Below are positions 1 through 64,000 of a stretch of DNA of 64,000 bases, piece by piece. Numbering within the stretch: the stretch's first letter is position 1; each line of letters begins with the position of its first letter. This stretch comes from Prevotellaceae bacterium. GTDB lineage: Bacteria > Bacteroidota > Bacteroidia > Bacteroidales > Bacteroidaceae. Position numbers and translations under genes: made by a program. The notes below the pieces were generated by a model that saw only the letters and a program-made list of their open reading frames with translations, was not told where the DNA came from and did no database searches. The stretch is from positions 124,001-188,000 of the forward strand of contig JAQYEW010000012.1 in NCBI GenBank assembly GCA_028723455.1. The letters are read 5' to 3'.

Positions 1-624
1 CTTGCAGTTTTTAATGCCCAGAAGCCCCAATCCGGATCCAAATATCATCAGACCGCCAATGACAAGCAATTCTGCCATCAAAGCGTCGCTGATGGCCTGA
101 CTGCTGAGACGCGCAATAAAATAGAACATCCCCTGCCAACAGAATAATACCGGGGCAGCCAGCACCATGCCGATGCCGTAGGTAGAACCAAAGACAAAGG
201 AGGAAACAAGATCCAGCGTGGAATTCGTAAATAGAAAGGTATTGTCGCCCTTCAGCGCACTGATAACAGGCCCAAGCATGGAAAGCGGACCAATACAATA
301 CAGGAGAATTGCTGTACTTAAGCCTTCTGCCAGATGCTTCTCTCCCCCACCCTTGGAATGTTTGTTCACCAAGCGTTGGAATCGTCCGTCGATATCCAAC
401 CACGTTCCTACGACACCACCTAAAGCCAATGATACAATAAACAATACGGGATACTTGCTTTGGGGGAAATGCGTGATGGCAGCATTCAGGCCTATGGCCA
501 AACTGGCCAGACCCAACGCATCATAGAGCACACGCTTGTATTTTTCCTTGATTCCACTATGCAGCCAGGCACCAGCCAAACTGCCCACAACGATACATAT
601 CGTGTTTGTTATCGTTCCATCCAT
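1..624 (-). CDS. DUF554 (YdfK-like) membrane protein, 3'-truncated by window edge
   Basis: Reverse-strand reading from ATG at 624 gives MDGTITNTICIVVGSLAGAWLHSGIKEKYKRVLYDALGLASLAIGLNAAI..., hydrophobic and resembling DUF554. Confidence 0.75.
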   Translation of the reverse strand, partial: MDGTITNTICIVVGSLAGAWLHSGIKEKYKRVLYDALGLASLAIGLNAAITHFPQSKYPVLFIVSLALGGVVGTWLDIDGRFQRLVNKHSKGGGEKHLAEGLSTAILLYCIGPLSMLGPVISALKGDNTFLFTNSTLDLVSSFVFGSTYGIGMVLAAPVLFCWQGMFYFIARLSSQAISDALMAELLVIGGLMIFGSGLGLLGIKNCK

Positions 625-637
625 CTTCGCGAATTGA

Positions 638-1534
638 TTACATTATATTGTTTCTTCGCCTCCATTCCAAGGGAGTAAGCCCCGTATTGTTCTTAAACAT
701 ACGCGTAAAATGGTTGGCATAGGCAAAACCCAGCTCCTCTGCAACGGCATTGATACTAAGTTGACGGTCTGAAAGTAAACGCTGGGCAGCCTCCACTATC
801 TTTTGCTGGATATAGTCTTGTGCACTTACTTGCAACTCCCTGCGTACCATATCTCCAAAATAATTGGGCGAGAGATTAAACTCCCCGGCACACCATGCCA
901 CGGTTGGCTGTCCGGTCTGCGATGTGCTTCCGCTTGACAGATAATTGTCTATCAAAGTATCCAAGCGCTGACGTAAGTCGGACTTATGCTTCACCCGTTC
1001 TGCATACTGACGCTCAAAGAAGCGTTTGCAATAACTCAGCAGATGACCTATGCCCAGACGCAGCATGTGATTGGTAAGATAGTCAGAAGGTGTCTGCAAT
1101 TCAGCATAGAGATTGGCAAAGCTATTCAAAATCGCTCCCCTTTCCATGGCCGACAGTTCCAATGCCTGGGCCACATCGTGCTGAAGAAAGGAGAACATGT
1201 GGAAATCACGTCCCAAACCAGACTTCTCCAACAGTTCCGGACGAAAAGCCAACATCCATCCCTGGGGCTTGACGGCATAATTAAGATTCATACTTACCAC
1301 CTGCCCCGGACGCAAGGTAAAAACCGTGCCAGCACCATAATTCATAATACGGTTGCCAAGCACCAAATCGCCGAAATTGATATCCATCAGCACCACGCAG
1401 TACATATCAAAATCAACAGGCTCGAACAAAGTAAGCTGCGCCTGAGCCAAATTGCCCACAGACATCAGAGGATGGAGCGTAGGCTGATGAAAGAAAGCGT
1501 TAAACTCGTCTATGTTCCTTAGTTTATGTACCAT
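638..1534 (-). CDS. AraC family transcriptional regulator
   Basis: C-terminal HTH_18 pattern (LSINAVAEELGFAYANHFTRMFKNNTGLTPLEWRR); start chosen at MVHKLRNIDEF. Confidence 0.9.
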   Translation of the reverse strand: MVHKLRNIDEFNAFFHQPTLHPLMSVGNLAQAQLTLFEPVDFDMYCVVLMDINFGDLVLGNRIMNYGAGTVFTLRPGQVVSMNLNYAVKPQGWMLAFRPELLEKSGLGRDFHMFSFLQHDVAQALELSAMERGAILNSFANLYAELQTPSDYLTNHMLRLGIGHLLSYCKRFFERQYAERVKHKSDLRQRLDTLIDNYLSSGSTSQTGQPTVAWCAGEFNLSPNYFGDMVRRELQVSAQDYIQQKIVEAAQRLLSDRQLSINAVAEELGFAYANHFTRMFKNNTGLTPLEWRRRNNIM

Positions 1535-1564
1535 TTCAGATGCAAAATTAGGAATTAAAGCGGC

Positions 1565-1636
1565 AAGAAACAAGCAAAAACGTAATTATGGTAGGTATTA
1601 TTGGTAAGAAACAAGCGGTATAGGTAATTATGGTAG
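1565..1636. promoter_or_regulatory. bipartite direct repeat, candidate AraC-type operator
   Basis: AAGAAACAAGC-N6-GTAATTATGGTAG (1565-1594) and AAGAAACAAGC-N7-GTAATTATGGTAG (1606-1636) in the divergent intergenic region. Confidence 0.55.
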
Positions 1637-1717
1637 ATTTTTCCGTAAAAATGTTGCGCTATATGCTATCAACAAAGTCTAATTTCGCAGCGGGAAACAA
1701 TATTAAACACGGAAAAT

Positions 1718-3166
1718 ATGTCAGTAAAATTTTATCGAGAAGAGAATCAGGTGCCCTTGGAGATGCACAAGGTACGCGTTGTACAGAAACTGAACCTGCT
1801 CCCCGTCGAGGAGCGTCTGCGCGCTATCCAAGAGGCGGGTAACAATACCTTCCTGTTGCGCAACAAGGACATTTATATGGATATGCTCACTGACTCGGGC
1901 GTAAATGCCATGAGCGACCGTCAGACTGCCGCCATGCACATCGCCGACGACTCCTACGCCGGCAGCGAGAGCTTCCTTCGCTTAAAGAATGCCATCAAGG
2001 AGGTCTTTGGTGTGGATTACGTACTGCCTGTTCACCAGGGCCGTGCTGCTGAGAACATCTTGGCCAACCGCTTCGTTTCTCCGGGGAAGGTTGCTCTCAT
2101 GAACTTTCACTTCACAACGACCAAGGCACACGTAACACGCCTTGGAGGCGAGGTAATAGAGTTGGTAAAGAAGAAAGGACTGGAACCCGTTAACGACGAA
2201 CCCTTCAAGGGCGATTTCGATCTTAAACTGCTCGAGAAAACGATTAAGGAAACCGGTCCCGAAAAAGTAGCCTTCGTTCGCGTGGAAGCAGGAACCAACC
2301 TCATCGGCGGACAGCCTGTTTCGCTTGAGAATATGTGTGCCGTTGCGGACATCTGTCATAAGTTCGGTGTGCCCAGCATTTTGGATGCCTCACTCCTACA
2401 GGACAACATCTATTTCATGAAGAAACGCGAGGCACAGTGCAAATACATGGCTCCCAAGGAAATCTATCATCTCTTGGCCGATAAGATGGACATCATCTAC
2501 TTCTCTGCACGCAAATTAGGCTTCGCACGCGGAGGTGCCATCATCAGCCACAATACGGTACTGATAAAAAGCATGATGGAGTTCATTCCTCTGTACGAGG
2601 GTTTTCTAACCTATGGTGGTATTGACGTACGCAGCATCGAAGCCATGGCAGAAGGTCTGTACGAAAGCCTGGATATGGAATATCTGAGCCACGGCCCCGA
2701 ATTCATCGAGTATCTGGTACGTGAACTGGACGATTACGGTGTTCCTGTGATTAAGCCCGCTGGCGGTTTGGGTGCCCATCTGAATTGTCAGGCATTCGTT
2801 CCCGATATGCCTCACGACCAGTATCCTGCTGCCGCCGTTTGTGCTGCCCTTTATATTGCAGGCGGTATCCGTCCCATGGAACGCGGAACATTAAGCGAAC
2901 AGCGCGATCCAGACGGTACAGAACGTTTTGCGGAACTGGAATTGGCACGATTGGCTGTGCCCCGTCGCGTTTTCACGCTGAGCCAAATCAAATATGTGGC
3001 CGATCGTGTCAAATGGGTATGGGACAATCGCCAGCTGATTGGTGGCCTGAAATGGGTAGAGGAACCCGACGTACTACGCTTCTTCTTTGGCCGCCTCAAG
3101 GAAATCGGGCACTGGCAAGAGGATCTGGCAGACAAGTTCCGTCAGGACTTCGGCAACTCTTTATAA
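1718..3166 (+). CDS. tryptophanase/tyrosine phenol-lyase family beta-eliminating lyase (divergent)
   Basis: DMLTDSGVNAMSDRQ, PVHQGRAAENIL, GGQPVSLENM and a PLP-Lys-like SARK motif. Confidence 0.85.
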   Translation: MSVKFYREENQVPLEMHKVRVVQKLNLLPVEERLRAIQEAGNNTFLLRNKDIYMDMLTDSGVNAMSDRQTAAMHIADDSYAGSESFLRLKNAIKEVFGVDYVLPVHQGRAAENILANRFVSPGKVALMNFHFTTTKAHVTRLGGEVIELVKKKGLEPVNDEPFKGDFDLKLLEKTIKETGPEKVAFVRVEAGTNLIGGQPVSLENMCAVADICHKFGVPSILDASLLQDNIYFMKKREAQCKYMAPKEIYHLLADKMDIIYFSARKLGFARGGAIISHNTVLIKSMMEFIPLYEGFLTYGGIDVRSIEAMAEGLYESLDMEYLSHGPEFIEYLVRELDDYGVPVIKPAGGLGAHLNCQAFVPDMPHDQYPAAAVCAALYIAGGIRPMERGTLSEQRDPDGTERFAELELARLAVPRRVFTLSQIKYVADRVKWVWDNRQLIGGLKWVEEPDVLRFFFGRLKEIGHWQEDLADKFRQDFGNSL

Positions 3167-3185
3167 CGTCAGCGTCTCCGCGCCT

Positions 3186-3216
3186 ACCGTGCCCTAATCT
3201 TTGGTTAGGGCACGGT
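3186..3216. terminator. convergent hairpin between lyase and tetR
   Basis: ACCGTGCCCTAA / TTAGGGCACGGT perfect 12-bp arms. Confidence 0.6.
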
Positions 3217-3775
3217 GTAGGATGCGCTGGACGATGGGTCTGCTCTGCGCAGGGCCACCTGCACCCAAACGACCGTAGATGTATGGTACTTCCAATCCCC
3301 TCACACAATAGTGGATAATGTCCACAGACAGACGCAGATTAGCCACATCAAAGATTCCCATGCGAATACCTTGCGAAAGCACACGCGTAAGAATCTCGCG
3401 TTCCGTCTGGTCAAATTCCTTGCGGACACGCTCTACAAGCCAGATGTTTCGGAAAAACTCAGCACGCAGGTTGCCATTGCGGTGGACGGCGGCCTTCACC
3501 ATGCTCAAATGGGTATAGATGATTTGCACCAGCTTGTCCTCGGGGGAAATGTTTTTGGCAGCCACCTCACGCAAGCGGTCGCTCATCGCCGACAGCTCAT
3601 CACCAATCACTGCATAATAAATCTCTTCCTTATTCTTGAAATAAGTATACAGGGTACGTCGTCCCTTGCCCGAGGCGGAGGCAATGTCATTCATTGTCGT
3701 ATTCTCGTACCCATTCTTGGCAAACAGGCCACGGGCCACGTCCACCAACAAATCTCTTGTCTTCGTTTGTGCCAT
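3194..3775 (-). CDS. TetR/AcrR family transcriptional regulator
   Basis: N-terminal HTH (DVARGLFAKNGYENTTMNDIASASGKGRRTLYTYFKNKEEIY). Confidence 0.9.
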   Translation of the reverse strand: MAQTKTRDLLVDVARGLFAKNGYENTTMNDIASASGKGRRTLYTYFKNKEEIYYAVIGDELSAMSDRLREVAAKNISPEDKLVQIIYTHLSMVKAAVHRNGNLRAEFFRNIWLVERVRKEFDQTEREILTRVLSQGIRMGIFDVANLRLSVDIIHYCVRGLEVPYIYGRLGAGGPAQSRPIVQRILHRALTKD

Positions 3776-3868
3776 ATATACAAAGATAGGAAATTGCTTG
3801 CACAGTGTGCAGTGTCATGTGCGGTTTCTTGCCAAGCAAACAAGAAAAATAAAAAATCCATCAAAAAG

Positions 3869-3900
3869 TTTGGCGGTTTAAATAAAAACATCTACCTTTG
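3869..3900 (+). promoter_or_regulatory. Bacteroidetes-type promoter for tRNA-fMet
   Basis: TTTG (3869-3872)-N20-TACCTTTG (3893-3900). Confidence 0.75.
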
Positions 3901-3920
3901 CACTCGGTTAAAGAAAACAT

Positions 3921-3993
3921 CGCGGGGTGGAGCAGTTGGTAGCTCGCCAGGCTCATAACCTGGAGGTCGCCCGTTCGAGTCGGACCCCCGCAA
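3921..3993 (+). tRNA. tRNA-fMet (CAT)
   Basis: CGCGGGGTGGAGCAG...CAGGCTCATAACCTG...CCCCCGCAA; initiator-type mismatch at 1-72; CCA not encoded (CTA follows). Confidence 0.95.
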
Positions 3994-4000
3994 CTAAGAA

Positions 4001-4027
4001 AAGGATGCTTCAAAGCATCCTTTTTTT
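4001..4027 (+). terminator. rho-independent terminator after tRNA-fMet
   Basis: AGGATGCTT-CAA-AGCATCCT followed by a T run. Confidence 0.85.
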
Positions 4028-4043
4028 GTATCACTATTGTCAT

Positions 4044-6071
4044 TCATTTCTCAGTCTGCCGCAGCAGTTCTTCCATCGAAAGCATCTCGTCGCGGTATTG
4101 CGCTGCCGTCATGAAGTCCAGCTGTTTGGAAGCCTCCTGCATCAAGCGGCGTGTATGTTCAATGCTCTTCTTCAGCTGCTCCACAGACATGAATGTGGTG
4201 ATTGGGTCTGCCACCGCCTGAGGACGTGGCAAATCAACCGTTTTATAACCAGCACTGGATTTGGAAGCGCGCGAAGAGGCCAGTTCTGTAAGGTCTCCCG
4301 TCTTCCCCACCGCATGGGGCGTTATACCATGGGCTGCGTTGTACGCCATCTGTACCTCGCGGCGATGGTTCGTCTCCTCAATGGTGGCGGCCATGGACCG
4401 CGTGATACGGTCGGCATACAAGATTGCCTTGCCATGGACATGGCGTGCGGCACGCCCCACGGTCTGCGTGATACTCACTTTTGAACGCAAGAAACCTTCT
4501 TGGTCAGCATCCAAGATACCCACCAGACTGACCTCCGGCAAATCCAATCCCTCGCGCAAAAGGTTCACGCCAACCAAGACATCATAAACACCCGCTCTTA
4601 AATCAGACATGATCTGAACACGCTCCAAGGTGTCCACATCGCTATGTATGTAGCAGGCACTGATGTCCCGGCGCTGCAAGAAAGCACTGAACTCTTCCGC
4701 CTGACGCTTGCTCAGCGTAGTAACAAGCACACGCTCGCCCACTTCGATACGTTGCAGTATCTCCTCTATCAAATCATCGGCTTCATGTTCGCGGGGACGA
4801 ACCTCAATTACGGGATCCAAGAGGCCGGTCGGACGTATCAGCTGCTCCACGACCACGCCTTCAGCCTTTTGAAGTTCATAATCAGCGGGGGTGGCACTCA
4901 CATAGACAATCTGATGAGTCAGTTTTTCAAACTCCTCGAATTTCAGCGGACGGTTATCCATGGCTGCCGGCAAACGGAAACCATACTGAACGAGATTCGT
5001 CTTTCGTGCCTTATCACCGCCATACATCGCACCAATCTGCGGAATTGTTACGTGGCTCTCGTCAACGAACATCAGGAAATCTTTTGGGAAGAAGTCCAAG
5101 AGGCAGAAAGGACGCGTTCCCGGCTCACGACCATCAAAATAACGGCTATAGTTCTCTATGCCCGTACAATGACCCAGTTCACGAATCATTTCTATGTCAT
5201 AGGAAACACGGTCCTCCAACCGCTTTGCCTCCATGGTCTTGCCTATCTCGGCAAAGTAATCGACCTGTGCCTTCAGGTCGTCCTGAATCTGACGAATAGC
5301 AGCCTCCTGCGTCTCCTTGGAAGTCATGAACAGGTTGGCAGGATAGACATTGTACTCGGGAAAGGAAGCCACCACTTGCAGTGTATCGGGGTCCACCTCC
5401 GTCAAACTGTCGATTTCGTCGCCCCAAAAGGTAATACGCAACAGGTAATCGCTGTATGCCAGGGCAACATCCACCGTATCGCCCTTGACACGCACTTCAC
5501 CGCGCCCCAGACTGACATCATTACGGACATAAAGCGAGTCCATAAGTTTGCGTAAGAGGTCGTTGCGCGGAATCTCCTGACCCACCTTCAGATTAAGCAC
5601 GCTCTCATAGAAAGCACCCGGATTACCCATGCCATAGATGCAACTCACGGAACTGACGACGATGACATCCTTTCTGCCGCTCAACAAGGCACTGACCGTG
5701 GCCAGACGCAACTTGTCTATTTCCTCGTTGATAGCCAAGTCCTTCTCGATATAGGTGTCCGTACTGGGGATGTAAGCCTCCGGCTGATAGTAATCGTAAT
5801 AAGAGACGTAATATTCTACTGCATTCTTGGGAAAGAACGCTTTCATCTCGGCATACAATTGGGCAGCCAACGTCTTGTTGTGGCTTAATATGAGCGTAGG
5901 TTTGTTGGAGCGGGCAATCACGTTGGCCATTGTAAACGTCTTACCTGAGCCCGTTACGCCAAGCAAGACCTGGGACACATCACCCCGTGCCACACCCTCC
6001 GAGAGTTGGCGGATAGCCTCCGGCTGGTCGCCCGTTGGCCGATACGCAGATTGTAGTTCAAACTTATCCAT
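4044..6071 (-). CDS. uvrB: excinuclease ABC subunit UvrB
   Basis: 675 aa; GVTGSGKTFTMANVI, YYDYYQPEAYIPSTDTYIEKD, UVR motif at C-terminus. Confidence 0.98.
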   Translation of the reverse strand: MDKFELQSAYRPTGDQPEAIRQLSEGVARGDVSQVLLGVTGSGKTFTMANVIARSNKPTLILSHNKTLAAQLYAEMKAFFPKNAVEYYVSYYDYYQPEAYIPSTDTYIEKDLAINEEIDKLRLATVSALLSGRKDVIVVSSVSCIYGMGNPGAFYESVLNLKVGQEIPRNDLLRKLMDSLYVRNDVSLGRGEVRVKGDTVDVALAYSDYLLRITFWGDEIDSLTEVDPDTLQVVASFPEYNVYPANLFMTSKETQEAAIRQIQDDLKAQVDYFAEIGKTMEAKRLEDRVSYDIEMIRELGHCTGIENYSRYFDGREPGTRPFCLLDFFPKDFLMFVDESHVTIPQIGAMYGGDKARKTNLVQYGFRLPAAMDNRPLKFEEFEKLTHQIVYVSATPADYELQKAEGVVVEQLIRPTGLLDPVIEVRPREHEADDLIEEILQRIEVGERVLVTTLSKRQAEEFSAFLQRRDISACYIHSDVDTLERVQIMSDLRAGVYDVLVGVNLLREGLDLPEVSLVGILDADQEGFLRSKVSITQTVGRAARHVHGKAILYADRITRSMAATIEETNHRREVQMAYNAAHGITPHAVGKTGDLTELASSRASKSSAGYKTVDLPRPQAVADPITTFMSVEQLKKSIEHTRRLMQEASKQLDFMTAAQYRDEMLSMEELLRQTEK

Positions 6072-6216
6072 TCCTGCTGCAAAAATAATGTATTTCCCTC
6101 ACCCATACACATCCCACCCTCCCCTTTATTGTAAAAATAAGGTTAAATACGGATTTCTGTTGTGAATGTGCGGAATTTTTGCTAACTTTGCAAACCCAAA
6201 GTGTAGTACTATCAAG

Positions 6217-7053
6217 ATGCAAAAAACACTTCTCATTCTTACGCTGGCGCTGATGCTCAGTTCATGCGGCGAATACCAGGCGCTGCTGAAGAGCTCTGAT
6301 TATGAGTATCGCTATGAAGCAGCCAAAGCCTACTATGCAGAAGGCAAATATACCAAGGCCAGCCTGTTGTTTGGCGACCTTCTGGCCATCCTGAAGGGAA
6401 CGGCATGGGGCGAGGAATGTCTTTTCCTCCTTTCCATGAGCGAATTTCAGGCAGGGAACTACGAGACGGCAGCCAGCTATTTCAAGAAATACTATCAAAG
6501 CTATCCCAAAGGCAGCTTTGCGGAACAGGCACACTATTACGGCGGCCGTTCGCTCTATATGCAAACACCCGACCCACGCCTCGACCAAACAAGCACCATC
6601 GAAGCCATGGGCGAATTGCAAGCCTTCATGGACCGCTATCCTTTCAGCCCCCTCAAGCCGGCAAGCCAGGAAATGGTTATGCAGTTGCAGGACAAAATGG
6701 TTGAGAAAGAATGTTTGGCGGCCCAGCTCTACTACAATCTGGGTTCCTACATGATGAACTGTGCCTACGGGGGCAGCAACTATCAGGCCTGCGTCGTTAC
6801 GGCGCAGAACGCCCTGAACGAATATCCCTACGCAGCACCCGAAAAACGCGAGCGTCTGAGCTACCTCATCCTCCTCTCGAAATATCATCTCGCCCAGGAG
6901 AGCGTGGAAGCGAAACGCATTGAGCGGTTCCGCGATGCCATCGACGAATACTATGCTTTTGAGAACGACTTCCCGGAATCCAAGTACATGAAGGAGGCCC
7001 GGGAGATGTTACAGAAAAGCCAGAAAGCCGTTGGCAATAAAACAGAAAATTAA
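6217..7053 (+). CDS. bamD: outer membrane assembly lipoprotein BamD
   Basis: Lipobox MLSSC; TPR-like SDYEYRYEAAKAYYAEGKYTKASLLF...YYGGRSLYMQ. Confidence 0.9.
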   Translation: MQKTLLILTLALMLSSCGEYQALLKSSDYEYRYEAAKAYYAEGKYTKASLLFGDLLAILKGTAWGEECLFLLSMSEFQAGNYETAASYFKKYYQSYPKGSFAEQAHYYGGRSLYMQTPDPRLDQTSTIEAMGELQAFMDRYPFSPLKPASQEMVMQLQDKMVEKECLAAQLYYNLGSYMMNCAYGGSNYQACVVTAQNALNEYPYAAPEKRERLSYLILLSKYHLAQESVEAKRIERFRDAIDEYYAFENDFPESKYMKEAREMLQKSQKAVGNKTEN

Positions 7054-7070
7054 AAAACAATAATAAGATA

Positions 7071-7406
7071 ATGGACTACAGAAAGACGAACGCACCCACC
7101 AACACGGTTACCCGCGACATCATGCAGCTGGCCGACGAGACAGGAAACCTGTACGAGAGCCTTGTAATTATCGGCAAGCGCGCTAATCAGATCAGTGTTG
7201 ATATCAAGCAAGAGCTAACGCAGAAACTGGCAGAGTTCAGCAGCAACACAGACAATCTTGACGAGGTTTTCGAGAACCGCGAGCAGATTGAAATTTCGCG
7301 TTTCTACGAGAAGTTGCCCAAGCCCACCCTGATTGCTACCCAAGAGTTCGTGGAGGGAAAGGTGTACTACCGCAATCCCGCCAAGGACGTAGACACAGCG
7401 GATTAA
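7071..7406 (+). CDS. rpoZ: RNA polymerase omega/Rpb6-like subunit
   Basis: 111 aa; GNLYESLVIIGKRANQISVDIKQEL, downstream of bamD. Confidence 0.8.
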   Translation: MDYRKTNAPTNTVTRDIMQLADETGNLYESLVIIGKRANQISVDIKQELTQKLAEFSSNTDNLDEVFENREQIEISRFYEKLPKPTLIATQEFVEGKVYYRNPAKDVDTAD

Positions 7407-7411
7407 CACTC

Positions 7412-7858
7412 ATGATACAACGACTGCAATCCATCTATCTGCTTTTAAGCACAGCGGCGGGCATCCTTTGCCTCCTCCTGCCCATAGGCAACTTCATCCT
7501 GGAGGATCTGCCCTTCGCAGAGATACGCAATCTGTGGATAAGCATCGACGGAGCACAGAACTATACGCCCTGGCCGCTTTTTGCGATTCTTGCGCTTGCC
7601 ACCTTCCTGAGTTCCGCCGCCATCCTATTATTTAAAAAGCGTGCCTTGCAGATGCGCCTTTGCACCTTCTCCATCATCCTGCTTGTGGGTTGGTACGCCT
7701 ATTACTCTTACATGGGTCTTACGGCCGACGCACCGCTGCAGTTCCGTCCCACGGTATGGGCATCCCTGCCTTTCGTGATGATTGTGTTCAATTACCTTGC
7801 CTTCCGCGGAATACTGAAAGACGAACTACTGATCCGCTCGTTGGACAGACTGAGATAA
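7412..7858 (+). CDS. DUF4293 family membrane protein
   Basis: MIQRLQSIYLLLSTAAGILCLLLPIG; four hydrophobic segments; follows rpoZ. Confidence 0.8.
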   Translation: MIQRLQSIYLLLSTAAGILCLLLPIGNFILEDLPFAEIRNLWISIDGAQNYTPWPLFAILALATFLSSAAILLFKKRALQMRLCTFSIILLVGWYAYYSYMGLTADAPLQFRPTVWASLPFVMIVFNYLAFRGILKDELLIRSLDRLR

Positions 7859-7892
7859 GGAAGTCCGCATCGCGCAAACAGGCCCTGACGGA

Positions 7893-7943
7893 AAATGACA
7901 TAATGAAAGAAAAACCAATCGGCTTCCTTTCATTATGTCATTT
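7893..7943. repeat. perfect 17-bp inverted repeat, 17-nt loop
   Basis: AAATGACATAATGAAAG (7893-7909) / CTTTCATTATGTCATTT (7927-7943). Confidence 0.85.
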
Positions 7944-7980
7944 CTCGTCCGTCAACTTTTCCAATCAAACAAAACACAAA

Positions 7981-8008
7981 AGCACCCTTAACGGGTGCTT
8001 TTTTTTGC
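7981..8008 (+). terminator. rho-independent terminator of bamD-rpoZ-DUF4293 operon
   Basis: AGCACCC-TTAAC-GGGTGCT followed by T run. Confidence 0.85.
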
Positions 8009-8420
8009 TTCATATCACAGTTTTTGAAAATCATTCAATAGTTTTCTGCAAAACTATTATATAAAACTTCCCCCTCTTCTGTTTGTTTTTTCCGTTCTAA
8101 AAACCCGAATCCTCACTCCCCAACCCCATTTATCGGCCTAAAGCCCCACGCTACCAGCCCACCGGCATCCAAGAAACACTGACAGACAGTAAGTTACAAA
8201 AACACCCGAAACAAGGGAAGATGAAGGAATTTTTCAAGAAACACCAAAAATACAAGCTTTCGAAAATGCAAAAAGAAAGGGAATCCTCCGATTTACTTAC
8301 TTTTCGACAGAACACAACACAAGAGCCGCCCCATGTTATCTGATTTCGGATATAGGGCGAGTTGTAAGTTAAGTCAGGTTCCCCTCATCAAAACCAGAGA
8401 TAAAGTAAATTACAAAAAAC

Positions 8421-9125
8421 CTAACGCTTTGTTCGCTTGATGTCGAAGAGATAGGATAGTTTTACCGTGATGGTACCGTTTGCAGAGCGTGAGAAAGCAT
8501 CCGCCTTTCCGTTCTTGAAGATATCACTCAAAGCATAAAAATACCGGCCCTCGAGAACGAAATGACCCACAGACGTGCTTATTTCCATGCCTGCACCTCC
8601 CGCCAAACCATACTCGAACTTGTTTTGAACGGGGAGGTCGTATTGCGCCGTAATATTGTTGGGGCGCAGAGAAAGCGTTGCTTCGGACCACTCTCCCCCA
8701 CGCTTTTCCTTGCTTCCGACCATATAACCCACCTGAGGTCCCAAAGCGATGAAACCACACACGCCACGATGCTCCTTGCCGAAAGCCAAACGAGCCAAGA
8801 GGGGAAGCTGGACATAAGTAATGCTGCGCTCGTAGGTGTCGCCACTCGTTTCAATGAGTTCCTTCCATCCTAATTGGGCGTAATTCAACTCCGCCTGCAA
8901 CGCGCAGAGAATACTGTAGTAGCGCTCGCTCGTATAGCGCAGCGTAACGCCACCCGTAAGGCCATTGTGAAAGCTCTGTTTGATGGTTGGGTTGAAGGTA
9001 ACCTTGTTCAGCGCATAACCGCCATTGACACCAATAGCCAGGTCGCTTCGATACTGCCCTACCTGGGCCATCGCCTGTCCGACGGAAGAGACCAGAAGAA
9101 TCAGGAAAACACGGAACGTCCTCAT
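8421..9125 (-). CDS. porT: PorT-family outer membrane beta-barrel (type IX secretion-associated)
   Basis: Signal peptide, beta-barrel pattern, resembles PorT/PorT-like proteins. Confidence 0.7.
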   Translation of the reverse strand: MRTFRVFLILLVSSVGQAMAQVGQYRSDLAIGVNGGYALNKVTFNPTIKQSFHNGLTGGVTLRYTSERYYSILCALQAELNYAQLGWKELIETSGDTYERSITYVQLPLLARLAFGKEHRGVCGFIALGPQVGYMVGSKEKRGGEWSEATLSLRPNNITAQYDLPVQNKFEYGLAGGAGMEISTSVGHFVLEGRYFYALSDIFKNGKADAFSRSANGTITVKLSYLFDIKRTKR

Positions 9126-10198
9126 CGGATCACTGATATTAAGCGGTTAGGCGAATAATGAACCAACTCCACAAAACTGTTGACATACCCCCCTTGCCCG
9201 TCAACCTGAATAAAACGATAGCCGTTTTGAAGCGGACTGACATTATCCATCAACAATGCGAGGCCGAGATCGAATCCCGTCATGCAAAGCGAGGGAGACT
9301 GGCTTGGCATTTCAGCATGGAAAAAGTCCTTGTACTGACGGCGGAATCTGATGGTGCGCCCGCTGAGGGGATTACAGTAGAACGTAGTAAAGATATAAGT
9401 GTCCAGGCTATGGAAAACCGCACTGTACGCCTCCGCCCTCTCCAGCCAGTCGGGATAGCCCAAGAGCGAAAGCTTATAGCCGGGATTAGCGTCCTGGAAA
9501 CGCTTCAGCACACCGGCAGCATGCTGCAACGCCGGTTCGGCAGGGCTATCCAGCAAAATAACGTTTCGGCGTGTAATGCTCATCGCACGGTCCAACGCCA
9601 AATCGTCAGCGTTCACGTTCAAGTCGGAAAAACTCACGCCAAATTGTTCCAACTGCTGCCGCAAAGCATTCTGAAGCGCCACACCGCGCTCGTTGTAATT
9701 ATTGGTTTTAAGAAACACAAAATGAGCGTCAGCAAAGTTTTCCATTACCAGCTGCAAGGCGAACTGCGTCTGAACTTCGGGGGAAGCTATTGCCTGATAG
9801 ACGGATGGATTTGACGGCAAAGAGGCGTAAGGCGTATTGAAGGGCATGACGAGCCGTATGCCATGCCGATGACAATAATCCGCCAGGGCATCCGTCTGTG
9901 CCGCCACACCCGGACCAATTACGAAATCCATTTCCCTTAGTTCTCCGCTTCGCAGTATCTCGTCAAGCTGCGAGGTGTTTGCGCCGGCATCCAAAGCATG
10001 AATCTCAAGGGTCTGGCCCAAACTGCGCACACTGTCCGCCGCCATCAGGAAACCGCGATAAAATTCCACCATACTCTCCTGCATGGCGCCTCCCGAACCA
10101 AACGGCAAAAGCACGGCCACACGCCGTTGGGCAAAGGCGGGCATGAGAGAACATAAGACAAGGCTGACGGCTAATATTTTTTTCACTCGAAAAGGCAT
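9122..10198 (-). CDS. periplasmic type 1 substrate-binding-like protein
   Basis: Signal peptide; RRVAVLLPFGSGG...FYRGFLMAADSV...VIGPGVAAQTDALADYCHRHGIRLVMPFNT; overlaps porT by 4 bp. Confidence 0.7.
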   Translation of the reverse strand: MPFRVKKILAVSLVLCSLMPAFAQRRVAVLLPFGSGGAMQESMVEFYRGFLMAADSVRSLGQTLEIHALDAGANTSQLDEILRSGELREMDFVIGPGVAAQTDALADYCHRHGIRLVMPFNTPYASLPSNPSVYQAIASPEVQTQFALQLVMENFADAHFVFLKTNNYNERGVALQNALRQQLEQFGVSFSDLNVNADDLALDRAMSITRRNVILLDSPAEPALQHAAGVLKRFQDANPGYKLSLLGYPDWLERAEAYSAVFHSLDTYIFTTFYCNPLSGRTIRFRRQYKDFFHAEMPSQSPSLCMTGFDLGLALLMDNVSPLQNGYRFIQVDGQGGYVNSFVELVHYSPNRLISVIR

Positions 10199-10218
10199 GA
10201 TAATGATTTGTTTGGGAA

Positions 10219-10226
10219 CAAAGGTA
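10219..10226 (-). promoter_or_regulatory. -7 box TACCTTTG for the 10198 gene/porT
   Basis: CAAAGGTA on plus strand, about 20 nt upstream of ATG. Confidence 0.6.
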
Positions 10227-10290
10227 AGCAAAGGAGAGAACAAAAACAAAAAACGGGGGACTAAGGTTGGGAAATGTGGTAAGTTTTTTG

Positions 10291-10298
10291 TACCTTTG
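10291..10298 (+). promoter_or_regulatory. -7 box TACCTTTG for the 10328 gene
   Basis: TACCTTTG, 30 bp upstream of ATG. Confidence 0.6.
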
Positions 10299-10327
10299 GA
10301 CTCTTAGGAACATGAAAAGTATGTATT

Positions 10328-11047
10328 ATGTATAAGGCTTTACGATACCTCTTTCTTCTTTTTGCGCTGGCAAACCAGCAGGGCGCATGGGCACAATTCC
10401 CCTCTATTGACCCGCAGGCGCTCTACACCGACGCACAGGGCGAGGAAACGTCTGATGCCTCGCAAGGCATGAATGCGCCTCTTAGAGCGTTATTTAGCTC
10501 GAACCCCAGCAACCTGGGCGCATACCAAGCCCGCTACGAATGGAAAATATACGAGCCGGGGAAGAAAGAGACACCCCTTGTCCACCGCTTTGAAGAAAAC
10601 ATGGAATACACCTTTGAGCGAAGCGGAACATTCCTGGTACAAGTATATGCGACTTTCGTGCTTGACGGCGACACGATAACCTTTCCCGAAGAGGGAGAGG
10701 AAAACCCCTTCCAAGTAACCATCCGGGAAAGCAAATTGGAATTGCCCAACGCCTTCAGCCCGAACGGCGACGGCTTCAACGACATCTACAAGGTGAAGGA
10801 AGGCTACCAAAGCATTGTTTCATTCAAAGCCACCATCATCAACCGCTGGGGACAGAAGATTTACAGTTGGACAAATATCGCTGAAGGATGGGACGGGAAA
10901 TGGAACGGCCGCACCGTGAAGGACGGGGTCTATTTCGTCATCGTCGATGCCCGTGGGGCTGACGGACACCACTACAAGATCCGCAAGGACGTGAATGTCC
11001 TGACAGGCTATGAAAGCCAGAACCAAAACAACACGGGGGACAATTGA
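10328..11047 (+). CDS. secreted protein with gliding-motility/CHU_C type-B T9SS sorting domain
   Basis: LPNAFSPNGDGFNDIYKV...IINRWGQKIYSWTNIAEGWDGKWNGRTVKDGVYFVIVDA. Confidence 0.9.
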   Translation: MYKALRYLFLLFALANQQGAWAQFPSIDPQALYTDAQGEETSDASQGMNAPLRALFSSNPSNLGAYQARYEWKIYEPGKKETPLVHRFEENMEYTFERSGTFLVQVYATFVLDGDTITFPEEGEENPFQVTIRESKLELPNAFSPNGDGFNDIYKVKEGYQSIVSFKATIINRWGQKIYSWTNIAEGWDGKWNGRTVKDGVYFVIVDARGADGHHYKIRKDVNVLTGYESQNQNNTGDN

Positions 11048-11056
11048 TTTTAAGGA

Positions 11057-13864
11057 ATGAACGAACAAGACAAGATAAGCGTTCTGGGCGCCCGCGTCCA
11101 TAACCTCAAGAATATTGACGTGGAAATACCCCACGGTTCGCTCACGGTAATTACCGGCCTTAGCGGATCGGGGAAGTCTTCGTTGGCCTTTGACACGATT
11201 TTTGCCGAGGGGCAACGTCGCTATATAGAAACGTTCTCTGCCTACGCCCGTAATTTCCTGGGGAATCTGGAACGACCCGACGTGGACAAGATAACAGGGC
11301 TCTCGCCCGTCATCAGCATCAACCAGAAAACAACGAACAAGAACCCCAGGTCCACCGTTGGAACAACAACGGAGGTTTACGATTTCCTGCGCCTGCTTTT
11401 CGCACGTGCCGGGCAGGCCTACAGCTACATCACAGGCGAACCGATGGTCCGATACACCGAGGAGCAGATTCTCCAGTTGCTGCTGGACCGCTATCAGGAG
11501 CACAAGATACAGATTCTCGCGCCCTTGGTAAAGAACCGCAAGGGCCATTACAAGGAGTTGTTTGAACAGATAGCCAAAAAGGGTTATCTGTATGTGCGTG
11601 TGGACGGAGAACTGATGGAGATTCGGCCCGGGCTGAAACTGGACAGATACAAGAACCACACCATCGAGGTGGTTGTGGACAGGCTGCGCGTGAAGTCCGG
11701 CGACGACCATCGCCTACAGAACAGCGCAAAGAACGCCATGAAACAAGGAGGCGGACTGATGAGCGTCCTGGACATGGAATCCGGCGACATCAAGCATTAC
11801 AGCAAGCGACTCATGTGTCCGACCAGCGGCATCGCATACCGCGACCCCAGCCCGCACAATTTTTCCTTCAATTCCCCCCAAGGAGCCTGCCCCCGCTGCA
11901 AAGGATTGGGGGTCGTGAGCCTCATCGACCGCGACTTGGTGATTCCCGACCGCAAGGCGAGCATCAAGGAAGGCGGCATCGCTCCCTTAGGCAAGTACAA
12001 GAATCAAATGATCTTCTGGCAGGTGGAAGCCATCCTGGACAAATACGACTGTACGCTGAACGACCCCATCGACCAAATCCCCGAGGAGGCTATAGACGAA
12101 ATCCTGGAGGGTTCAAACGAACGCCTGCGCATCCCCGCCAGCGTTACGAAAACGACAAACGACTACTACTGCGACTTCGCAGGCATCATCAAATACATCT
12201 GCCTGACAGCAGAGAACGAACAAAGCGCGTCGGCACAGAAGTGGGTGGAGCAATTCTCGCGTCAGGACACTTGTCCCGAATGTAACGGACAACGCCTGAA
12301 CCGCGAAGCCCTACACTTCCGCATCGGAGACAAGAACATCGCCCAGCTTAGCCAGATGGATCTGAGCGAGTTATACGAATGGCTCAGCCATGCCGAAGAA
12401 CTGATGGACGAACGCCAACGCAAGATCGCCCCTGAAATCCTAAAAGAGATCATGGCACGCCTCGGTTTCCTTCAGGACGTAGGCTTGGAATATCTCAGCC
12501 TGAACCGCGCTTCGGCAAGCCTTTCCGGCGGCGAGAGCCAACGCATCCGTCTGGCAACGCAGATAGGCAGCCAGCTGGTGAATGTGCTCTACATTTTGGA
12601 TGAACCCAGCATAGGACTGCACCAACGCGACAACCAACGCCTCATCAACTCACTCAAAGCCCTACGCGACATGGGCAACACGGTGATTGTCGTGGAGCAC
12701 GACGAGGAGATGATGCAGAATGCGGACTGGATCATAGACATCGGTCCCAAAGCCGGCCGCAAAGGTGGGGAGGTTGTGTTCCAAGGCACCTATCAGGAGT
12801 TGCTCAAACAGCAAACGCTCACAAGCCAATACCTGACGGGGGAAAAGCAGATCCGGCCCTCCGGCCCGCCACGGAAAGGAAACGGACTCACATTGAAACT
12901 GATGGGATGCAAGGGCAACAACCTGCGCGATGTGGACGTTACCTTCCCCTTAGGCACGCTGATTTGCGTAACCGGCGTCAGTGGTTCCGGTAAGAGTACG
13001 CTTATCAACGACACGCTGCAACCCGTCCTTTCGCAACATTTCTACCGTTCCTTGCGCAACCCGCTACCCTACCGGGCCATCGAAGGCATCGAGAACATCG
13101 ACAAGGTAATCAGCGTTGACCAGAGTCCGCTCGGACGCACCCCCCGTTCGAATCCCGCCACCTATACGGGAGTGTTCAACGACATCCGCTCGCTCTTCAT
13201 CCAGCTGCCCGAAGCAAAAATCCGTGGTTACAAACCGGGGCGTTTCTCTTTCAACGTTAGCGGAGGACGCTGCGAGGCTTGCAAGGGCAACGGCTATCGC
13301 ACGATAGAGATGAACTTCCTGCCGGACGTTTATGTCCCTTGCGAAGTGTGCCGTGGCAAACGTTACAACCGCGAGACACTGGAAGTGCGCTTCAAAGGAA
13401 AATCCATTGCCGACGTGCTGGACATGACCATCAACCAAGCCGTGGATTTCTTCGAAAACCAACCCGCCATCCTACAAAAAATCAAAGCCCTGCAAGATGT
13501 CGGATTGGGATACATCAAACTGGGACAGAGCAGCACCACACTAAGCGGCGGTGAGAGCCAGCGCGTGAAGCTGGCCACGGAGTTGGCGAAACGCGACACG
13601 GGCAAAACGCTCTACATTCTGGACGAACCAACGACGGGACTGCATTTCGAAGACATCAACGTGCTGCTTGGCGTGCTGAACAAACTGGCAGACAAGGGCA
13701 ACACCATGCTGATCATTGAGCACAACCTTGACGTCATCCGCTGTGCCGACTATCTCATCGAGATGGGACCCGATGGCGGACGGGGAGGCGGTCGACTCTT
13801 GTTTCAAGGCACACCCGAAGAACTAAAGAAAACAAACGTAGGCTATACGAGATTCTATCTATAA
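11057..13864 (+). CDS. uvrA: excinuclease ABC subunit UvrA
   Basis: 935 aa; two ABC ATPase signatures ([26 protein letters not shown]), zinc-finger cysteines. Confidence 0.98.
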
Positions 13865-13884
13865 CCCTTAAACCATCAAGCAAT

Positions 13885-14280
13885 ATGTATGAACTGAAAT
13901 TCAAGGTACGGGATTACGAATGTGATCTGCAAGGCATCGTAAATAATGCGAACTACCAACATTATATGGAGCATGCAAGACATGAATTCCTATTGGACCG
14001 CGGCGTGAGTTTCGCCGAGCTGCACGAACAAGGCATTGATGCCATGGTGGCACGCATCAATATCAGCTACAAGGTGCCCCTCCGCAGCCGCGACGAATTT
14101 GTCGTTCGCCTCCATGTCAAGAAAGAAGGCATCCGCTATGTCTTTTACGAGGACATTCTGCGACTCCAGGACATGAAGCTCTGCTGCCGTGGTCAAGTGG
14201 ACACCGTTTGCGTAATAAACGGCCGCCTGGGAACAACGTCCGAATTAGATGCCCTGTGTCTGGACCTTGAAAACAATTAA
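13885..14280 (+). CDS. YbgC/4HBT-family acyl-CoA thioesterase
   Basis: hotdog motif YECDLQGIVNNANYQHYMEHARHEFL. Confidence 0.85.
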   Translation: MYELKFKVRDYECDLQGIVNNANYQHYMEHARHEFLLDRGVSFAELHEQGIDAMVARINISYKVPLRSRDEFVVRLHVKKEGIRYVFYEDILRLQDMKLCCRGQVDTVCVINGRLGTTSELDALCLDLENN

Positions 14281-14292
14281 AACAAAACAACG

Positions 14293-15582
14293 ATGATACT
14301 AAAACTTATTGACTTCCTGAACAACAGCCCCGTAAATTTCCTGGCTGTAAAAGAAATCAAGCGACAGCTTGTTGCTGCCGGCTATACGGAGATCGATACC
14401 ACCAAAGCCATGCCACGCGTGAAGGCCGGCGACAAACTCTTTGCCACAAAAAATGACAGCAGCATCTTCGCTTTCCACATAGGCAATGAAGCGCTCGCAG
14501 AAAAAGGCTTCCATGTTATTTCCGCCCACTGCGACTCGCCCACGTTCCGCATCAAGCCCAACGCTGAAATGGTGGACGGCGACGGCAGCATCCGCCTGAA
14601 CGTCGAGACCTACGGCGGCAGTATCCTAAGCACATGGTTCGACCGTCCCCTGAGTCTTGCCGGACGTGTTATTCTACGAGGCACAGACGCACTCCACCCC
14701 ATCAGCCAGACGCTATTCATCAAGCGTCCCTTGCTCGTGATTCCCAACCTTGCCATTCACTTCAACCGTCAGGTGAACGATGGTGTCAAACTCAGCAAAC
14801 AGAAAGACACGCTCCCCATCCTGGGCTTCATTACCGACAAGCTTGAGAAAGGGAACATCCTTGTGAACCTCATTGCCAGCGAGCTGCACATTGACAAGCA
14901 AGATATTCTTGATTTTGACCTCTATCTCTACGACACCACCCCCGCACAGATTGTTGGTCTGAACGAGGAATTCATCTGCTCCGGACGACTGGACGACCTC
15001 AGTATGGTACACGCCGGTCTGGAAGCTTTGCTGAGTATCCAAGAAACTCCCGGCACCACCAAGGTGCTTGCTGTCTTTGACAACGAGGAAACGGGCTCGC
15101 AAACCAAGCAAGGAGCCGGAAGCCCCTTCCTGGCCCATCTGCTGGAACGTATCAACCTTGCCCAAGGTGGCACGCAGGACGGTTACTATCGCGCAGTGGA
15201 ACAAGCCTTCATGATAAGCGCAGACAACGGGCATGCCTACCATCCCAACTATGCCGAAAAGTTCGACCCCACGAATCATCCCCGCATGGGTGGCGGACCC
15301 GTAATCAAACTGAACGCCGCCCAGAAATATCTGAGCGACGCGGCCTCAGCAGCTGTATTCGCAGAAATCTGCCGCCAGGCCGGCGTTCCCTGCCAGACCT
15401 TTGTCAATCACAGCGACGTGGCCGGTGGCAGCACCTTGGGGAACATCCTCTCGGCATCGCTGCCCATCAAGGGAGTGGATATGGGCGCACTCGTATGGGC
15501 GATGCACAGCGCCCACGAAACAGCCAGCGTTCAGGACCACACATCATGCATACGTGCATTCCAAGAATTCTTTCGCCAGTAA
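14293..15582 (+). CDS. M18 family aminopeptidase
   Basis: HVISAHCDSPTFRIKP, FDNEETGSQTKQGAGSPFL, SADNGHAYHPNY. Confidence 0.95.
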   Translation: MILKLIDFLNNSPVNFLAVKEIKRQLVAAGYTEIDTTKAMPRVKAGDKLFATKNDSSIFAFHIGNEALAEKGFHVISAHCDSPTFRIKPNAEMVDGDGSIRLNVETYGGSILSTWFDRPLSLAGRVILRGTDALHPISQTLFIKRPLLVIPNLAIHFNRQVNDGVKLSKQKDTLPILGFITDKLEKGNILVNLIASELHIDKQDILDFDLYLYDTTPAQIVGLNEEFICSGRLDDLSMVHAGLEALLSIQETPGTTKVLAVFDNEETGSQTKQGAGSPFLAHLLERINLAQGGTQDGYYRAVEQAFMISADNGHAYHPNYAEKFDPTNHPRMGGGPVIKLNAAQKYLSDAASAAVFAEICRQAGVPCQTFVNHSDVAGGSTLGNILSASLPIKGVDMGALVWAMHSAHETASVQDHTSCIRAFQEFFRQ

Positions 15583-15597
15583 GTCAGATATATTTCG

Positions 15598-15605
15598 TAA
15601 CTTTG
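15598..15605 (+). promoter_or_regulatory. -7 box TAACTTTG upstream of tsaB
   Basis: TAACTTTG, 45 bp upstream of ATG. Confidence 0.5.
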
Positions 15606-15650
15606 CAACGCCGAAAGGAAACAAATAACCAAACCACTAATTAAGAAAAG

Positions 15651-16340
15651 ATGTCTTGCATCTTACACATAGAAACCAGCACTAAGGTTTGCTCCGTGGC
15701 TGTCAGTCAGGACGGAGCAATCATTTTTGAGCAACAGGATACGAACGGGCCCGCCCACGCAGTAAACAGCGGTGTGTTTGTACAGGAAGGAATCTCCTTT
15801 GCCGAGAGCCACGCCATTCCCTTGGATGCCGTGGCTGTAAGCCAGGGACCCGGCAGCTACACGGGACTGCGCATTGGCTACAGCCTTGCCAAAGGCGTAG
15901 CCTATGCCCGAAACATTCCTCTCATTGCCCTTCCTACGCTGAAGGTGCTCTGTGTGCCCGTCCTGCTCAGGCACGAACTGGAGGAAGACGCGCTGCTTGT
16001 GCCTATGATTGACGCCCGGCGCATGGAAGTCTATGCGGCCGTCTATGACCGATCGCTCAGGGAGATACGTCCCGTTAGTGCTGACATCGTGGATGCCAAC
16101 AGCTACCTCGAATACCTGGAGCGTGGCCCGGTCTATTTCTTTGGCGATGGCTCGGCAAAATGCCAGGAAGTCATCAAGCACCCCAACGCACATTTCATTC
16201 CCGGTATCGAGCCCTTGGCAAAAAACATGTTCCCCCTGGCAGAACAAGCAATCGCACGTCAGGATTACGCCGACGTGGCATACAGCCAGCCTTTCTACCT
16301 GAAAGAGTTCCAAGCCACGGTTGGGAAGAAACTATTATAA
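15651..16340 (+). CDS. tsaB: tRNA threonylcarbamoyladenosine biosynthesis protein TsaB
   Basis: ILHIETSTKVCSVAVS...AVSQGPGSYTGLRIGYSLAKGVAY. Confidence 0.93.
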   Translation: MSCILHIETSTKVCSVAVSQDGAIIFEQQDTNGPAHAVNSGVFVQEGISFAESHAIPLDAVAVSQGPGSYTGLRIGYSLAKGVAYARNIPLIALPTLKVLCVPVLLRHELEEDALLVPMIDARRMEVYAAVYDRSLREIRPVSADIVDANSYLEYLERGPVYFFGDGSAKCQEVIKHPNAHFIPGIEPLAKNMFPLAEQAIARQDYADVAYSQPFYLKEFQATVGKKLL

Positions 16341-16341
16341 C

Positions 16342-16941
16342 ATGAACGAGATTACCTACAATACGGAGAAAGAAAGGCTGAAAATGCCTGAATACGGACG
16401 GGCGGTGCAGGACATGATACAACATGCCATCCAGCTGCCCACCAAGGAGGAACGACAGCGGTGTGCGCAAAGCATCGTTGAGGTTATGCGTCGCATGGCG
16501 GACAGCGAGTTGTCGCGTTCCGACCTGGAACAGCGCGTCTGGGACCACATGGCCTTCATTGCCGACTACAAGTTGGACATTGACTATCCTTACCCCATCA
16601 CACGTCTGGACAGCGAAGGCGTAAAGCCCGAACCCATAGGATACCCTACGCATAACATCCAACACCATCAGTACGGACACCTAATTGAAGCCGGCCTTAG
16701 CCGGCTTGCGGAGATGCCCGAGGGTGAGGAGCGCGACCAATTACTGGCACTGTTAGCCAATCAAATGAAGTTAAGTCTTTTCAACTGGAACCGCGACGGC
16801 ATGAGCAACGAACGGGTGGCTGCTGACATCGCCCGGTATACCCGCGGAAAAATCCAGTTGGACCCCAATACCTTTCCCTGGAACTCCGTAGTCAATCTGC
16901 CCAAGGCAGAAACCCTGCTTAAAAAGAAAAAACGGAAATAA
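16342..16941 (+). CDS. DUF4290 family protein
   Basis: ITYNTEKERLKMPEYGRAVQDMIQHA; Bacteroidetes-specific, next to murA. Confidence 0.85.
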   Translation: MNEITYNTEKERLKMPEYGRAVQDMIQHAIQLPTKEERQRCAQSIVEVMRRMADSELSRSDLEQRVWDHMAFIADYKLDIDYPYPITRLDSEGVKPEPIGYPTHNIQHHQYGHLIEAGLSRLAEMPEGEERDQLLALLANQMKLSLFNWNRDGMSNERVAADIARYTRGKIQLDPNTFPWNSVVNLPKAETLLKKKKRK

Positions 16942-16942
16942 C

Positions 16943-18250
16943 ATGGCATCATTCATTATCGAGGGCGGTCATCCGCTGAAAGGAGAAATCACACCACAAG
17001 GCGCAAAAAACGAAGCCTTGCAGGTGCTCTGTGCCACATTGCTCACCAGCGAACCCGTACGCATCCAAAATGTACCCAATATTGCCGATGTTAACAACCA
17101 GATTCGTCTTTTGCGCGACATCGGGGTGAAGACCCGCATCAACGGCCCTGGTGATATCACCTTCCAGGCCGACGATGTCAATTTGGAATACCTCCAAAGT
17201 GATGAGTTCCTGTCGCGCTGCGCGCGACTGCGCGGCAGCGTCATGTTCGTTGGCCCTTTATTGGCACGCTTCGGCAAGGCAATGGTAGCAAAGCCCGGAG
17301 GCGACAAAATAGGTCGCCGGAGATTGGATACCCATTTCTTCGGGATGCAGAAATTAGGCGCGTCTTTTATCTATAATAAGGAGAGGCAGGTATTCAATAT
17401 CGAGGCAGACCATCTGAAGGGCTCCTACATGCTTTTGGACGAGGCCAGCGTAACAGGCACGGCCAATATCATCATGGCTGCCGTTATGGCTCAAGGCACA
17501 ACAACAATTTATAACGCCGCCTGCGAACCGTACATTCAGCAGCTATGCAGGATGCTCTGCAACATGGGCGCAAAGATTGAAGGCATAGCCAGCAACCTGC
17601 TTACCATCCATGGCGTGCAGGAACTGCACGGTACGGAACATACCATTCTACCCGATATGATCGAGGTGGGTTCCTTCATTGGTATGGCAGCCCTCTGCGG
17701 CGAAGGCGTACTGATAAAGAACGTGAACTACGAAGAACTTGGTATCATCCCCTACACATTCAAGCGTCTGGGGATTCGCCTGGAACATCGTGGCGACGAC
17801 ATCTTCGTACCCCAGCAGGACCACTACGAAATCGACTCCTTCATTGACGGCAGCTTTATGACCATTGCCGATGCTCCCTGGCCCGGGCTGACGCCCGACC
17901 TGCTGAGCGTACTGCTTGTGGTGAGCACCCAAGCCAAAGGAAGTGTACTCATCCACCAAAAGATGTTCGAGAGCCGCCTGTTCTTTGTTGACAAACTCAT
18001 CGACATGGGTGCCCAGATTATTCTCTGCGACCCGCATCGCGCCGTTGTTGTGGGCCACGACCGCCAGATATGCCTCCACGGAGGGCGCATGAGCAGTCCG
18101 GACATTCGTGCCGGCATTGCCCTGTTGATTGCCGCATTGAGCGCCACAGGAACCAGTGAAATAGAGAACATCGAACAAATCGACCGTGGCTACCAGGACA
18201 TCGAGGGACGACTGAACGCCCTGGGAGCACGCATCACGAGAAAAGAATAA
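16943..18250 (+). CDS. murA: UDP-N-acetylglucosamine 1-carboxyvinyltransferase
   Basis: FIIEGGHPLKGEITPQGAKNEALQVLCATLLT; MurA/EPT family. Confidence 0.93.
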   Translation: MASFIIEGGHPLKGEITPQGAKNEALQVLCATLLTSEPVRIQNVPNIADVNNQIRLLRDIGVKTRINGPGDITFQADDVNLEYLQSDEFLSRCARLRGSVMFVGPLLARFGKAMVAKPGGDKIGRRRLDTHFFGMQKLGASFIYNKERQVFNIEADHLKGSYMLLDEASVTGTANIIMAAVMAQGTTTIYNAACEPYIQQLCRMLCNMGAKIEGIASNLLTIHGVQELHGTEHTILPDMIEVGSFIGMAALCGEGVLIKNVNYEELGIIPYTFKRLGIRLEHRGDDIFVPQQDHYEIDSFIDGSFMTIADAPWPGLTPDLLSVLLVVSTQAKGSVLIHQKMFESRLFFVDKLIDMGAQIILCDPHRAVVVGHDRQICLHGGRMSSPDIRAGIALLIAALSATGTSEIENIEQIDRGYQDIEGRLNALGARITRKE

Positions 18251-18252
18251 GC

Positions 18253-18759
18253 ATGATCAGCGATAGCGAAGTTTATGAAATCGGCCAACTGGGCAAACCG
18301 CACGGAGTGAAGGGTGAAATCAATTTCTCCTTCAATACGGACGTCTGGGATCGCGTAGAGGCCGAATACCTCATTTGCGAGGTGGACGGTATCCTGGTAC
18401 CTTTCTTTTTGGAGGAGTACCGCTTCAGAACCGACCGCAGCGCATTGATAAAATTCCAGGGAATCAACACCCCCGAAGCCGCCAATGAGATGAGCGGCTG
18501 GCGTGTTTTCTTTCCCTACAGCCTGACACCTCAGGATGAGCAGGAAGACTATTCCTGGCAGTATTTCATCGGATTCATGCTCCAGGACGAACACGGACAC
18601 GTGTTGGGCGAAATCTCCGCTGTCGACGAAACGACGACAAACATTCTCTTCGAGGTGGGCAACCTGCTGATTCCCGCCGCCGAGGACTTGATACAAGAAA
18701 TTGACCACGAAGGCCGTGTCATTATCATGCACCTTCCTGAAGGACTTACCGACTTATGA
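18253..18759 (+). CDS. rimM: 16S rRNA processing protein RimM
   Basis: YEIGQLGKPHGVKGEINFSF; PRC-barrel-like C-terminus. Confidence 0.92.
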   Translation: MISDSEVYEIGQLGKPHGVKGEINFSFNTDVWDRVEAEYLICEVDGILVPFFLEEYRFRTDRSALIKFQGINTPEAANEMSGWRVFFPYSLTPQDEQEDYSWQYFIGFMLQDEHGHVLGEISAVDETTTNILFEVGNLLIPAAEDLIQEIDHEGRVIIMHLPEGLTDL

Positions 18760-19913
18760 TTGAACAGAAGAGAAAGAAAATAGCTATTCTGGGCAGCACA
18801 GGAAGTATTGGCACCCAGGCATTAGATGTTATCCGGCAGCATAGTGACCTCTACGAAGCCTATATCCTGACGGCTAACAGCCAAGCCGACCTGCTTATCC
18901 GGCAAGCCCTTGAGTTCCAGCCGGCCGCTGTTGTGATTGCCGATGAAACAAAATACGAAAAGGTACGAGACGCACTCCGTCAGGAGCCCATTCAGGTGTA
19001 TGCCGGCGCTGACGCTTTGTGCGATGTTGCCGGCAATGGCGAGGTAGATGTCGTGCTGACGGCTCTTGTTGGATTCAGCGGACTGCGTCCTACCATCGCT
19101 GCCATCAAGGCAGGCAAGACCATCGCCTTGGCCAATAAAGAAACGCTGGTGGTGGCTGGAGAACTGGTAACCCGCCTGGCGATGGAGCACAAGACCCCCA
19201 TATTGCCTGTGGATAGCGAGCACAGTGCCATCTTCCAAAGCATCATGGGCGAGCACAGCGACATAGAGGAAATCATACTTACCGCTTCCGGCGGACCTTT
19301 CCGCCAAATGTCATTAGAGGAATTGAAGCGCGTTACACCCGCCATGGCTCTCAAACATCCCAACTGGGAAATGGGTGCAAAGATAACCATCGACAGCGCA
19401 TCCATGATGAACAAAGGATTCGAGGTGATTGAAGCCAAGTGGCTGTTTGGCGTAGGACCGGAAAAGATTCGCGTTGTGGTTCACCCTCAAAGCATCATCC
19501 ACAGTGCCGTACAGTTTGCTGACGGAGCAGTGAAAGCCCAACTCGGTGTGCCCGACATGCGCGTTCCCATTCAGTTGGCGCTCAGTTACCCCAAACGCCT
19601 GAAAAGCGACTTCGAACGTCTGGATTGGTACAGGATGGGTAATCTGACCTTTGAAGAACCCGATCTCCAACGCTTCCCTTGCCTGGCATTGGCATTTGAA
19701 TCCATTAGACGCGGAGGCAACGCTCCCTGCGTGGTCAATGCGGCAAACGAGGTTGTCAATCTGGCCTTCCGCCAGGAACGCTGCGCTTTTCCGGACATGC
19801 CACGCATCATCGAAGAGACACTCAACCGTATTCCCTTCGTGCTTCAGCCCAGCCTTGAGGACTACTTGCAGATGGATGCCGAAGCCAGACGCGTCGCCGA
19901 GGAATTACTATAA
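18756..19913 (+). CDS. dxr: 1-deoxy-D-xylulose-5-phosphate reductoisomerase
   Basis: KIAILGSTGSIGTQALDVI, ALANKETLVVAGE, PVDSEHSAIFQ. Confidence 0.97.
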   Translation: MIEQKRKKIAILGSTGSIGTQALDVIRQHSDLYEAYILTANSQADLLIRQALEFQPAAVVIADETKYEKVRDALRQEPIQVYAGADALCDVAGNGEVDVVLTALVGFSGLRPTIAAIKAGKTIALANKETLVVAGELVTRLAMEHKTPILPVDSEHSAIFQSIMGEHSDIEEIILTASGGPFRQMSLEELKRVTPAMALKHPNWEMGAKITIDSASMMNKGFEVIEAKWLFGVGPEKIRVVVHPQSIIHSAVQFADGAVKAQLGVPDMRVPIQLALSYPKRLKSDFERLDWYRMGNLTFEEPDLQRFPCLALAFESIRRGGNAPCVVNAANEVVNLAFRQERCAFPDMPRIIEETLNRIPFVLQPSLEDYLQMDAEARRVAEELL

Positions 19914-19953
19914 AGATATAAAAACAATCAGGAAATAATATAATCAAGAATCA

Positions 19954-21330
19954 GTGGACTACCAAATCATAGCCATCAAAGCCTTGCAGCTGCTATGCTG
20001 CATCAGCCTCCTCGTCGTATTGCACGAGGGAGGTCATTTCTTTTTTGCCAAGCTCTTCGGCGTGCGCGTCGAAAAGTTCTACATGTTCTTCAACCCCAGT
20101 TTCCATCTTTTCAGCACGCGCGACAAATGGTTCACACGTCTGTTCCCCAAGTTCAAGAACAACGAGACGGAATACGGCATCGGCTGGCTGCCCCTGGGCG
20201 GTTATGTGAAGATAGCCGGCATGGTGGACGAAAGCATGGATACGGAGCAGCTCAAGCAACCAGTAAAGCCCGATGAATTTCGTGCCCAAGCTGTTTGGAA
20301 ACGTTTCTTCATCATGTTTGGCGGCGTACTGGTAAATGTACTCACAGCCTTTGTCCTCTATAGCATCATTATGTTCACATGGGGTCAGGATATCCTGCCC
20401 ATGCAGAACATCAAAAACGGTTTTGTATTTAACGAACAGGCGGAACAACTTGGTTTCCGTGATGGGGACATACCTATAAAAGTGGACGGGAAGGAAATCA
20501 AAGGTTGGAGCGCCGCCCTTATCCGTGACTTCTCAGAAGCCGGAGATGTTACCGTTCTGCGCCAAGGTGCGGAAGTACAGATCCAAATGCCCCAGGACGG
20601 CCTGAACATTTTGGAACTGGCAGACATGAATCCGCCTTTCCTCCAGATTGCGGCTCCGACGCAGATTGACAGTGTCATTGCCGGTTCGCCTGCGGATAAA
20701 GCCGGCATTGTCGCAGGAAGCCATATTATAAGCGTTGATGGAACGGCCACACAGGACTGGAGTGATTTTGACGCCTTGATGCAAGGACGCACAGAGCGCA
20801 AAATGCAACTTGTGATGCTGCATCCCGAAACACGACAACAGGATACCATCAACCTCGTGCTGGACAAGGAGATGAAGATGGGCATCATCAAACACATGCC
20901 CATCACCGAGGATATGTTCAAGCATGTGGAATATAGTTTCTTTACCAGCATTCCTGCCGGCATACAGGCTGGATGGAGCCAACTGACAAACTACGTCAGC
21001 GACCTGAAGCATGTATTCTCCAAGAAAGGCGCACAAAGCGTAGGCTCATTCATTACCATTGGAAGCATTTTCCCCGACGTATGGAACTGGGAACGCTTCT
21101 GGAACCTCACGGCCTTTATCAGCATCATTTTGGCTGTCATGAACATTCTGCCTATCCCCGGACTGGATGGCGGACACATCGTTATCCTTATGTACGAGGC
21201 CATCGTAGGCCGTGCGCCAAACGAGAAGGCGATGGTCTGGTTGGAGTACATCGGTCTGGGCTTGCTTATCGGCCTGATGGCGCTGGCAATGGGCAATGAC
21301 ATTGTCCGCTGGATATTACCTAACTTCTGA
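19954..21330 (+). CDS. rseP: RIP metalloprotease RseP (GTG start)
   Basis: VVLHEGGHFFFAKLFGVRVE, PDZ region, NILPIPGLDGGHI. Confidence 0.93.
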   Translation: MDYQIIAIKALQLLCCISLLVVLHEGGHFFFAKLFGVRVEKFYMFFNPSFHLFSTRDKWFTRLFPKFKNNETEYGIGWLPLGGYVKIAGMVDESMDTEQLKQPVKPDEFRAQAVWKRFFIMFGGVLVNVLTAFVLYSIIMFTWGQDILPMQNIKNGFVFNEQAEQLGFRDGDIPIKVDGKEIKGWSAALIRDFSEAGDVTVLRQGAEVQIQMPQDGLNILELADMNPPFLQIAAPTQIDSVIAGSPADKAGIVAGSHIISVDGTATQDWSDFDALMQGRTERKMQLVMLHPETRQQDTINLVLDKEMKMGIIKHMPITEDMFKHVEYSFFTSIPAGIQAGWSQLTNYVSDLKHVFSKKGAQSVGSFITIGSIFPDVWNWERFWNLTAFISIILAVMNILPIPGLDGGHIVILMYEAIVGRAPNEKAMVWLEYIGLGLLIGLMALAMGNDIVRWILPNF

Positions 21331-21338
21331 TTTGGCAC

Positions 21339-21518
21339 ATGGAACAGTTTCCCCAAGACCCTTTCATGCTGATGAGCACCATCAACATGCTCCTACGCGA
21401 CCAATACGTATCACTTGCCGCCCTGTGCGATGACCGTAACGTTTCGGAAGACGAGCTTTGCGCCCGTCTGGCAACCATCGGCATGGAATACAACCCACAA
21501 ACAAATAAATTTTGGTAA
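21339..21518 (+). CDS. DUF4250 family small protein (59 aa)
   Basis: MEQFPQDPFMLMSTINMLLRDQYVSLAALCDDRNVSEDELCARLATIGMEYNPQTNKFW; below the ORF-track size cutoff. Confidence 0.8.
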   Translation: MEQFPQDPFMLMSTINMLLRDQYVSLAALCDDRNVSEDELCARLATIGMEYNPQTNKFW

Positions 21519-21520
21519 GA

Positions 21521-21849
21521 ATGAAACGCAGCTATCCTATTATAATAATGGTCGGCATGTTTGTTTTTGGAGCATGCAGCCAAGAGAACAAGAATCAGGA
21601 TAAGGAAGGTATGCAGATGCTCTCCGAAGCACGTGCCTTGCTTCAGCAGGGGAAAATAGACGCGGCACGCGACACCATTCTAAGCCTGCGCAAGAAATAT
21701 CCGTTTGCTGTTGAAGCTCGCCGTCAGGCCATACTGACGATGGACAGCATTGAACTGCAAGGTGCCAAGGACTCCGCCATTGACCTGAAGATAGAATTCT
21801 ATACCCGTAAATTAGAGCTTGACAAAACAAATTATTTGGAGAAAAATAA

Positions 21850-21853
<4 letters not shown>
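21521..21853 (+). CDS. small lipoprotein, hypothetical
   Basis: lipobox VFGAC; helical C-terminus; overlaps cca by 4 bp. Confidence 0.75.
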
Positions 21854-26917
<5,064 letters not shown>

Positions 26918-26927
26918 ACAAAGATAT

Positions 26928-27806
26928 ATGATTCAATCCATGACCGGATACGGCAAGGCTACTGTCGTATTCCAAGATAAGAAGATAACGGCGGAAATCC
27001 GTTCCCTGAACAGCAAAGCCTTGGACCTAAGCACGCGCATCGCCCCGCTCTACCGCGAAAAAGAGATGGACATACGTTCCATGATCAGCACTGCCCTGGA
27101 GCGCGGCAAGGTAGAGTTCAGCCTTTGGATAGAACAAGGCGCAACGGAGAACGACTGCCCCCTGAATGCTGCTTTGTTAGGAAAATACTATCAGCAGATC
27201 CTTGCTATCAGCCGCGAACAGAATATCCCCGAACCTTCCAGTCCCTGGCACACCCTGTTGCGCATGCCTGATGTCTTCACCCGACAGGAAACGCAGACCG
27301 AACTCAGCGCAGAGGAATGGACAGCAGCGCAGGAAGCCGTATCGCAGGCCATCCGACAGCTGGTAGATTTCCGTATCCAGGAAGGTGCGGCCCTGCAAAA
27401 GAAGTTCGAGGAGAAACTGGAGAACATCGCCACGCTGCTAAAGTCGATCGAGCCTTACGAGCAGATGCGCACAGAGAAGATCCGCCAGCGTCTGAGCGAC
27501 GCCCTTGCCACGATCCCCAACGTGGAATACGACCGCAACCGTCTGGAGCAGGAGATGATCTATTACATCGAGAAATTGGACATCAACGAAGAGAAGCAAC
27601 GCTTGACGAATCATCTCAATTATTTCCGCCAGACCATGAACGAAGGTCATGGCCAGGGCAAGAAACTTGGATTCATCGCACAGGAGATGGGTCGTGAAAT
27701 CAACACCACCGGCAGCAAGAGCAATCAGGCAGAGATGCAAAACATTGTGGTGAAGATGAAGGACGAACTGGAGCAAATCAAGGAACAAGTACTGAACATC
27801 ATGTAA
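26928..27806 (+). CDS. YicC family protein
   Basis: MIQSMTGYGKATVVFQDKKITAEIRSLNSKALDLSTRI...GREINTTGSKSNQAEM. Confidence 0.93.
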   Translation: MIQSMTGYGKATVVFQDKKITAEIRSLNSKALDLSTRIAPLYREKEMDIRSMISTALERGKVEFSLWIEQGATENDCPLNAALLGKYYQQILAISREQNIPEPSSPWHTLLRMPDVFTRQETQTELSAEEWTAAQEAVSQAIRQLVDFRIQEGAALQKKFEEKLENIATLLKSIEPYEQMRTEKIRQRLSDALATIPNVEYDRNRLEQEMIYYIEKLDINEEKQRLTNHLNYFRQTMNEGHGQGKKLGFIAQEMGREINTTGSKSNQAEMQNIVVKMKDELEQIKEQVLNIM

Positions 27807-27813
27807 TCGGCCT

Positions 27814-28383
27814 ATGGGAAAATGTATCATATTCAGTGCGCCCTCGGGTAGCGGCAAAAGCACCATCGTCCAGTATCTCATGAAGGAACACCCTGAGTTT
27901 AACCTCAGTTTTAGCATCAGTGCCACCTCGCGCCCACCACGCGGCAACGAGCGACACGGTGTGGAATATTTCTTCCTCAGTCCAGAGGAATTCCGGGAGA
28001 AGATAGACAACGAAGAACTGTTGGAATACGAAGAGGTCTACCCCGACCGCTTCTACGGTACCCTCAAGTCCCAAGTGTCGAATCAGCTGGAAGCCGGACA
28101 GAACGTGGCATTTGACGTGGATGTCGTAGGAGGCTGCAACATCAAGGACTACTATGGTGATCAGGCATTGAGCATCTTCATCCAGCCTCCCTCGGTTGAC
28201 GAACTGCGCCGCCGCCTTGTAGGCCGTGCCACAGACGACGCGGAACAGATAGAGAAACGGCTGGCCAAAGCGGAGTACGAAATGACATTCGCGCCACGCT
28301 TCGATGTGATTCTGGTGAACAACAACCTGGAAGATGCCAAAGCCGAGGCCGTACGCATCTTGCAGCAGTTCCTGAGCAAATAA
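27814..28383 (+). CDS. gmk: guanylate kinase
   Basis: IIFSAPSGSGKSTIV...SISATSRPPRGNERHGVEYFFLS. Confidence 0.96.
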   Translation: MGKCIIFSAPSGSGKSTIVQYLMKEHPEFNLSFSISATSRPPRGNERHGVEYFFLSPEEFREKIDNEELLEYEEVYPDRFYGTLKSQVSNQLEAGQNVAFDVDVVGGCNIKDYYGDQALSIFIQPPSVDELRRRLVGRATDDAEQIEKRLAKAEYEMTFAPRFDVILVNNNLEDAKAEAVRILQQFLSK

Positions 28384-28388
28384 GATTC

Positions 28389-28973
28389 ATGACACGGCGC
28401 ATCGGCATCTATGGCGGTTCCTTTAACCCCATCCACAACGGCCACACCCTTTTGGGCGCGGCCTTGTGCGACATGGGCTATGTGGACGAACTTTGGTTCG
28501 TGGTCTCGCCTATGAATCCCCTCAAACAGGATGTGCAAAGCGAACTTCTGCCCGATGCCGAACGTCTGCATCTGTGCCGGCTGGCCGTTGCCGATGACCC
28601 ACGACTCTTGGTAAGCGACGTAGAATTCAGCATGCCACGTCCCAGTTATATGGCTGACACACTTGCCCTTTTGCGCAACATTCACTCCGACAAGGAGTTC
28701 ATCCTTGTCATCGGTTCCGACAACTGGCTGAACTTCAACCGCTGGTCTCGCCCCGGGGAAATAATGCTCCATCACCGTATCCTCATCTTCCCCCGTCCCG
28801 GCTATCCGGTGGATACTGCCGCCCTGCCCAACGGCGTTACAGGCGTTGACACGCCACTCATGAATCTCAGCAGCACACAAATCCGCCATGCCATCCATAC
28901 AAAAAACTTCAACGGTGAGGGACTATCCCCCGCCGTATGGCAGGAAATCCAAACAAAACATTACTATCTATGA
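28389..28973 (+). CDS. nadD: nicotinate-nucleotide adenylyltransferase
   Basis: IGIYGGSFNPIHNGHTLLG...LSSTQIRHAI. Confidence 0.95.
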   Translation: MTRRIGIYGGSFNPIHNGHTLLGAALCDMGYVDELWFVVSPMNPLKQDVQSELLPDAERLHLCRLAVADDPRLLVSDVEFSMPRPSYMADTLALLRNIHSDKEFILVIGSDNWLNFNRWSRPGEIMLHHRILIFPRPGYPVDTAALPNGVTGVDTPLMNLSSTQIRHAIHTKNFNGEGLSPAVWQEIQTKHYYL

Positions 28974-29626
28974 CATTCCGCATCCTTATCCTTTCGCTCC
29001 TCTGTGGCCTTTCCGTCCACATGAAAGCGCAAAAGACACCTTTCCAGAAATATGAGATTCCCATGCCTGCCATGGTTGACATCATGCTGGACTATGTCGA
29101 GCGATATGCGTGCCAACGTATCAGCAACGGACCCGACGAATTCTTTGGACAGACAGACCCCAAGGGCACCATCTATGGCTTTGGCCGGTTTGTTCGCCAG
29201 GACGGCACACAGATTTTTGGTCTTTTCCGCAACGGACAACTCGTCCACGGCATTACCCTTACCAATCGTTCCGCCTCCGTGGGCAATCCTCAATTTTACA
29301 GTTCCTACAATCTTGGAACCGGCGTTCTGGAGTATGTATTCCAGTCCGGCCAACGACAGCTCTTCGATACCCACATGTTGCCCGACTATCGTTTCCTGAC
29401 GATGAGTTACAGCAATGGCGACCAATATGTGGGCGAAGTGTACAAAGGCCTACGTCATGGCTTGGGCATCTACTACTATGCCAACGGGAGCATCTGGTTC
29501 GGTCAATATAACAACAACGTGCGTTCGGGCTTCGGCTGCCTCTTCAGCACCGAGGACGACATGACCATCGGCCTGTGGGAAGGAGACGACCAACGCCGAG
29601 ACATCTACGTAAGGATGCCGAACTAA
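28970..29626 (+). CDS. secreted MORN-repeat protein
   Basis: signal peptide; NGDQYVGEVYKGLRHGLGIYYYANGSIWFGQYNNNVRSGFG. Confidence 0.8.
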   Translation: MTFRILILSLLCGLSVHMKAQKTPFQKYEIPMPAMVDIMLDYVERYACQRISNGPDEFFGQTDPKGTIYGFGRFVRQDGTQIFGLFRNGQLVHGITLTNRSASVGNPQFYSSYNLGTGVLEYVFQSGQRQLFDTHMLPDYRFLTMSYSNGDQYVGEVYKGLRHGLGIYYYANGSIWFGQYNNNVRSGFGCLFSTEDDMTIGLWEGDDQRRDIYVRMPN

Positions 29627-29666
29627 TATCGTCTTTCTCTTCCCGAAGTTGTGCACGTAAAAAATT

Positions 29667-29718
29667 ATATAGAAGAAAGAATCAAACTAAATATATGTTT
29701 TAATTCTTTCTTCTATAT
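29667..29718. terminator. convergent inverted repeat between MORN gene and ispF
   Basis: ATATAGAAGAAAGAAT / ATTCTTTCTTCTATAT perfect 16-bp arms, 20-nt loop. Confidence 0.65.
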
Positions 29719-29743
29719 GTTTTTCCCAAAATTACTAATAGTT

Positions 29744-30223
29744 TTATTCGCGATATAGAAGAGCCACGGCGTGCGCACTGATTCCTTCTTCTCTGCCCGT
29801 GAATCCAAGTTGCTCCGTTGTGGTTGCCTTGATGCTTACATCGTCCACATCAATACCCATTACGTCGGCCAGACAACGCTGCATCTCCGGAATATGGGGC
29901 TTCAGTTTCGGACGTTCCGCACACACCGTAGCGTCGATATTGCTAATGGCATAGCCTTTTTCCGCTACCAGCCGCACCGTGTCGCGCAGCAACACCTTGC
30001 TGTCCACATTGTGATAGCGAGGGTCGGTATCGGGGAACTGATAGCCGATGTCGCGCAAATTCGCTGCTCCCAAGACGGCATCGCAAATGGCGTGTATCAG
30101 CACGTCGGCATCGCTGTAACCCAACAAGCCCAACGTGTGGTCCAAGCGTATGCCACCCAGCCATAGCTCGCGCCCTTCCACCAAGCGGTGGACATCAAAT
30201 CCGTATCCTACGCGTATCTTCAT
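29744..30223 (-). CDS. ispF: 2-C-methyl-D-erythritol 2,4-cyclodiphosphate synthase
   Basis: RVGYGFDVHRLVEGRELWLGGI...GYSDADVLIHAICDA. Confidence 0.97.
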   Translation of the reverse strand: MKIRVGYGFDVHRLVEGRELWLGGIRLDHTLGLLGYSDADVLIHAICDAVLGAANLRDIGYQFPDTDPRYHNVDSKVLLRDTVRLVAEKGYAISNIDATVCAERPKLKPHIPEMQRCLADVMGIDVDDVSIKATTTEQLGFTGREEGISAHAVALLYRE

Positions 30224-31398
30224 CTTCTCCTCCTTCCAAACAAATCCTTCATACCGTCCAGGTCAAAACCCAAAGTGAAACGCATGGTTTGGTCCAAGGG
30301 ATTGGCCGCAGCCGTGCTGAACACATAAGCGGCATCCACACTGAACACACTCATCTTGAAGCCCGCACCAGCCGTAAAATACTTGCGGTTGCCTTTATTC
30401 TCAGCCTCGTGATGGTAGCCCAGACGCACCATGAAGCGGTCGTTGTAGTTATACTCCATGCCCAGGCTCCACTGGATTTCCTGCAACTCTTCCTTAAAGC
30501 CGTTCGGGGCATCGGTAAAACTCTTGAAGATACCGCTGATGGGCGAAATGTCGTAATAGTCCTTCTGAACACGGGCGTCATAAACATCAGGGTCCTCGCC
30601 TTCCTCCTGTTTGGGATAGGTGGGCACCAACAGCTTATTGGCATCCGCAGCGATGCTGAGGCGGTTGTATTCGTTGAAGGGAATGGTCATGTTCATACCC
30701 AGGCGCAGATTCGTGGGAATAAAGTCGGAACGGTCATAACCCCCAAAACTGATCTTGGAACCAATGTTGTTGATGTTCAATCCCCAGGCGAAACTGCACT
30801 CGCGCTGACCCATCATGAAATAACCCAGCCGGTACATTGAGATGTCAGCGGCAAAGGCCTTGCCGGGTGAGGTTTCGGCCGTGTAGTCGTAGGTAATGTC
30901 AGAATAGATGAAACGCATTCCCACACCCATAGAGAAACGCTCGCTCAACATACGGCTGTAAGCAACGTCGACGGACATTTCATAGGGGTTGATGGTCATT
31001 GCGTCCTCGGACAGACTGGTCATCACCTCGCCCAAAGAGAAGTAGCGCAAAGAAGCGGACAGCGCATTATAATCACCCAAGCGATAAAAACCCGCCAGAT
31101 TCACCAGGTTGATGTCGTTAACCAACTTACGCAACCAGGGAGTGTAGCTGGCACTCACCCCTGCACGCGCAATGTTAAAGGGATACTTCGAGGGATTCCA
31201 ATATTGGGCGTTTGCGTCAGCCTCCGTAGCCACACCCACATCACCCATAGCACCGGCCCTGGCATCGGGTGCAATGGCCAGCGAAGTAACGCCGTAATTG
31301 ACGGGGTTGAACATGGTCTGCTTATCCTGTGCACGCAGGGTCAAAGGCAGGCAAGCCATCAACAGGGCGAAGAAAATTATTTGCTTTGTCTTTTTCAT
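30220..31398 (-). CDS. porV: type IX secretion outer membrane protein PorV
   Basis: DARAGAMGDVGVATEADANAQYWNPSKYPF; adjacent to porU. Confidence 0.92.
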   Translation of the reverse strand: MKKTKQIIFFALLMACLPLTLRAQDKQTMFNPVNYGVTSLAIAPDARAGAMGDVGVATEADANAQYWNPSKYPFNIARAGVSASYTPWLRKLVNDINLVNLAGFYRLGDYNALSASLRYFSLGEVMTSLSEDAMTINPYEMSVDVAYSRMLSERFSMGVGMRFIYSDITYDYTAETSPGKAFAADISMYRLGYFMMGQRECSFAWGLNINNIGSKISFGGYDRSDFIPTNLRLGMNMTIPFNEYNRLSIAADANKLLVPTYPKQEEGEDPDVYDARVQKDYYDISPISGIFKSFTDAPNGFKEELQEIQWSLGMEYNYNDRFMVRLGYHHEAENKGNRKYFTAGAGFKMSVFSVDAAYVFSTAAANPLDQTMRFTLGFDLDGMKDLFGRRRR

Positions 31399-31423
31399 AC
31401 CTTATTTATAACGTAGCTAAGGA

Positions 31424-34400
31424 TTATTTATTGCCGGTGAGAATGATTTTCTGCGTCCTGCTGACCTCCTCGCTATCCTGACACCTCAGCGTAACGCGAT
31501 ACAGATAGATGCCCGTACCCAGCCTGCCACCGCTGTTGTTGGACAGGTTCCAAGGGATTCGTATCAGATTGGGGGCCGAAGGCGTTGCCTCCTCGTGGAC
31601 AAACATACGCTGCCCGCTAAAGTCAAACACTTCCAAACGCACGTTCACCGCACTGCCCTCGCGGTCATGGGCTACGAGGAAAATGGTCGAGGTAACGGCC
31701 GGATTCTGCGTTGCCTGCACGCTCACCAAGTTGGGTGACAGCGAACTGTCAACAACAAAATTCAATGTCTGGCTGCTGGTGTTGTTCAGCACGTCCCAAG
31801 CACGGAAACGAAGCGTATGGCTGCCGTCGGCAAGGGTCGGAATACTGAACATCACGCTGCCCTTCGTGTAATCGCCAAATTCGCTCTGGTAATAATCATC
31901 CAAGACATAAGTAGTGGCGGGATTGTCGTCAATGCACAACTGCAGATTATGTCCCAACCCGTTACCAAAATAATTGATACCGCTGGAGTCGCTCAGCTGA
32001 GCCAAGAAACAGGGCGTAGCGTTCACGCGGCCTCCGTCCTCAAAGCCCTCCGCATTCAGGTACATGAAGATGTTGGGACCCACAGTGTCCGTGAGTTCCC
32101 CCTGTTCTCCGATGGTAAACTGCTCGTTGTAGCCATTGGCCTCAACGCTGCGGTCGTTACTGATGGCATAGAAAACGACACGTCCGCTTTGGTTGCTGTA
32201 GTTAATGTCTTTGGGAAGCACAAATTTCAGTTGGAAACGCCCCTGACGCAACGAATCCTGACCGTTATAAAGCACCTTGTCGCGGTTTGTGAAGACGAAG
32301 GCGGTGTCGCTCTTCGCATTGTTCAAACAGGTAATCTGTGCCTCGCTATCATAGACACGTGCGCTCAGCACTCCGTTCATGCCACTAAGTATCGTCCCCC
32401 CGGCATCGCTTACGTGTCCGCTCATGCGCACCTCTGCGCCAGCCTTGAGCTGTATGTTCCCGCCAACCGCCTTGCCATTGATGCTATCCAACACCACACG
32501 GTTTGTGGGAGCACCGAAACGTAAGGCCGGATCGCCCAGGAGCGCGTAATGGAGTTTGTTGACCGACGTGTCGTAATCAATGGCAGCCACCTTGGCCAAA
32601 CGATGGGCATCGCCCACTGTGTTGCGACGACCCTGGGCATCGGTGGCAAAGAGATAGTGCATGAACCATTGGTTCACAGGCAGATTATAACGCGCATAGA
32701 CCGTGCGCGCCGCACTGAAGAAAGCCACGGCAGTACCATTCCCGTTCAGGACAGCCGCCTCGCCCAAATTATCCTGCAAACCGTCAAAAGGCAGGACATC
32801 ACAAGCCGCGGCCACCCACAGAGGCAGGTTGTTCCCCTTAAAGGCGTGCATATCAGCCAGGGTAACGAGCTGTTCATGGCTCATCAACTGTGCCGAAGCG
32901 TGGCCCGTATAGTTCACGACCAGCGCACCCTCCTTCATTTGCTGTTCGATGATTTGCCGGACGGCAGGATAGCTGTTATGTGTTCCCGTAGCCACACGAG
33001 GATAAATATCAGCCATCAGTTTGCGCACCTCCATCTCAGGATAAGCGGCCCGCACACGGTTAGCGACATTATCTGCCATATCCAGATGCAGATTCTCGTC
33101 GCCATCGTCGCCGATGAAGCTCACCACATTCTTCCAGTTACCTGCATACTGGTTAGTCAGATGGGCAATGCTCTTATCCACCATGATTTTTGCTTCGCTC
33201 TCCGTGGTTACAGGAAAACGGCCGATACCCAAATCCACCTTATCGCGCGTCAGTTGACGACCCTCGCCGTCATCCAGCAAGCCGAAGTAATCCTCCATGA
33301 CGTAACTGTTAATGTCGCTCAGTGAGTTCTCACTCTCAAAGGCGAGCAGATAATCACGCTGATCATTTCTACGCCACGAGGCCGTAAGCATACGATTGTC
33401 CCACGCTGCGTCTCCGAAAAGCAAGAGGTACTTTGGTGCGTCAGCATCACTCTTGGCACGGTCATAGAGCATCTTCATCAAACGGCGATAGGCCGTTGCA
33501 TCAGGCGTGCCGCTGCTGAACTCGTTATAGATCTGGTCAGCGCGCACAACCGCAACACGCAATCCGTCATACTGCGTATGAGCATCTGCCAAACGCTGGG
33601 CTTGAGACAACAGTTTTCCGCTCTCGGGAATGATGATGACCATATCCACAGCCTCCAAGGCATGGAGGTTCTGGTTCTCAATATGCCCCACAACCGTAGG
33701 CGTCGGGTATTGCTTCCCATGCTCAAAAGCCACATAACGCTCCGAGGCATCGTCAACGTTCAGGCGGAAAACTCCGCCTTGCTGCGTTCCCTGAACAATG
33801 GCTCCCGCACGCTGCGGCGAAGGAATACGCATGGCAACGAGGTCCGACCCCACGAGTTCAAAGGCGGCAGGCGATGCGTTGCGTCCGCCAAAAGCCACCC
33901 AACCGTTCTGAGGTACCAATTTGGAGGTATAGTGAAGGGCAAGGTAATCCAAATGCGCCTCGTTACCAGGCGTGCTTGCAAGGCGCACGTTCCAGTTATC
34001 GCCATCGGCTAAGCCGGAAACATCGTAAATACGCTGACCCGACACGCCACGCACATACTCGCCCAATGCACCGAGACGAAGCGTGCCGGATTGGTCCGTG
34101 CCATTGACACGGACGCTCAATTCTGTGGTCGAGGAGGCCGCAGCACTGAACACCACAGTCAAGCGAGCATCCGAGACATAACCAGGCGTGTGCAAGGTGT
34201 AACTGCGCGTGTTGGAGGAGGCGAAATCCACGGCGTCATAGAGGTTACGCCCACCATGATAATAGGCGTAATCATCCTTCTCATAGAGCGTATGAAGGGA
34301 CTGCGACGTGAAAGTCATTTGCGTTTCTCCAGCGTAGGCGGCTTCCGTAGCGGCTGTGTTGTCATCCGCTTCCTCTGTCAGGAAATAACAGCCGGCATTG

Positions 34401-35125
34401 GCATAAGGATTGAAGACACGGGTATTACCCTCCCAATAAACAAGGCCATTGGCCCAAAAAAGAAAATCAGAACCGCGTTTGTAGAGAGGCACTTCCTGGA
34501 GGTCATCAAATTCATCGGCAGGATTGCTTACCTCGCTCAGACGGTAACCGCCATAGCCATACAGATGTACCTTGTCGGGATTGCTGAATCCCATACGGAT
34601 AAGGGCACTGCGTCCAAGGCTATAGATACCGTCCTGACTGACACTGATTTTCACCCAACGCCCCGTTGACAACTTACTTTGTCGTGTATAGCGTTCGGCG
34701 GACTTCACGACAGCCATCCTGCGCACCGATTTCTTCTTGGCAACCGGTGAAATCACAATCTTTGCACTCAACAGCTTGCGGTAAACATTACCATGGCGCA
34801 CAACGGGACAAAAGGCAATGTCCAACATACCCACCTTGCGGCTTACACCTACATGCGTCTCGATACGCAGCGTGTCCGCCACCTCGTCCGCAAAGCGTTG
34901 GACAACGGCCAACTCGCTTGCCGAGAGGTTTCCCCATTCGGGGAACAATACTTGAACACGATAGTCATAAGCCCGGTAGTCGCTCTCCAAGGGCACCACC
35001 TCGCGATATACAGGCAAAAGGCTGTCCGAGCGCAAGGCATCCCAATCCAGACGGGTGAAACCATCACCAGCCCAAAGCGGGAATGCCACAAGCAACAATA
35101 AAAGGGTTAAGAGTGTATGTTTCAT
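31424..35125 (-). CDS. porU: type IX secretion sortase PorU (C25-like)
   Basis: 1233 aa; C25 Cys/His context VVNYTGHASAQLMSHE...VAAACDVLPFDG; C-terminal FlgD-like/CTD region. Confidence 0.93.
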   Translation of the reverse strand: MKHTLLTLLLLLVAFPLWAGDGFTRLDWDALRSDSLLPVYREVVPLESDYRAYDYRVQVLFPEWGNLSASELAVVQRFADEVADTLRIETHVGVSRKVGMLDIAFCPVVRHGNVYRKLLSAKIVISPVAKKKSVRRMAVVKSAERYTRQSKLSTGRWVKISVSQDGIYSLGRSALIRMGFSNPDKVHLYGYGGYRLSEVSNPADEFDDLQEVPLYKRGSDFLFWANGLVYWEGNTRVFNPYANAGCYFLTEEADDNTAATEAAYAGETQMTFTSQSLHTLYEKDDYAYYHGGRNLYDAVDFASSNTRSYTLHTPGYVSDARLTVVFSAAASSTTELSVRVNGTDQSGTLRLGALGEYVRGVSGQRIYDVSGLADGDNWNVRLASTPGNEAHLDYLALHYTSKLVPQNGWVAFGGRNASPAAFELVGSDLVAMRIPSPQRAGAIVQGTQQGGVFRLNVDDASERYVAFEHGKQYPTPTVVGHIENQNLHALEAVDMVIIIPESGKLLSQAQRLADAHTQYDGLRVAVVRADQIYNEFSSGTPDATAYRRLMKMLYDRAKSDADAPKYLLLFGDAAWDNRMLTASWRRNDQRDYLLAFESENSLSDINSYVMEDYFGLLDDGEGRQLTRDKVDLGIGRFPVTTESEAKIMVDKSIAHLTNQYAGNWKNVVSFIGDDGDENLHLDMADNVANRVRAAYPEMEVRKLMADIYPRVATGTHNSYPAVRQIIEQQMKEGALVVNYTGHASAQLMSHEQLVTLADMHAFKGNNLPLWVAAACDVLPFDGLQDNLGEAAVLNGNGTAVAFFSAARTVYARYNLPVNQWFMHYLFATDAQGRRNTVGDAHRLAKVAAIDYDTSVNKLHYALLGDPALRFGAPTNRVVLDSINGKAVGGNIQLKAGAEVRMSGHVSDAGGTILSGMNGVLSARVYDSEAQITCLNNAKSDTAFVFTNRDKVLYNGQDSLRQGRFQLKFVLPKDINYSNQSGRVVFYAISNDRSVEANGYNEQFTIGEQGELTDTVGPNIFMYLNAEGFEDGGRVNATPCFLAQLSDSSGINYFGNGLGHNLQLCIDDNPATTYVLDDYYQSEFGDYTKGSVMFSIPTLADGSHTLRFRAWDVLNNTSSQTLNFVVDSSLSPNLVSVQATQNPAVTSTIFLVAHDREGSAVNVRLEVFDFSGQRMFVHEEATPSAPNLIRIPWNLSNNSGGRLGTGIYLYRVTLRCQDSEEVSRTQKIILTGNK

Positions 35126-35742
35126 CGAACATGAAAGTCTAATAGTTTATCGTTTCCCAGATAGCCCTCCAGGTGGTCGTCTTCGTACACAGGGCCTACG
35201 CCGACAGGCGTACCTGTGTAAATCAGATCACCCATTTTCAGCATGAAGAACTGACTGATATAACTCACAATCTCGTCCACACGGAACAGCATATCCGCCG
35301 TACATCCCCGTTGAACGGTGCGCCCGTTGATATCCAGGTGAAAGTTCAGGTTCTGCACATCACCCAACTCACTCAGGGGAACGAAGCGTCCTACCACTGC
35401 GCTGCCGTCAAAACCCTTCGAGAGTTCCCAAGGCAAGCCCTTTTGGCGCAATTCCTGCTGTAGGTCGCGGGCGGTGAAGTCGATACCCACTGTAACGGCA
35501 TCATAGTAGCGATGAGCCCAACGAGGGGCAATACTGCGTCCCAAACGACAGATACGCACGACAAGTTCCGTCTCGTATTCGCACTGTTTGGTGAAGTGCG
35601 GAATAAAGAACGGCTTGCCATCCTTCAGCAAGGCAGAGTCCGCTTTCGTAAAGATAACCGGATGCTCTTCCTTATCATATAACGTTCCAAGCAACTCTTT
35701 ATTGTGCTCGGCATAATTCATTCCAACGGCAAATATCTTCAT
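35122..35742 (-). CDS. fumarylacetoacetate hydrolase family protein
   Basis: VGMNYAEHNKELLG...TELVVRICRLGRSI...GDLIYTGTPVGVGPV. Confidence 0.92.
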   Translation of the reverse strand: MKIFAVGMNYAEHNKELLGTLYDKEEHPVIFTKADSALLKDGKPFFIPHFTKQCEYETELVVRICRLGRSIAPRWAHRYYDAVTVGIDFTARDLQQELRQKGLPWELSKGFDGSAVVGRFVPLSELGDVQNLNFHLDINGRTVQRGCTADMLFRVDEIVSYISQFFMLKMGDLIYTGTPVGVGPVYEDDHLEGYLGNDKLLDFHVR

Positions 35743-35772
35743 AACGATGGTGTTTCGATATGCGAAGATACG

Positions 35773-35804
35773 AAAAAACGCGTAACCCCCGAGGGAGTTA
35801 CGCG
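35773..35804 (-). terminator. rho-independent terminator of tsf
   Basis: minus strand CGCGTAACTCCC...GGGGTTACGCG-TTTTTT. Confidence 0.8.
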
Positions 35805-35834
35805 CCTATTAGATAATCTTAACGTTGCGTGAGA

Positions 35835-36824
35835 TTACTCTGCGCTCAGCGTGAAACGCTTGAAATCAACAACGGTCAGGTTCTTGCTGATGCTCTGGAG
35901 GTACTGGGCAACGGTCAGGTTCTTGTCCCAGATGTACTCCTGAGACAGAAGACAGTTCTCCTTCAGGAACTTGTTCAGACGACCCTGAGCGATGTTCTTA
36001 ATCATCTGCTCGTTCAGGTTGGCGGCCTTCTCCTCGCGGGTCTTGGCGATAATCTCCTTCACCTGAGCTACGTCCTCAGCAGTAATCCAGCCCTTGGCCT
36101 GATTGCTCTCCATGTGATCCTCGCTGTCGAAGTGAGCGGGGTTGAAGCCAGCCTTCTTGATAGCTGCCTCAACAGCCTTGGCTACCTGCTCCTCCTTGCT
36201 CTTCTCAACGGCAACGTTGAACTCGTTGTCCTTCACCTCCTGGCTTACGCCATTCTCGTCAATAGCAACGGGAGAAGAAGAAGCGATCTGCATGGCAACG
36301 TTCTTGCCAACCTCGGCGTCAGCAGCCTCACTGAGAGCCAACATAGCGCACAGACCATTGCGATTCATGTGGTTGTAGGTATAGATATTCTCTGCTTCAA
36401 TAACCTGATAGCCGTCCAGTTCCATCTTCTCGCCGGTAACACCGCTACGCTCGGTAACAGCCTCGGCAACAGTCTGGTCGCCCAGCTTCAAAGCCTTCAC
36501 CTCGTCCAGGTTCTTGGCCTTGTTGGCAACAGCCAGATCCAAAATGGTCTGAGCCAAAGCAACAAAGTCAGCGTTCTTGGCAACGAAGTCGGTCTCGCAC
36601 TTCAAGGCAATGATTGCGCCAAAGCCATTCTCTGCCTTTACCAGGACAGCACCCTCAGCAGCCTCACGGTCGCTACGCTTAGCGGCAACGGCAGCGCCCT
36701 TCTTGCGCAGATAAGCAACAGCAGCATCCATATCCTCAGACTCAGCCAGCGCCTTCTTGCAGTCTGCCAAACCGGCACCTGTCATCTCGCGCAGCTTCTT
36801 GATCTCGGTCATTGTAACTTCCAT
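35835..36824 (-). CDS. tsf: elongation factor Ts
   Basis: MTEIKKLREMTGAGLADCKKAL; start at MEVT. Confidence 0.97.
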   Translation of the reverse strand: MEVTMTEIKKLREMTGAGLADCKKALAESEDMDAAVAYLRKKGAAVAAKRSDREAAEGAVLVKAENGFGAIIALKCETDFVAKNADFVALAQTILDLAVANKAKNLDEVKALKLGDQTVAEAVTERSGVTGEKMELDGYQVIEAENIYTYNHMNRNGLCAMLALSEAADAEVGKNVAMQIASSSPVAIDENGVSQEVKDNEFNVAVEKSKEEQVAKAVEAAIKKAGFNPAHFDSEDHMESNQAKGWITAEDVAQVKEIIAKTREEKAANLNEQMIKNIAQGRLNKFLKENCLLSQEYIWDKNLTVAQYLQSISKNLTVVDFKRFTLSAE

Positions 36825-36918
36825 AGTCGTTATTTTTTTGTTTAGTTGTTTTGTAAATTTAGTATTTGGTGGTTGGGTTATCAGCTTTTGGGAAACAAAA
36901 CAGCCGATAAGCAAAACC

Positions 36919-36953
36919 AAAAACTTCGGACGGGGCAGACACCCCGCCCGAAG
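36919..36953 (-). terminator. hairpin plus U-tract between rpsB and tsf (attenuator-like)
   Basis: minus strand CTTCGGGCGGGG-TGTCTG-CCCCGTCCGAAG-TTTTT. Confidence 0.7.
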
Positions 36954-36986
36954 CAATATGTTTGGGTTAGAATTCCAATGATGGGA

Positions 36987-37760
36987 TTACTCGGCGCTCT
37001 CCTCTTCCACGCGAGCCACCATCTCCTTGGTGTCTTCCTGCTGGGCAGCGGCCTCGCTGTCAGCCTTCTCCACCTTGCGCTCCTCAAGACCCTCTGCGAT
37101 TGCAGCGCAGCAAGCGTTCAGGATAACCTCTACGCTCTTGCTGGCATCGTCGTTAGCGGGGATTACGAAGTCGATATCATCGGGATTGCTGTTGGTGTCA
37201 ACGATGGCGAACACGGGAATACCCAAGCGGTTGGCCTCGCGGACAGCAATGTTCTCCTTCATAACGTCAACCACGAACAGTGCGCTGGGCAGACGGTTCA
37301 GGTCAGAGATAGAACCGAGGTTCTTCTCCAGCTTGGCACGCTGACGAGAAATCTGAAGCAGCTCGCGCTTTGAAAGGTTGCTGTAGGTACCGTCAGCGGT
37401 CAGCTTGTCGATGGTAGCCATCTTGCGAACAGCCTTGCGGATGGTGGGGAAGTTGGTCAGCATACCGCCGGGCCAACGCTCGATAACATAAGGCATATTA
37501 ACGCTTGCAGCCTTCTCGGCAACAACGCTCTTAGCCTGCTTCTTAGTAGCAACAAAAAGGATCTTCTTGCCGCTCTTGGCAATCTGCTTCAGAGCCTCCG
37601 CAGCCTCGTCAATCTTGGCTACGGTCTTGTGAAGATCGATGATGTGGATGCCGTTGCGCTCCATGAAAATATAAGGAGCCATGGCGGGGTTCCACTTTCT
37701 CTTGAGGTGGCCAAAGTGGCAGCCAGCCTCCAGCAATGTATCAAAATTAGTTCTTGACAT
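36987..37760 (-). CDS. rpsB: 30S ribosomal protein S2
   Basis: LLEAGCHFGHLKRKWNPAMAPYIF. Confidence 0.98.
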   Translation of the reverse strand: MSRTNFDTLLEAGCHFGHLKRKWNPAMAPYIFMERNGIHIIDLHKTVAKIDEAAEALKQIAKSGKKILFVATKKQAKSVVAEKAASVNMPYVIERWPGGMLTNFPTIRKAVRKMATIDKLTADGTYSNLSKRELLQISRQRAKLEKNLGSISDLNRLPSALFVVDVMKENIAVREANRLGIPVFAIVDTNSNPDDIDFVIPANDDASKSVEVILNACCAAIAEGLEERKVEKADSEAAAQQEDTKEMVARVEEESAE

Positions 37761-37904
37761 GTTGTTTCTTTGTTTGATTGTTTACTTTCCGTTTAATTCT
37801 TGGTCTTAGAACCAGCGCAGGAGTAGTTTTTAAAGTGATTTGAAAAGTCTCCCACGTTTGGATACTAAACTTTATACAGCGTACAAAATATAATGTACAA
37901 TGTA

Positions 37905-38291
37905 TTAACGCTTGCTGAACTGGAAGCGACGACGTGCCTTGGGACGACCGGGCTTCTTACGTTCTACCTCGCGGCTGTCGCGAGTCAGGAAGCCTTCAGC
38001 GCGCAGGGCCTTCTTGTCCTCCTCGTTAATCTTCACCAAAGCGCGGGCGATAGCCAGACGCAAAGCCTGAGACTGACCCGTAAAGCCACCACCGTTCAGG
38101 TTAGCTACGATGTCGTACTTCTCAACAGCCTCCAGGGTGTTCAGGGGCTGCTTAACCACAAACTGCAGAATCGAGCTGGGGAAGTATTCTACGAGGTCTC
38201 TCTTGTTGATGGTAATCTTACCAGTACCCTCGCTAACATATACGCGAGCAACGGCGCTCTTGCGACGGCCTAATGCATTTATTCTTTCCAT
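37905..38291 (-). CDS. rpsI: 30S ribosomal protein S9
   Basis: GRRKSAVARVYV...KKPGRPKARRRFQFSKR. Confidence 0.98.
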   Translation of the reverse strand: MERINALGRRKSAVARVYVSEGTGKITINKRDLVEYFPSSILQFVVKQPLNTLEAVEKYDIVANLNGGGFTGQSQALRLAIARALVKINEEDKKALRAEGFLTRDSREVERKKPGRPKARRRFQFSKR

Positions 38292-38303
38292 CCTTATTAT
38301 ATC

Positions 38304-38765
38304 TTACTTGTAGAGGTTAATATCGATTGCCTTGGGGCTCTGAGCCTCGTGCTTGTGCTCTGCACCCTCGTAAACGTACAGGTTCATGATGATACGGTCG
38401 GCCAACTTCGTCTTGGGCAGCATACCCTTCACCGTACGGCGGATCAGTTTCTCGTAGCCGTTCTTCTTGGCGATGATGCTGGCGGGAGTCTCTGAACGCT
38501 GGCCGCCGGGATAACCCGTATAGCGCAGATAAACCTTGTCGCTCATCTTGTTGCCGGTCAGGATAATCTTGTCTGCGTTTACGATAACCACATTGTCGCC
38601 GCAATCCACGTGAGGAGTGAAATTGGGCTTGTACTTACCTCTCAAAATCTTTGCCACCTTGCTGGCCAAGCGACCCAGAACCTGGTCAGTAGCGTCCACT
38701 ACCACCCATTCCTTGTTCACAGTCTGCTTGTTTGCAGAAATGGTCTTGAAACTTAAAGTCTCCAT
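38304..38765 (-). CDS. rplM: 50S ribosomal protein L13
   Basis: WVVVDATDQVLGRLASKVAKILRGKYKPNFTPHVDCGDNVVIVNA. Confidence 0.98.
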   Translation of the reverse strand: METLSFKTISANKQTVNKEWVVVDATDQVLGRLASKVAKILRGKYKPNFTPHVDCGDNVVIVNADKIILTGNKMSDKVYLRYTGYPGGQRSETPASIIAKKNGYEKLIRRTVKGMLPKTKLADRIIMNLYVYEGAEHKHEAQSPKAIDINLYK

Positions 38766-38906
38766 TGTTTGTTTTTGTTGTTGTTACTACTAATTATTTT
38801 CTTTCGTTTAATTCCGTGATTCCCTAACCGTTGCGCCCGACCAAAGACACAACTATTAACACACGGTTTGAGGAGTTTCTGACGCTCCTCGATAATAATC
38901 GGCTTG

Positions 38907-38937
38907 CAAAGGTAGTCATTTTTCCCTGAACCACAAA
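38907..38937 (-). promoter_or_regulatory. promoter of rplM-rpsI-rpsB-tsf operon
   Basis: minus strand TTTG (38937-38934)-N19-TACCTTTG (38914-38907). Confidence 0.85.
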
Positions 38938-38999
38938 GTTTTTGGCCGATATTTTTCCCCATGACACAGTCTTGCTATCCTTTGCGAGAAAGGATGCCC

Positions 39000-39073
39000 G
39001 CTACTTCCCTTTTAGGAACGGAGCAGATTTTCAAGTCTACGAAAATCTGCTCCGTTCCTAAAAGGGAAGTAGC
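39000..39073. repeat. perfect 33-bp inverted repeat, 8-nt loop
   Basis: GCTACTTCCCTTTTAGGAACGGAGCAGATTTTC (39000-39032) / exact reverse complement (39041-39073). Confidence 0.98.
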
Positions 39074-39084
39074 AAGGCATGAAG

Positions 39085-39705
39085 CTATTCCTTTATCTTA
39101 CCGAAGTGGCGTAGGGGAATCTGCGTTGTTGCGCTGTCGGCTCGCGTGGCGGGGGCATAATATCCGCCATTGTAATAGTCGCGATAATAGTCCCAACCGT
39201 ACATATAGCCGCCGTTGCCGTACCATCCGTCGTTATAGCTGTTCCAGATATTCTCGTCGCTCACCTTGTAAAGTTCGAAAGGCTGGTAGCCATCCTGGCC
39301 TCCCAGGTCGATATAGCCCGTGAAGTAATTGCCCGAGATACTGTAATCCGTGATGCTGGTTACGAATCCGTCGCTCCAGAAGCGCAGGGTAATCACTCCA
39401 TCGGCCACAGTCCACGTGAAATGGTCCACGCTATACTGCCAGGGCGCGCTTCCCGCAAAATGGTCCACCCACACACCCGTGCCCTTGCGTATCTGGAAAG
39501 GATTGGCGCCAAAGCTCACCTCGCTCGTGGCACTGGGATAGGTAATGGTTTGCCCGCGACGCGTTACGGCATAACTGTAGAGGTTGCCTTGCCACGTACC
39601 CTGCAAGCTGGAACCCACGTAGATGTCTTCATCGCAAGAAACGAGCATCACGGCACCGAAGAGCACCACCATCACCACGCTCATCATTTTGTATAACTTC
39701 TTCAT
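39085..39705 (-). CDS. lipoprotein, lipocalin-like, hypothetical
   Basis: lipobox VMLVSC; SLQGTWQGNLYSYAV beta-rich; Tyr/Gly-rich C-terminal half. Confidence 0.7.
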   Translation of the reverse strand: MKKLYKMMSVVMVVLFGAVMLVSCDEDIYVGSSLQGTWQGNLYSYAVTRRGQTITYPSATSEVSFGANPFQIRKGTGVWVDHFAGSAPWQYSVDHFTWTVADGVITLRFWSDGFVTSITDYSISGNYFTGYIDLGGQDGYQPFELYKVSDENIWNSYNDGWYGNGGYMYGWDYYRDYYNGGYYAPATRADSATTQIPLRHFGKIKE

Positions 39706-39733
39706 ATTCGTTATTCTTTTTGTTTTTATAGCG

Positions 39734-39741
39734 CAAAGATA
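39734..39741 (-). promoter_or_regulatory. -7 box TATCTTTG for lipocalin-like gene
   Basis: CAAAGATA on plus strand 28 nt upstream of ATG. Confidence 0.55.
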
Positions 39742-39888
39742 AGCAAGAACGCGGCACCCGCAAATGGGAAAGGCCTATTCCTAAGGGGGAATTCTCCTAC
39801 CATGCCCGAGGAAGTCCCGGCTTATGCTCCATAAACTAAGATATGCACAAAGGTAGCAAAAGTTTTTCGTCTTCAGTCGTATTTCCTT

Positions 39889-39896
39889 ATCTTTGT
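39889..39896 (+). promoter_or_regulatory. -7 box TATCTTTG for nucleoside phosphorylase gene
   Basis: TATCTTTG, 52 bp upstream of ATG. Confidence 0.5.
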
Positions 39897-39948
39897 AGTT
39901 GAGGAACACAAATCCGGCTTGCAAGACAAGCCTCATCCAACACAAGAA

Positions 39949-40656
39949 ATGACACTCTGCTACATTGTCGCCATGCGCGCCGAAGCCCAACCTTTTATTG
40001 AGGAATATGGGCTGGAACTGAAAGAAAACTTTTTTGCACCTCTGCCCTGTATGCTTTACGAGGGAGAGGTAAACGGAAGCCGCCTCTGCGTCGTCCTGAA
40101 CGGAGCGCAGCACAACAGCGACCTCGTAGGCTGCGAAGCGGCCAGCGTTGCCACCGTCAAGGCCATCGAAGCCATCCGTCCCGACCTCATCATCAACAGC
40201 GGCACCTGCGGCGCCTTTCAAAGCCAGGGCGCGGAGATCGCCAAAGTGTACATAGGTAATGGCGCCATGTTCCACGACCGACGCGTACCCGGCGATGATG
40301 CCTGGGCCACGCAAAGCGTGGGCAACTACGACGTATGGCAAGGCAGCCGGCAACTGGCAAAAGCGCTTGGCATGCCCATGGCGAAGGTAACCACGGGCAG
40401 TTCACTGGACATGCAAGCCATCGACCTGGAAATCATCAACCGGCATGGCGGCCAACTGAAGGACATGGAGGGCGCTGCCGTTGCCTTCGTGTGCAGTCTC
40501 TATCAGGTACCCGTCCTCTTTGTAAAGAGCGTTACCGACCTCTGCGACCATTCCGCCGACACTTTCGAGACTTTCTCCCGAAACCTCCATGCCGCCAGCC
40601 AAGCCCTGCGGAATGCCAACAAACGCATCATCGAACACCTGACCCTGCACGCATGA
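39949..40656 (+). CDS. MTA/SAH nucleosidase / nucleoside phosphorylase family
   Basis: IINSGTCGAFQSQGAEIAKVYIGN, KDMEGAAVAFVCSLYQVPVLFVKSVTD. Confidence 0.88.
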   Translation: MTLCYIVAMRAEAQPFIEEYGLELKENFFAPLPCMLYEGEVNGSRLCVVLNGAQHNSDLVGCEAASVATVKAIEAIRPDLIINSGTCGAFQSQGAEIAKVYIGNGAMFHDRRVPGDDAWATQSVGNYDVWQGSRQLAKALGMPMAKVTTGSSLDMQAIDLEIINRHGGQLKDMEGAAVAFVCSLYQVPVLFVKSVTDLCDHSADTFETFSRNLHAASQALRNANKRIIEHLTLHA

Positions 40657-41276
40657 CTTCCTGGCTGAATCAAAAGAATATCCAACGAAGCACGGAGGAG
40701 GCGGAATACCACCCCCTCCTGCCCTTTCTCCCCCAAAACGCCCGTGTGCTCTTCCTGGGCAGCTTTCCGCCACAGCGCAAACGCTGGTGCATGGACTTCT
40801 ACTACCCTAATTTCATCAACGACCATTGGCGCATCCAGGGACAGGTGTTTTATGACGATGCGCTGCACTTCGTGGATGCGGCGCACAAGACCTTCCGTTT
40901 GGATACCATCGTGGAACACTGCCTCCGCACGGGCATTGCCTTCTACGACACCAGCACAGCCGTGCGCCGCCTTCAGGACAATGCCTCGGACAAGTTTCTG
41001 GAAGTTGTGGAGCCAACCGATGTGCGTACCCTCATGAGCCGATTGCCCCAACTGCGAGCCATTGCCACCACAGGCGAGAAAGCCACGCTGACCATTTGCC
41101 GGCAGCTGGGAATCGACCAGCCACCCAAGGTAAACACGGCGGCATCCATTCCCGACAGCACCGTCCAACTCTACCGCCTGCCCAGCAGCAGTCGCGCCTA
41201 CCCGTTAGCCTTCGACAAAAAAGTCGCTGCCTATGGACGTTTTTTTGACATTTACCTTTGCGAAGATGGGATATAA
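40653..41276 (+). CDS. uracil-DNA glycosylase (Mug-like) family protein
   Basis: NARVLFLGSFPPQRKRWCMDFYYPN...TGIAFYDTST...LPSSSRAY; ATGA overlap with previous CDS. Confidence 0.8.
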   Translation: MTSWLNQKNIQRSTEEAEYHPLLPFLPQNARVLFLGSFPPQRKRWCMDFYYPNFINDHWRIQGQVFYDDALHFVDAAHKTFRLDTIVEHCLRTGIAFYDTSTAVRRLQDNASDKFLEVVEPTDVRTLMSRLPQLRAIATTGEKATLTICRQLGIDQPPKVNTAASIPDSTVQLYRLPSSSRAYPLAFDKKVAAYGRFFDIYLCEDGI

Positions 41277-41411
41277 TGCCTATCTTTGCTTTATTCGTAC
41301 GACAGGTCGCTTACTTTCAACCGCACTGCTATGACGAGCGACAGTCCGTGCTGAACGAAGAATACAGAGAACCAAATACCCAAAGCGGTGCGAAACAAAA
41401 ATCTAATCACT

Positions 41412-41819
41412 ATGTCATATCCCATTGCACAGATCGAAGGTATCGGAGAAGTTTACGCCGAGAAATTGAAGGCCGCAGGCATCAAAACAGTTGAAGAATT
41501 ATTGGAAAAGTGTGCCGCCCCCAAGGGTCGCGCGGCATTGGAAGAGGCCACAGGCATCAGCCACAAACTGATTCTGAAGTGGACGAACCATGCCGACCTG
41601 ATGCGTATCAACGGTGTCGGCGGTCAGTTTGCCGAATTGCTGGAGGGAGCCGGCGTAGATACCATCAAGGAACTGCGTAACAGAAACGCCGAGAACCTGC
41701 ATGCAAAACTCGCCGAGGTCAACGATGCCAAGAATCTTGTGAACCGCGTTCCCGCCCTGAGCGAAGTAGAGCGCATGATAGCCCAGGCCAAGGAGTTGGA
41801 ACCGGTCATCACTTACTAA
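41412..41819 (+). CDS. DUF4332 helix-hairpin-helix protein
   Basis: IAQIEGIGEVYAEKLKAAGIKTVEELLEK...INGVGGQFAELLEGAGVDTIKEL. Confidence 0.88.
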   Translation: MSYPIAQIEGIGEVYAEKLKAAGIKTVEELLEKCAAPKGRAALEEATGISHKLILKWTNHADLMRINGVGGQFAELLEGAGVDTIKELRNRNAENLHAKLAEVNDAKNLVNRVPALSEVERMIAQAKELEPVITY

Positions 41820-41828
41820 CCGTCAAGA

Positions 41829-41870
41829 CGAAAATCCCTGAGCAACACAACAGATGCCCAGGGATTTTCG
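41829..41870. repeat. 12-bp inverted repeat, 18-nt loop
   Basis: CGAAAATCCCTG / CAGGGATTTTCG. Confidence 0.8.
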
Positions 41871-41934
41871 CACTCCATTTTATAATTGCAGACAGGCACA
41901 TAATTCCCTGCCTGCAAAGCATATATTTCTTTTG

Positions 41935-42002
41935 AAAAAAACATCGGGTAATTTTGATGAAAATAAATATATAATTGGATCAAAATTACCCGATGTTTTT
42001 TT
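41935..42002. terminator. convergent bidirectional terminator, 24-bp perfect arms
   Basis: AAAAAAACATCGGGTAATTTTGAT (41935-41958) / ATCAAAATTACCCGATGTTTTTTT (41979-42002). Confidence 0.8.
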
Positions 42003-42010
42003 CGTGTCCT

Positions 42011-44224
42011 TTAGCGGCGTTTTTCACGCTGTTGAATGGCTTTTTGGAATTGCTCGAAATTGATGTTGGGCATATCCTCTCTCAACACCTTTTTCAGATA
42101 TTGAACCGTGGCCTCATCCATGCGTCCGCTCTCTTGCCAGGCATACAGGATGCTCTTGAGGAAGGGCGTCAGGGGAACGTTGGCCTGCTCATACAGTTCC
42201 ATGATATCCGCACGCCGGTGCAGGGGTATGTCGGCATACACGCGCTCCGTAAGGGGCTTTCCACCCAGGTTGCCCAACGACTTCTGCGCCACCTGACCCG
42301 TCTTTCCGAACATGGGATAACGGCCGTCGCGGTCGGTAACGGCACGGGGCAAGATGGCGGCATCATAGTATCGGGCAAAAAGCGTGGTGTCCGGAATGGA
42401 CTTGAGCCGACGCTCCCATGCCGTTACATTCCGCATGCGCGTATCATAGAACTCCCAATGCGGAATCTCCTGCTCGATGTTATTCAACGCACCTGCCAGG
42501 CTCACAAAACTACCGGCCAGTTTCACCATCAGTTCGTCGTTGTCCGTCATGTCAAAGGCCGCCCATGCCACACCGTCCTGCACGCCAAAGGCATCCATCG
42601 GGCGGTTGGGAACAAGGACGATATAACTTTGAATCGTGTCGCCATACTGCGGACGCGGTACAGGCAGTTTGCCGTAGACCATCTGCTTCGCCGTGTCCAC
42701 CTTCATCGTGGCGCCCGTCGCATCAGGAGCCAGCGCAAGATAGGTGCGGCCGGCCTCCTGACGTTCCAAACGGATAAAGCCGGTATGGCTCATTCCCGTC
42801 AGACTCAGGCGGGCTTGTTCATCCGGCAACGAGGCCGAATAGTAATCGGGATGCCGGACTTCCGGACCCAACTTAAGCCCCCATTCCTGACGGTCCAGGA
42901 CAAGGGTATCCAATAGAGGCATCAGGGTGAAGCTGCCATAATCGCCGCCATCCTCGGTAGGATGGGCTGCCTGAACGCCTTGCAGGGTGCCTGCATGCCG
43001 ACGGGGAGTCCAAACGACCATGGGGTTAGGTTCAAAGACACGTCCGTCGCCCAAACCTCGCAGAGCGCGTTGCATCCCGAAGCGCGTCTGACGCTTCTTG
43101 AGATACGCCAACACACGGTTCCATTGCTCGTAGGGAGGCATTTCATTAGGCAAGCCAAACTGACGCTTGTCGCGCTCGTTCATCATCAGCTTCGCCATGA
43201 CCTGCTTGCCTTTGGCATAAAAAATGATACGCAGATTGGCGCCCAAGGGCAGAAAATCACTCAGGCGGTTCACGTGCTCGTCGCTCAGATTGTTGAAGCC
43301 TACGATGGAAATCAAGCGATGCAAACTTTCAAGGGAGGTGAAATAAACGTCCGCCTTCGCCCCTTGCCGCATAGCCTCCATCCCGTGATTCAGGAGGTTG
43401 TCCAGCGTTTGCGACGCAGACTCCAAGGGGAAACCATAGCTGTCCGGACTTTGGCCGGCCAAGGTCCACAGGCGTTCGTCTTCCTGGTCGAAGACGGCAC
43501 GCAATTCGTTCCCCCCAATAAAGGATTCCAGGCGACTGCCCTCGCCCACGACTTGCAGCAGGACATGGAGGCGCGCCACCTGACGCATCAGGGAAAAACT
43601 CTCCTTTCCGTCCACAGGTCCGGTGAAGAAAGCCTGCGCCCATTGCCGTCCATCATACCAAGAATCGGGGCTGAACGAAAGCAACTGCTCCTCTTCGCTT
43701 GTCAGCGGAGCCTGCCAAGGCTCGGCAATCGGCTGTGCAGGCACTTCTTTCTTTGCCAGCCCAGCCTGAAAAGCACGTGCGGCCATGCCGCCGTCCGCGG
43801 CAGATGCCGTATGCAGGCGTACCGAGGCACCGTTGAGCATCGCAGCGTAAGTCTCCTGGAAACGCACTCCCAACGTCTCCTGCAACTGCGCCTGATAGAC
43901 ATTCAGGGAACGGTGCAAGGCTTTCTTTCGGATAATCTGCTCCACCGCCTTGCGCAGCTGTCTGCCTCGTTTGGAGAGCGGCTGGCCGGACAGCGACCGA
44001 AGAATCGTCCCGGCAGGCTCGAGCAAGGAAACATCGCTCATGTCGCGACTCACTTGCAATACATAAACGGGCTGATAGCCCTCAGGGGACAGTCCCCCAA
44101 GCGTGTCGCCCATGCCCCATGTGTATGCCCCCCAAGTACCCGTCTGCTGCCCTTGTTGCGCTTGGGCAAAAAAGGCGCAGAACATGAGGGAAAGGCTTAG
44201 AAATATCGTTTTGATTGTTGTCAT
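42011..44224 (-). CDS. secreted protein: degenerate histidine-acid-phosphatase-like region fused to truncated GH92-like domain
   Basis: signal peptide; HAP-like FLPLGANLRIIFYAKGKQVMAKLMMNERD; GH92-like GGDYGSFTLMPLL, VKLAGSFVSLAGALNNIEQEIPHWEF, DRDGRYPMFGK. Confidence 0.6.
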   Translation of the reverse strand: MTTIKTIFLSLSLMFCAFFAQAQQGQQTGTWGAYTWGMGDTLGGLSPEGYQPVYVLQVSRDMSDVSLLEPAGTILRSLSGQPLSKRGRQLRKAVEQIIRKKALHRSLNVYQAQLQETLGVRFQETYAAMLNGASVRLHTASAADGGMAARAFQAGLAKKEVPAQPIAEPWQAPLTSEEEQLLSFSPDSWYDGRQWAQAFFTGPVDGKESFSLMRQVARLHVLLQVVGEGSRLESFIGGNELRAVFDQEDERLWTLAGQSPDSYGFPLESASQTLDNLLNHGMEAMRQGAKADVYFTSLESLHRLISIVGFNNLSDEHVNRLSDFLPLGANLRIIFYAKGKQVMAKLMMNERDKRQFGLPNEMPPYEQWNRVLAYLKKRQTRFGMQRALRGLGDGRVFEPNPMVVWTPRRHAGTLQGVQAAHPTEDGGDYGSFTLMPLLDTLVLDRQEWGLKLGPEVRHPDYYSASLPDEQARLSLTGMSHTGFIRLERQEAGRTYLALAPDATGATMKVDTAKQMVYGKLPVPRPQYGDTIQSYIVLVPNRPMDAFGVQDGVAWAAFDMTDNDELMVKLAGSFVSLAGALNNIEQEIPHWEFYDTRMRNVTAWERRLKSIPDTTLFARYYDAAILPRAVTDRDGRYPMFGKTGQVAQKSLGNLGGKPLTERVYADIPLHRRADIMELYEQANVPLTPFLKSILYAWQESGRMDEATVQYLKKVLREDMPNINFEQFQKAIQQREKRR

Positions 44225-44245
44225 GTAAGAAAAACAGTTTTCAAA

Positions 44246-45799
44246 TCAGTATCTGACGCCCATGGTCAGCCCCAGAAGCGTAAGGTTCATGTGGGACTGG
44301 GCACGCAGGTAATCCACACTCGCCTTAATATAATAAGGTATAGGACGCTTGCCCAAGCACAGCCGGTCGGTCCAGGTCAGACGCAACTGGCAGCGGCCAT
44401 AGTCGGCGGAATAATAAGGACTGTCCGGAAGCAGCACCTGCTTGGCATACTCCGTGGTGGGGTCCGCCAGATTCATCTTGTACTCCAGGCTGCGATGCCA
44501 ATCCAACTCCATATCCAGCCACAGACGTTTCTTCCACAGGCTCACGCCCCCTTGGAGCGACAGTTCCAGACTGCGATTGTCAATCCGGGACAGGGGCAGG
44601 AGGTGCTTTTGCGTAAGGTCGTTGTACAGCAAGCCCAAACCCACATAATGACGCGCGCGCTCACCCTCCAGGAAGTGGAGGCGATAGTCGGCACGCAGCA
44701 TCACATCCGTTTGCTGGTATCGCTTGCGGAATGTGAACAGCGTTTCCCAGCTTTGCGTGTCATAGCCCGTTTGCGAATCACGCACAATCTGCAACTGCTG
44801 GATATGTTCATCGGCATAGGCCTGTCGGGCATTGAAGCGCGCCGAGAGGCTGTGCATCAGATGTCCGTGCGTAAGACGGTGTTCGCTGGCAAACAGATAG
44901 TCATAGGTGAAGAAACGGCCGGGCTGACGCATATTGGTCTCATAGATACGCTCGTTGGCACGACCGACGCCGAGGGTGGTCAGCTGATTGTAACGCACCG
45001 ACTTGAAGCCGTAGCTCAGCCGCGCCTGAAAATCATGGTTTACGTACTCACGCATGAATCCGCCATAGCCGCCCTTACTGCCCTTGACCGCCTCCAGACC
45101 AGTCATCTCGTAGTACATCAGATTGGCATCGGTCTGCACGGTGGTCATGTTGGGAATCTTTTCCTTGCGACGATCGTAATGCGCACTCAAGCCCAGGGTG
45201 TGGCGACCCAAACTGTGGGTAACGCTGGGTGTCAGCACGTATTGCATCAGTTGCGCACGGCTGCGTGGGTCGCGCAAGCGGCTCAGGTCGCCAGCAGTAT
45301 AATCCAAGCGCAGACCAACGCGCCAAGGACCCAGCCTGCGGGTACCCACGGCTCCCGTCAGTTCAAACAGTTGGCTGTCATAACTGCCACGCACACTGCT
45401 GCCCGAAAGAAAAGGGTTGCCGGCATAGGGACGCCATTGGTCCGCCCAAGCGCGTTGCTTGGTATGGTTCATATTAAAGGCAAAACGGCCATAGACATGC
45501 AAAAGACTACCGACACGCTGGTAACGCTCCGTCTCAAAATTGACATTGGAACGGAAGGTTCCCTCCTGCACACGGAGATAATCGCCCTGACGACGCTGTG
45601 CGCCAATGGCAGCCCAACCACAGTTTTCGGCACTGTCCACCCCTAATGCGGCGGCGTTGTTGGTGGTATGCCACAGCTGCGTCGCGTCCAGATAGCGGCT
45701 ACGAGCTTCTTCGGCTACGGAGAGGCTGTCCTGTGCCCTGATGCCAAGAGAGACAAAAAGGGACAAAGAGAAAAGAAGGGTATTATTTAGCTTCGTCAT
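44246..45799 (-). CDS. DUF6850-like outer membrane beta-barrel protein
   Basis: signal peptide; alternating beta-strand pattern to aromatic-containing C-terminus (LGLTMGVRY). Confidence 0.6.
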   Translation of the reverse strand: MTKLNNTLLFSLSLFVSLGIRAQDSLSVAEEARSRYLDATQLWHTTNNAAALGVDSAENCGWAAIGAQRRQGDYLRVQEGTFRSNVNFETERYQRVGSLLHVYGRFAFNMNHTKQRAWADQWRPYAGNPFLSGSSVRGSYDSQLFELTGAVGTRRLGPWRVGLRLDYTAGDLSRLRDPRSRAQLMQYVLTPSVTHSLGRHTLGLSAHYDRRKEKIPNMTTVQTDANLMYYEMTGLEAVKGSKGGYGGFMREYVNHDFQARLSYGFKSVRYNQLTTLGVGRANERIYETNMRQPGRFFTYDYLFASEHRLTHGHLMHSLSARFNARQAYADEHIQQLQIVRDSQTGYDTQSWETLFTFRKRYQQTDVMLRADYRLHFLEGERARHYVGLGLLYNDLTQKHLLPLSRIDNRSLELSLQGGVSLWKKRLWLDMELDWHRSLEYKMNLADPTTEYAKQVLLPDSPYYSADYGRCQLRLTWTDRLCLGKRPIPYYIKASVDYLRAQSHMNLTLLGLTMGVRY

Positions 45800-47006
45800 A
45801 AACTCGGATTCCTATGGAGGTTGACACTTGAAAATCGGCAGAGGAATTATTCGTATCGCTCAGCAGTTTTTGTCCGCTACGCCCCACGCCCGCCGTACGC
45901 CTGTAAACGATTTCCCCCGTCCATCCGCTCACGGCTTGGATATGTGTATAACCCGCGTCAATATCGTTGCCCAGACGCTTGCTCTCCACATCTACGCCCG
46001 TACTCTTTTGGCGTAAGATGTCCACGGCATCCACAACCTCGCGCTTTGGCAAAACAAGCCATTGTGTGCCGCTGGACTTGCCATAGGCATAAGTGCGCGC
46101 ATAAGTGCTGACATCGGCATGGGTGCGGAAAATAACGAGGCCACAGGGACCGCTCTGCACCAGATTCATGTACGAGAGCGAGGCATTGGGCGTGAACAAC
46201 AATTCAAGGGCAGGCACGTCGGGATTATTTACAAAGATACCGCTGGCGTTCTTCGCTTCAAAGTCCGCATGAGAAAGGTCATGCTCCATATCGTTGTTGG
46301 GTGTGTGGTCCGTGGCACTGTTCACCAGCAGGACGGTGCCGCCAGGTGCAACAGGGCATGGCGCAGACGCTGGGATACGGAACACCTGTTTCAGAAGTAC
46401 AACGCTGTCGGCAAAGGCCGTGTGCAGATTATCCAAGGTGTAGGCGGGTGTACTCTCGCTCTCCACAAGACCCAGATAAAGCCCACTGACATCCACGGAA
46501 TCGTCGGATTGGTTGTACAGTTCCACAAACTTTCCCGCCAGATAGTTTCTGACGCCCTTGGAGCCTGCATAGAACACCTTGCCGATGACAATGTCGCCAT
46601 TCTTCGAGAGCGTCAAAGCCAAGTCCGTCTGCTCCTCTGCGCCAATCATCACGCTCAGCCTTTGCCCTACCGCCACGCCACCACGTGTAGCCGTAGGATC
46701 GCCCGTCAACTGGCGATAGGCTTCATTCTCCAGGCTGAGCGAGGCACTGATGTCATAGATGCCGGGGGTCAGGTTTGAAAAGACAGCCACTCCCCCAGCA
46801 TCCGTTTGGGCCTCATATTTGTGGGTGGATGTAGAAAGTGTAACCGTGCGTTGGGCAACCAAAGCGGCGGACTGATCCTTGTCCAAGCCCTCAGGTGCCA
46901 AAAGGCGGACACGATGGCTCACGGTACCCGTGGCATCGTCCATGTCCACACAGGACACCGGCATCAGGCACACGATGCAAAGAAGCGTAAAAATATAGGT
47001 TCTCAT
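45783..47006 (-). CDS. DUF4876 family lipoprotein (paralogue B)
   Basis: lipobox LMPVSC; KVFYAGSKGVRNYLAGKFVELYNQSDDSVDVSGLYLGLVES; DTNNSSADF. Confidence 0.78.
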   Translation of the reverse strand: MRTYIFTLLCIVCLMPVSCVDMDDATGTVSHRVRLLAPEGLDKDQSAALVAQRTVTLSTSTHKYEAQTDAGGVAVFSNLTPGIYDISASLSLENEAYRQLTGDPTATRGGVAVGQRLSVMIGAEEQTDLALTLSKNGDIVIGKVFYAGSKGVRNYLAGKFVELYNQSDDSVDVSGLYLGLVESESTPAYTLDNLHTAFADSVVLLKQVFRIPASAPCPVAPGGTVLLVNSATDHTPNNDMEHDLSHADFEAKNASGIFVNNPDVPALELLFTPNASLSYMNLVQSGPCGLVIFRTHADVSTYARTYAYGKSSGTQWLVLPKREVVDAVDILRQKSTGVDVESKRLGNDIDAGYTHIQAVSGWTGEIVYRRTAGVGRSGQKLLSDTNNSSADFQVSTSIGIRVYDEAK

Positions 47007-47017
47007 TTTTTTTGCGA

Positions 47018-49795
47018 TTAGAAGTTAAACGACAATTCCGCACCAAACGAGAAAGTGCCCGTATTGCGCTGCGTCAGCGTCCCACTGAGGTTGCCCGTCA
47101 GGAAAGGTTCGTAGAAAAGGGCGTTATTCACGTAAAACGAGAGCGAGCCAATGCGTCCCAGTTCCTTTGTCAGACGTGCCTGCAGGTTCCAGGTTACGGG
47201 TTGCTTGCTTGGGCGTGAGTCTGTGTAACGTTTCTCAAGGTCGGTAATATGAACGCTCTGCTGCCCTACAGGCGCAGTAGCATAGTAACGCCCATCCATA
47301 CCCAGATACCCGCTTAATTGCTCCGGCAAGAGCGTGTGATATTGGAGCTTGTCATCAATCCACCCGATCGGGCTTTTGTCCGCAGTATGACTCCACGAAC
47401 TGCTGTGCCAGATAGCCTGGGCCGTGAACGAAGCCACCATGCGCAGACGGGGAATGTTCGTTACCACACGCAGGGTGGTAAGCAAGCGACGATAGCGACT
47501 GAAGTCTCCGCCGTTTGGATAAACGACCTTGAAGGGCGTTGTGTTAAAGACGCTGTACTCCGCAGGCAGAATGCTGGCACGGGGCGATTCGGCATTAACG
47601 TCCGTGCTCCAGGTTTTAGTCTCGCTCCAGGCACCAGACACATAAAGGCGCGTATTCAGGTGCGGCAACTCTCCCAAGTCGAAATCAGCCTCGATACCAC
47701 GATTCACGCTGGTATTCGTGTTGCCGATGGCCCCTGTGGTCATGAACACCAGAAGCTGACGTGCGGGGTTGCCCCAATCAATGGCTGTGGGGCCCGTAGG
47801 GTTGATGATCAAACCTTGTGCCTGGGAATAATAATTATAGGTATAGGTAGCGTACCGGGTGAGCGAACCAAAACCGTTCGGAGTCCGGTCGTGATAAGCC
47901 ACCAGACTAAGGTGGCGTTGTCCGGGCAACTTCACGTCGATGCCCGCCTCAATCTTCGTGGTCGTGGCGTTTTTCAGGTCCTTGCTCTTTCGGACATCAT
48001 AGACCTGGGTGTGATACCACACCAACTGGCCGGCGGTATTCGTCTGCGGCAGATAGTTGGCAACCTCCCGGTCGTCGTATTTCTTGTCCGGATAGAGGTA
48101 ATCCAAACCGGGTGATTTGGAATTCAAGCCAATACCACCACGCACATCAAGCCACTTCGTCAGGCTCAGCATGACGTTCAAACGGGGCGAGAGAGCCGTT
48201 GTTGCGACCTCGCTGAAAGGCTGCAACGAGGTAAAACGCAAACCCATGTTGACGTTCAAACGACGCACACGATCCAGCTGCCATGTGAAATTATCCTCAG
48301 CAAAGAGTGATAACCGATGCAAACCCGGCACGTCGCTGAAGGCACGAGGGCGTCCGCTGCTGTTGGGCTTCAACGGCAACGAATCGTTGGCATTGAAAAA
48401 GCCACGTCCCGAATTCCAATCGTAATTGTATTCCGCACCCACCTTGAAGCTCTGCTGTGTCTTGCCATGACGGAAGAAGAAACTGTCCGTCAGTTTGGCA
48501 AAGACATTGCCGGGTCGGCTCTGCGTCGTTCCTTGGGCGCGATAGGCCTTTGTTTGCCATGAAACAGGATAATAACCCGTCTGCATGGCTGTAAGGATAG
48601 GCAGGAAACCCGTTGAATTGGCAACCCACGTATCCTGATAGCTCTCGCTTTGACCGTAGTTCAAGCCCAATGTGTAGCGCAAGCTACGCGCCAAGGGAAG
48701 CCCCAACTGCACACGTCCGTTGTGGGTCAGTTGAAGGTTCATGGTCGTGCTCTTTGTCTCCGTACCGTCAATCCTTGCGTCGGGGTCGTTACCGCTCCAA
48801 TCCTGTGCATACAGGAAACGCAACTTGGTGTCCGTATGCCATCTGCGGCTAATGTCCTTGGCATAACCCACAGAGCCGGTCCAACGCCCAAAAGAACGTG
48901 TCTTCTGACGAGGGTCTCCCCACGCCTTGGCAAAGTCGCCACTGAAGTTTAACACGCCCGCACGGCGTAAGTTCAAGCCCTTGCTTACGCTGTAGTTCTG
49001 GAGCTCAGGCGTAACCTTACCCCTCACCTGCCAGGGCGTAACACCCACTTTGGAATGAACCATCACCAATCCCGAACTCAAATCACCGTATTCAGCCGAA
49101 GGGATGCCACGCACCACCTCCACCTCCTGAATATCGTCGGCGGAAATCTGACGCAGATCGGTACCCACAAAGGCCGTGCTTGAGAAGCCCCCTTGGGTCA
49201 TCATCCCATTGTTGGACATGGGCATCCCGTCCACCACAATACTGGAACCAAAGGCGTTCGTATTGTTGTTGACCAAACTACGCAGCTGCAAATTGCTTTG
49301 TTGCGTAAAGTCGGTATTGCCCATCTGCTGACCAGGCAAGAGCTGCATCACATCGGCCAGGGAAACGGCCTGCAAATGGTCCAGGGCTTGTCGGCCGATC
49401 ACACTGCTCGTGGAGGCTCCACTGGTACGCTGCCGTGCCGTTACGTTGACCTCCTTCAGCGCCAGGGTCTGCTGTTGCATCTTGTACTTCAGACTCAAAT
49501 CGGCCTCCACTCGTACTTGCGTGCGGACACCCTCGTATCCCACATAATTGATACGCAGCGTATATACGCCCTTGGGCACACGCTGTATCTCCGCCAGACC
49601 GTTGACATCCGTAACAGCGGTCATTCCGCCCGGCTGCAACTGCACTACGGCCATCACGATGGGTTCCTGATCCGTCTTGTCCGTAACCTCCACACGTAGC
49701 GTAGAACCTTTGGCCTGAGCCATAACGAAAGTTGCCGACAGTACCATCAGCACCATCAGCAACCCACGTAAAAGATATTGAATATGTCGAAACAT
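47018..49795 (-). CDS. TonB-dependent receptor with carboxypeptidase-regulatory-like N-terminal domain
   Basis: STLRVEVTDKTDQEPIVMAVVQL, plug domain SSIVVDGMPMSNNGMM...IQEVEVVRGIPSAEYGDLSSG, C-terminal barrel ending SFGAELSFNF. Confidence 0.95.
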   Translation of the reverse strand: MFRHIQYLLRGLLMVLMVLSATFVMAQAKGSTLRVEVTDKTDQEPIVMAVVQLQPGGMTAVTDVNGLAEIQRVPKGVYTLRINYVGYEGVRTQVRVEADLSLKYKMQQQTLALKEVNVTARQRTSGASTSSVIGRQALDHLQAVSLADVMQLLPGQQMGNTDFTQQSNLQLRSLVNNNTNAFGSSIVVDGMPMSNNGMMTQGGFSSTAFVGTDLRQISADDIQEVEVVRGIPSAEYGDLSSGLVMVHSKVGVTPWQVRGKVTPELQNYSVSKGLNLRRAGVLNFSGDFAKAWGDPRQKTRSFGRWTGSVGYAKDISRRWHTDTKLRFLYAQDWSGNDPDARIDGTETKSTTMNLQLTHNGRVQLGLPLARSLRYTLGLNYGQSESYQDTWVANSTGFLPILTAMQTGYYPVSWQTKAYRAQGTTQSRPGNVFAKLTDSFFFRHGKTQQSFKVGAEYNYDWNSGRGFFNANDSLPLKPNSSGRPRAFSDVPGLHRLSLFAEDNFTWQLDRVRRLNVNMGLRFTSLQPFSEVATTALSPRLNVMLSLTKWLDVRGGIGLNSKSPGLDYLYPDKKYDDREVANYLPQTNTAGQLVWYHTQVYDVRKSKDLKNATTTKIEAGIDVKLPGQRHLSLVAYHDRTPNGFGSLTRYATYTYNYYSQAQGLIINPTGPTAIDWGNPARQLLVFMTTGAIGNTNTSVNRGIEADFDLGELPHLNTRLYVSGAWSETKTWSTDVNAESPRASILPAEYSVFNTTPFKVVYPNGGDFSRYRRLLTTLRVVTNIPRLRMVASFTAQAIWHSSSWSHTADKSPIGWIDDKLQYHTLLPEQLSGYLGMDGRYYATAPVGQQSVHITDLEKRYTDSRPSKQPVTWNLQARLTKELGRIGSLSFYVNNALFYEPFLTGNLSGTLTQRNTGTFSFGAELSFNF

Positions 49796-49807
49796 AGCGT
49801 TGTTATT

Positions 49808-51454
49808 TTACTTCACAACAAACGTGCGGCCGCCCCTCACGTAGATGCCACGCGTAGGCTGTCCCGAGAGTTTGCGTCCACACAAGTCATAAACAGCCTC
49901 GTCGTGAATCTTACCCGCAGGAACCTCCCCAATGTCCGTTGTTATGATGGAAGGAACGTCAGCCGTAAACTTTATCGTCGCAAGGTCCGTGTAACCCGTA
50001 GCGCCATGTGTTGGGGCAATGGCATTGGCAACCGCATTCGTTACGCTCAAGTAAAAACGGTCCTCACCAGGCAAGGTCAAACTGCTGTACACTGGAGCAA
50101 AAGCCTCGTCGCGGACAAAACGCAGATTACCCGCCTCGTTTGCAAAACGGTAAAGCTGACGGTTTTTCAGCGTGGTTGTTACAACACCGTTCTGGAAACG
50201 CTCATCAGTATCCGTCGCCCAGTTGCAAATACCCGATGTCTTCACCGTAGGCTGTGCAGGCGTCGTGTAAAGGACATGCTCCCCTGGCTCGCCCACAAGA
50301 AGACAAGGGCCGGACTGCTTGATGATACTGTAAGAAAGGTAGGTGTTATACGTGAGGTCAGTATTCTTGGAATTACCGTTTATATACATGATGCTAAGGT
50401 GGCTGTCGCGCTTTCCTGTCAGACTTGATGTAGTAAAGAAGGGGAGAACGCCCGATTCGGGAATAACGACCTGGATAGGCTCACCCACAACCGCATCCGT
50501 CTCGAACTGACCCAAGCCATAGCCGATGGCAGAGGCAAAGTCCTGAGAAGAGTTATTCGTATCCATCAATGTCAGGGCACCGTCGTTGTTCACAGCCGTG
50601 CGACGGTACAGCACCTCGCCGTTTTTCCCGGTTACGGCCTGTACCGAAGCATAGCCGGCATCCAAAGAGGCCGCAAAACGCTTGCGAAGGGGGTCGGCTT
50701 GCAGGCTCTCGTCCGATTGTTTCTTCACCTTCAGCAAATCCACGCAGTCCAAGGCGTAATAGGTGTTCAGAGGCAGATACCTATTACCGGTCTCCTTGCC
50801 ATTGGCAAACACAAGGTCAGTTTCCAAGTTGAACTTCCCCTCCAACTTCGCATCCAAGATCATCAACGAACAATCGCCGCCTTGCAGCATATTAACAACA
50901 TTATCATTTGCCTTACCCGTATTGAGATAAGTGTAAACCACCTCCATGTTAGGCACGGCCTCGTTATCAGCCACAGCACCCGTAGGATCTCCGAACTCAA
51001 AACCGGCCTGACTCAAGTCATGGCCTACCTCGGCCAATGGGGTATGGTCAATCGCCGTGTTGGCAATGACAACACTGTTACGTGCAGGAAGCACGAATGC
51101 CGCACTTACAGGAATACGGAACAGTTGCTTGACAGCAACCTTATTGCTCAGCGCAGCATTTCCCACGAAAATGCCCGTGGCATCTATATTTGCCGTATAT
51201 GCACCCGTAGAGGCTTCGCTCTCCACCAAGGCAATGTACAGACCCGAGAGGTCAAGGTCTTTGTCCGAATTGTTAAACAACTCAATAAACTGACCTTTTG
51301 AGTAGGTTTTCGTACCTCCCTTCTCCGTACTTCCCGCATAAAAAACCTTACTGATAACCAAATCTCCCGAGCTGATTGCGCTGGCGGGAAGAGATAACAA
51401 ACAAAAAACGGCTGCCAATACAAGGCATGAATAACGAGTAGAAATTTTATTCAT
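49808..51454 (-). CDS. DUF4876-like secreted protein (paralogue A) with C-terminal sorting-like tail
   Basis: signal peptide; VISKVFYAGSTEKGGTKTYSKGQFIELFNNSDKDLDLSGLYIALVES; tail AVYDLCGRKLSGQPTRGIYVRGGRTFVVK; start placed at MNKISTRYS. Confidence 0.75.
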   Translation of the reverse strand: MNKISTRYSCLVLAAVFCLLSLPASAISSGDLVISKVFYAGSTEKGGTKTYSKGQFIELFNNSDKDLDLSGLYIALVESEASTGAYTANIDATGIFVGNAALSNKVAVKQLFRIPVSAAFVLPARNSVVIANTAIDHTPLAEVGHDLSQAGFEFGDPTGAVADNEAVPNMEVVYTYLNTGKANDNVVNMLQGGDCSLMILDAKLEGKFNLETDLVFANGKETGNRYLPLNTYYALDCVDLLKVKKQSDESLQADPLRKRFAASLDAGYASVQAVTGKNGEVLYRRTAVNNDGALTLMDTNNSSQDFASAIGYGLGQFETDAVVGEPIQVVIPESGVLPFFTTSSLTGKRDSHLSIMYINGNSKNTDLTYNTYLSYSIIKQSGPCLLVGEPGEHVLYTTPAQPTVKTSGICNWATDTDERFQNGVVTTTLKNRQLYRFANEAGNLRFVRDEAFAPVYSSLTLPGEDRFYLSVTNAVANAIAPTHGATGYTDLATIKFTADVPSIITTDIGEVPAGKIHDEAVYDLCGRKLSGQPTRGIYVRGGRTFVVK

Positions 51455-51490
51455 TAGTGTATATTGTACGATTGATACTGTCTTCGGCTG

Positions 51491-51498
51491 CAAAGGTA
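51491..51498 (-). promoter_or_regulatory. -7 box TACCTTTG of DUF4876/TBDR operon
   Basis: CAAAGGTA on plus strand about 36 nt upstream of ATG; weak -33. Confidence 0.65.
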
Positions 51499-51565
51499 AA
51501 CATTTCACACGAAAGACAACATACCTAATATTAATGATTTTATCTAACCCAAAGAAATAAAACAA

Positions 51566-51596
51566 TTTGTTAGTTTGAAAGAAAAGACTAACTTTG
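51566..51596 (+). promoter_or_regulatory. promoter of FKBP-type PPIase gene
   Basis: TTTG (51566-51569)-N19-TAACTTTG (51589-51596). Confidence 0.8.
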
Positions 51597-51607
51597 CAGA
51601 AAAATAC

Positions 51608-52024
51608 ATGAACAAGAAAAACCAGCAATACAAAGATGCAAACAAATTCTTTCTGAAACAGAAGGAACAGGAAGAGGGAATGCATAAGGTGCCCAATAGT
51701 GGTGTGCTTTATCGATGGATAAAACGGGGAGATGATAAACAACCTCTTTGCACACTGAACTCCATCGTTTTTGTGCGTTATTCAGGCAAATTGATTGACG
51801 GACGCGTCTTCGACAGCACCGACAACGCTCCCTTGCCAGCCTGCTTCGTTGTTAAAGACCTGATTCCAGGATGGCAAATCGCCCTGACACGCATGCGCCA
51901 AGGCGATCACATGGAGGTAATCATCCCTGAGAAATACGGCTACGGGAACAAACGAGCAGGGGACATCCCTCCCTACTCCACACTCTGCTTTGACATAGAA
52001 CTCGTGAAAGCGGAAATCAGATAA
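51608..52024 (+). CDS. FKBP-type peptidyl-prolyl cis-trans isomerase
   Basis: VFVRYSGKLIDGRVFDST...LIPGWQIALTRMRQGDHMEVIIPEKYGYG. Confidence 0.9.
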   Translation: MNKKNQQYKDANKFFLKQKEQEEGMHKVPNSGVLYRWIKRGDDKQPLCTLNSIVFVRYSGKLIDGRVFDSTDNAPLPACFVVKDLIPGWQIALTRMRQGDHMEVIIPEKYGYGNKRAGDIPPYSTLCFDIELVKAEIR

Positions 52025-52034
52025 AAGTTGGGAA

Positions 52035-52081
52035 ACAAAAAAGCGGTGGAGCCGCCCGTTCATAGGGTTGCTCCACCGCTT
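52035..52081 (-). terminator. rpoC terminator (convergent with FKBP gene)
   Basis: AAGCGGTGGAGC / GCTCCACCGCTT, followed on minus strand by TTTTTT. Confidence 0.8.
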
Positions 52082-52108
52082 CTTATCAAGTGGTTCGAGG
52101 AGGGAATA

Positions 52109-56416
<4,308 letters not shown>

Positions 56417-56445
56417 TATTGTGTCTTTTGTCTTGAATTAACCGT

Positions 56446-59400
56446 TTATTCCAGCGTAACGCTCAGACCCAAACCCTTGAGTTCATGCAACAACACGTTG
56501 AGAGACTCGGGGATGCCAGGAGTGGGCAGAGGATCGCCCTTGACGATGGCCTCGTAGGCACGGCTACGACCTGTTACGTCATCACTCTTGATGGTCAGGA
56601 TCTCTTGCAGCACATGGCTGGCACCAAAGGCCTCGATGGCCCAAACCTCCATCTCACCGAAACGCTGACCACCGAACTGGGCTTTACCGCCAAGAGGCTG
56701 TTGCGTGATGAGGCTGTAGGGACCAATGGAACGGGCGTGCATCTTATCCTCTACCATATGGCCTAACTTGAGCATGTAGGCAATACCTACCGTTGCCAGC
56801 TGGTCGAAAGCCTCACCTGTAGCACCGTCAAAGAGCTGCGTTGAGCAATAGCGCGGCAAACCAGCCTTGTCAGTCCATTCATTGAGGTCGTCAATATGAG
56901 CACCATCGAAGATGGGAGTAGCGAACTTAACACCCAACTCGCGACCGGCAGCGCCAAGTACGGTCTCAAAAATCTGACCGATGTTCATACGCGAAGGCAC
57001 ACCCAGAGGGTTGAGTACAATGTCCACGGGAGTACCATCTGCCAAGAAAGGCATATCCTCCTGACGGACAATCTTACTTACGATACCCTTGTTTCCGTGG
57101 CGGCCAGCCATCTTGTCGCCAACACCAATCTTACGCTTCTTCGCAACATAAACCTTAGCGATCTGCAGAATGCCGCTGGGCAGCTCGTCACCGATGCTCA
57201 GAGCGAACTTCTTACGCTTCAGTTCTGCATCCAAAAGCTTGTACTTGCGCAGATAATTTGTGATAAGCTTGGCAATAAGGCCATTGACATGTTCGTCCTC
57301 AGTCCAACCCGTGGTATGTACACCAATGAAATCAATGGCGTTGATGGTTCCCTCTGTGAACTTGGCACCAGTAGGAATAACCTCCACATCCATATAATCG
57401 GTTACGCCAGCGCTCTTCTGATCCTTCGTAAGCTCCAGAAGTTTATCCACGAGGATAGCCTTCAAATCGGCCACCTTGTCTTCAAACTCCTCGTCCATGG
57501 CAGCCAAACGAGGCTTGTCAGCCATACGCTGAGAGCGGTTCTTGACGGCACGGCTAAAGAGTTTCTTGTCGATAATTACGCCGCTCAGCGAGGGGCTTGC
57601 CTTCAATGAGGCATCCTTCACGTCGCCTGCCTTATCACCAAAGATGGCACGCAGCAACTTCTCCTCGGGGCTGGGATCGCTCTCGCCCTTAGGCGTAATC
57701 TTACCGATCATGATATCGCCGGGAACCACACGTGCACCGATACGAATGATACCATTCTCGTCCAAATCCTTCGTGGCTTCTTCGCTGACATTGGGAATGT
57801 CGCTGGTAAGCTCCTCTACGCCACGCTTGGTCTCACGCACTTCCAGTGCGAACTCCTCGACATGGATACTGGTAAGAATGTCCTCACGAACAATGCGCTC
57901 GTTCAAAACGATAGCATCCTCGTAGTTGTAACCCTTCCAAGGCATATAGGCAACCAACAGGTTCTTACCCAAAGCCAGTTCACCGGCCTCGGTGCTGTAA
58001 CCCTCGGTAAGAATATCACCAGCCTTCACACGCTGACCCACCTCACAAATAGGACGCAAGTCAATCGTCATGTTCTGGTTCGTACGACGGAATTTAGGAA
58101 TACGGTATTCCTTCAAGGCAGGCTCGAAACTTACGAACTCCTCCTCCTCGGTGCGGTCATAAAGGATACGGATGCTGGTAGCGTCAACGTACATCACCTC
58201 ACCATCACCCTCGGCGGTAATCATTGTACGGCTGTCCTCACACACCTGCTTTTCGATACCGGTGCCCACGATGGGAGCCTCGGTACGGAGCAAGGGAACA
58301 GCCTGTCGCATCATGTTCGATCCCATCAATGCACGGTGAGCGTCATCGTGCTCCAAGAAGGGAATCAAGCTGGCTGCAATAGAGGCAATCTGCTGAGGAG
58401 CGACATCCATGAGGTTAACCTCTGAGGGAGGAACAACAGGATAATCATCGTCCTGACGACATTTTACCTTGGCACGGATAAAGGTGCCGTCCTCGTTCAA
58501 GGGAGCATTACCCTGGCCGATAATCATATCCTCCTCGTCTTCTGCCGTAAAGTACTGAACGCCTTCGTCGCTGAGGTCAACAATACCATTGTTCACCTTG
58601 CGGTAAGGAGTTTCGATAAAGCCCAGATCATTGATTTTCGCAAAGACACACAATGAACTGATCAGACCAATGTTGGGACCCTCAGGGCTCTCGATAGGAC
58701 AGAGACGGCCATAGTGGGTAAAGTGAACGTCACGAACCTCGAAACCAGCACGCTCGCGGCTCAAACCGCCAGGACCCAAGGCAGAGAGACGACGCTTGTG
58801 CGTAACCTCGGCCAAAGGATTTGTCTGGTCCATGAACTGAGACAAGGCATTCGTACCGAAGAAAGTATTGATAACGCTGCTGATGGTCTTCGCATTTACC
58901 AACTCTGTGGGTGAGAACACCTCATTGTCGCGTACGTTCATACGCTCGCGAATAGTGCGGCTCATACGTGCCAAACCAATAGAGAACTGGTTAGCCAACT
59001 GCTCTCCGACGGTGCGCACACGACGGTTACTCAAGTGGTCGATATCATCTACGTTAGCCTTCGAGTTAATCAATTCGATGAGGTAACGGATAATCTCGAT
59101 GATATCCTCCTTGGTAAGCACACGTACATCAGGACTGATGTCCATCTTCAGTTTGCGGTTAATCCGGTAACGGCCAACCTCACCCAAATCGTAACGCTTC
59201 TCAGAGAAGAAAAGGTTATTGATAACCTCACGTGCAGAAGCGTCATCTGCGGGATCCGCATTACGCAACTGACGGTATATATAGGTAACAGCCTCCTTCT
59301 CACTGTTCGACGTATCCTTCTGGAGCGTGTTGAAAATAATGGAGTACTCCGTAGTATCCGTACCCTCCTTGTGAACCAAGATGGACTCGATACCGTTCTC

Positions 59401-60258
59401 CAAGATGGCTTCAATCACCTCCTCGGTCAGTTCGGTCTCACGCTCAAAAAGAACTTCGTTGCGCTCGATGGAAACAACCTCACCTGTATCTTCGTCAACA
59501 AAATCCTCTACCCAGCTTTTCAGCACACGAGCAGCAAGTCGTTGGCCCAGATATTTCTCCAAGTTCTTACGCGTGGTCTTCACTTCCTCGGCCAGATTGA
59601 AAATCTCCAGGATGTCCCTGTCGTTCTCATAACCAATGGCACGCAACAAGGTGGTTACGGGCAGTTTCTTCTTACGGTCAATATAAGCATACATCACGTT
59701 ATTGATGTCCGTAGCGAACTCTATCCAGGAACCCTTGAAAGGAATGATACGCGCGCTGTAAAGCTGGGTACCATTGCTATGCACGTTGCTGCCGAAGAAA
59801 ACGCCAGGAGAACGGTGCAGCTGACTCACAACAACACGTTCGGCACCATTGATAATAAAGGTACCGCTGGGAGTCATATAAGGGATGGGGCCCAGAAAAA
59901 CATCCTGCAACTGTGTGTCAAAATCGATATGGTCGGGGTCTGTACAGTACAACTTCAGTTTAGCCTTAAGAGGCACGCTGTAGGTGTAGCCATGTTCCAG
60001 ACACTCCTCGATACTATAACGGGGTGGGTCGATGTAGTAGTCGAGAAACTCGAGGACAAAATTGTTGCGCGTATCTGCGATGGGGAAGTTCTCAGAGAAA
60101 ACCTTAAAGAGTCCATCGTTCTTACGCTGCTCGGGAGGAGTATCCAATTGGAGGAAATCTTGGAAAGACTTCATCTGCACCTCCAAAAAGTCCGGATAAG
60201 CCATCGGACTCTTTACAGTAGCGAAATTTACTCTGTTGTTGATAATTTTAGAAGCCAT
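56446..60258 (-). CDS. rpoB: RNA polymerase subunit beta
   Basis: 1270 aa; [40 protein letters not shown]. Confidence 0.99.
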
Positions 60259-60297
60259 CTAATATCGTTTAGTTGCTTATGGGATGTACTTAGACAC

Positions 60298-60356
60298 AAA
60301 AAGGTAAAGAACCCTCTACCAGAGGATCCTTTACCGGATTTCCTATTGAATAGGAA
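60298..60356 (-). promoter_or_regulatory. rplL-rpoB intergenic tandem hairpins with U-tract (attenuator-like)
   Basis: TTCCTAT-TCA-ATAGGAA, then GGTAAAG...CTTTACC-TTTTT on the minus strand. Confidence 0.7.
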
Positions 60357-60361
60357 GTTGC

Positions 60362-60736
60362 TTACTTCAGCTCGATCTCGGCACCAGCCTCCTCGAGGGT
60401 CTTCTTCAGAGCCTCAGCGTCAGTCTTGGGCATGCCTTCCTTCAGTACGCTGGGAGCGCCGTCAACGAAGTCCTTAGCCTCCTTCAGACCAAGACCACAA
60501 GCCTCCTTAACGGCCTTTACAACCTGGAGCTTGTTAGCACCTGCTGACTTCAGAACTACGTCGAAGTCGGTCTTCTCCTCAGCAGCAGCCTCACCGCCAG
60601 CAGCGGGAGCAGCTACAGCTACAGCAGCTGCTGCAGGCTCGATACCGTACTCATCCTTCAGGATGGTTGCCAACTCATTAACTTCCTTCACTGTCAAGTT
60701 TACCAACTCTTCAGCAATAGCTTTCAAATCTGCCAT
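60362..60736 (-). CDS. rplL: 50S ribosomal protein L7/L12
   Basis: [48 protein letters not shown]. Confidence 0.98.
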
Positions 60737-60802
60737 TTTCTTACTATATTTATTAGATTATTACTTTGTTAAAATTAAATGTTGCGGCGTTACGTCCAAA
60801 AT

Positions 60803-61327
60803 TTATTCGGCCTTCTCGCCCAGAGTCTTGAGAACTCCGTGGATGGTATTCTGTCCGCTCTGCAAAGCCGACAGAACATTCTTGGCGGGAGACTGCAGCA
60901 AAGCAACAATCTCTGCGATAACCTCGTTCTTGCTCTTGATAGCGCACAAAGCGTCCAACTGATTAGCACCAACATAGATGCCCTCTTCAGCGTAAGCAGC
61001 CTTCAAGGCAGGCTTCTCCTGCTTTTTGCTTTTGAACTCCTGCAGCATCTTGGCAGGAACGTTAGCAACCTGCGTAAACATTACAGCAGTGCTACCCTTC
61101 AATGCCTCGTCCAGAGCAGTGAAATCAACCTCAGAAGCGTCCAAAGCCTTCTTCAACAGCGTGTTCTTCACAACCACCATCTTCAGACCGTTCTGGAAAC
61201 ACTTGCGGCGAAGTGCGCTTGTAGCCTCTGCATTCAAGCCCTCAACGTCTACCAGGTAGAAGTGGGGGAATTCCTGCATAGCTGCACCTAACTGTGCAAT
61301 GATAGCACTTTTATCTTCCTTTCTCAT
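60803..61327 (-). CDS. rplJ: 50S ribosomal protein L10
   Basis: 174 aa between rplA and rplL; FYLVDVEGLNAEATSALRRKC. Confidence 0.97.
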   Translation of the reverse strand: MRKEDKSAIIAQLGAAMQEFPHFYLVDVEGLNAEATSALRRKCFQNGLKMVVVKNTLLKKALDASEVDFTALDEALKGSTAVMFTQVANVPAKMLQEFKSKKQEKPALKAAYAEEGIYVGANQLDALCAIKSKNEVIAEIVALLQSPAKNVLSALQSGQNTIHGVLKTLGEKAE

Positions 61328-61347
61328 AATTTCTTACTGGTCAATTA

Positions 61348-62046
61348 TTAGATTTCCTCACAAGCCTTGGGGTCAACCTTGATACCGCGGCTCATGGTGC
61401 TTGAAAGATAAACGCTCTTCACATAAGTGCCTTTTGCGGCAGCGGGCTTCAGCTTGTTGATTGTGGCCATAAACTCCTTAGCGTTCTCAGCGATCTGCTG
61501 AGGAGTGAAGCTTACCTTGCCAATAGAGGTATGAACGATACCGGTCTTGTCGACCTTGAAATCGATTTTACCCTGCTTCACCTCACGAACAGCCTTGGCA
61601 ACATCCATGGTTACAGTACCGCTCTTGGGGTTAGGCATCAAGCCGCGGGGACCCAATACACGACCCAAAGCACCAATCTTACCCATGATAGCGGGCATAG
61701 TGATGATAACGTCGATGTCTGTCCAACCGCCCTTAATCTTCTCGATGTACTCATCAAGACCTACATAGTCAGCACCTGCTTCCTTGGCAGCAGCTTCGGC
61801 ATCGGGAGTGCAAAGGCAGAGAACTCGTGTAACCTTACCGGTACCATGAGGCAGAGAAACCACGCCACGTACCATTTGGTTAGCCTTACGAGGGTCTACG
61901 CCCAAGCGAACGTCGATATCCACAGAAGCGTCGAACTTCGTTGTAGTGATTTCCTTCACCAGTTCGCTGGCCTCCTTAAGAGTGTATGCCTTCCCTGCTT
62001 CAATCTTATCAGCTACCAACTTCTGATTCTTTGTCAGTTTACTCAT
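61348..62046 (-). CDS. rplA: 50S ribosomal protein L1
   Basis: [34 protein letters not shown]. Confidence 0.98.
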
Positions 62047-62066
62047 TTTAAAAATTGAAGTTTTGA

Positions 62067-62507
62067 TTATTTACCAGGGAACTCACCCTTAACGGTGATA
62101 CCCATACTACGTGCAGTACCTGCAACAAGAGTCATCGCAGACTCAACAGTGAAACAGTTAAGGTCGGGCATTTTCTCTTCTGCAATCGTGCGAACCTGAT
62201 CCCAAGTGATCTCAGCGATCTTCTTTCGATTGGGCTCGGCAGAACCGCTCTTTTGCTTGGTAGCTTCCAACAGCTGTACGGCCACGGGAGGAGTCTTTAC
62301 GACAAAATCGTAGCTCTTGTCCGTGTAGTAAGTGATAACCACAGGCAGTACCTTACCGGCCTTATCCTGGGTTCTGGCGTTGAATGCCTTGCAGAAATCC
62401 ATGATGTTGATACCCTTTGAACCCAAAGCGGGACCTACTGGGGGTGATGGATTTGCAGCGCCTCCTTTAATCTGTAATTTGATTAATCCAGCTACTTCTT
62501 TAGCCAT
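62067..62507 (-). CDS. rplK: 50S ribosomal protein L11
   Basis: [35 protein letters not shown]. Confidence 0.98.
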
Positions 62508-62563
62508 TTTAATTTAAAATTTATCGTTTTAATTTTGAGCTTGTAATTCCTGTAACAAAGGCA

Positions 62564-63118
62564 TTACAACTTCTCAACCTGCGCATAGGAGAGTTCCATA
62601 GAGGTCTTGCGACCGAAAATCTTGACACTCACCTTCAGCTTCTTCTTATCGTCATAAACCTCTTCGATGATGGCATCAAAGCCAGCAAAGGGACCTTCGT
62701 TTACCTTGATGCTCTCGCCAACCTCATAGATGGTCAAATCCTCTTCAGCAACATCCTGGATTTCATCCACAGTGCCTAACATTTGGACAACCTCGTTGGG
62801 ACGGAGAGGCATAGGAGTGGTGCTATTCTTGGAATCATGAAGGAAACCGAGAACATTGGGCACGTTACGCAACTGAGACTGTGTCTCGCCCACAAGGTCG
62901 GTCTCAACAAAGACATAACCTGCAAAGCGAAAACGCTCCTTGATAACGCGCTTACCGTTACGGATGGTTACGGTCTTCTCCGTAGGCAAAAGCACCTGAG
63001 CCACATGTTTCGCAAAATCTTCGTGTTGCTTGATGTAGGCGTCAATGTATTCCTTTACCTTGCCTTCCTTACCACTAATGGCACGCATAACGTACCATTT
63101 CATTTCAGTATCAGCCAT
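62564..63118 (-). CDS. nusG: transcription termination/antitermination protein NusG
   Basis: MKWYVMRAISGKEGKVKEYI...VGESIKVNEGPFAGFDAIIEEV. Confidence 0.96.
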   Translation of the reverse strand: MADTEMKWYVMRAISGKEGKVKEYIDAYIKQHEDFAKHVAQVLLPTEKTVTIRNGKRVIKERFRFAGYVFVETDLVGETQSQLRNVPNVLGFLHDSKNSTTPMPLRPNEVVQMLGTVDEIQDVAEEDLTIYEVGESIKVNEGPFAGFDAIIEEVYDDKKKLKVSVKIFGRKTSMELSYAQVEKL

Positions 63119-63131
63119 TCTTTATCAGAGA

Positions 63132-63329
63132 TTAGCGTAACAAACCATAAACGAATTCCATTCCATGCTGGAAAGCCTGGTCGATAACGAAAACTACCAG
63201 TGCAATACATAGGGAAGCTACAAGTACTAATGTTGCACTGTTCATAAGTTCTGAACGTGAAGGCCATGTGACCTTATGCGCTAATTCTTCGTATGATTTC
63301 TTACAGTATTTAATAATGCTCTTGAACAT
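63132..63329 (-). CDS. secE: preprotein translocase subunit SecE
   Basis: YEELAHKVTWPSRSELMNSATLVLVASLCIALVVFVID. Confidence 0.93.
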   Translation of the reverse strand: MFKSIIKYCKKSYEELAHKVTWPSRSELMNSATLVLVASLCIALVVFVIDQAFQHGMEFVYGLLR

Positions 63330-63344
63330 ATCTGTTATCTTTAG

Positions 63345-63417
63345 CACGGGAAGAGAGGCTCGAACTCCCGACACCTGGTTTTGGAGACCAGTGCTCTACC
63401 GACTGAGCTATTCCCGT
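63345..63417 (-). tRNA. tRNA-Trp (CCA anticodon)
   Basis: minus strand ACGGGAATAGCTCAGTCGGTAGAGCACTGGTCTCCAAAACCAGGTGTCGGGAGTTCGAGCCTCTCTTCCCGTG; 3' CCA not encoded. Confidence 0.95.
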
Positions 63418-63476
63418 AAGTAGGAGTCCCTGCCCCAAAGGTTCGGGACTCCTGTTTTTATTTGTATGGCTTTTGA

Positions 63477-64000
63477 TTAGTCAAAAACCTCGGTAATCTG
63501 ACCAGAACCTACGGTACGGCCACCCTCGCGGATAGCGAAACGCAGACCTACGTTCAGTGCTACGGCATAGATGAGCTCAACAGTGATCTCAACGTTGTCG
63601 CCGGGCATTACCATCTCGATACCCTCGGGCAGGTGAATCTCACCGGTGCAGTCCATGGTACGGAGGTAGAACTGAGGACGGTACTTGTTACCGAAGGGAG
63701 TATGACGGCCACCCTCTTCCTTCTTCAGAACATAGATAGAAGCCTTGAAGCCCTTGTGAGGAGTGATAACACCGGGGTGGGTGATTACCATACCACGACG
63801 AACGTCCTGCTTGTCAATACCACGGAGCAACAGACCTACGTTGTCGCCAGCCTCGCCCTGATCCAACAACTTGCGGAACATCTCAACGCCAGTGATAACT
63901 GACTTCTTGTCCTCGCCAAGACCCAGAATCTGAACCTCATCGCCTACCTTAACAACACCGGTCTCGATACGACCAGTAGCAACGGTACCACGACCAGTAA
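63477..64000 (-). CDS. tuf: elongation factor Tu, 5'-truncated by window edge
   Basis: minus-strand reading [26 protein letters not shown]...[19 protein letters not shown]...[19 protein letters not shown]. Confidence 0.97.

Follow-up and report, generated by a model that had tools for sequence, protein, structure and literature searches.

Iron-regulated outer-membrane loci as the closest described systems

For Bacteroidota living in the mouth, rumen or gut, the uptake of iron and metals decides growth. Homologues of DUF4876 proteins and of their TonB-dependent receptors (TBDRs) are among the most strongly iron-induced genes of Bacteroidota. PG1019-PG1022 of P. gingivalis and BT1938-39 and BT3625-33 of B. 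thetaiotaomicron have been published as iron-regulated outer-membrane transport loci, with iron starvation inducing PG1019-22 by 20.8-214.5-fold and BT3625-33 by 37-128-fold, and BT1933-39 more weakly (PMC10434189). Additionally, PG1019 is top-induced in periodontal pockets (PMC5807917), and the expression of a P. gingivalis DUF4876 gene is hemin-dependent (PMC10470040). We found no function assignment for DUF4876 or DUF6850, and our literature search turned up no paper on DUF6850 or on 4Q1Z, the structure of the DUF4876 protein BT_1938.

Here we analyse an operon in a stretch of 64,000 nucleotides from a Prevotellaceae bacterium (contig JAQYEW010000012.1), hereafter the window, in which a DUF4876 protein and a TonB receptor occur together as they do in PG1019-PG1022, BT1938-39 and BT3625-33. 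This likeness is drawn on DUF4876 and the TBDR; BT3625-33 as annotated also has the DUF4857/PepSY/ABC gene set that stands beside DUF6850 modules elsewhere in our survey. In contrast to the published loci, the window operon has a DUF4876 gene on either side of the TBDR and a pseudo-enzyme, and no PepSY, ABC or HmuY gene. A preliminary description had presented the operon as a candidate undescribed system, which is untenable given the related loci published as iron-regulated (PMC10434189) and the crystal structure of BT_1938 (4Q1Z). The core module is widespread, already known, iron-linked and mechanistically uncharacterised, and the window copy is a new variant of it.

Three further systems invite comparison. 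The XusAB(C) xenosiderophore system (BT2063-2065) works alike, combining a surface lipoprotein and a TBDR with a PepSY partner under iron induction (PMC13142918, PMC10434189), whereas XusB is a DUF4374 beta-propeller and the three published Xus genes include neither DUF6850 nor a T9SS-type DUF4876. The Hmu system (HmuY/HmuR) touches our survey in that HmuY belongs to one class of DUF4876/DUF6850 loci, including the paralogous locus L006 of the window genome; unlike Hmu, the window operon is without HmuY, CobN or ExbB-type genes, HmuY being missing from it by Pfam and present in this genome only in L006. Polysaccharide utilisation loci (PULs) of the SusCD type likewise join a TonB receptor and a surface lipoprotein to a variable hydrolase payload. 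A SusCD PUL was rejected, since the receptor P0002 is unmatched by TIGR04056 (SusC/RagA; NCBIfam) and both SusD and a sensor are missing, in agreement with the earlier statement that this is not a canonical PUL.

Organisation of the five-gene operon

P0001 to P0005 are five neighbouring genes on the minus strand, separated by gaps of 12 and 11 bp, an overlap of 17 bp and a gap of 21 bp, and they form a real operon. Past its end lies a perfect 23-bp inverted repeat with A/T runs on its flanks (about 41935-42002), which starts at most 10 bp beyond the P0005 stop, constitutes a bidirectional terminator readable from both sides, and is shared with a convergent DUF4332 gene on the plus strand (41388-41819). 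At the other end, TACCTTTG (51491-51498, minus strand) fits a -7 promoter box of the Bacteroidota type; a TTG precedes it by about 20 bp, and the ATG of P0001 follows after 36 bp. The bare TAnnTTTG motif is common by chance, occurring 38 times when both strands of the window are counted. It is therefore position that argues for TACCTTTG, and we regard it as a plausible operon promoter. Further upstream are a divergent FKBP gene and rpoC; the GC and GC3 of P0001-P0005 are close to those of rpoC, and slightly higher in P0004 and P0005. Judged by eye, all five N-termini carry export signals. There is no SusD, sensor or intact enzyme among the five genes, and no Rfam element in the operon. On all these points the preliminary description was accurate: strand, spacing and coordinates of the five genes match the sequence exactly, the bidirectional terminator is confirmed, every product reads by eye as exported, the SusD, sensor and intact enzyme that it reported missing are indeed missing, and the promoter box is present where it was placed, its motif being itself frequent.

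An obligate module of TonB receptor, DUF4876 and DUF6850

When examining 62 DUF6850 loci from the family, we found DUF4876 in 61 and a TBDR in 60, the exceptions being an odd locus (L112) and one at a contig edge (L104). In about 10 of the 62, a short lipoprotein stands between the TBDR and DUF6850, with a full DUF4876 following. The DUF4876 and TBDR core is also present in nearly all of 79 named loci. Across a class-wide sample, DUF6850 and DUF4876 occur in the identical 8 of 246 genomes, a co-occurrence whose chance would be about 3e-15 for independent genomes, although related genomes are not independent, and 13 of 13 DUF6850 genes adjoin DUF4876. The three genes are adjacent on one strand in the window too. 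The linkage is thus near-absolute, and TBDR-DUF4876-DUF6850 constitutes an obligate module, a triad that is new; the preliminary description had named a lack of conserved linkage in related genomes as grounds for refuting the system, and this refutation fails because the linkage is near-absolute.

The genes that follow the core vary by subclade, comprising C25-like/HEAT and C1-like proteins with HmuY ("C1-like" being a reading of the sequence, with no Pfam match), M16 peptidases, an ABC/PepSY/DUF4857 set that accompanies another module class, or a beta-propeller with M16; metzincins are also found downstream, and PepSY_TM follows the core in L081 and L179. The window genome itself has three modules, namely the window operon, L005 (beta-propeller/M16 class) and L006 (C25/HmuY class), in the last of which HmuY lies beside C25-like proteins.

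These payloads permit a reading in which the module imports peptides from secreted proteases and metals are incidental, as C25-like, C1-like, M16, DUF4953 metzincin, S46 and S8 peptidases often lie up- or downstream, and peptidases are about as frequent among module neighbours as metal proteins. However, HmuY occurs in the module family, which is regulated by iron (PMC10434189); genes for HMA and FMN_bind partners do not belong to peptide uptake; the degradation of metalloproteins would account for peptidases and metal partners alike; and the window operon has no peptidase. We consider peptide import unlikely.

Two DUF4876 proteins, one probably displayed by T9SS

P0001 (DUF4876-A; 49808..51454, minus strand) encodes an exported LTD/DUF4876 protein of 548 aa (PF16215, 68.6 bits; Pfam). 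Short T9SS sorting signals have been defined in Prevotella intermedia (PMC11969387), and by inspection the C-terminal ~42 aa of P0001, with a TT/DI cleavage-like site, YDLCGR, RGIY and a basic end, match these short-CTD motifs (PMC11969387). This type of tail is retained in 11 orthologues inspected. Since the generic T9SS model TIGR04183 gave no match on P0001, the tail is something that we infer, with good reason, from its motifs. Of the T9SS components, SprA is found in the genome and PorU and PorV inside the window. P0001 is therefore probably displayed on the surface via T9SS, a feature not previously recognised, and its earlier label of a soluble exported paralogue describes it incompletely. 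Orthologues share 30-37% identity and are usually placed directly after DUF6850; among the loci examined, DUF4876-A lies upstream of the TBDR only in the window operon.

P0003 (DUF4876-B; 45783..47006, minus strand; 407 aa; DUF4876, 89.6 bits, Pfam) has a lipobox, as expected of the lipoprotein predicted earlier. Its lipid Cys is Cys19, followed by VDMDD, with acidic residues at +3, +5 and +6, positions that are acidic in 42-52% of lipoprotein-like DUF4876 members. Acidic residues after the lipid Cys are typical of surface lipoproteins in Bacteroidota, and judging from its N-terminus P0003 is a surface lipoprotein with an LES-like signal. Its AF2 model (pLDDT 90) shares the fold of 4Q1Z (BT_1938, DUF4876), with a Foldseek E-value of 1.6e-22, a profile match of 111.6 bits and 19% identity.

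The receptor and a second predicted barrel

P0002 (47018..49795, minus strand) is a TonB-dependent receptor of 925 aa with CarbopepD_reg and plug domains (Pfam), and a PDB sequence search with it gave no match. As in the copper transporter OprC, metal import would be TonB-dependent, whereas the receptor clade of the window has no conserved Cys/Met plug site. A Met-rich plug loop of P0002 (VDGMPMSNNGMM) was considered as a copper site and rejected, as the loop varies between M, I and V and in its trailing residues across this clade.

P0004 (44246..45799, minus strand) belongs to DUF6850 (257 bits; Pfam). Its model (pLDDT 91, pTM 0.86) has 18 strands in the DSSP output and no TonB plug, and P0004 is predicted to be an 18-strand outer-membrane barrel, in line with the second outer-membrane barrel of the preliminary description. 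D177-P178-R179 is invariant across 27 diverse DUF6850 members and, going by strand order, is predicted to lie at an extracellular turn. A PDB sequence search with P0004 gave no match, and its Foldseek matches are unspecific, including the exporter AlgE, Occ porins and TBDR barrels. The plugless 18-strand prediction and the AlgE match could suggest that DUF6850 is an exporter, releasing a carrier or spent ligand in a two-way outer-membrane machine; however, these matches have best TM-scores of 0.3-0.46, and with all scores below 0.5 a fold assignment is not possible, while no carrier biosynthesis gene lies nearby. We regard export as distinctly unlikely.

P0005, a derivative of a phosphatase-mannosidase fusion

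The last gene, P0005 (42011..44224, minus strand), encodes an exported pseudo-histidine-phosphatase/truncated GH92 protein of 737 aa, in which Pfam recognises GH92N and the first 72 of 464 positions of the GH92 catalytic domain. Its full-length relatives, with frames of 1078-1151 aa, are fusions of a histidine phosphatase and a GH92 mannosidase. An alignment with these shows that in P0005 the catalytic His of RHG is replaced by Asp and that GHD is gone. P0005 thus derives, by this alignment, from a histidine-phosphatase/GH92 fusion and is dead at both catalytic sites, a finding that is also new, and the label pseudo-phosphatase-GH92 given to it earlier is apt, as an intact relative carries His_Phos_2 and the catalytic motifs are missing from P0005.

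A search of 139 genomes of the genus and 301 of the family found no orthologue of P0005 closer than the full-length fusions, and the neighbourhoods of 79 related modules contain no P0005-like gene; among the loci examined, such a gene is seen in this operon of the window only. This distribution, together with the loss of both catalytic sites, the truncation of GH92 and the different payloads or none at other modules, would fit P0005 being a decaying passenger without a role, with the four-gene module as the functional unit. Against this, its 737 codons are open, its signal peptide is intact, its GC3 of 0.665 is in line with the operon, and the terminator follows directly past its stop. We see a passenger as a real possibility, somewhat short of an even chance, and one otherwise compatible with the uptake module that we favour below.

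P0005 could alternatively be the ligand binder of a phosphoglycan or mannan uptake system, given that it retains the GH92 N-domain and a His-phosphatase-like region, that L092 has an intact phosphatase-GH92 gene convergent to its DUF6850 module, and that four loci have GH127 behind the module. Yet P0005 is without either active site, no such gene stands in the operon of any other module examined, and the TBDR is not of SusC type, with SusD missing, making glycan uptake improbable. Mannan or phytate uptake inferred from P0005 was rejected, as both active sites are gone and the gene is not common to other loci.

Metal-linked partners in the subclade of the window and the favoured reading

Scanning with the DUF6850 subclade of the window yielded 80 named loci, mostly from Prevotella of the rumen, gut and mouth. 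The window shares with its best subclade relatives 60-64% identity in the receptor, 51-59% in DUF4876-B and about 46% in DUF6850. An exported double-HMA protein with CxxC (PF00403, 105 bits) adjoins the core in 40 of 79 subclade loci, a sample with near-duplicate MAGs in which these are not 40 independent cases. Its gene stands before the receptor in 21 loci and after DUF6850 in 19, with gaps mostly of 0-50 bp, and directly after DUF6850 in L138, which has the closest TBDR (64%). On the tree, this label must change 11 times or more to fit the well-supported branches, and the HMA link has therefore been gained or lost repeatedly. The double-HMA protein is rare in 301 family genomes, being found in 5, four of them with DUF6850 and two with the genes adjacent. 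Furthermore, 16 of the 79 loci have an exported FMN_bind protein, as do modules of two distant subclades (L092; L114 and L116), L092 carrying HMA besides. This linkage of HMA and FMN_bind to the module in the subclade is likewise new.

We put at about an even chance that the window operon, as an unusual variant of the module, serves TonB-dependent surface uptake of a metal-containing ligand, such as haem or chelated or peptide-bound iron or copper. The metal or haem ligand is our best guess by homology, based on the HMA, FMN_bind and PepSY partners, HmuY in L006, the induction by iron starvation and the hemin-dependent DUF4876 expression. Such a transfer is weak for the window operon, as its DUF6850 branches off deeply near the subclade base, on a long and unresolved branch. 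The window operon lacks genes for HMA, FMN_bind, PepSY and HmuY proteins, the F3-type double-HMA protein is absent from the window genome (88% complete), and there is no conserved Fe- or Cu-binding motif, the P0002 plug loop varying and the DUF4876-B family having no invariant His or Met. The ligand, called unknown in the preliminary description, can be narrowed by the linked HMA, FMN_bind, PepSY and HmuY, which point towards metal or haem and away from mannan or phytate; the outer-membrane capture and import machine with non-catalytic accessory domains that the description inferred, distinct from a SusCD PUL, is supported.

For this metal-uptake module we infer a handover at the surface. DUF4876-A, secreted by T9SS and kept on the surface as a scavenger, would pass the ligand to DUF4876-B, a surface lipoprotein over the TonB receptor, and P0002 would import it with TonB energy. 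DUF6850, as the obligate partner barrel, would let small released material through or else stabilise the complex of receptor and lipoprotein, P0005 may be a non-catalytic accessory derived from the phosphatase-mannosidase fusion, and the peptidases of sister loci could free the ligand from proteins. A more specific version, which we advance as speculative and unlikely in full, is a two-barrel machine in which the TonB receptor, the plugless 18-strand DUF6850 and the DUF4876 lipoprotein form one metal-scavenging complex, fed by T9SS-displayed DUF4876 and equipped with swappable payloads including dead-enzyme ligand binders. Overall, the survey yields a candidate ligand class, metal or haem, and a set of exchangeable payloads, including the HMA metal-binding protein in the subclade of the window.

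Separately, in Prevotella communis (L234), a FecCD permease and its binding protein have in their vicinity an orphan HMA gene as well as a gene whose product ends in a T9SS-like tail.

Partners of the DUF6850 module at related loci

Glycan- and metal-related genes are mixed in a single island at one module locus (L092 43-18977, genome G281), in which an exported Cys/His-rich heavy-metal-binding (HMA) protein, a SusC-like receptor, SusD and FMN_bind are followed by TBDR/DUF6850/DUF4876/M16 and then by GH3 and phosphatase-GH92, the last of these genes being intact and convergently oriented. At another locus, L236 (9088-10689, minus strand; genome G122), an M16 C-terminal domain and an HMA domain are fused in a single open frame, peptidase M16 and HMA elsewhere being separate partners of the module.

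In the paralogous C25-like/C1-like locus of the window's own genome, the terminal HmuY gene (L006 303-686, minus strand) encodes only 127 aa and matches about 57 of 157 HmuY positions, a short length that may reflect a truncation or frameshift in the present assembly.

The T9SS-tail gene family F4 ends C-terminally in a dockerin-like repeat (DVNGDGxVDVADIS) instead at L164, L165, L172 and L180, where the gene lies after DUF6850 and the hosts are rumen Prevotella.

Other features of the window

The T9SS sortase PorU (NF033707, 1002 bits) and PorV (NF033710, 501 bits) are encoded at 30220-35125 on the minus strand. Some 15 kb separate them from the operon, the first product of which has a tail of the T9SS type. 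An L13-Bacteroidia ribosomal-protein leader (RF03127; 38818-38890, minus strand) lies upstream of rplM-rpsI.

Follow-up and report, generated by a model that had tools for sequence, protein, structure and literature searches.

The closest described relatives of the protein analysed here are two unrelated groups of enzymes, the histidine acid phosphatases (HAP) of the MINPP clade, represented by the structures from Prevotella CAG:617 (7r5y) and Bacteroides thetaiotaomicron (4fdt), and the GH92 alpha-mannosidases, represented by BT3990 (2wvx), BT2199 (2wvy) and 7zgm. The chemistry of the HAP family proceeds through a phosphohistidine and is impossible once the nucleophile His has gone. The gene neighbourhood is best compared with loci that carry TonB-receptor and DUF4876 genes. 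Iron depletion induces two of these, PG1019-22 by 21-214-fold and BT3631-33 by 112-128-fold (PMC10434189), and a DUF4876 gene in P. gingivalis responds to haemin (PMC10470040). A literature search, with subscription literature outside its scope, found no paper on a HAP-GH92 fusion.

The window (the whole 64,000 nt stretch of DNA that was analysed, from a gut-type bacterium) contains a gene of this fused type, located at the end of a run of five genes on one strand that overlap or are separated by gaps of no more than 21 bp, in the order DUF4876-TonB receptor-DUF4876-DUF6850-pseudoenzyme (Table 1). The core genes of the run are adjacent, and an inverted repeat followed by seven T residues probably closes the operon. 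The frame opens with an ATG and the N-terminal signal sequence of the product, read by eye, is MTTIKTIFLSLSLMFCAFFAQAQQ. Long ORFs are also present on the opposite strand of the gene, so the open frame alone is weak evidence; a chance reading frame was considered for this reason and dismissed on the basis of homology across both halves of the product. In the interval between rpoC and the operon (51742-52109, minus strand) there is what reads as a partial FKBP-type prolyl isomerase.

Table 1. Features of the operon and of its last gene (window coordinates)
Feature	Position	Strand	Basis
DUF4876 / lamin-tail protein, first gene of the run	49808..51742	-	Pfam
TonB-dependent receptor (carboxypeptidase-regulatory-like domain and plug)	47018..49795	-	Pfam
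DUF4876 / lamin-tail-domain protein	45783..47006	-	Pfam
DUF6850 protein, 21-bp gap upstream of the pseudoenzyme gene	44246..45799	-	Pfam, E 5e-76
Apparent double pseudoenzyme: HAP(MINPP)-like, GH92N and start of GH92 catalytic domain	42011..44224	-	737 aa
Predicted signal peptide, residues 1 to ~22, ...FAQAQQ, without lipobox	44159..44224	-	sequence read by eye
HAP/MINPP-like domain, residues ~40-390	43055..44107	-	family profile vs PDB, Foldseek 7r5y, alignment
Degenerate RHGxR, residues 60-64 RDMSD	44033..44047	-	13/13 homologues have RHGSR
Degenerate HD(T)/HAE proton-donor motif, residues 297-299 SLE	43328..43336	-	alignment
GH92 N-terminal domain, residues ~395-575, several loops gone	42500..43042	-	PF17678 E 6e-9, alignment
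First part of GH92 catalytic domain, residues 576-668, ending before the HGNEP and NDDAGQ segments	42221..42499	-	PF07971 positions 2-72 of 464
Short helical tail instead of barrel, residues 669-737	42011..42220	-	alignment, AF2 model
Probable terminator: 17-bp perfect inverted repeat then T7	41935..41995	-	sequence read; loop exceeds the length covered by the terminator scan

The initial annotation had assigned the two halves of the protein to a HAP/MINPP domain and a GH92 N-terminal domain, and had proposed structure-based searches as the check. Both assignments held. A Pfam search with the 737-aa protein alone gave no HAP match, but a profile built from 14 family members matched MINPP structures at values from 1e-62 (7r5y) to 1e-41, with that of B. 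thetaiotaomicron at 1e-43, and GH92 structures at 1e-139. The AF2 model, though of moderate quality (pLDDT 59), matched MINPP 7r5y (E 2.2e-13) and GH92 BT3990 (E 5e-12) in Foldseek. The HAP fold is recognised by Foldseek and the family profile, and the GH92 N-terminal beta-sandwich by the PF17678 match at residues 412-551 (36.5 bits against the curated cut-off of 34.5). PF07971 was matched at residues 579-641 with 22.7 bits, slightly below its cut-off, while three full-length homologues (L004-L006, 1115-1133 aa) have matches to PF00328, to PF17678 and, over most or all of its length, to PF07971. The protein had also been described as stopping where the GH92 barrel should begin. The catalytic barrel is missing, but similarity to its start continues to residues ~660-668 and is followed by a helical tail of ~70 residues that is unrelated or deeply diverged.

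Alignment with 13 homologues, all of which carry RHGSR, the third Arg and the HD pair, was used to examine the catalytic positions. In the 737-aa protein, RHGSR has become R60 D61 M62 S63 D64, with the nucleophile His (H61D) and the second Arg (R64D) both replaced by Asp. The third Arg is D144 in this alignment and a Gly in another, and the HD pair is S297 L298. Only R60 of the six HAP catalytic residues, counted in the HD register, is therefore kept, and the alignment reveals no complete catalytic site; the loss of the RHGxR His and the SLE at the proton-donor position had both been pointed out previously. E299 lines up with the Glu of the MINPP HAE motif, whose register was taken from an A324D/E325N mutant chain, and formally could be a remaining proton donor. 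Even if it is, phosphohistidine chemistry is impossible in this protein because the nucleophile His is gone. In the GH92 part, the match ends within the first 72 of 464 model positions and the HGNEP and NDDAGQ segments, present in most homologues, are missing along with the rest of the barrel and its catalytic residues. In addition, the GH92N stretches HGQTLPA and CLAPYYY are lost and SHW is changed to AHP; from GH92 structures, we take these stretches to line the mannose site. Judged by these alignments, the HAP active site is lost and the GH92 catalytic residues are absent. The acidic replacements at former catalytic positions might instead mean that a different activity, for example metal-dependent hydrolysis, has arisen in the altered HAP pocket (Asp61/Asp64, Glu299), but this seems very improbable, as Pfam found no motif of another known hydrolase and conservation is lower in the HAP half (36%) than in the GH92 parts.

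About 20 other Bacteroidales genomes, including Segatella paludivivens and many Prevotella MAGs, carry HAP-GH92 fusions whose HAP motifs are intact (L004-L006, L054, L055, L061, L063-L068 and L070-L083). Most are 1,070-1,240 aa in length and include HGNEP and NDDAGQ; the GH92 motifs are missing from L061, L080 and L081, and L068 ends at a contig end. The 737-aa protein shares their domain order and is homologous to them across both halves (E 2e-98). Its best relative, L005 in genome G538, aligns in two stretches, residues 10-384 and 395-668, and reaches 43% over the second, which is the GH92 part; none is closer. In the phylogenetic tree its branch has 4.28 changes per column and a deviating composition, and on account of this length the tree could not place it among the fusions. 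A genome-contig scan with the 737-aa protein as the single query gave no match. A search of the other 138 genomes in the genus, 400 in the family and 394 in the order turned up no further fusion with both halves dead, nor did the wider genome-contig scan; the assembly that carries the gene is itself ~88% complete. The gene is, on this homology, a fast-evolving derivative of the HAP-GH92 fusions and not a new fusion. Hence the double pseudo-enzyme of the initial annotation stands as far as the loss of both active sites is concerned, but it was evidently not assembled as such, because the fusion was inherited from a family with intact HAP motifs.

Several relatives have unusual structures. In L080 and L081, both from Prevotella MAGs (about 7977-10847), the HAP part retains RHGSR and FGHD and the GH92 catalytic core has been deleted in frame. 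L061 (3390-7379, minus strand, genome G488) is a 1330-aa frame in which a pectate-lyase/GH28-like N-terminal region, identified by reading the sequence, precedes a HAP part with RHGSR/FGHD, and the GH92 part stops short of the HGNEP segment. In the L054/L072 lineage, the fusion adjoins an apparent receptor gene, a SusD-like gene and a second GH92-like gene, all read from the sequence without a model search.

The long branch with its deviating composition also fits relaxed constraint, and it raises the question of a pseudogene in slow decay, in which a redundant fusion would have lost its 3' end and drifted with the frame still open. In favour of decay, the gene has a single carrier genome, and the same genome includes a standalone intact MINPP with RHGSR and GHE (contig C15) and two full-length GH92 genes (contig C47). 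Against this, when neutral decay of a motif-intact relative to 60, 43 or 35% identity was simulated, with GC-matched mutation and also with even base composition, 7-37 stops were expected; the gene contains no stop or frameshift. The length differences from the relatives are in frame, and the GC content of the three codon positions (0.62/0.42/0.67) is like that of the operon neighbours, a structure that is flattened in simulated decay. A 3-taxon codon model, which replaced pairwise dN/dS where dS was saturated, rejected omega=1 on the gene's own branch (2dlnL 24-37 for the whole region and 9 for the HAP half alone), but this does not prove current function because dS is saturated and the branch also spans time as an active enzyme. 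Positions invariant among homologues were kept at 36/101 in the HAP part, 35/65 in GH92N and 20/27 in the GH92 start, compared to 1/6 for the catalytic residues. Taken together, these data support purifying constraint rather than ordinary decay, if indirectly, and we consider slow decay unlikely.

The operon was compared with other loci that include DUF6850, which occurs in 47/295 genomes of the order and twice more in the same genome (C4:34609-36057 and C7:22738-24120). The DUF6850 gene on C4 is followed by genes for two C25-HEAT proteins and a papain-like protein without a Pfam match. The TBDR-DUF4876-DUF6850 arrangement was recognised in 13 of the 23 Bacteroidales loci parsed. In the loci scanned with models, many of the genes after DUF6850 encode secreted proteases of the C25-HEAT, C1, Met-zincin or S46 type with intact motifs, namely HG and DAC in C25-HEAT proteins and HExxH in Met-zincins. 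In other loci, ABC, PepSY, DUF4857 or unrelated genes were found in this position. Five loci (L102, L103, L105, L106 and L114) have C25 (gingipain-like) proteins of ~730-760 aa with HEAT repeats after DUF6850, and their HG and DAC motifs look intact; L114 also includes a C1 protease, the C-terminal part of which shows a weak HmuY-like match. We tested whether neighbouring loci likewise end in dead enzymes and rejected this, as the C25-HEAT, Met-zincin and S46 proteins retain their catalytic motifs. No relative of the HAP-GH92 fusion was found inside a DUF6850 locus in the stretches examined.

A dead protein in the slot where relatives often keep apparently active proteases would therefore probably have a binding or helper role, and the operon context, by analogy, points to an uptake system of a kind that is induced by iron starvation in relatives. 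The gene derives from a secreted ancestor with two enzymes, a MINPP-type phosphatase fused to a GH92 alpha-mannosidase, and lost both active sites while its reading frame stayed intact and constrained. We suggest that the product, presumably exported to the periplasm or envelope, has a non-catalytic role and would assist the uptake system as a binding or scaffold protein, with the HAP fold and the GH92N beta-sandwich as its likely working surfaces. There appears to be about an even chance that the protein is such a non-catalytic periplasmic or envelope pseudoenzyme, co-opted by the DUF4876-TonB receptor-DUF4876-DUF6850 system; that only one genome carries the doubly dead fusion counts against this accessory role. 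The system may be linked to iron or haem-protein acquisition. More tentatively, and with some doubt, this lineage may have converted a phosphatase-mannosidase into a non-catalytic envelope component of an operon for iron- or haem-protein uptake, in the slot that holds gingipain-like and other proteases in sister operons, which would amount to an exchange of an enzyme for a binding protein.

Phosphorylated glycans or inositol phosphates had been proposed as the ligands. The retention of the HAP and GH92N folds, and in the HAP pocket of R60 and possibly E299, would be consistent with a lectin-like, non-catalytic receptor for ancestral ligands (phytate, mannose phosphates or mannan), but these ligands are disfavoured because the phosphate-binding arginines have become Asp. 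The changes H61D, R64D and R144D/G remove the phosphate-binding charge, and the GH92N loops are deleted or altered. Furthermore, the operon is not a SusC/SusD glycan locus, unlike the fusion locus of the Segatella relatives with its apparent receptor and SusD-like gene (again read without a model search). A receptor for ancestral ligands is thus quite unlikely, and the accessory role in the uptake system remains our preferred reading.

The simultaneous death of two unrelated catalytic domains in one protein is unusual. The finding also draws attention to a TonB-receptor system of Bacteroidales (DUF4876-DUF6850) that is uncharacterised and recurrently accompanied by secreted proteases. The iron-regulated loci PG1019-22 and BT3631-33 resemble it in their receptor and DUF4876 genes but differ in that no HAP-GH92 gene is listed for them (PMC10434189). 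Compared to the MINPP-clade HAPs, residues 40-390 of the 737-aa protein are alike in fold and length, and differ in the replacement of the nucleophile His, the second and third Arg and the HD pair. The GH92 alpha-mannosidases share the GH92N beta-sandwich and the start of the catalytic domain, whereas the 737-aa protein is without the barrel and catalytic residues and several N-domain loops are deleted. The closest likeness is to the HAP-GH92 fusions of Prevotella/Segatella and other Bacteroidales (L054, L055, L061, L063-L067 and L070-L083), with which it shares domain order, homology in both halves and direct ancestry, although these relatives all keep RHGSR/GHD. The half-dead fusions L080 and L081 share with it the in-frame loss of the GH92 catalytic core, but not the loss of the HAP motifs. 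With both these half-dead relatives and the HAP-intact fusions at hand, the route from enzyme to pseudoenzyme should be traceable.
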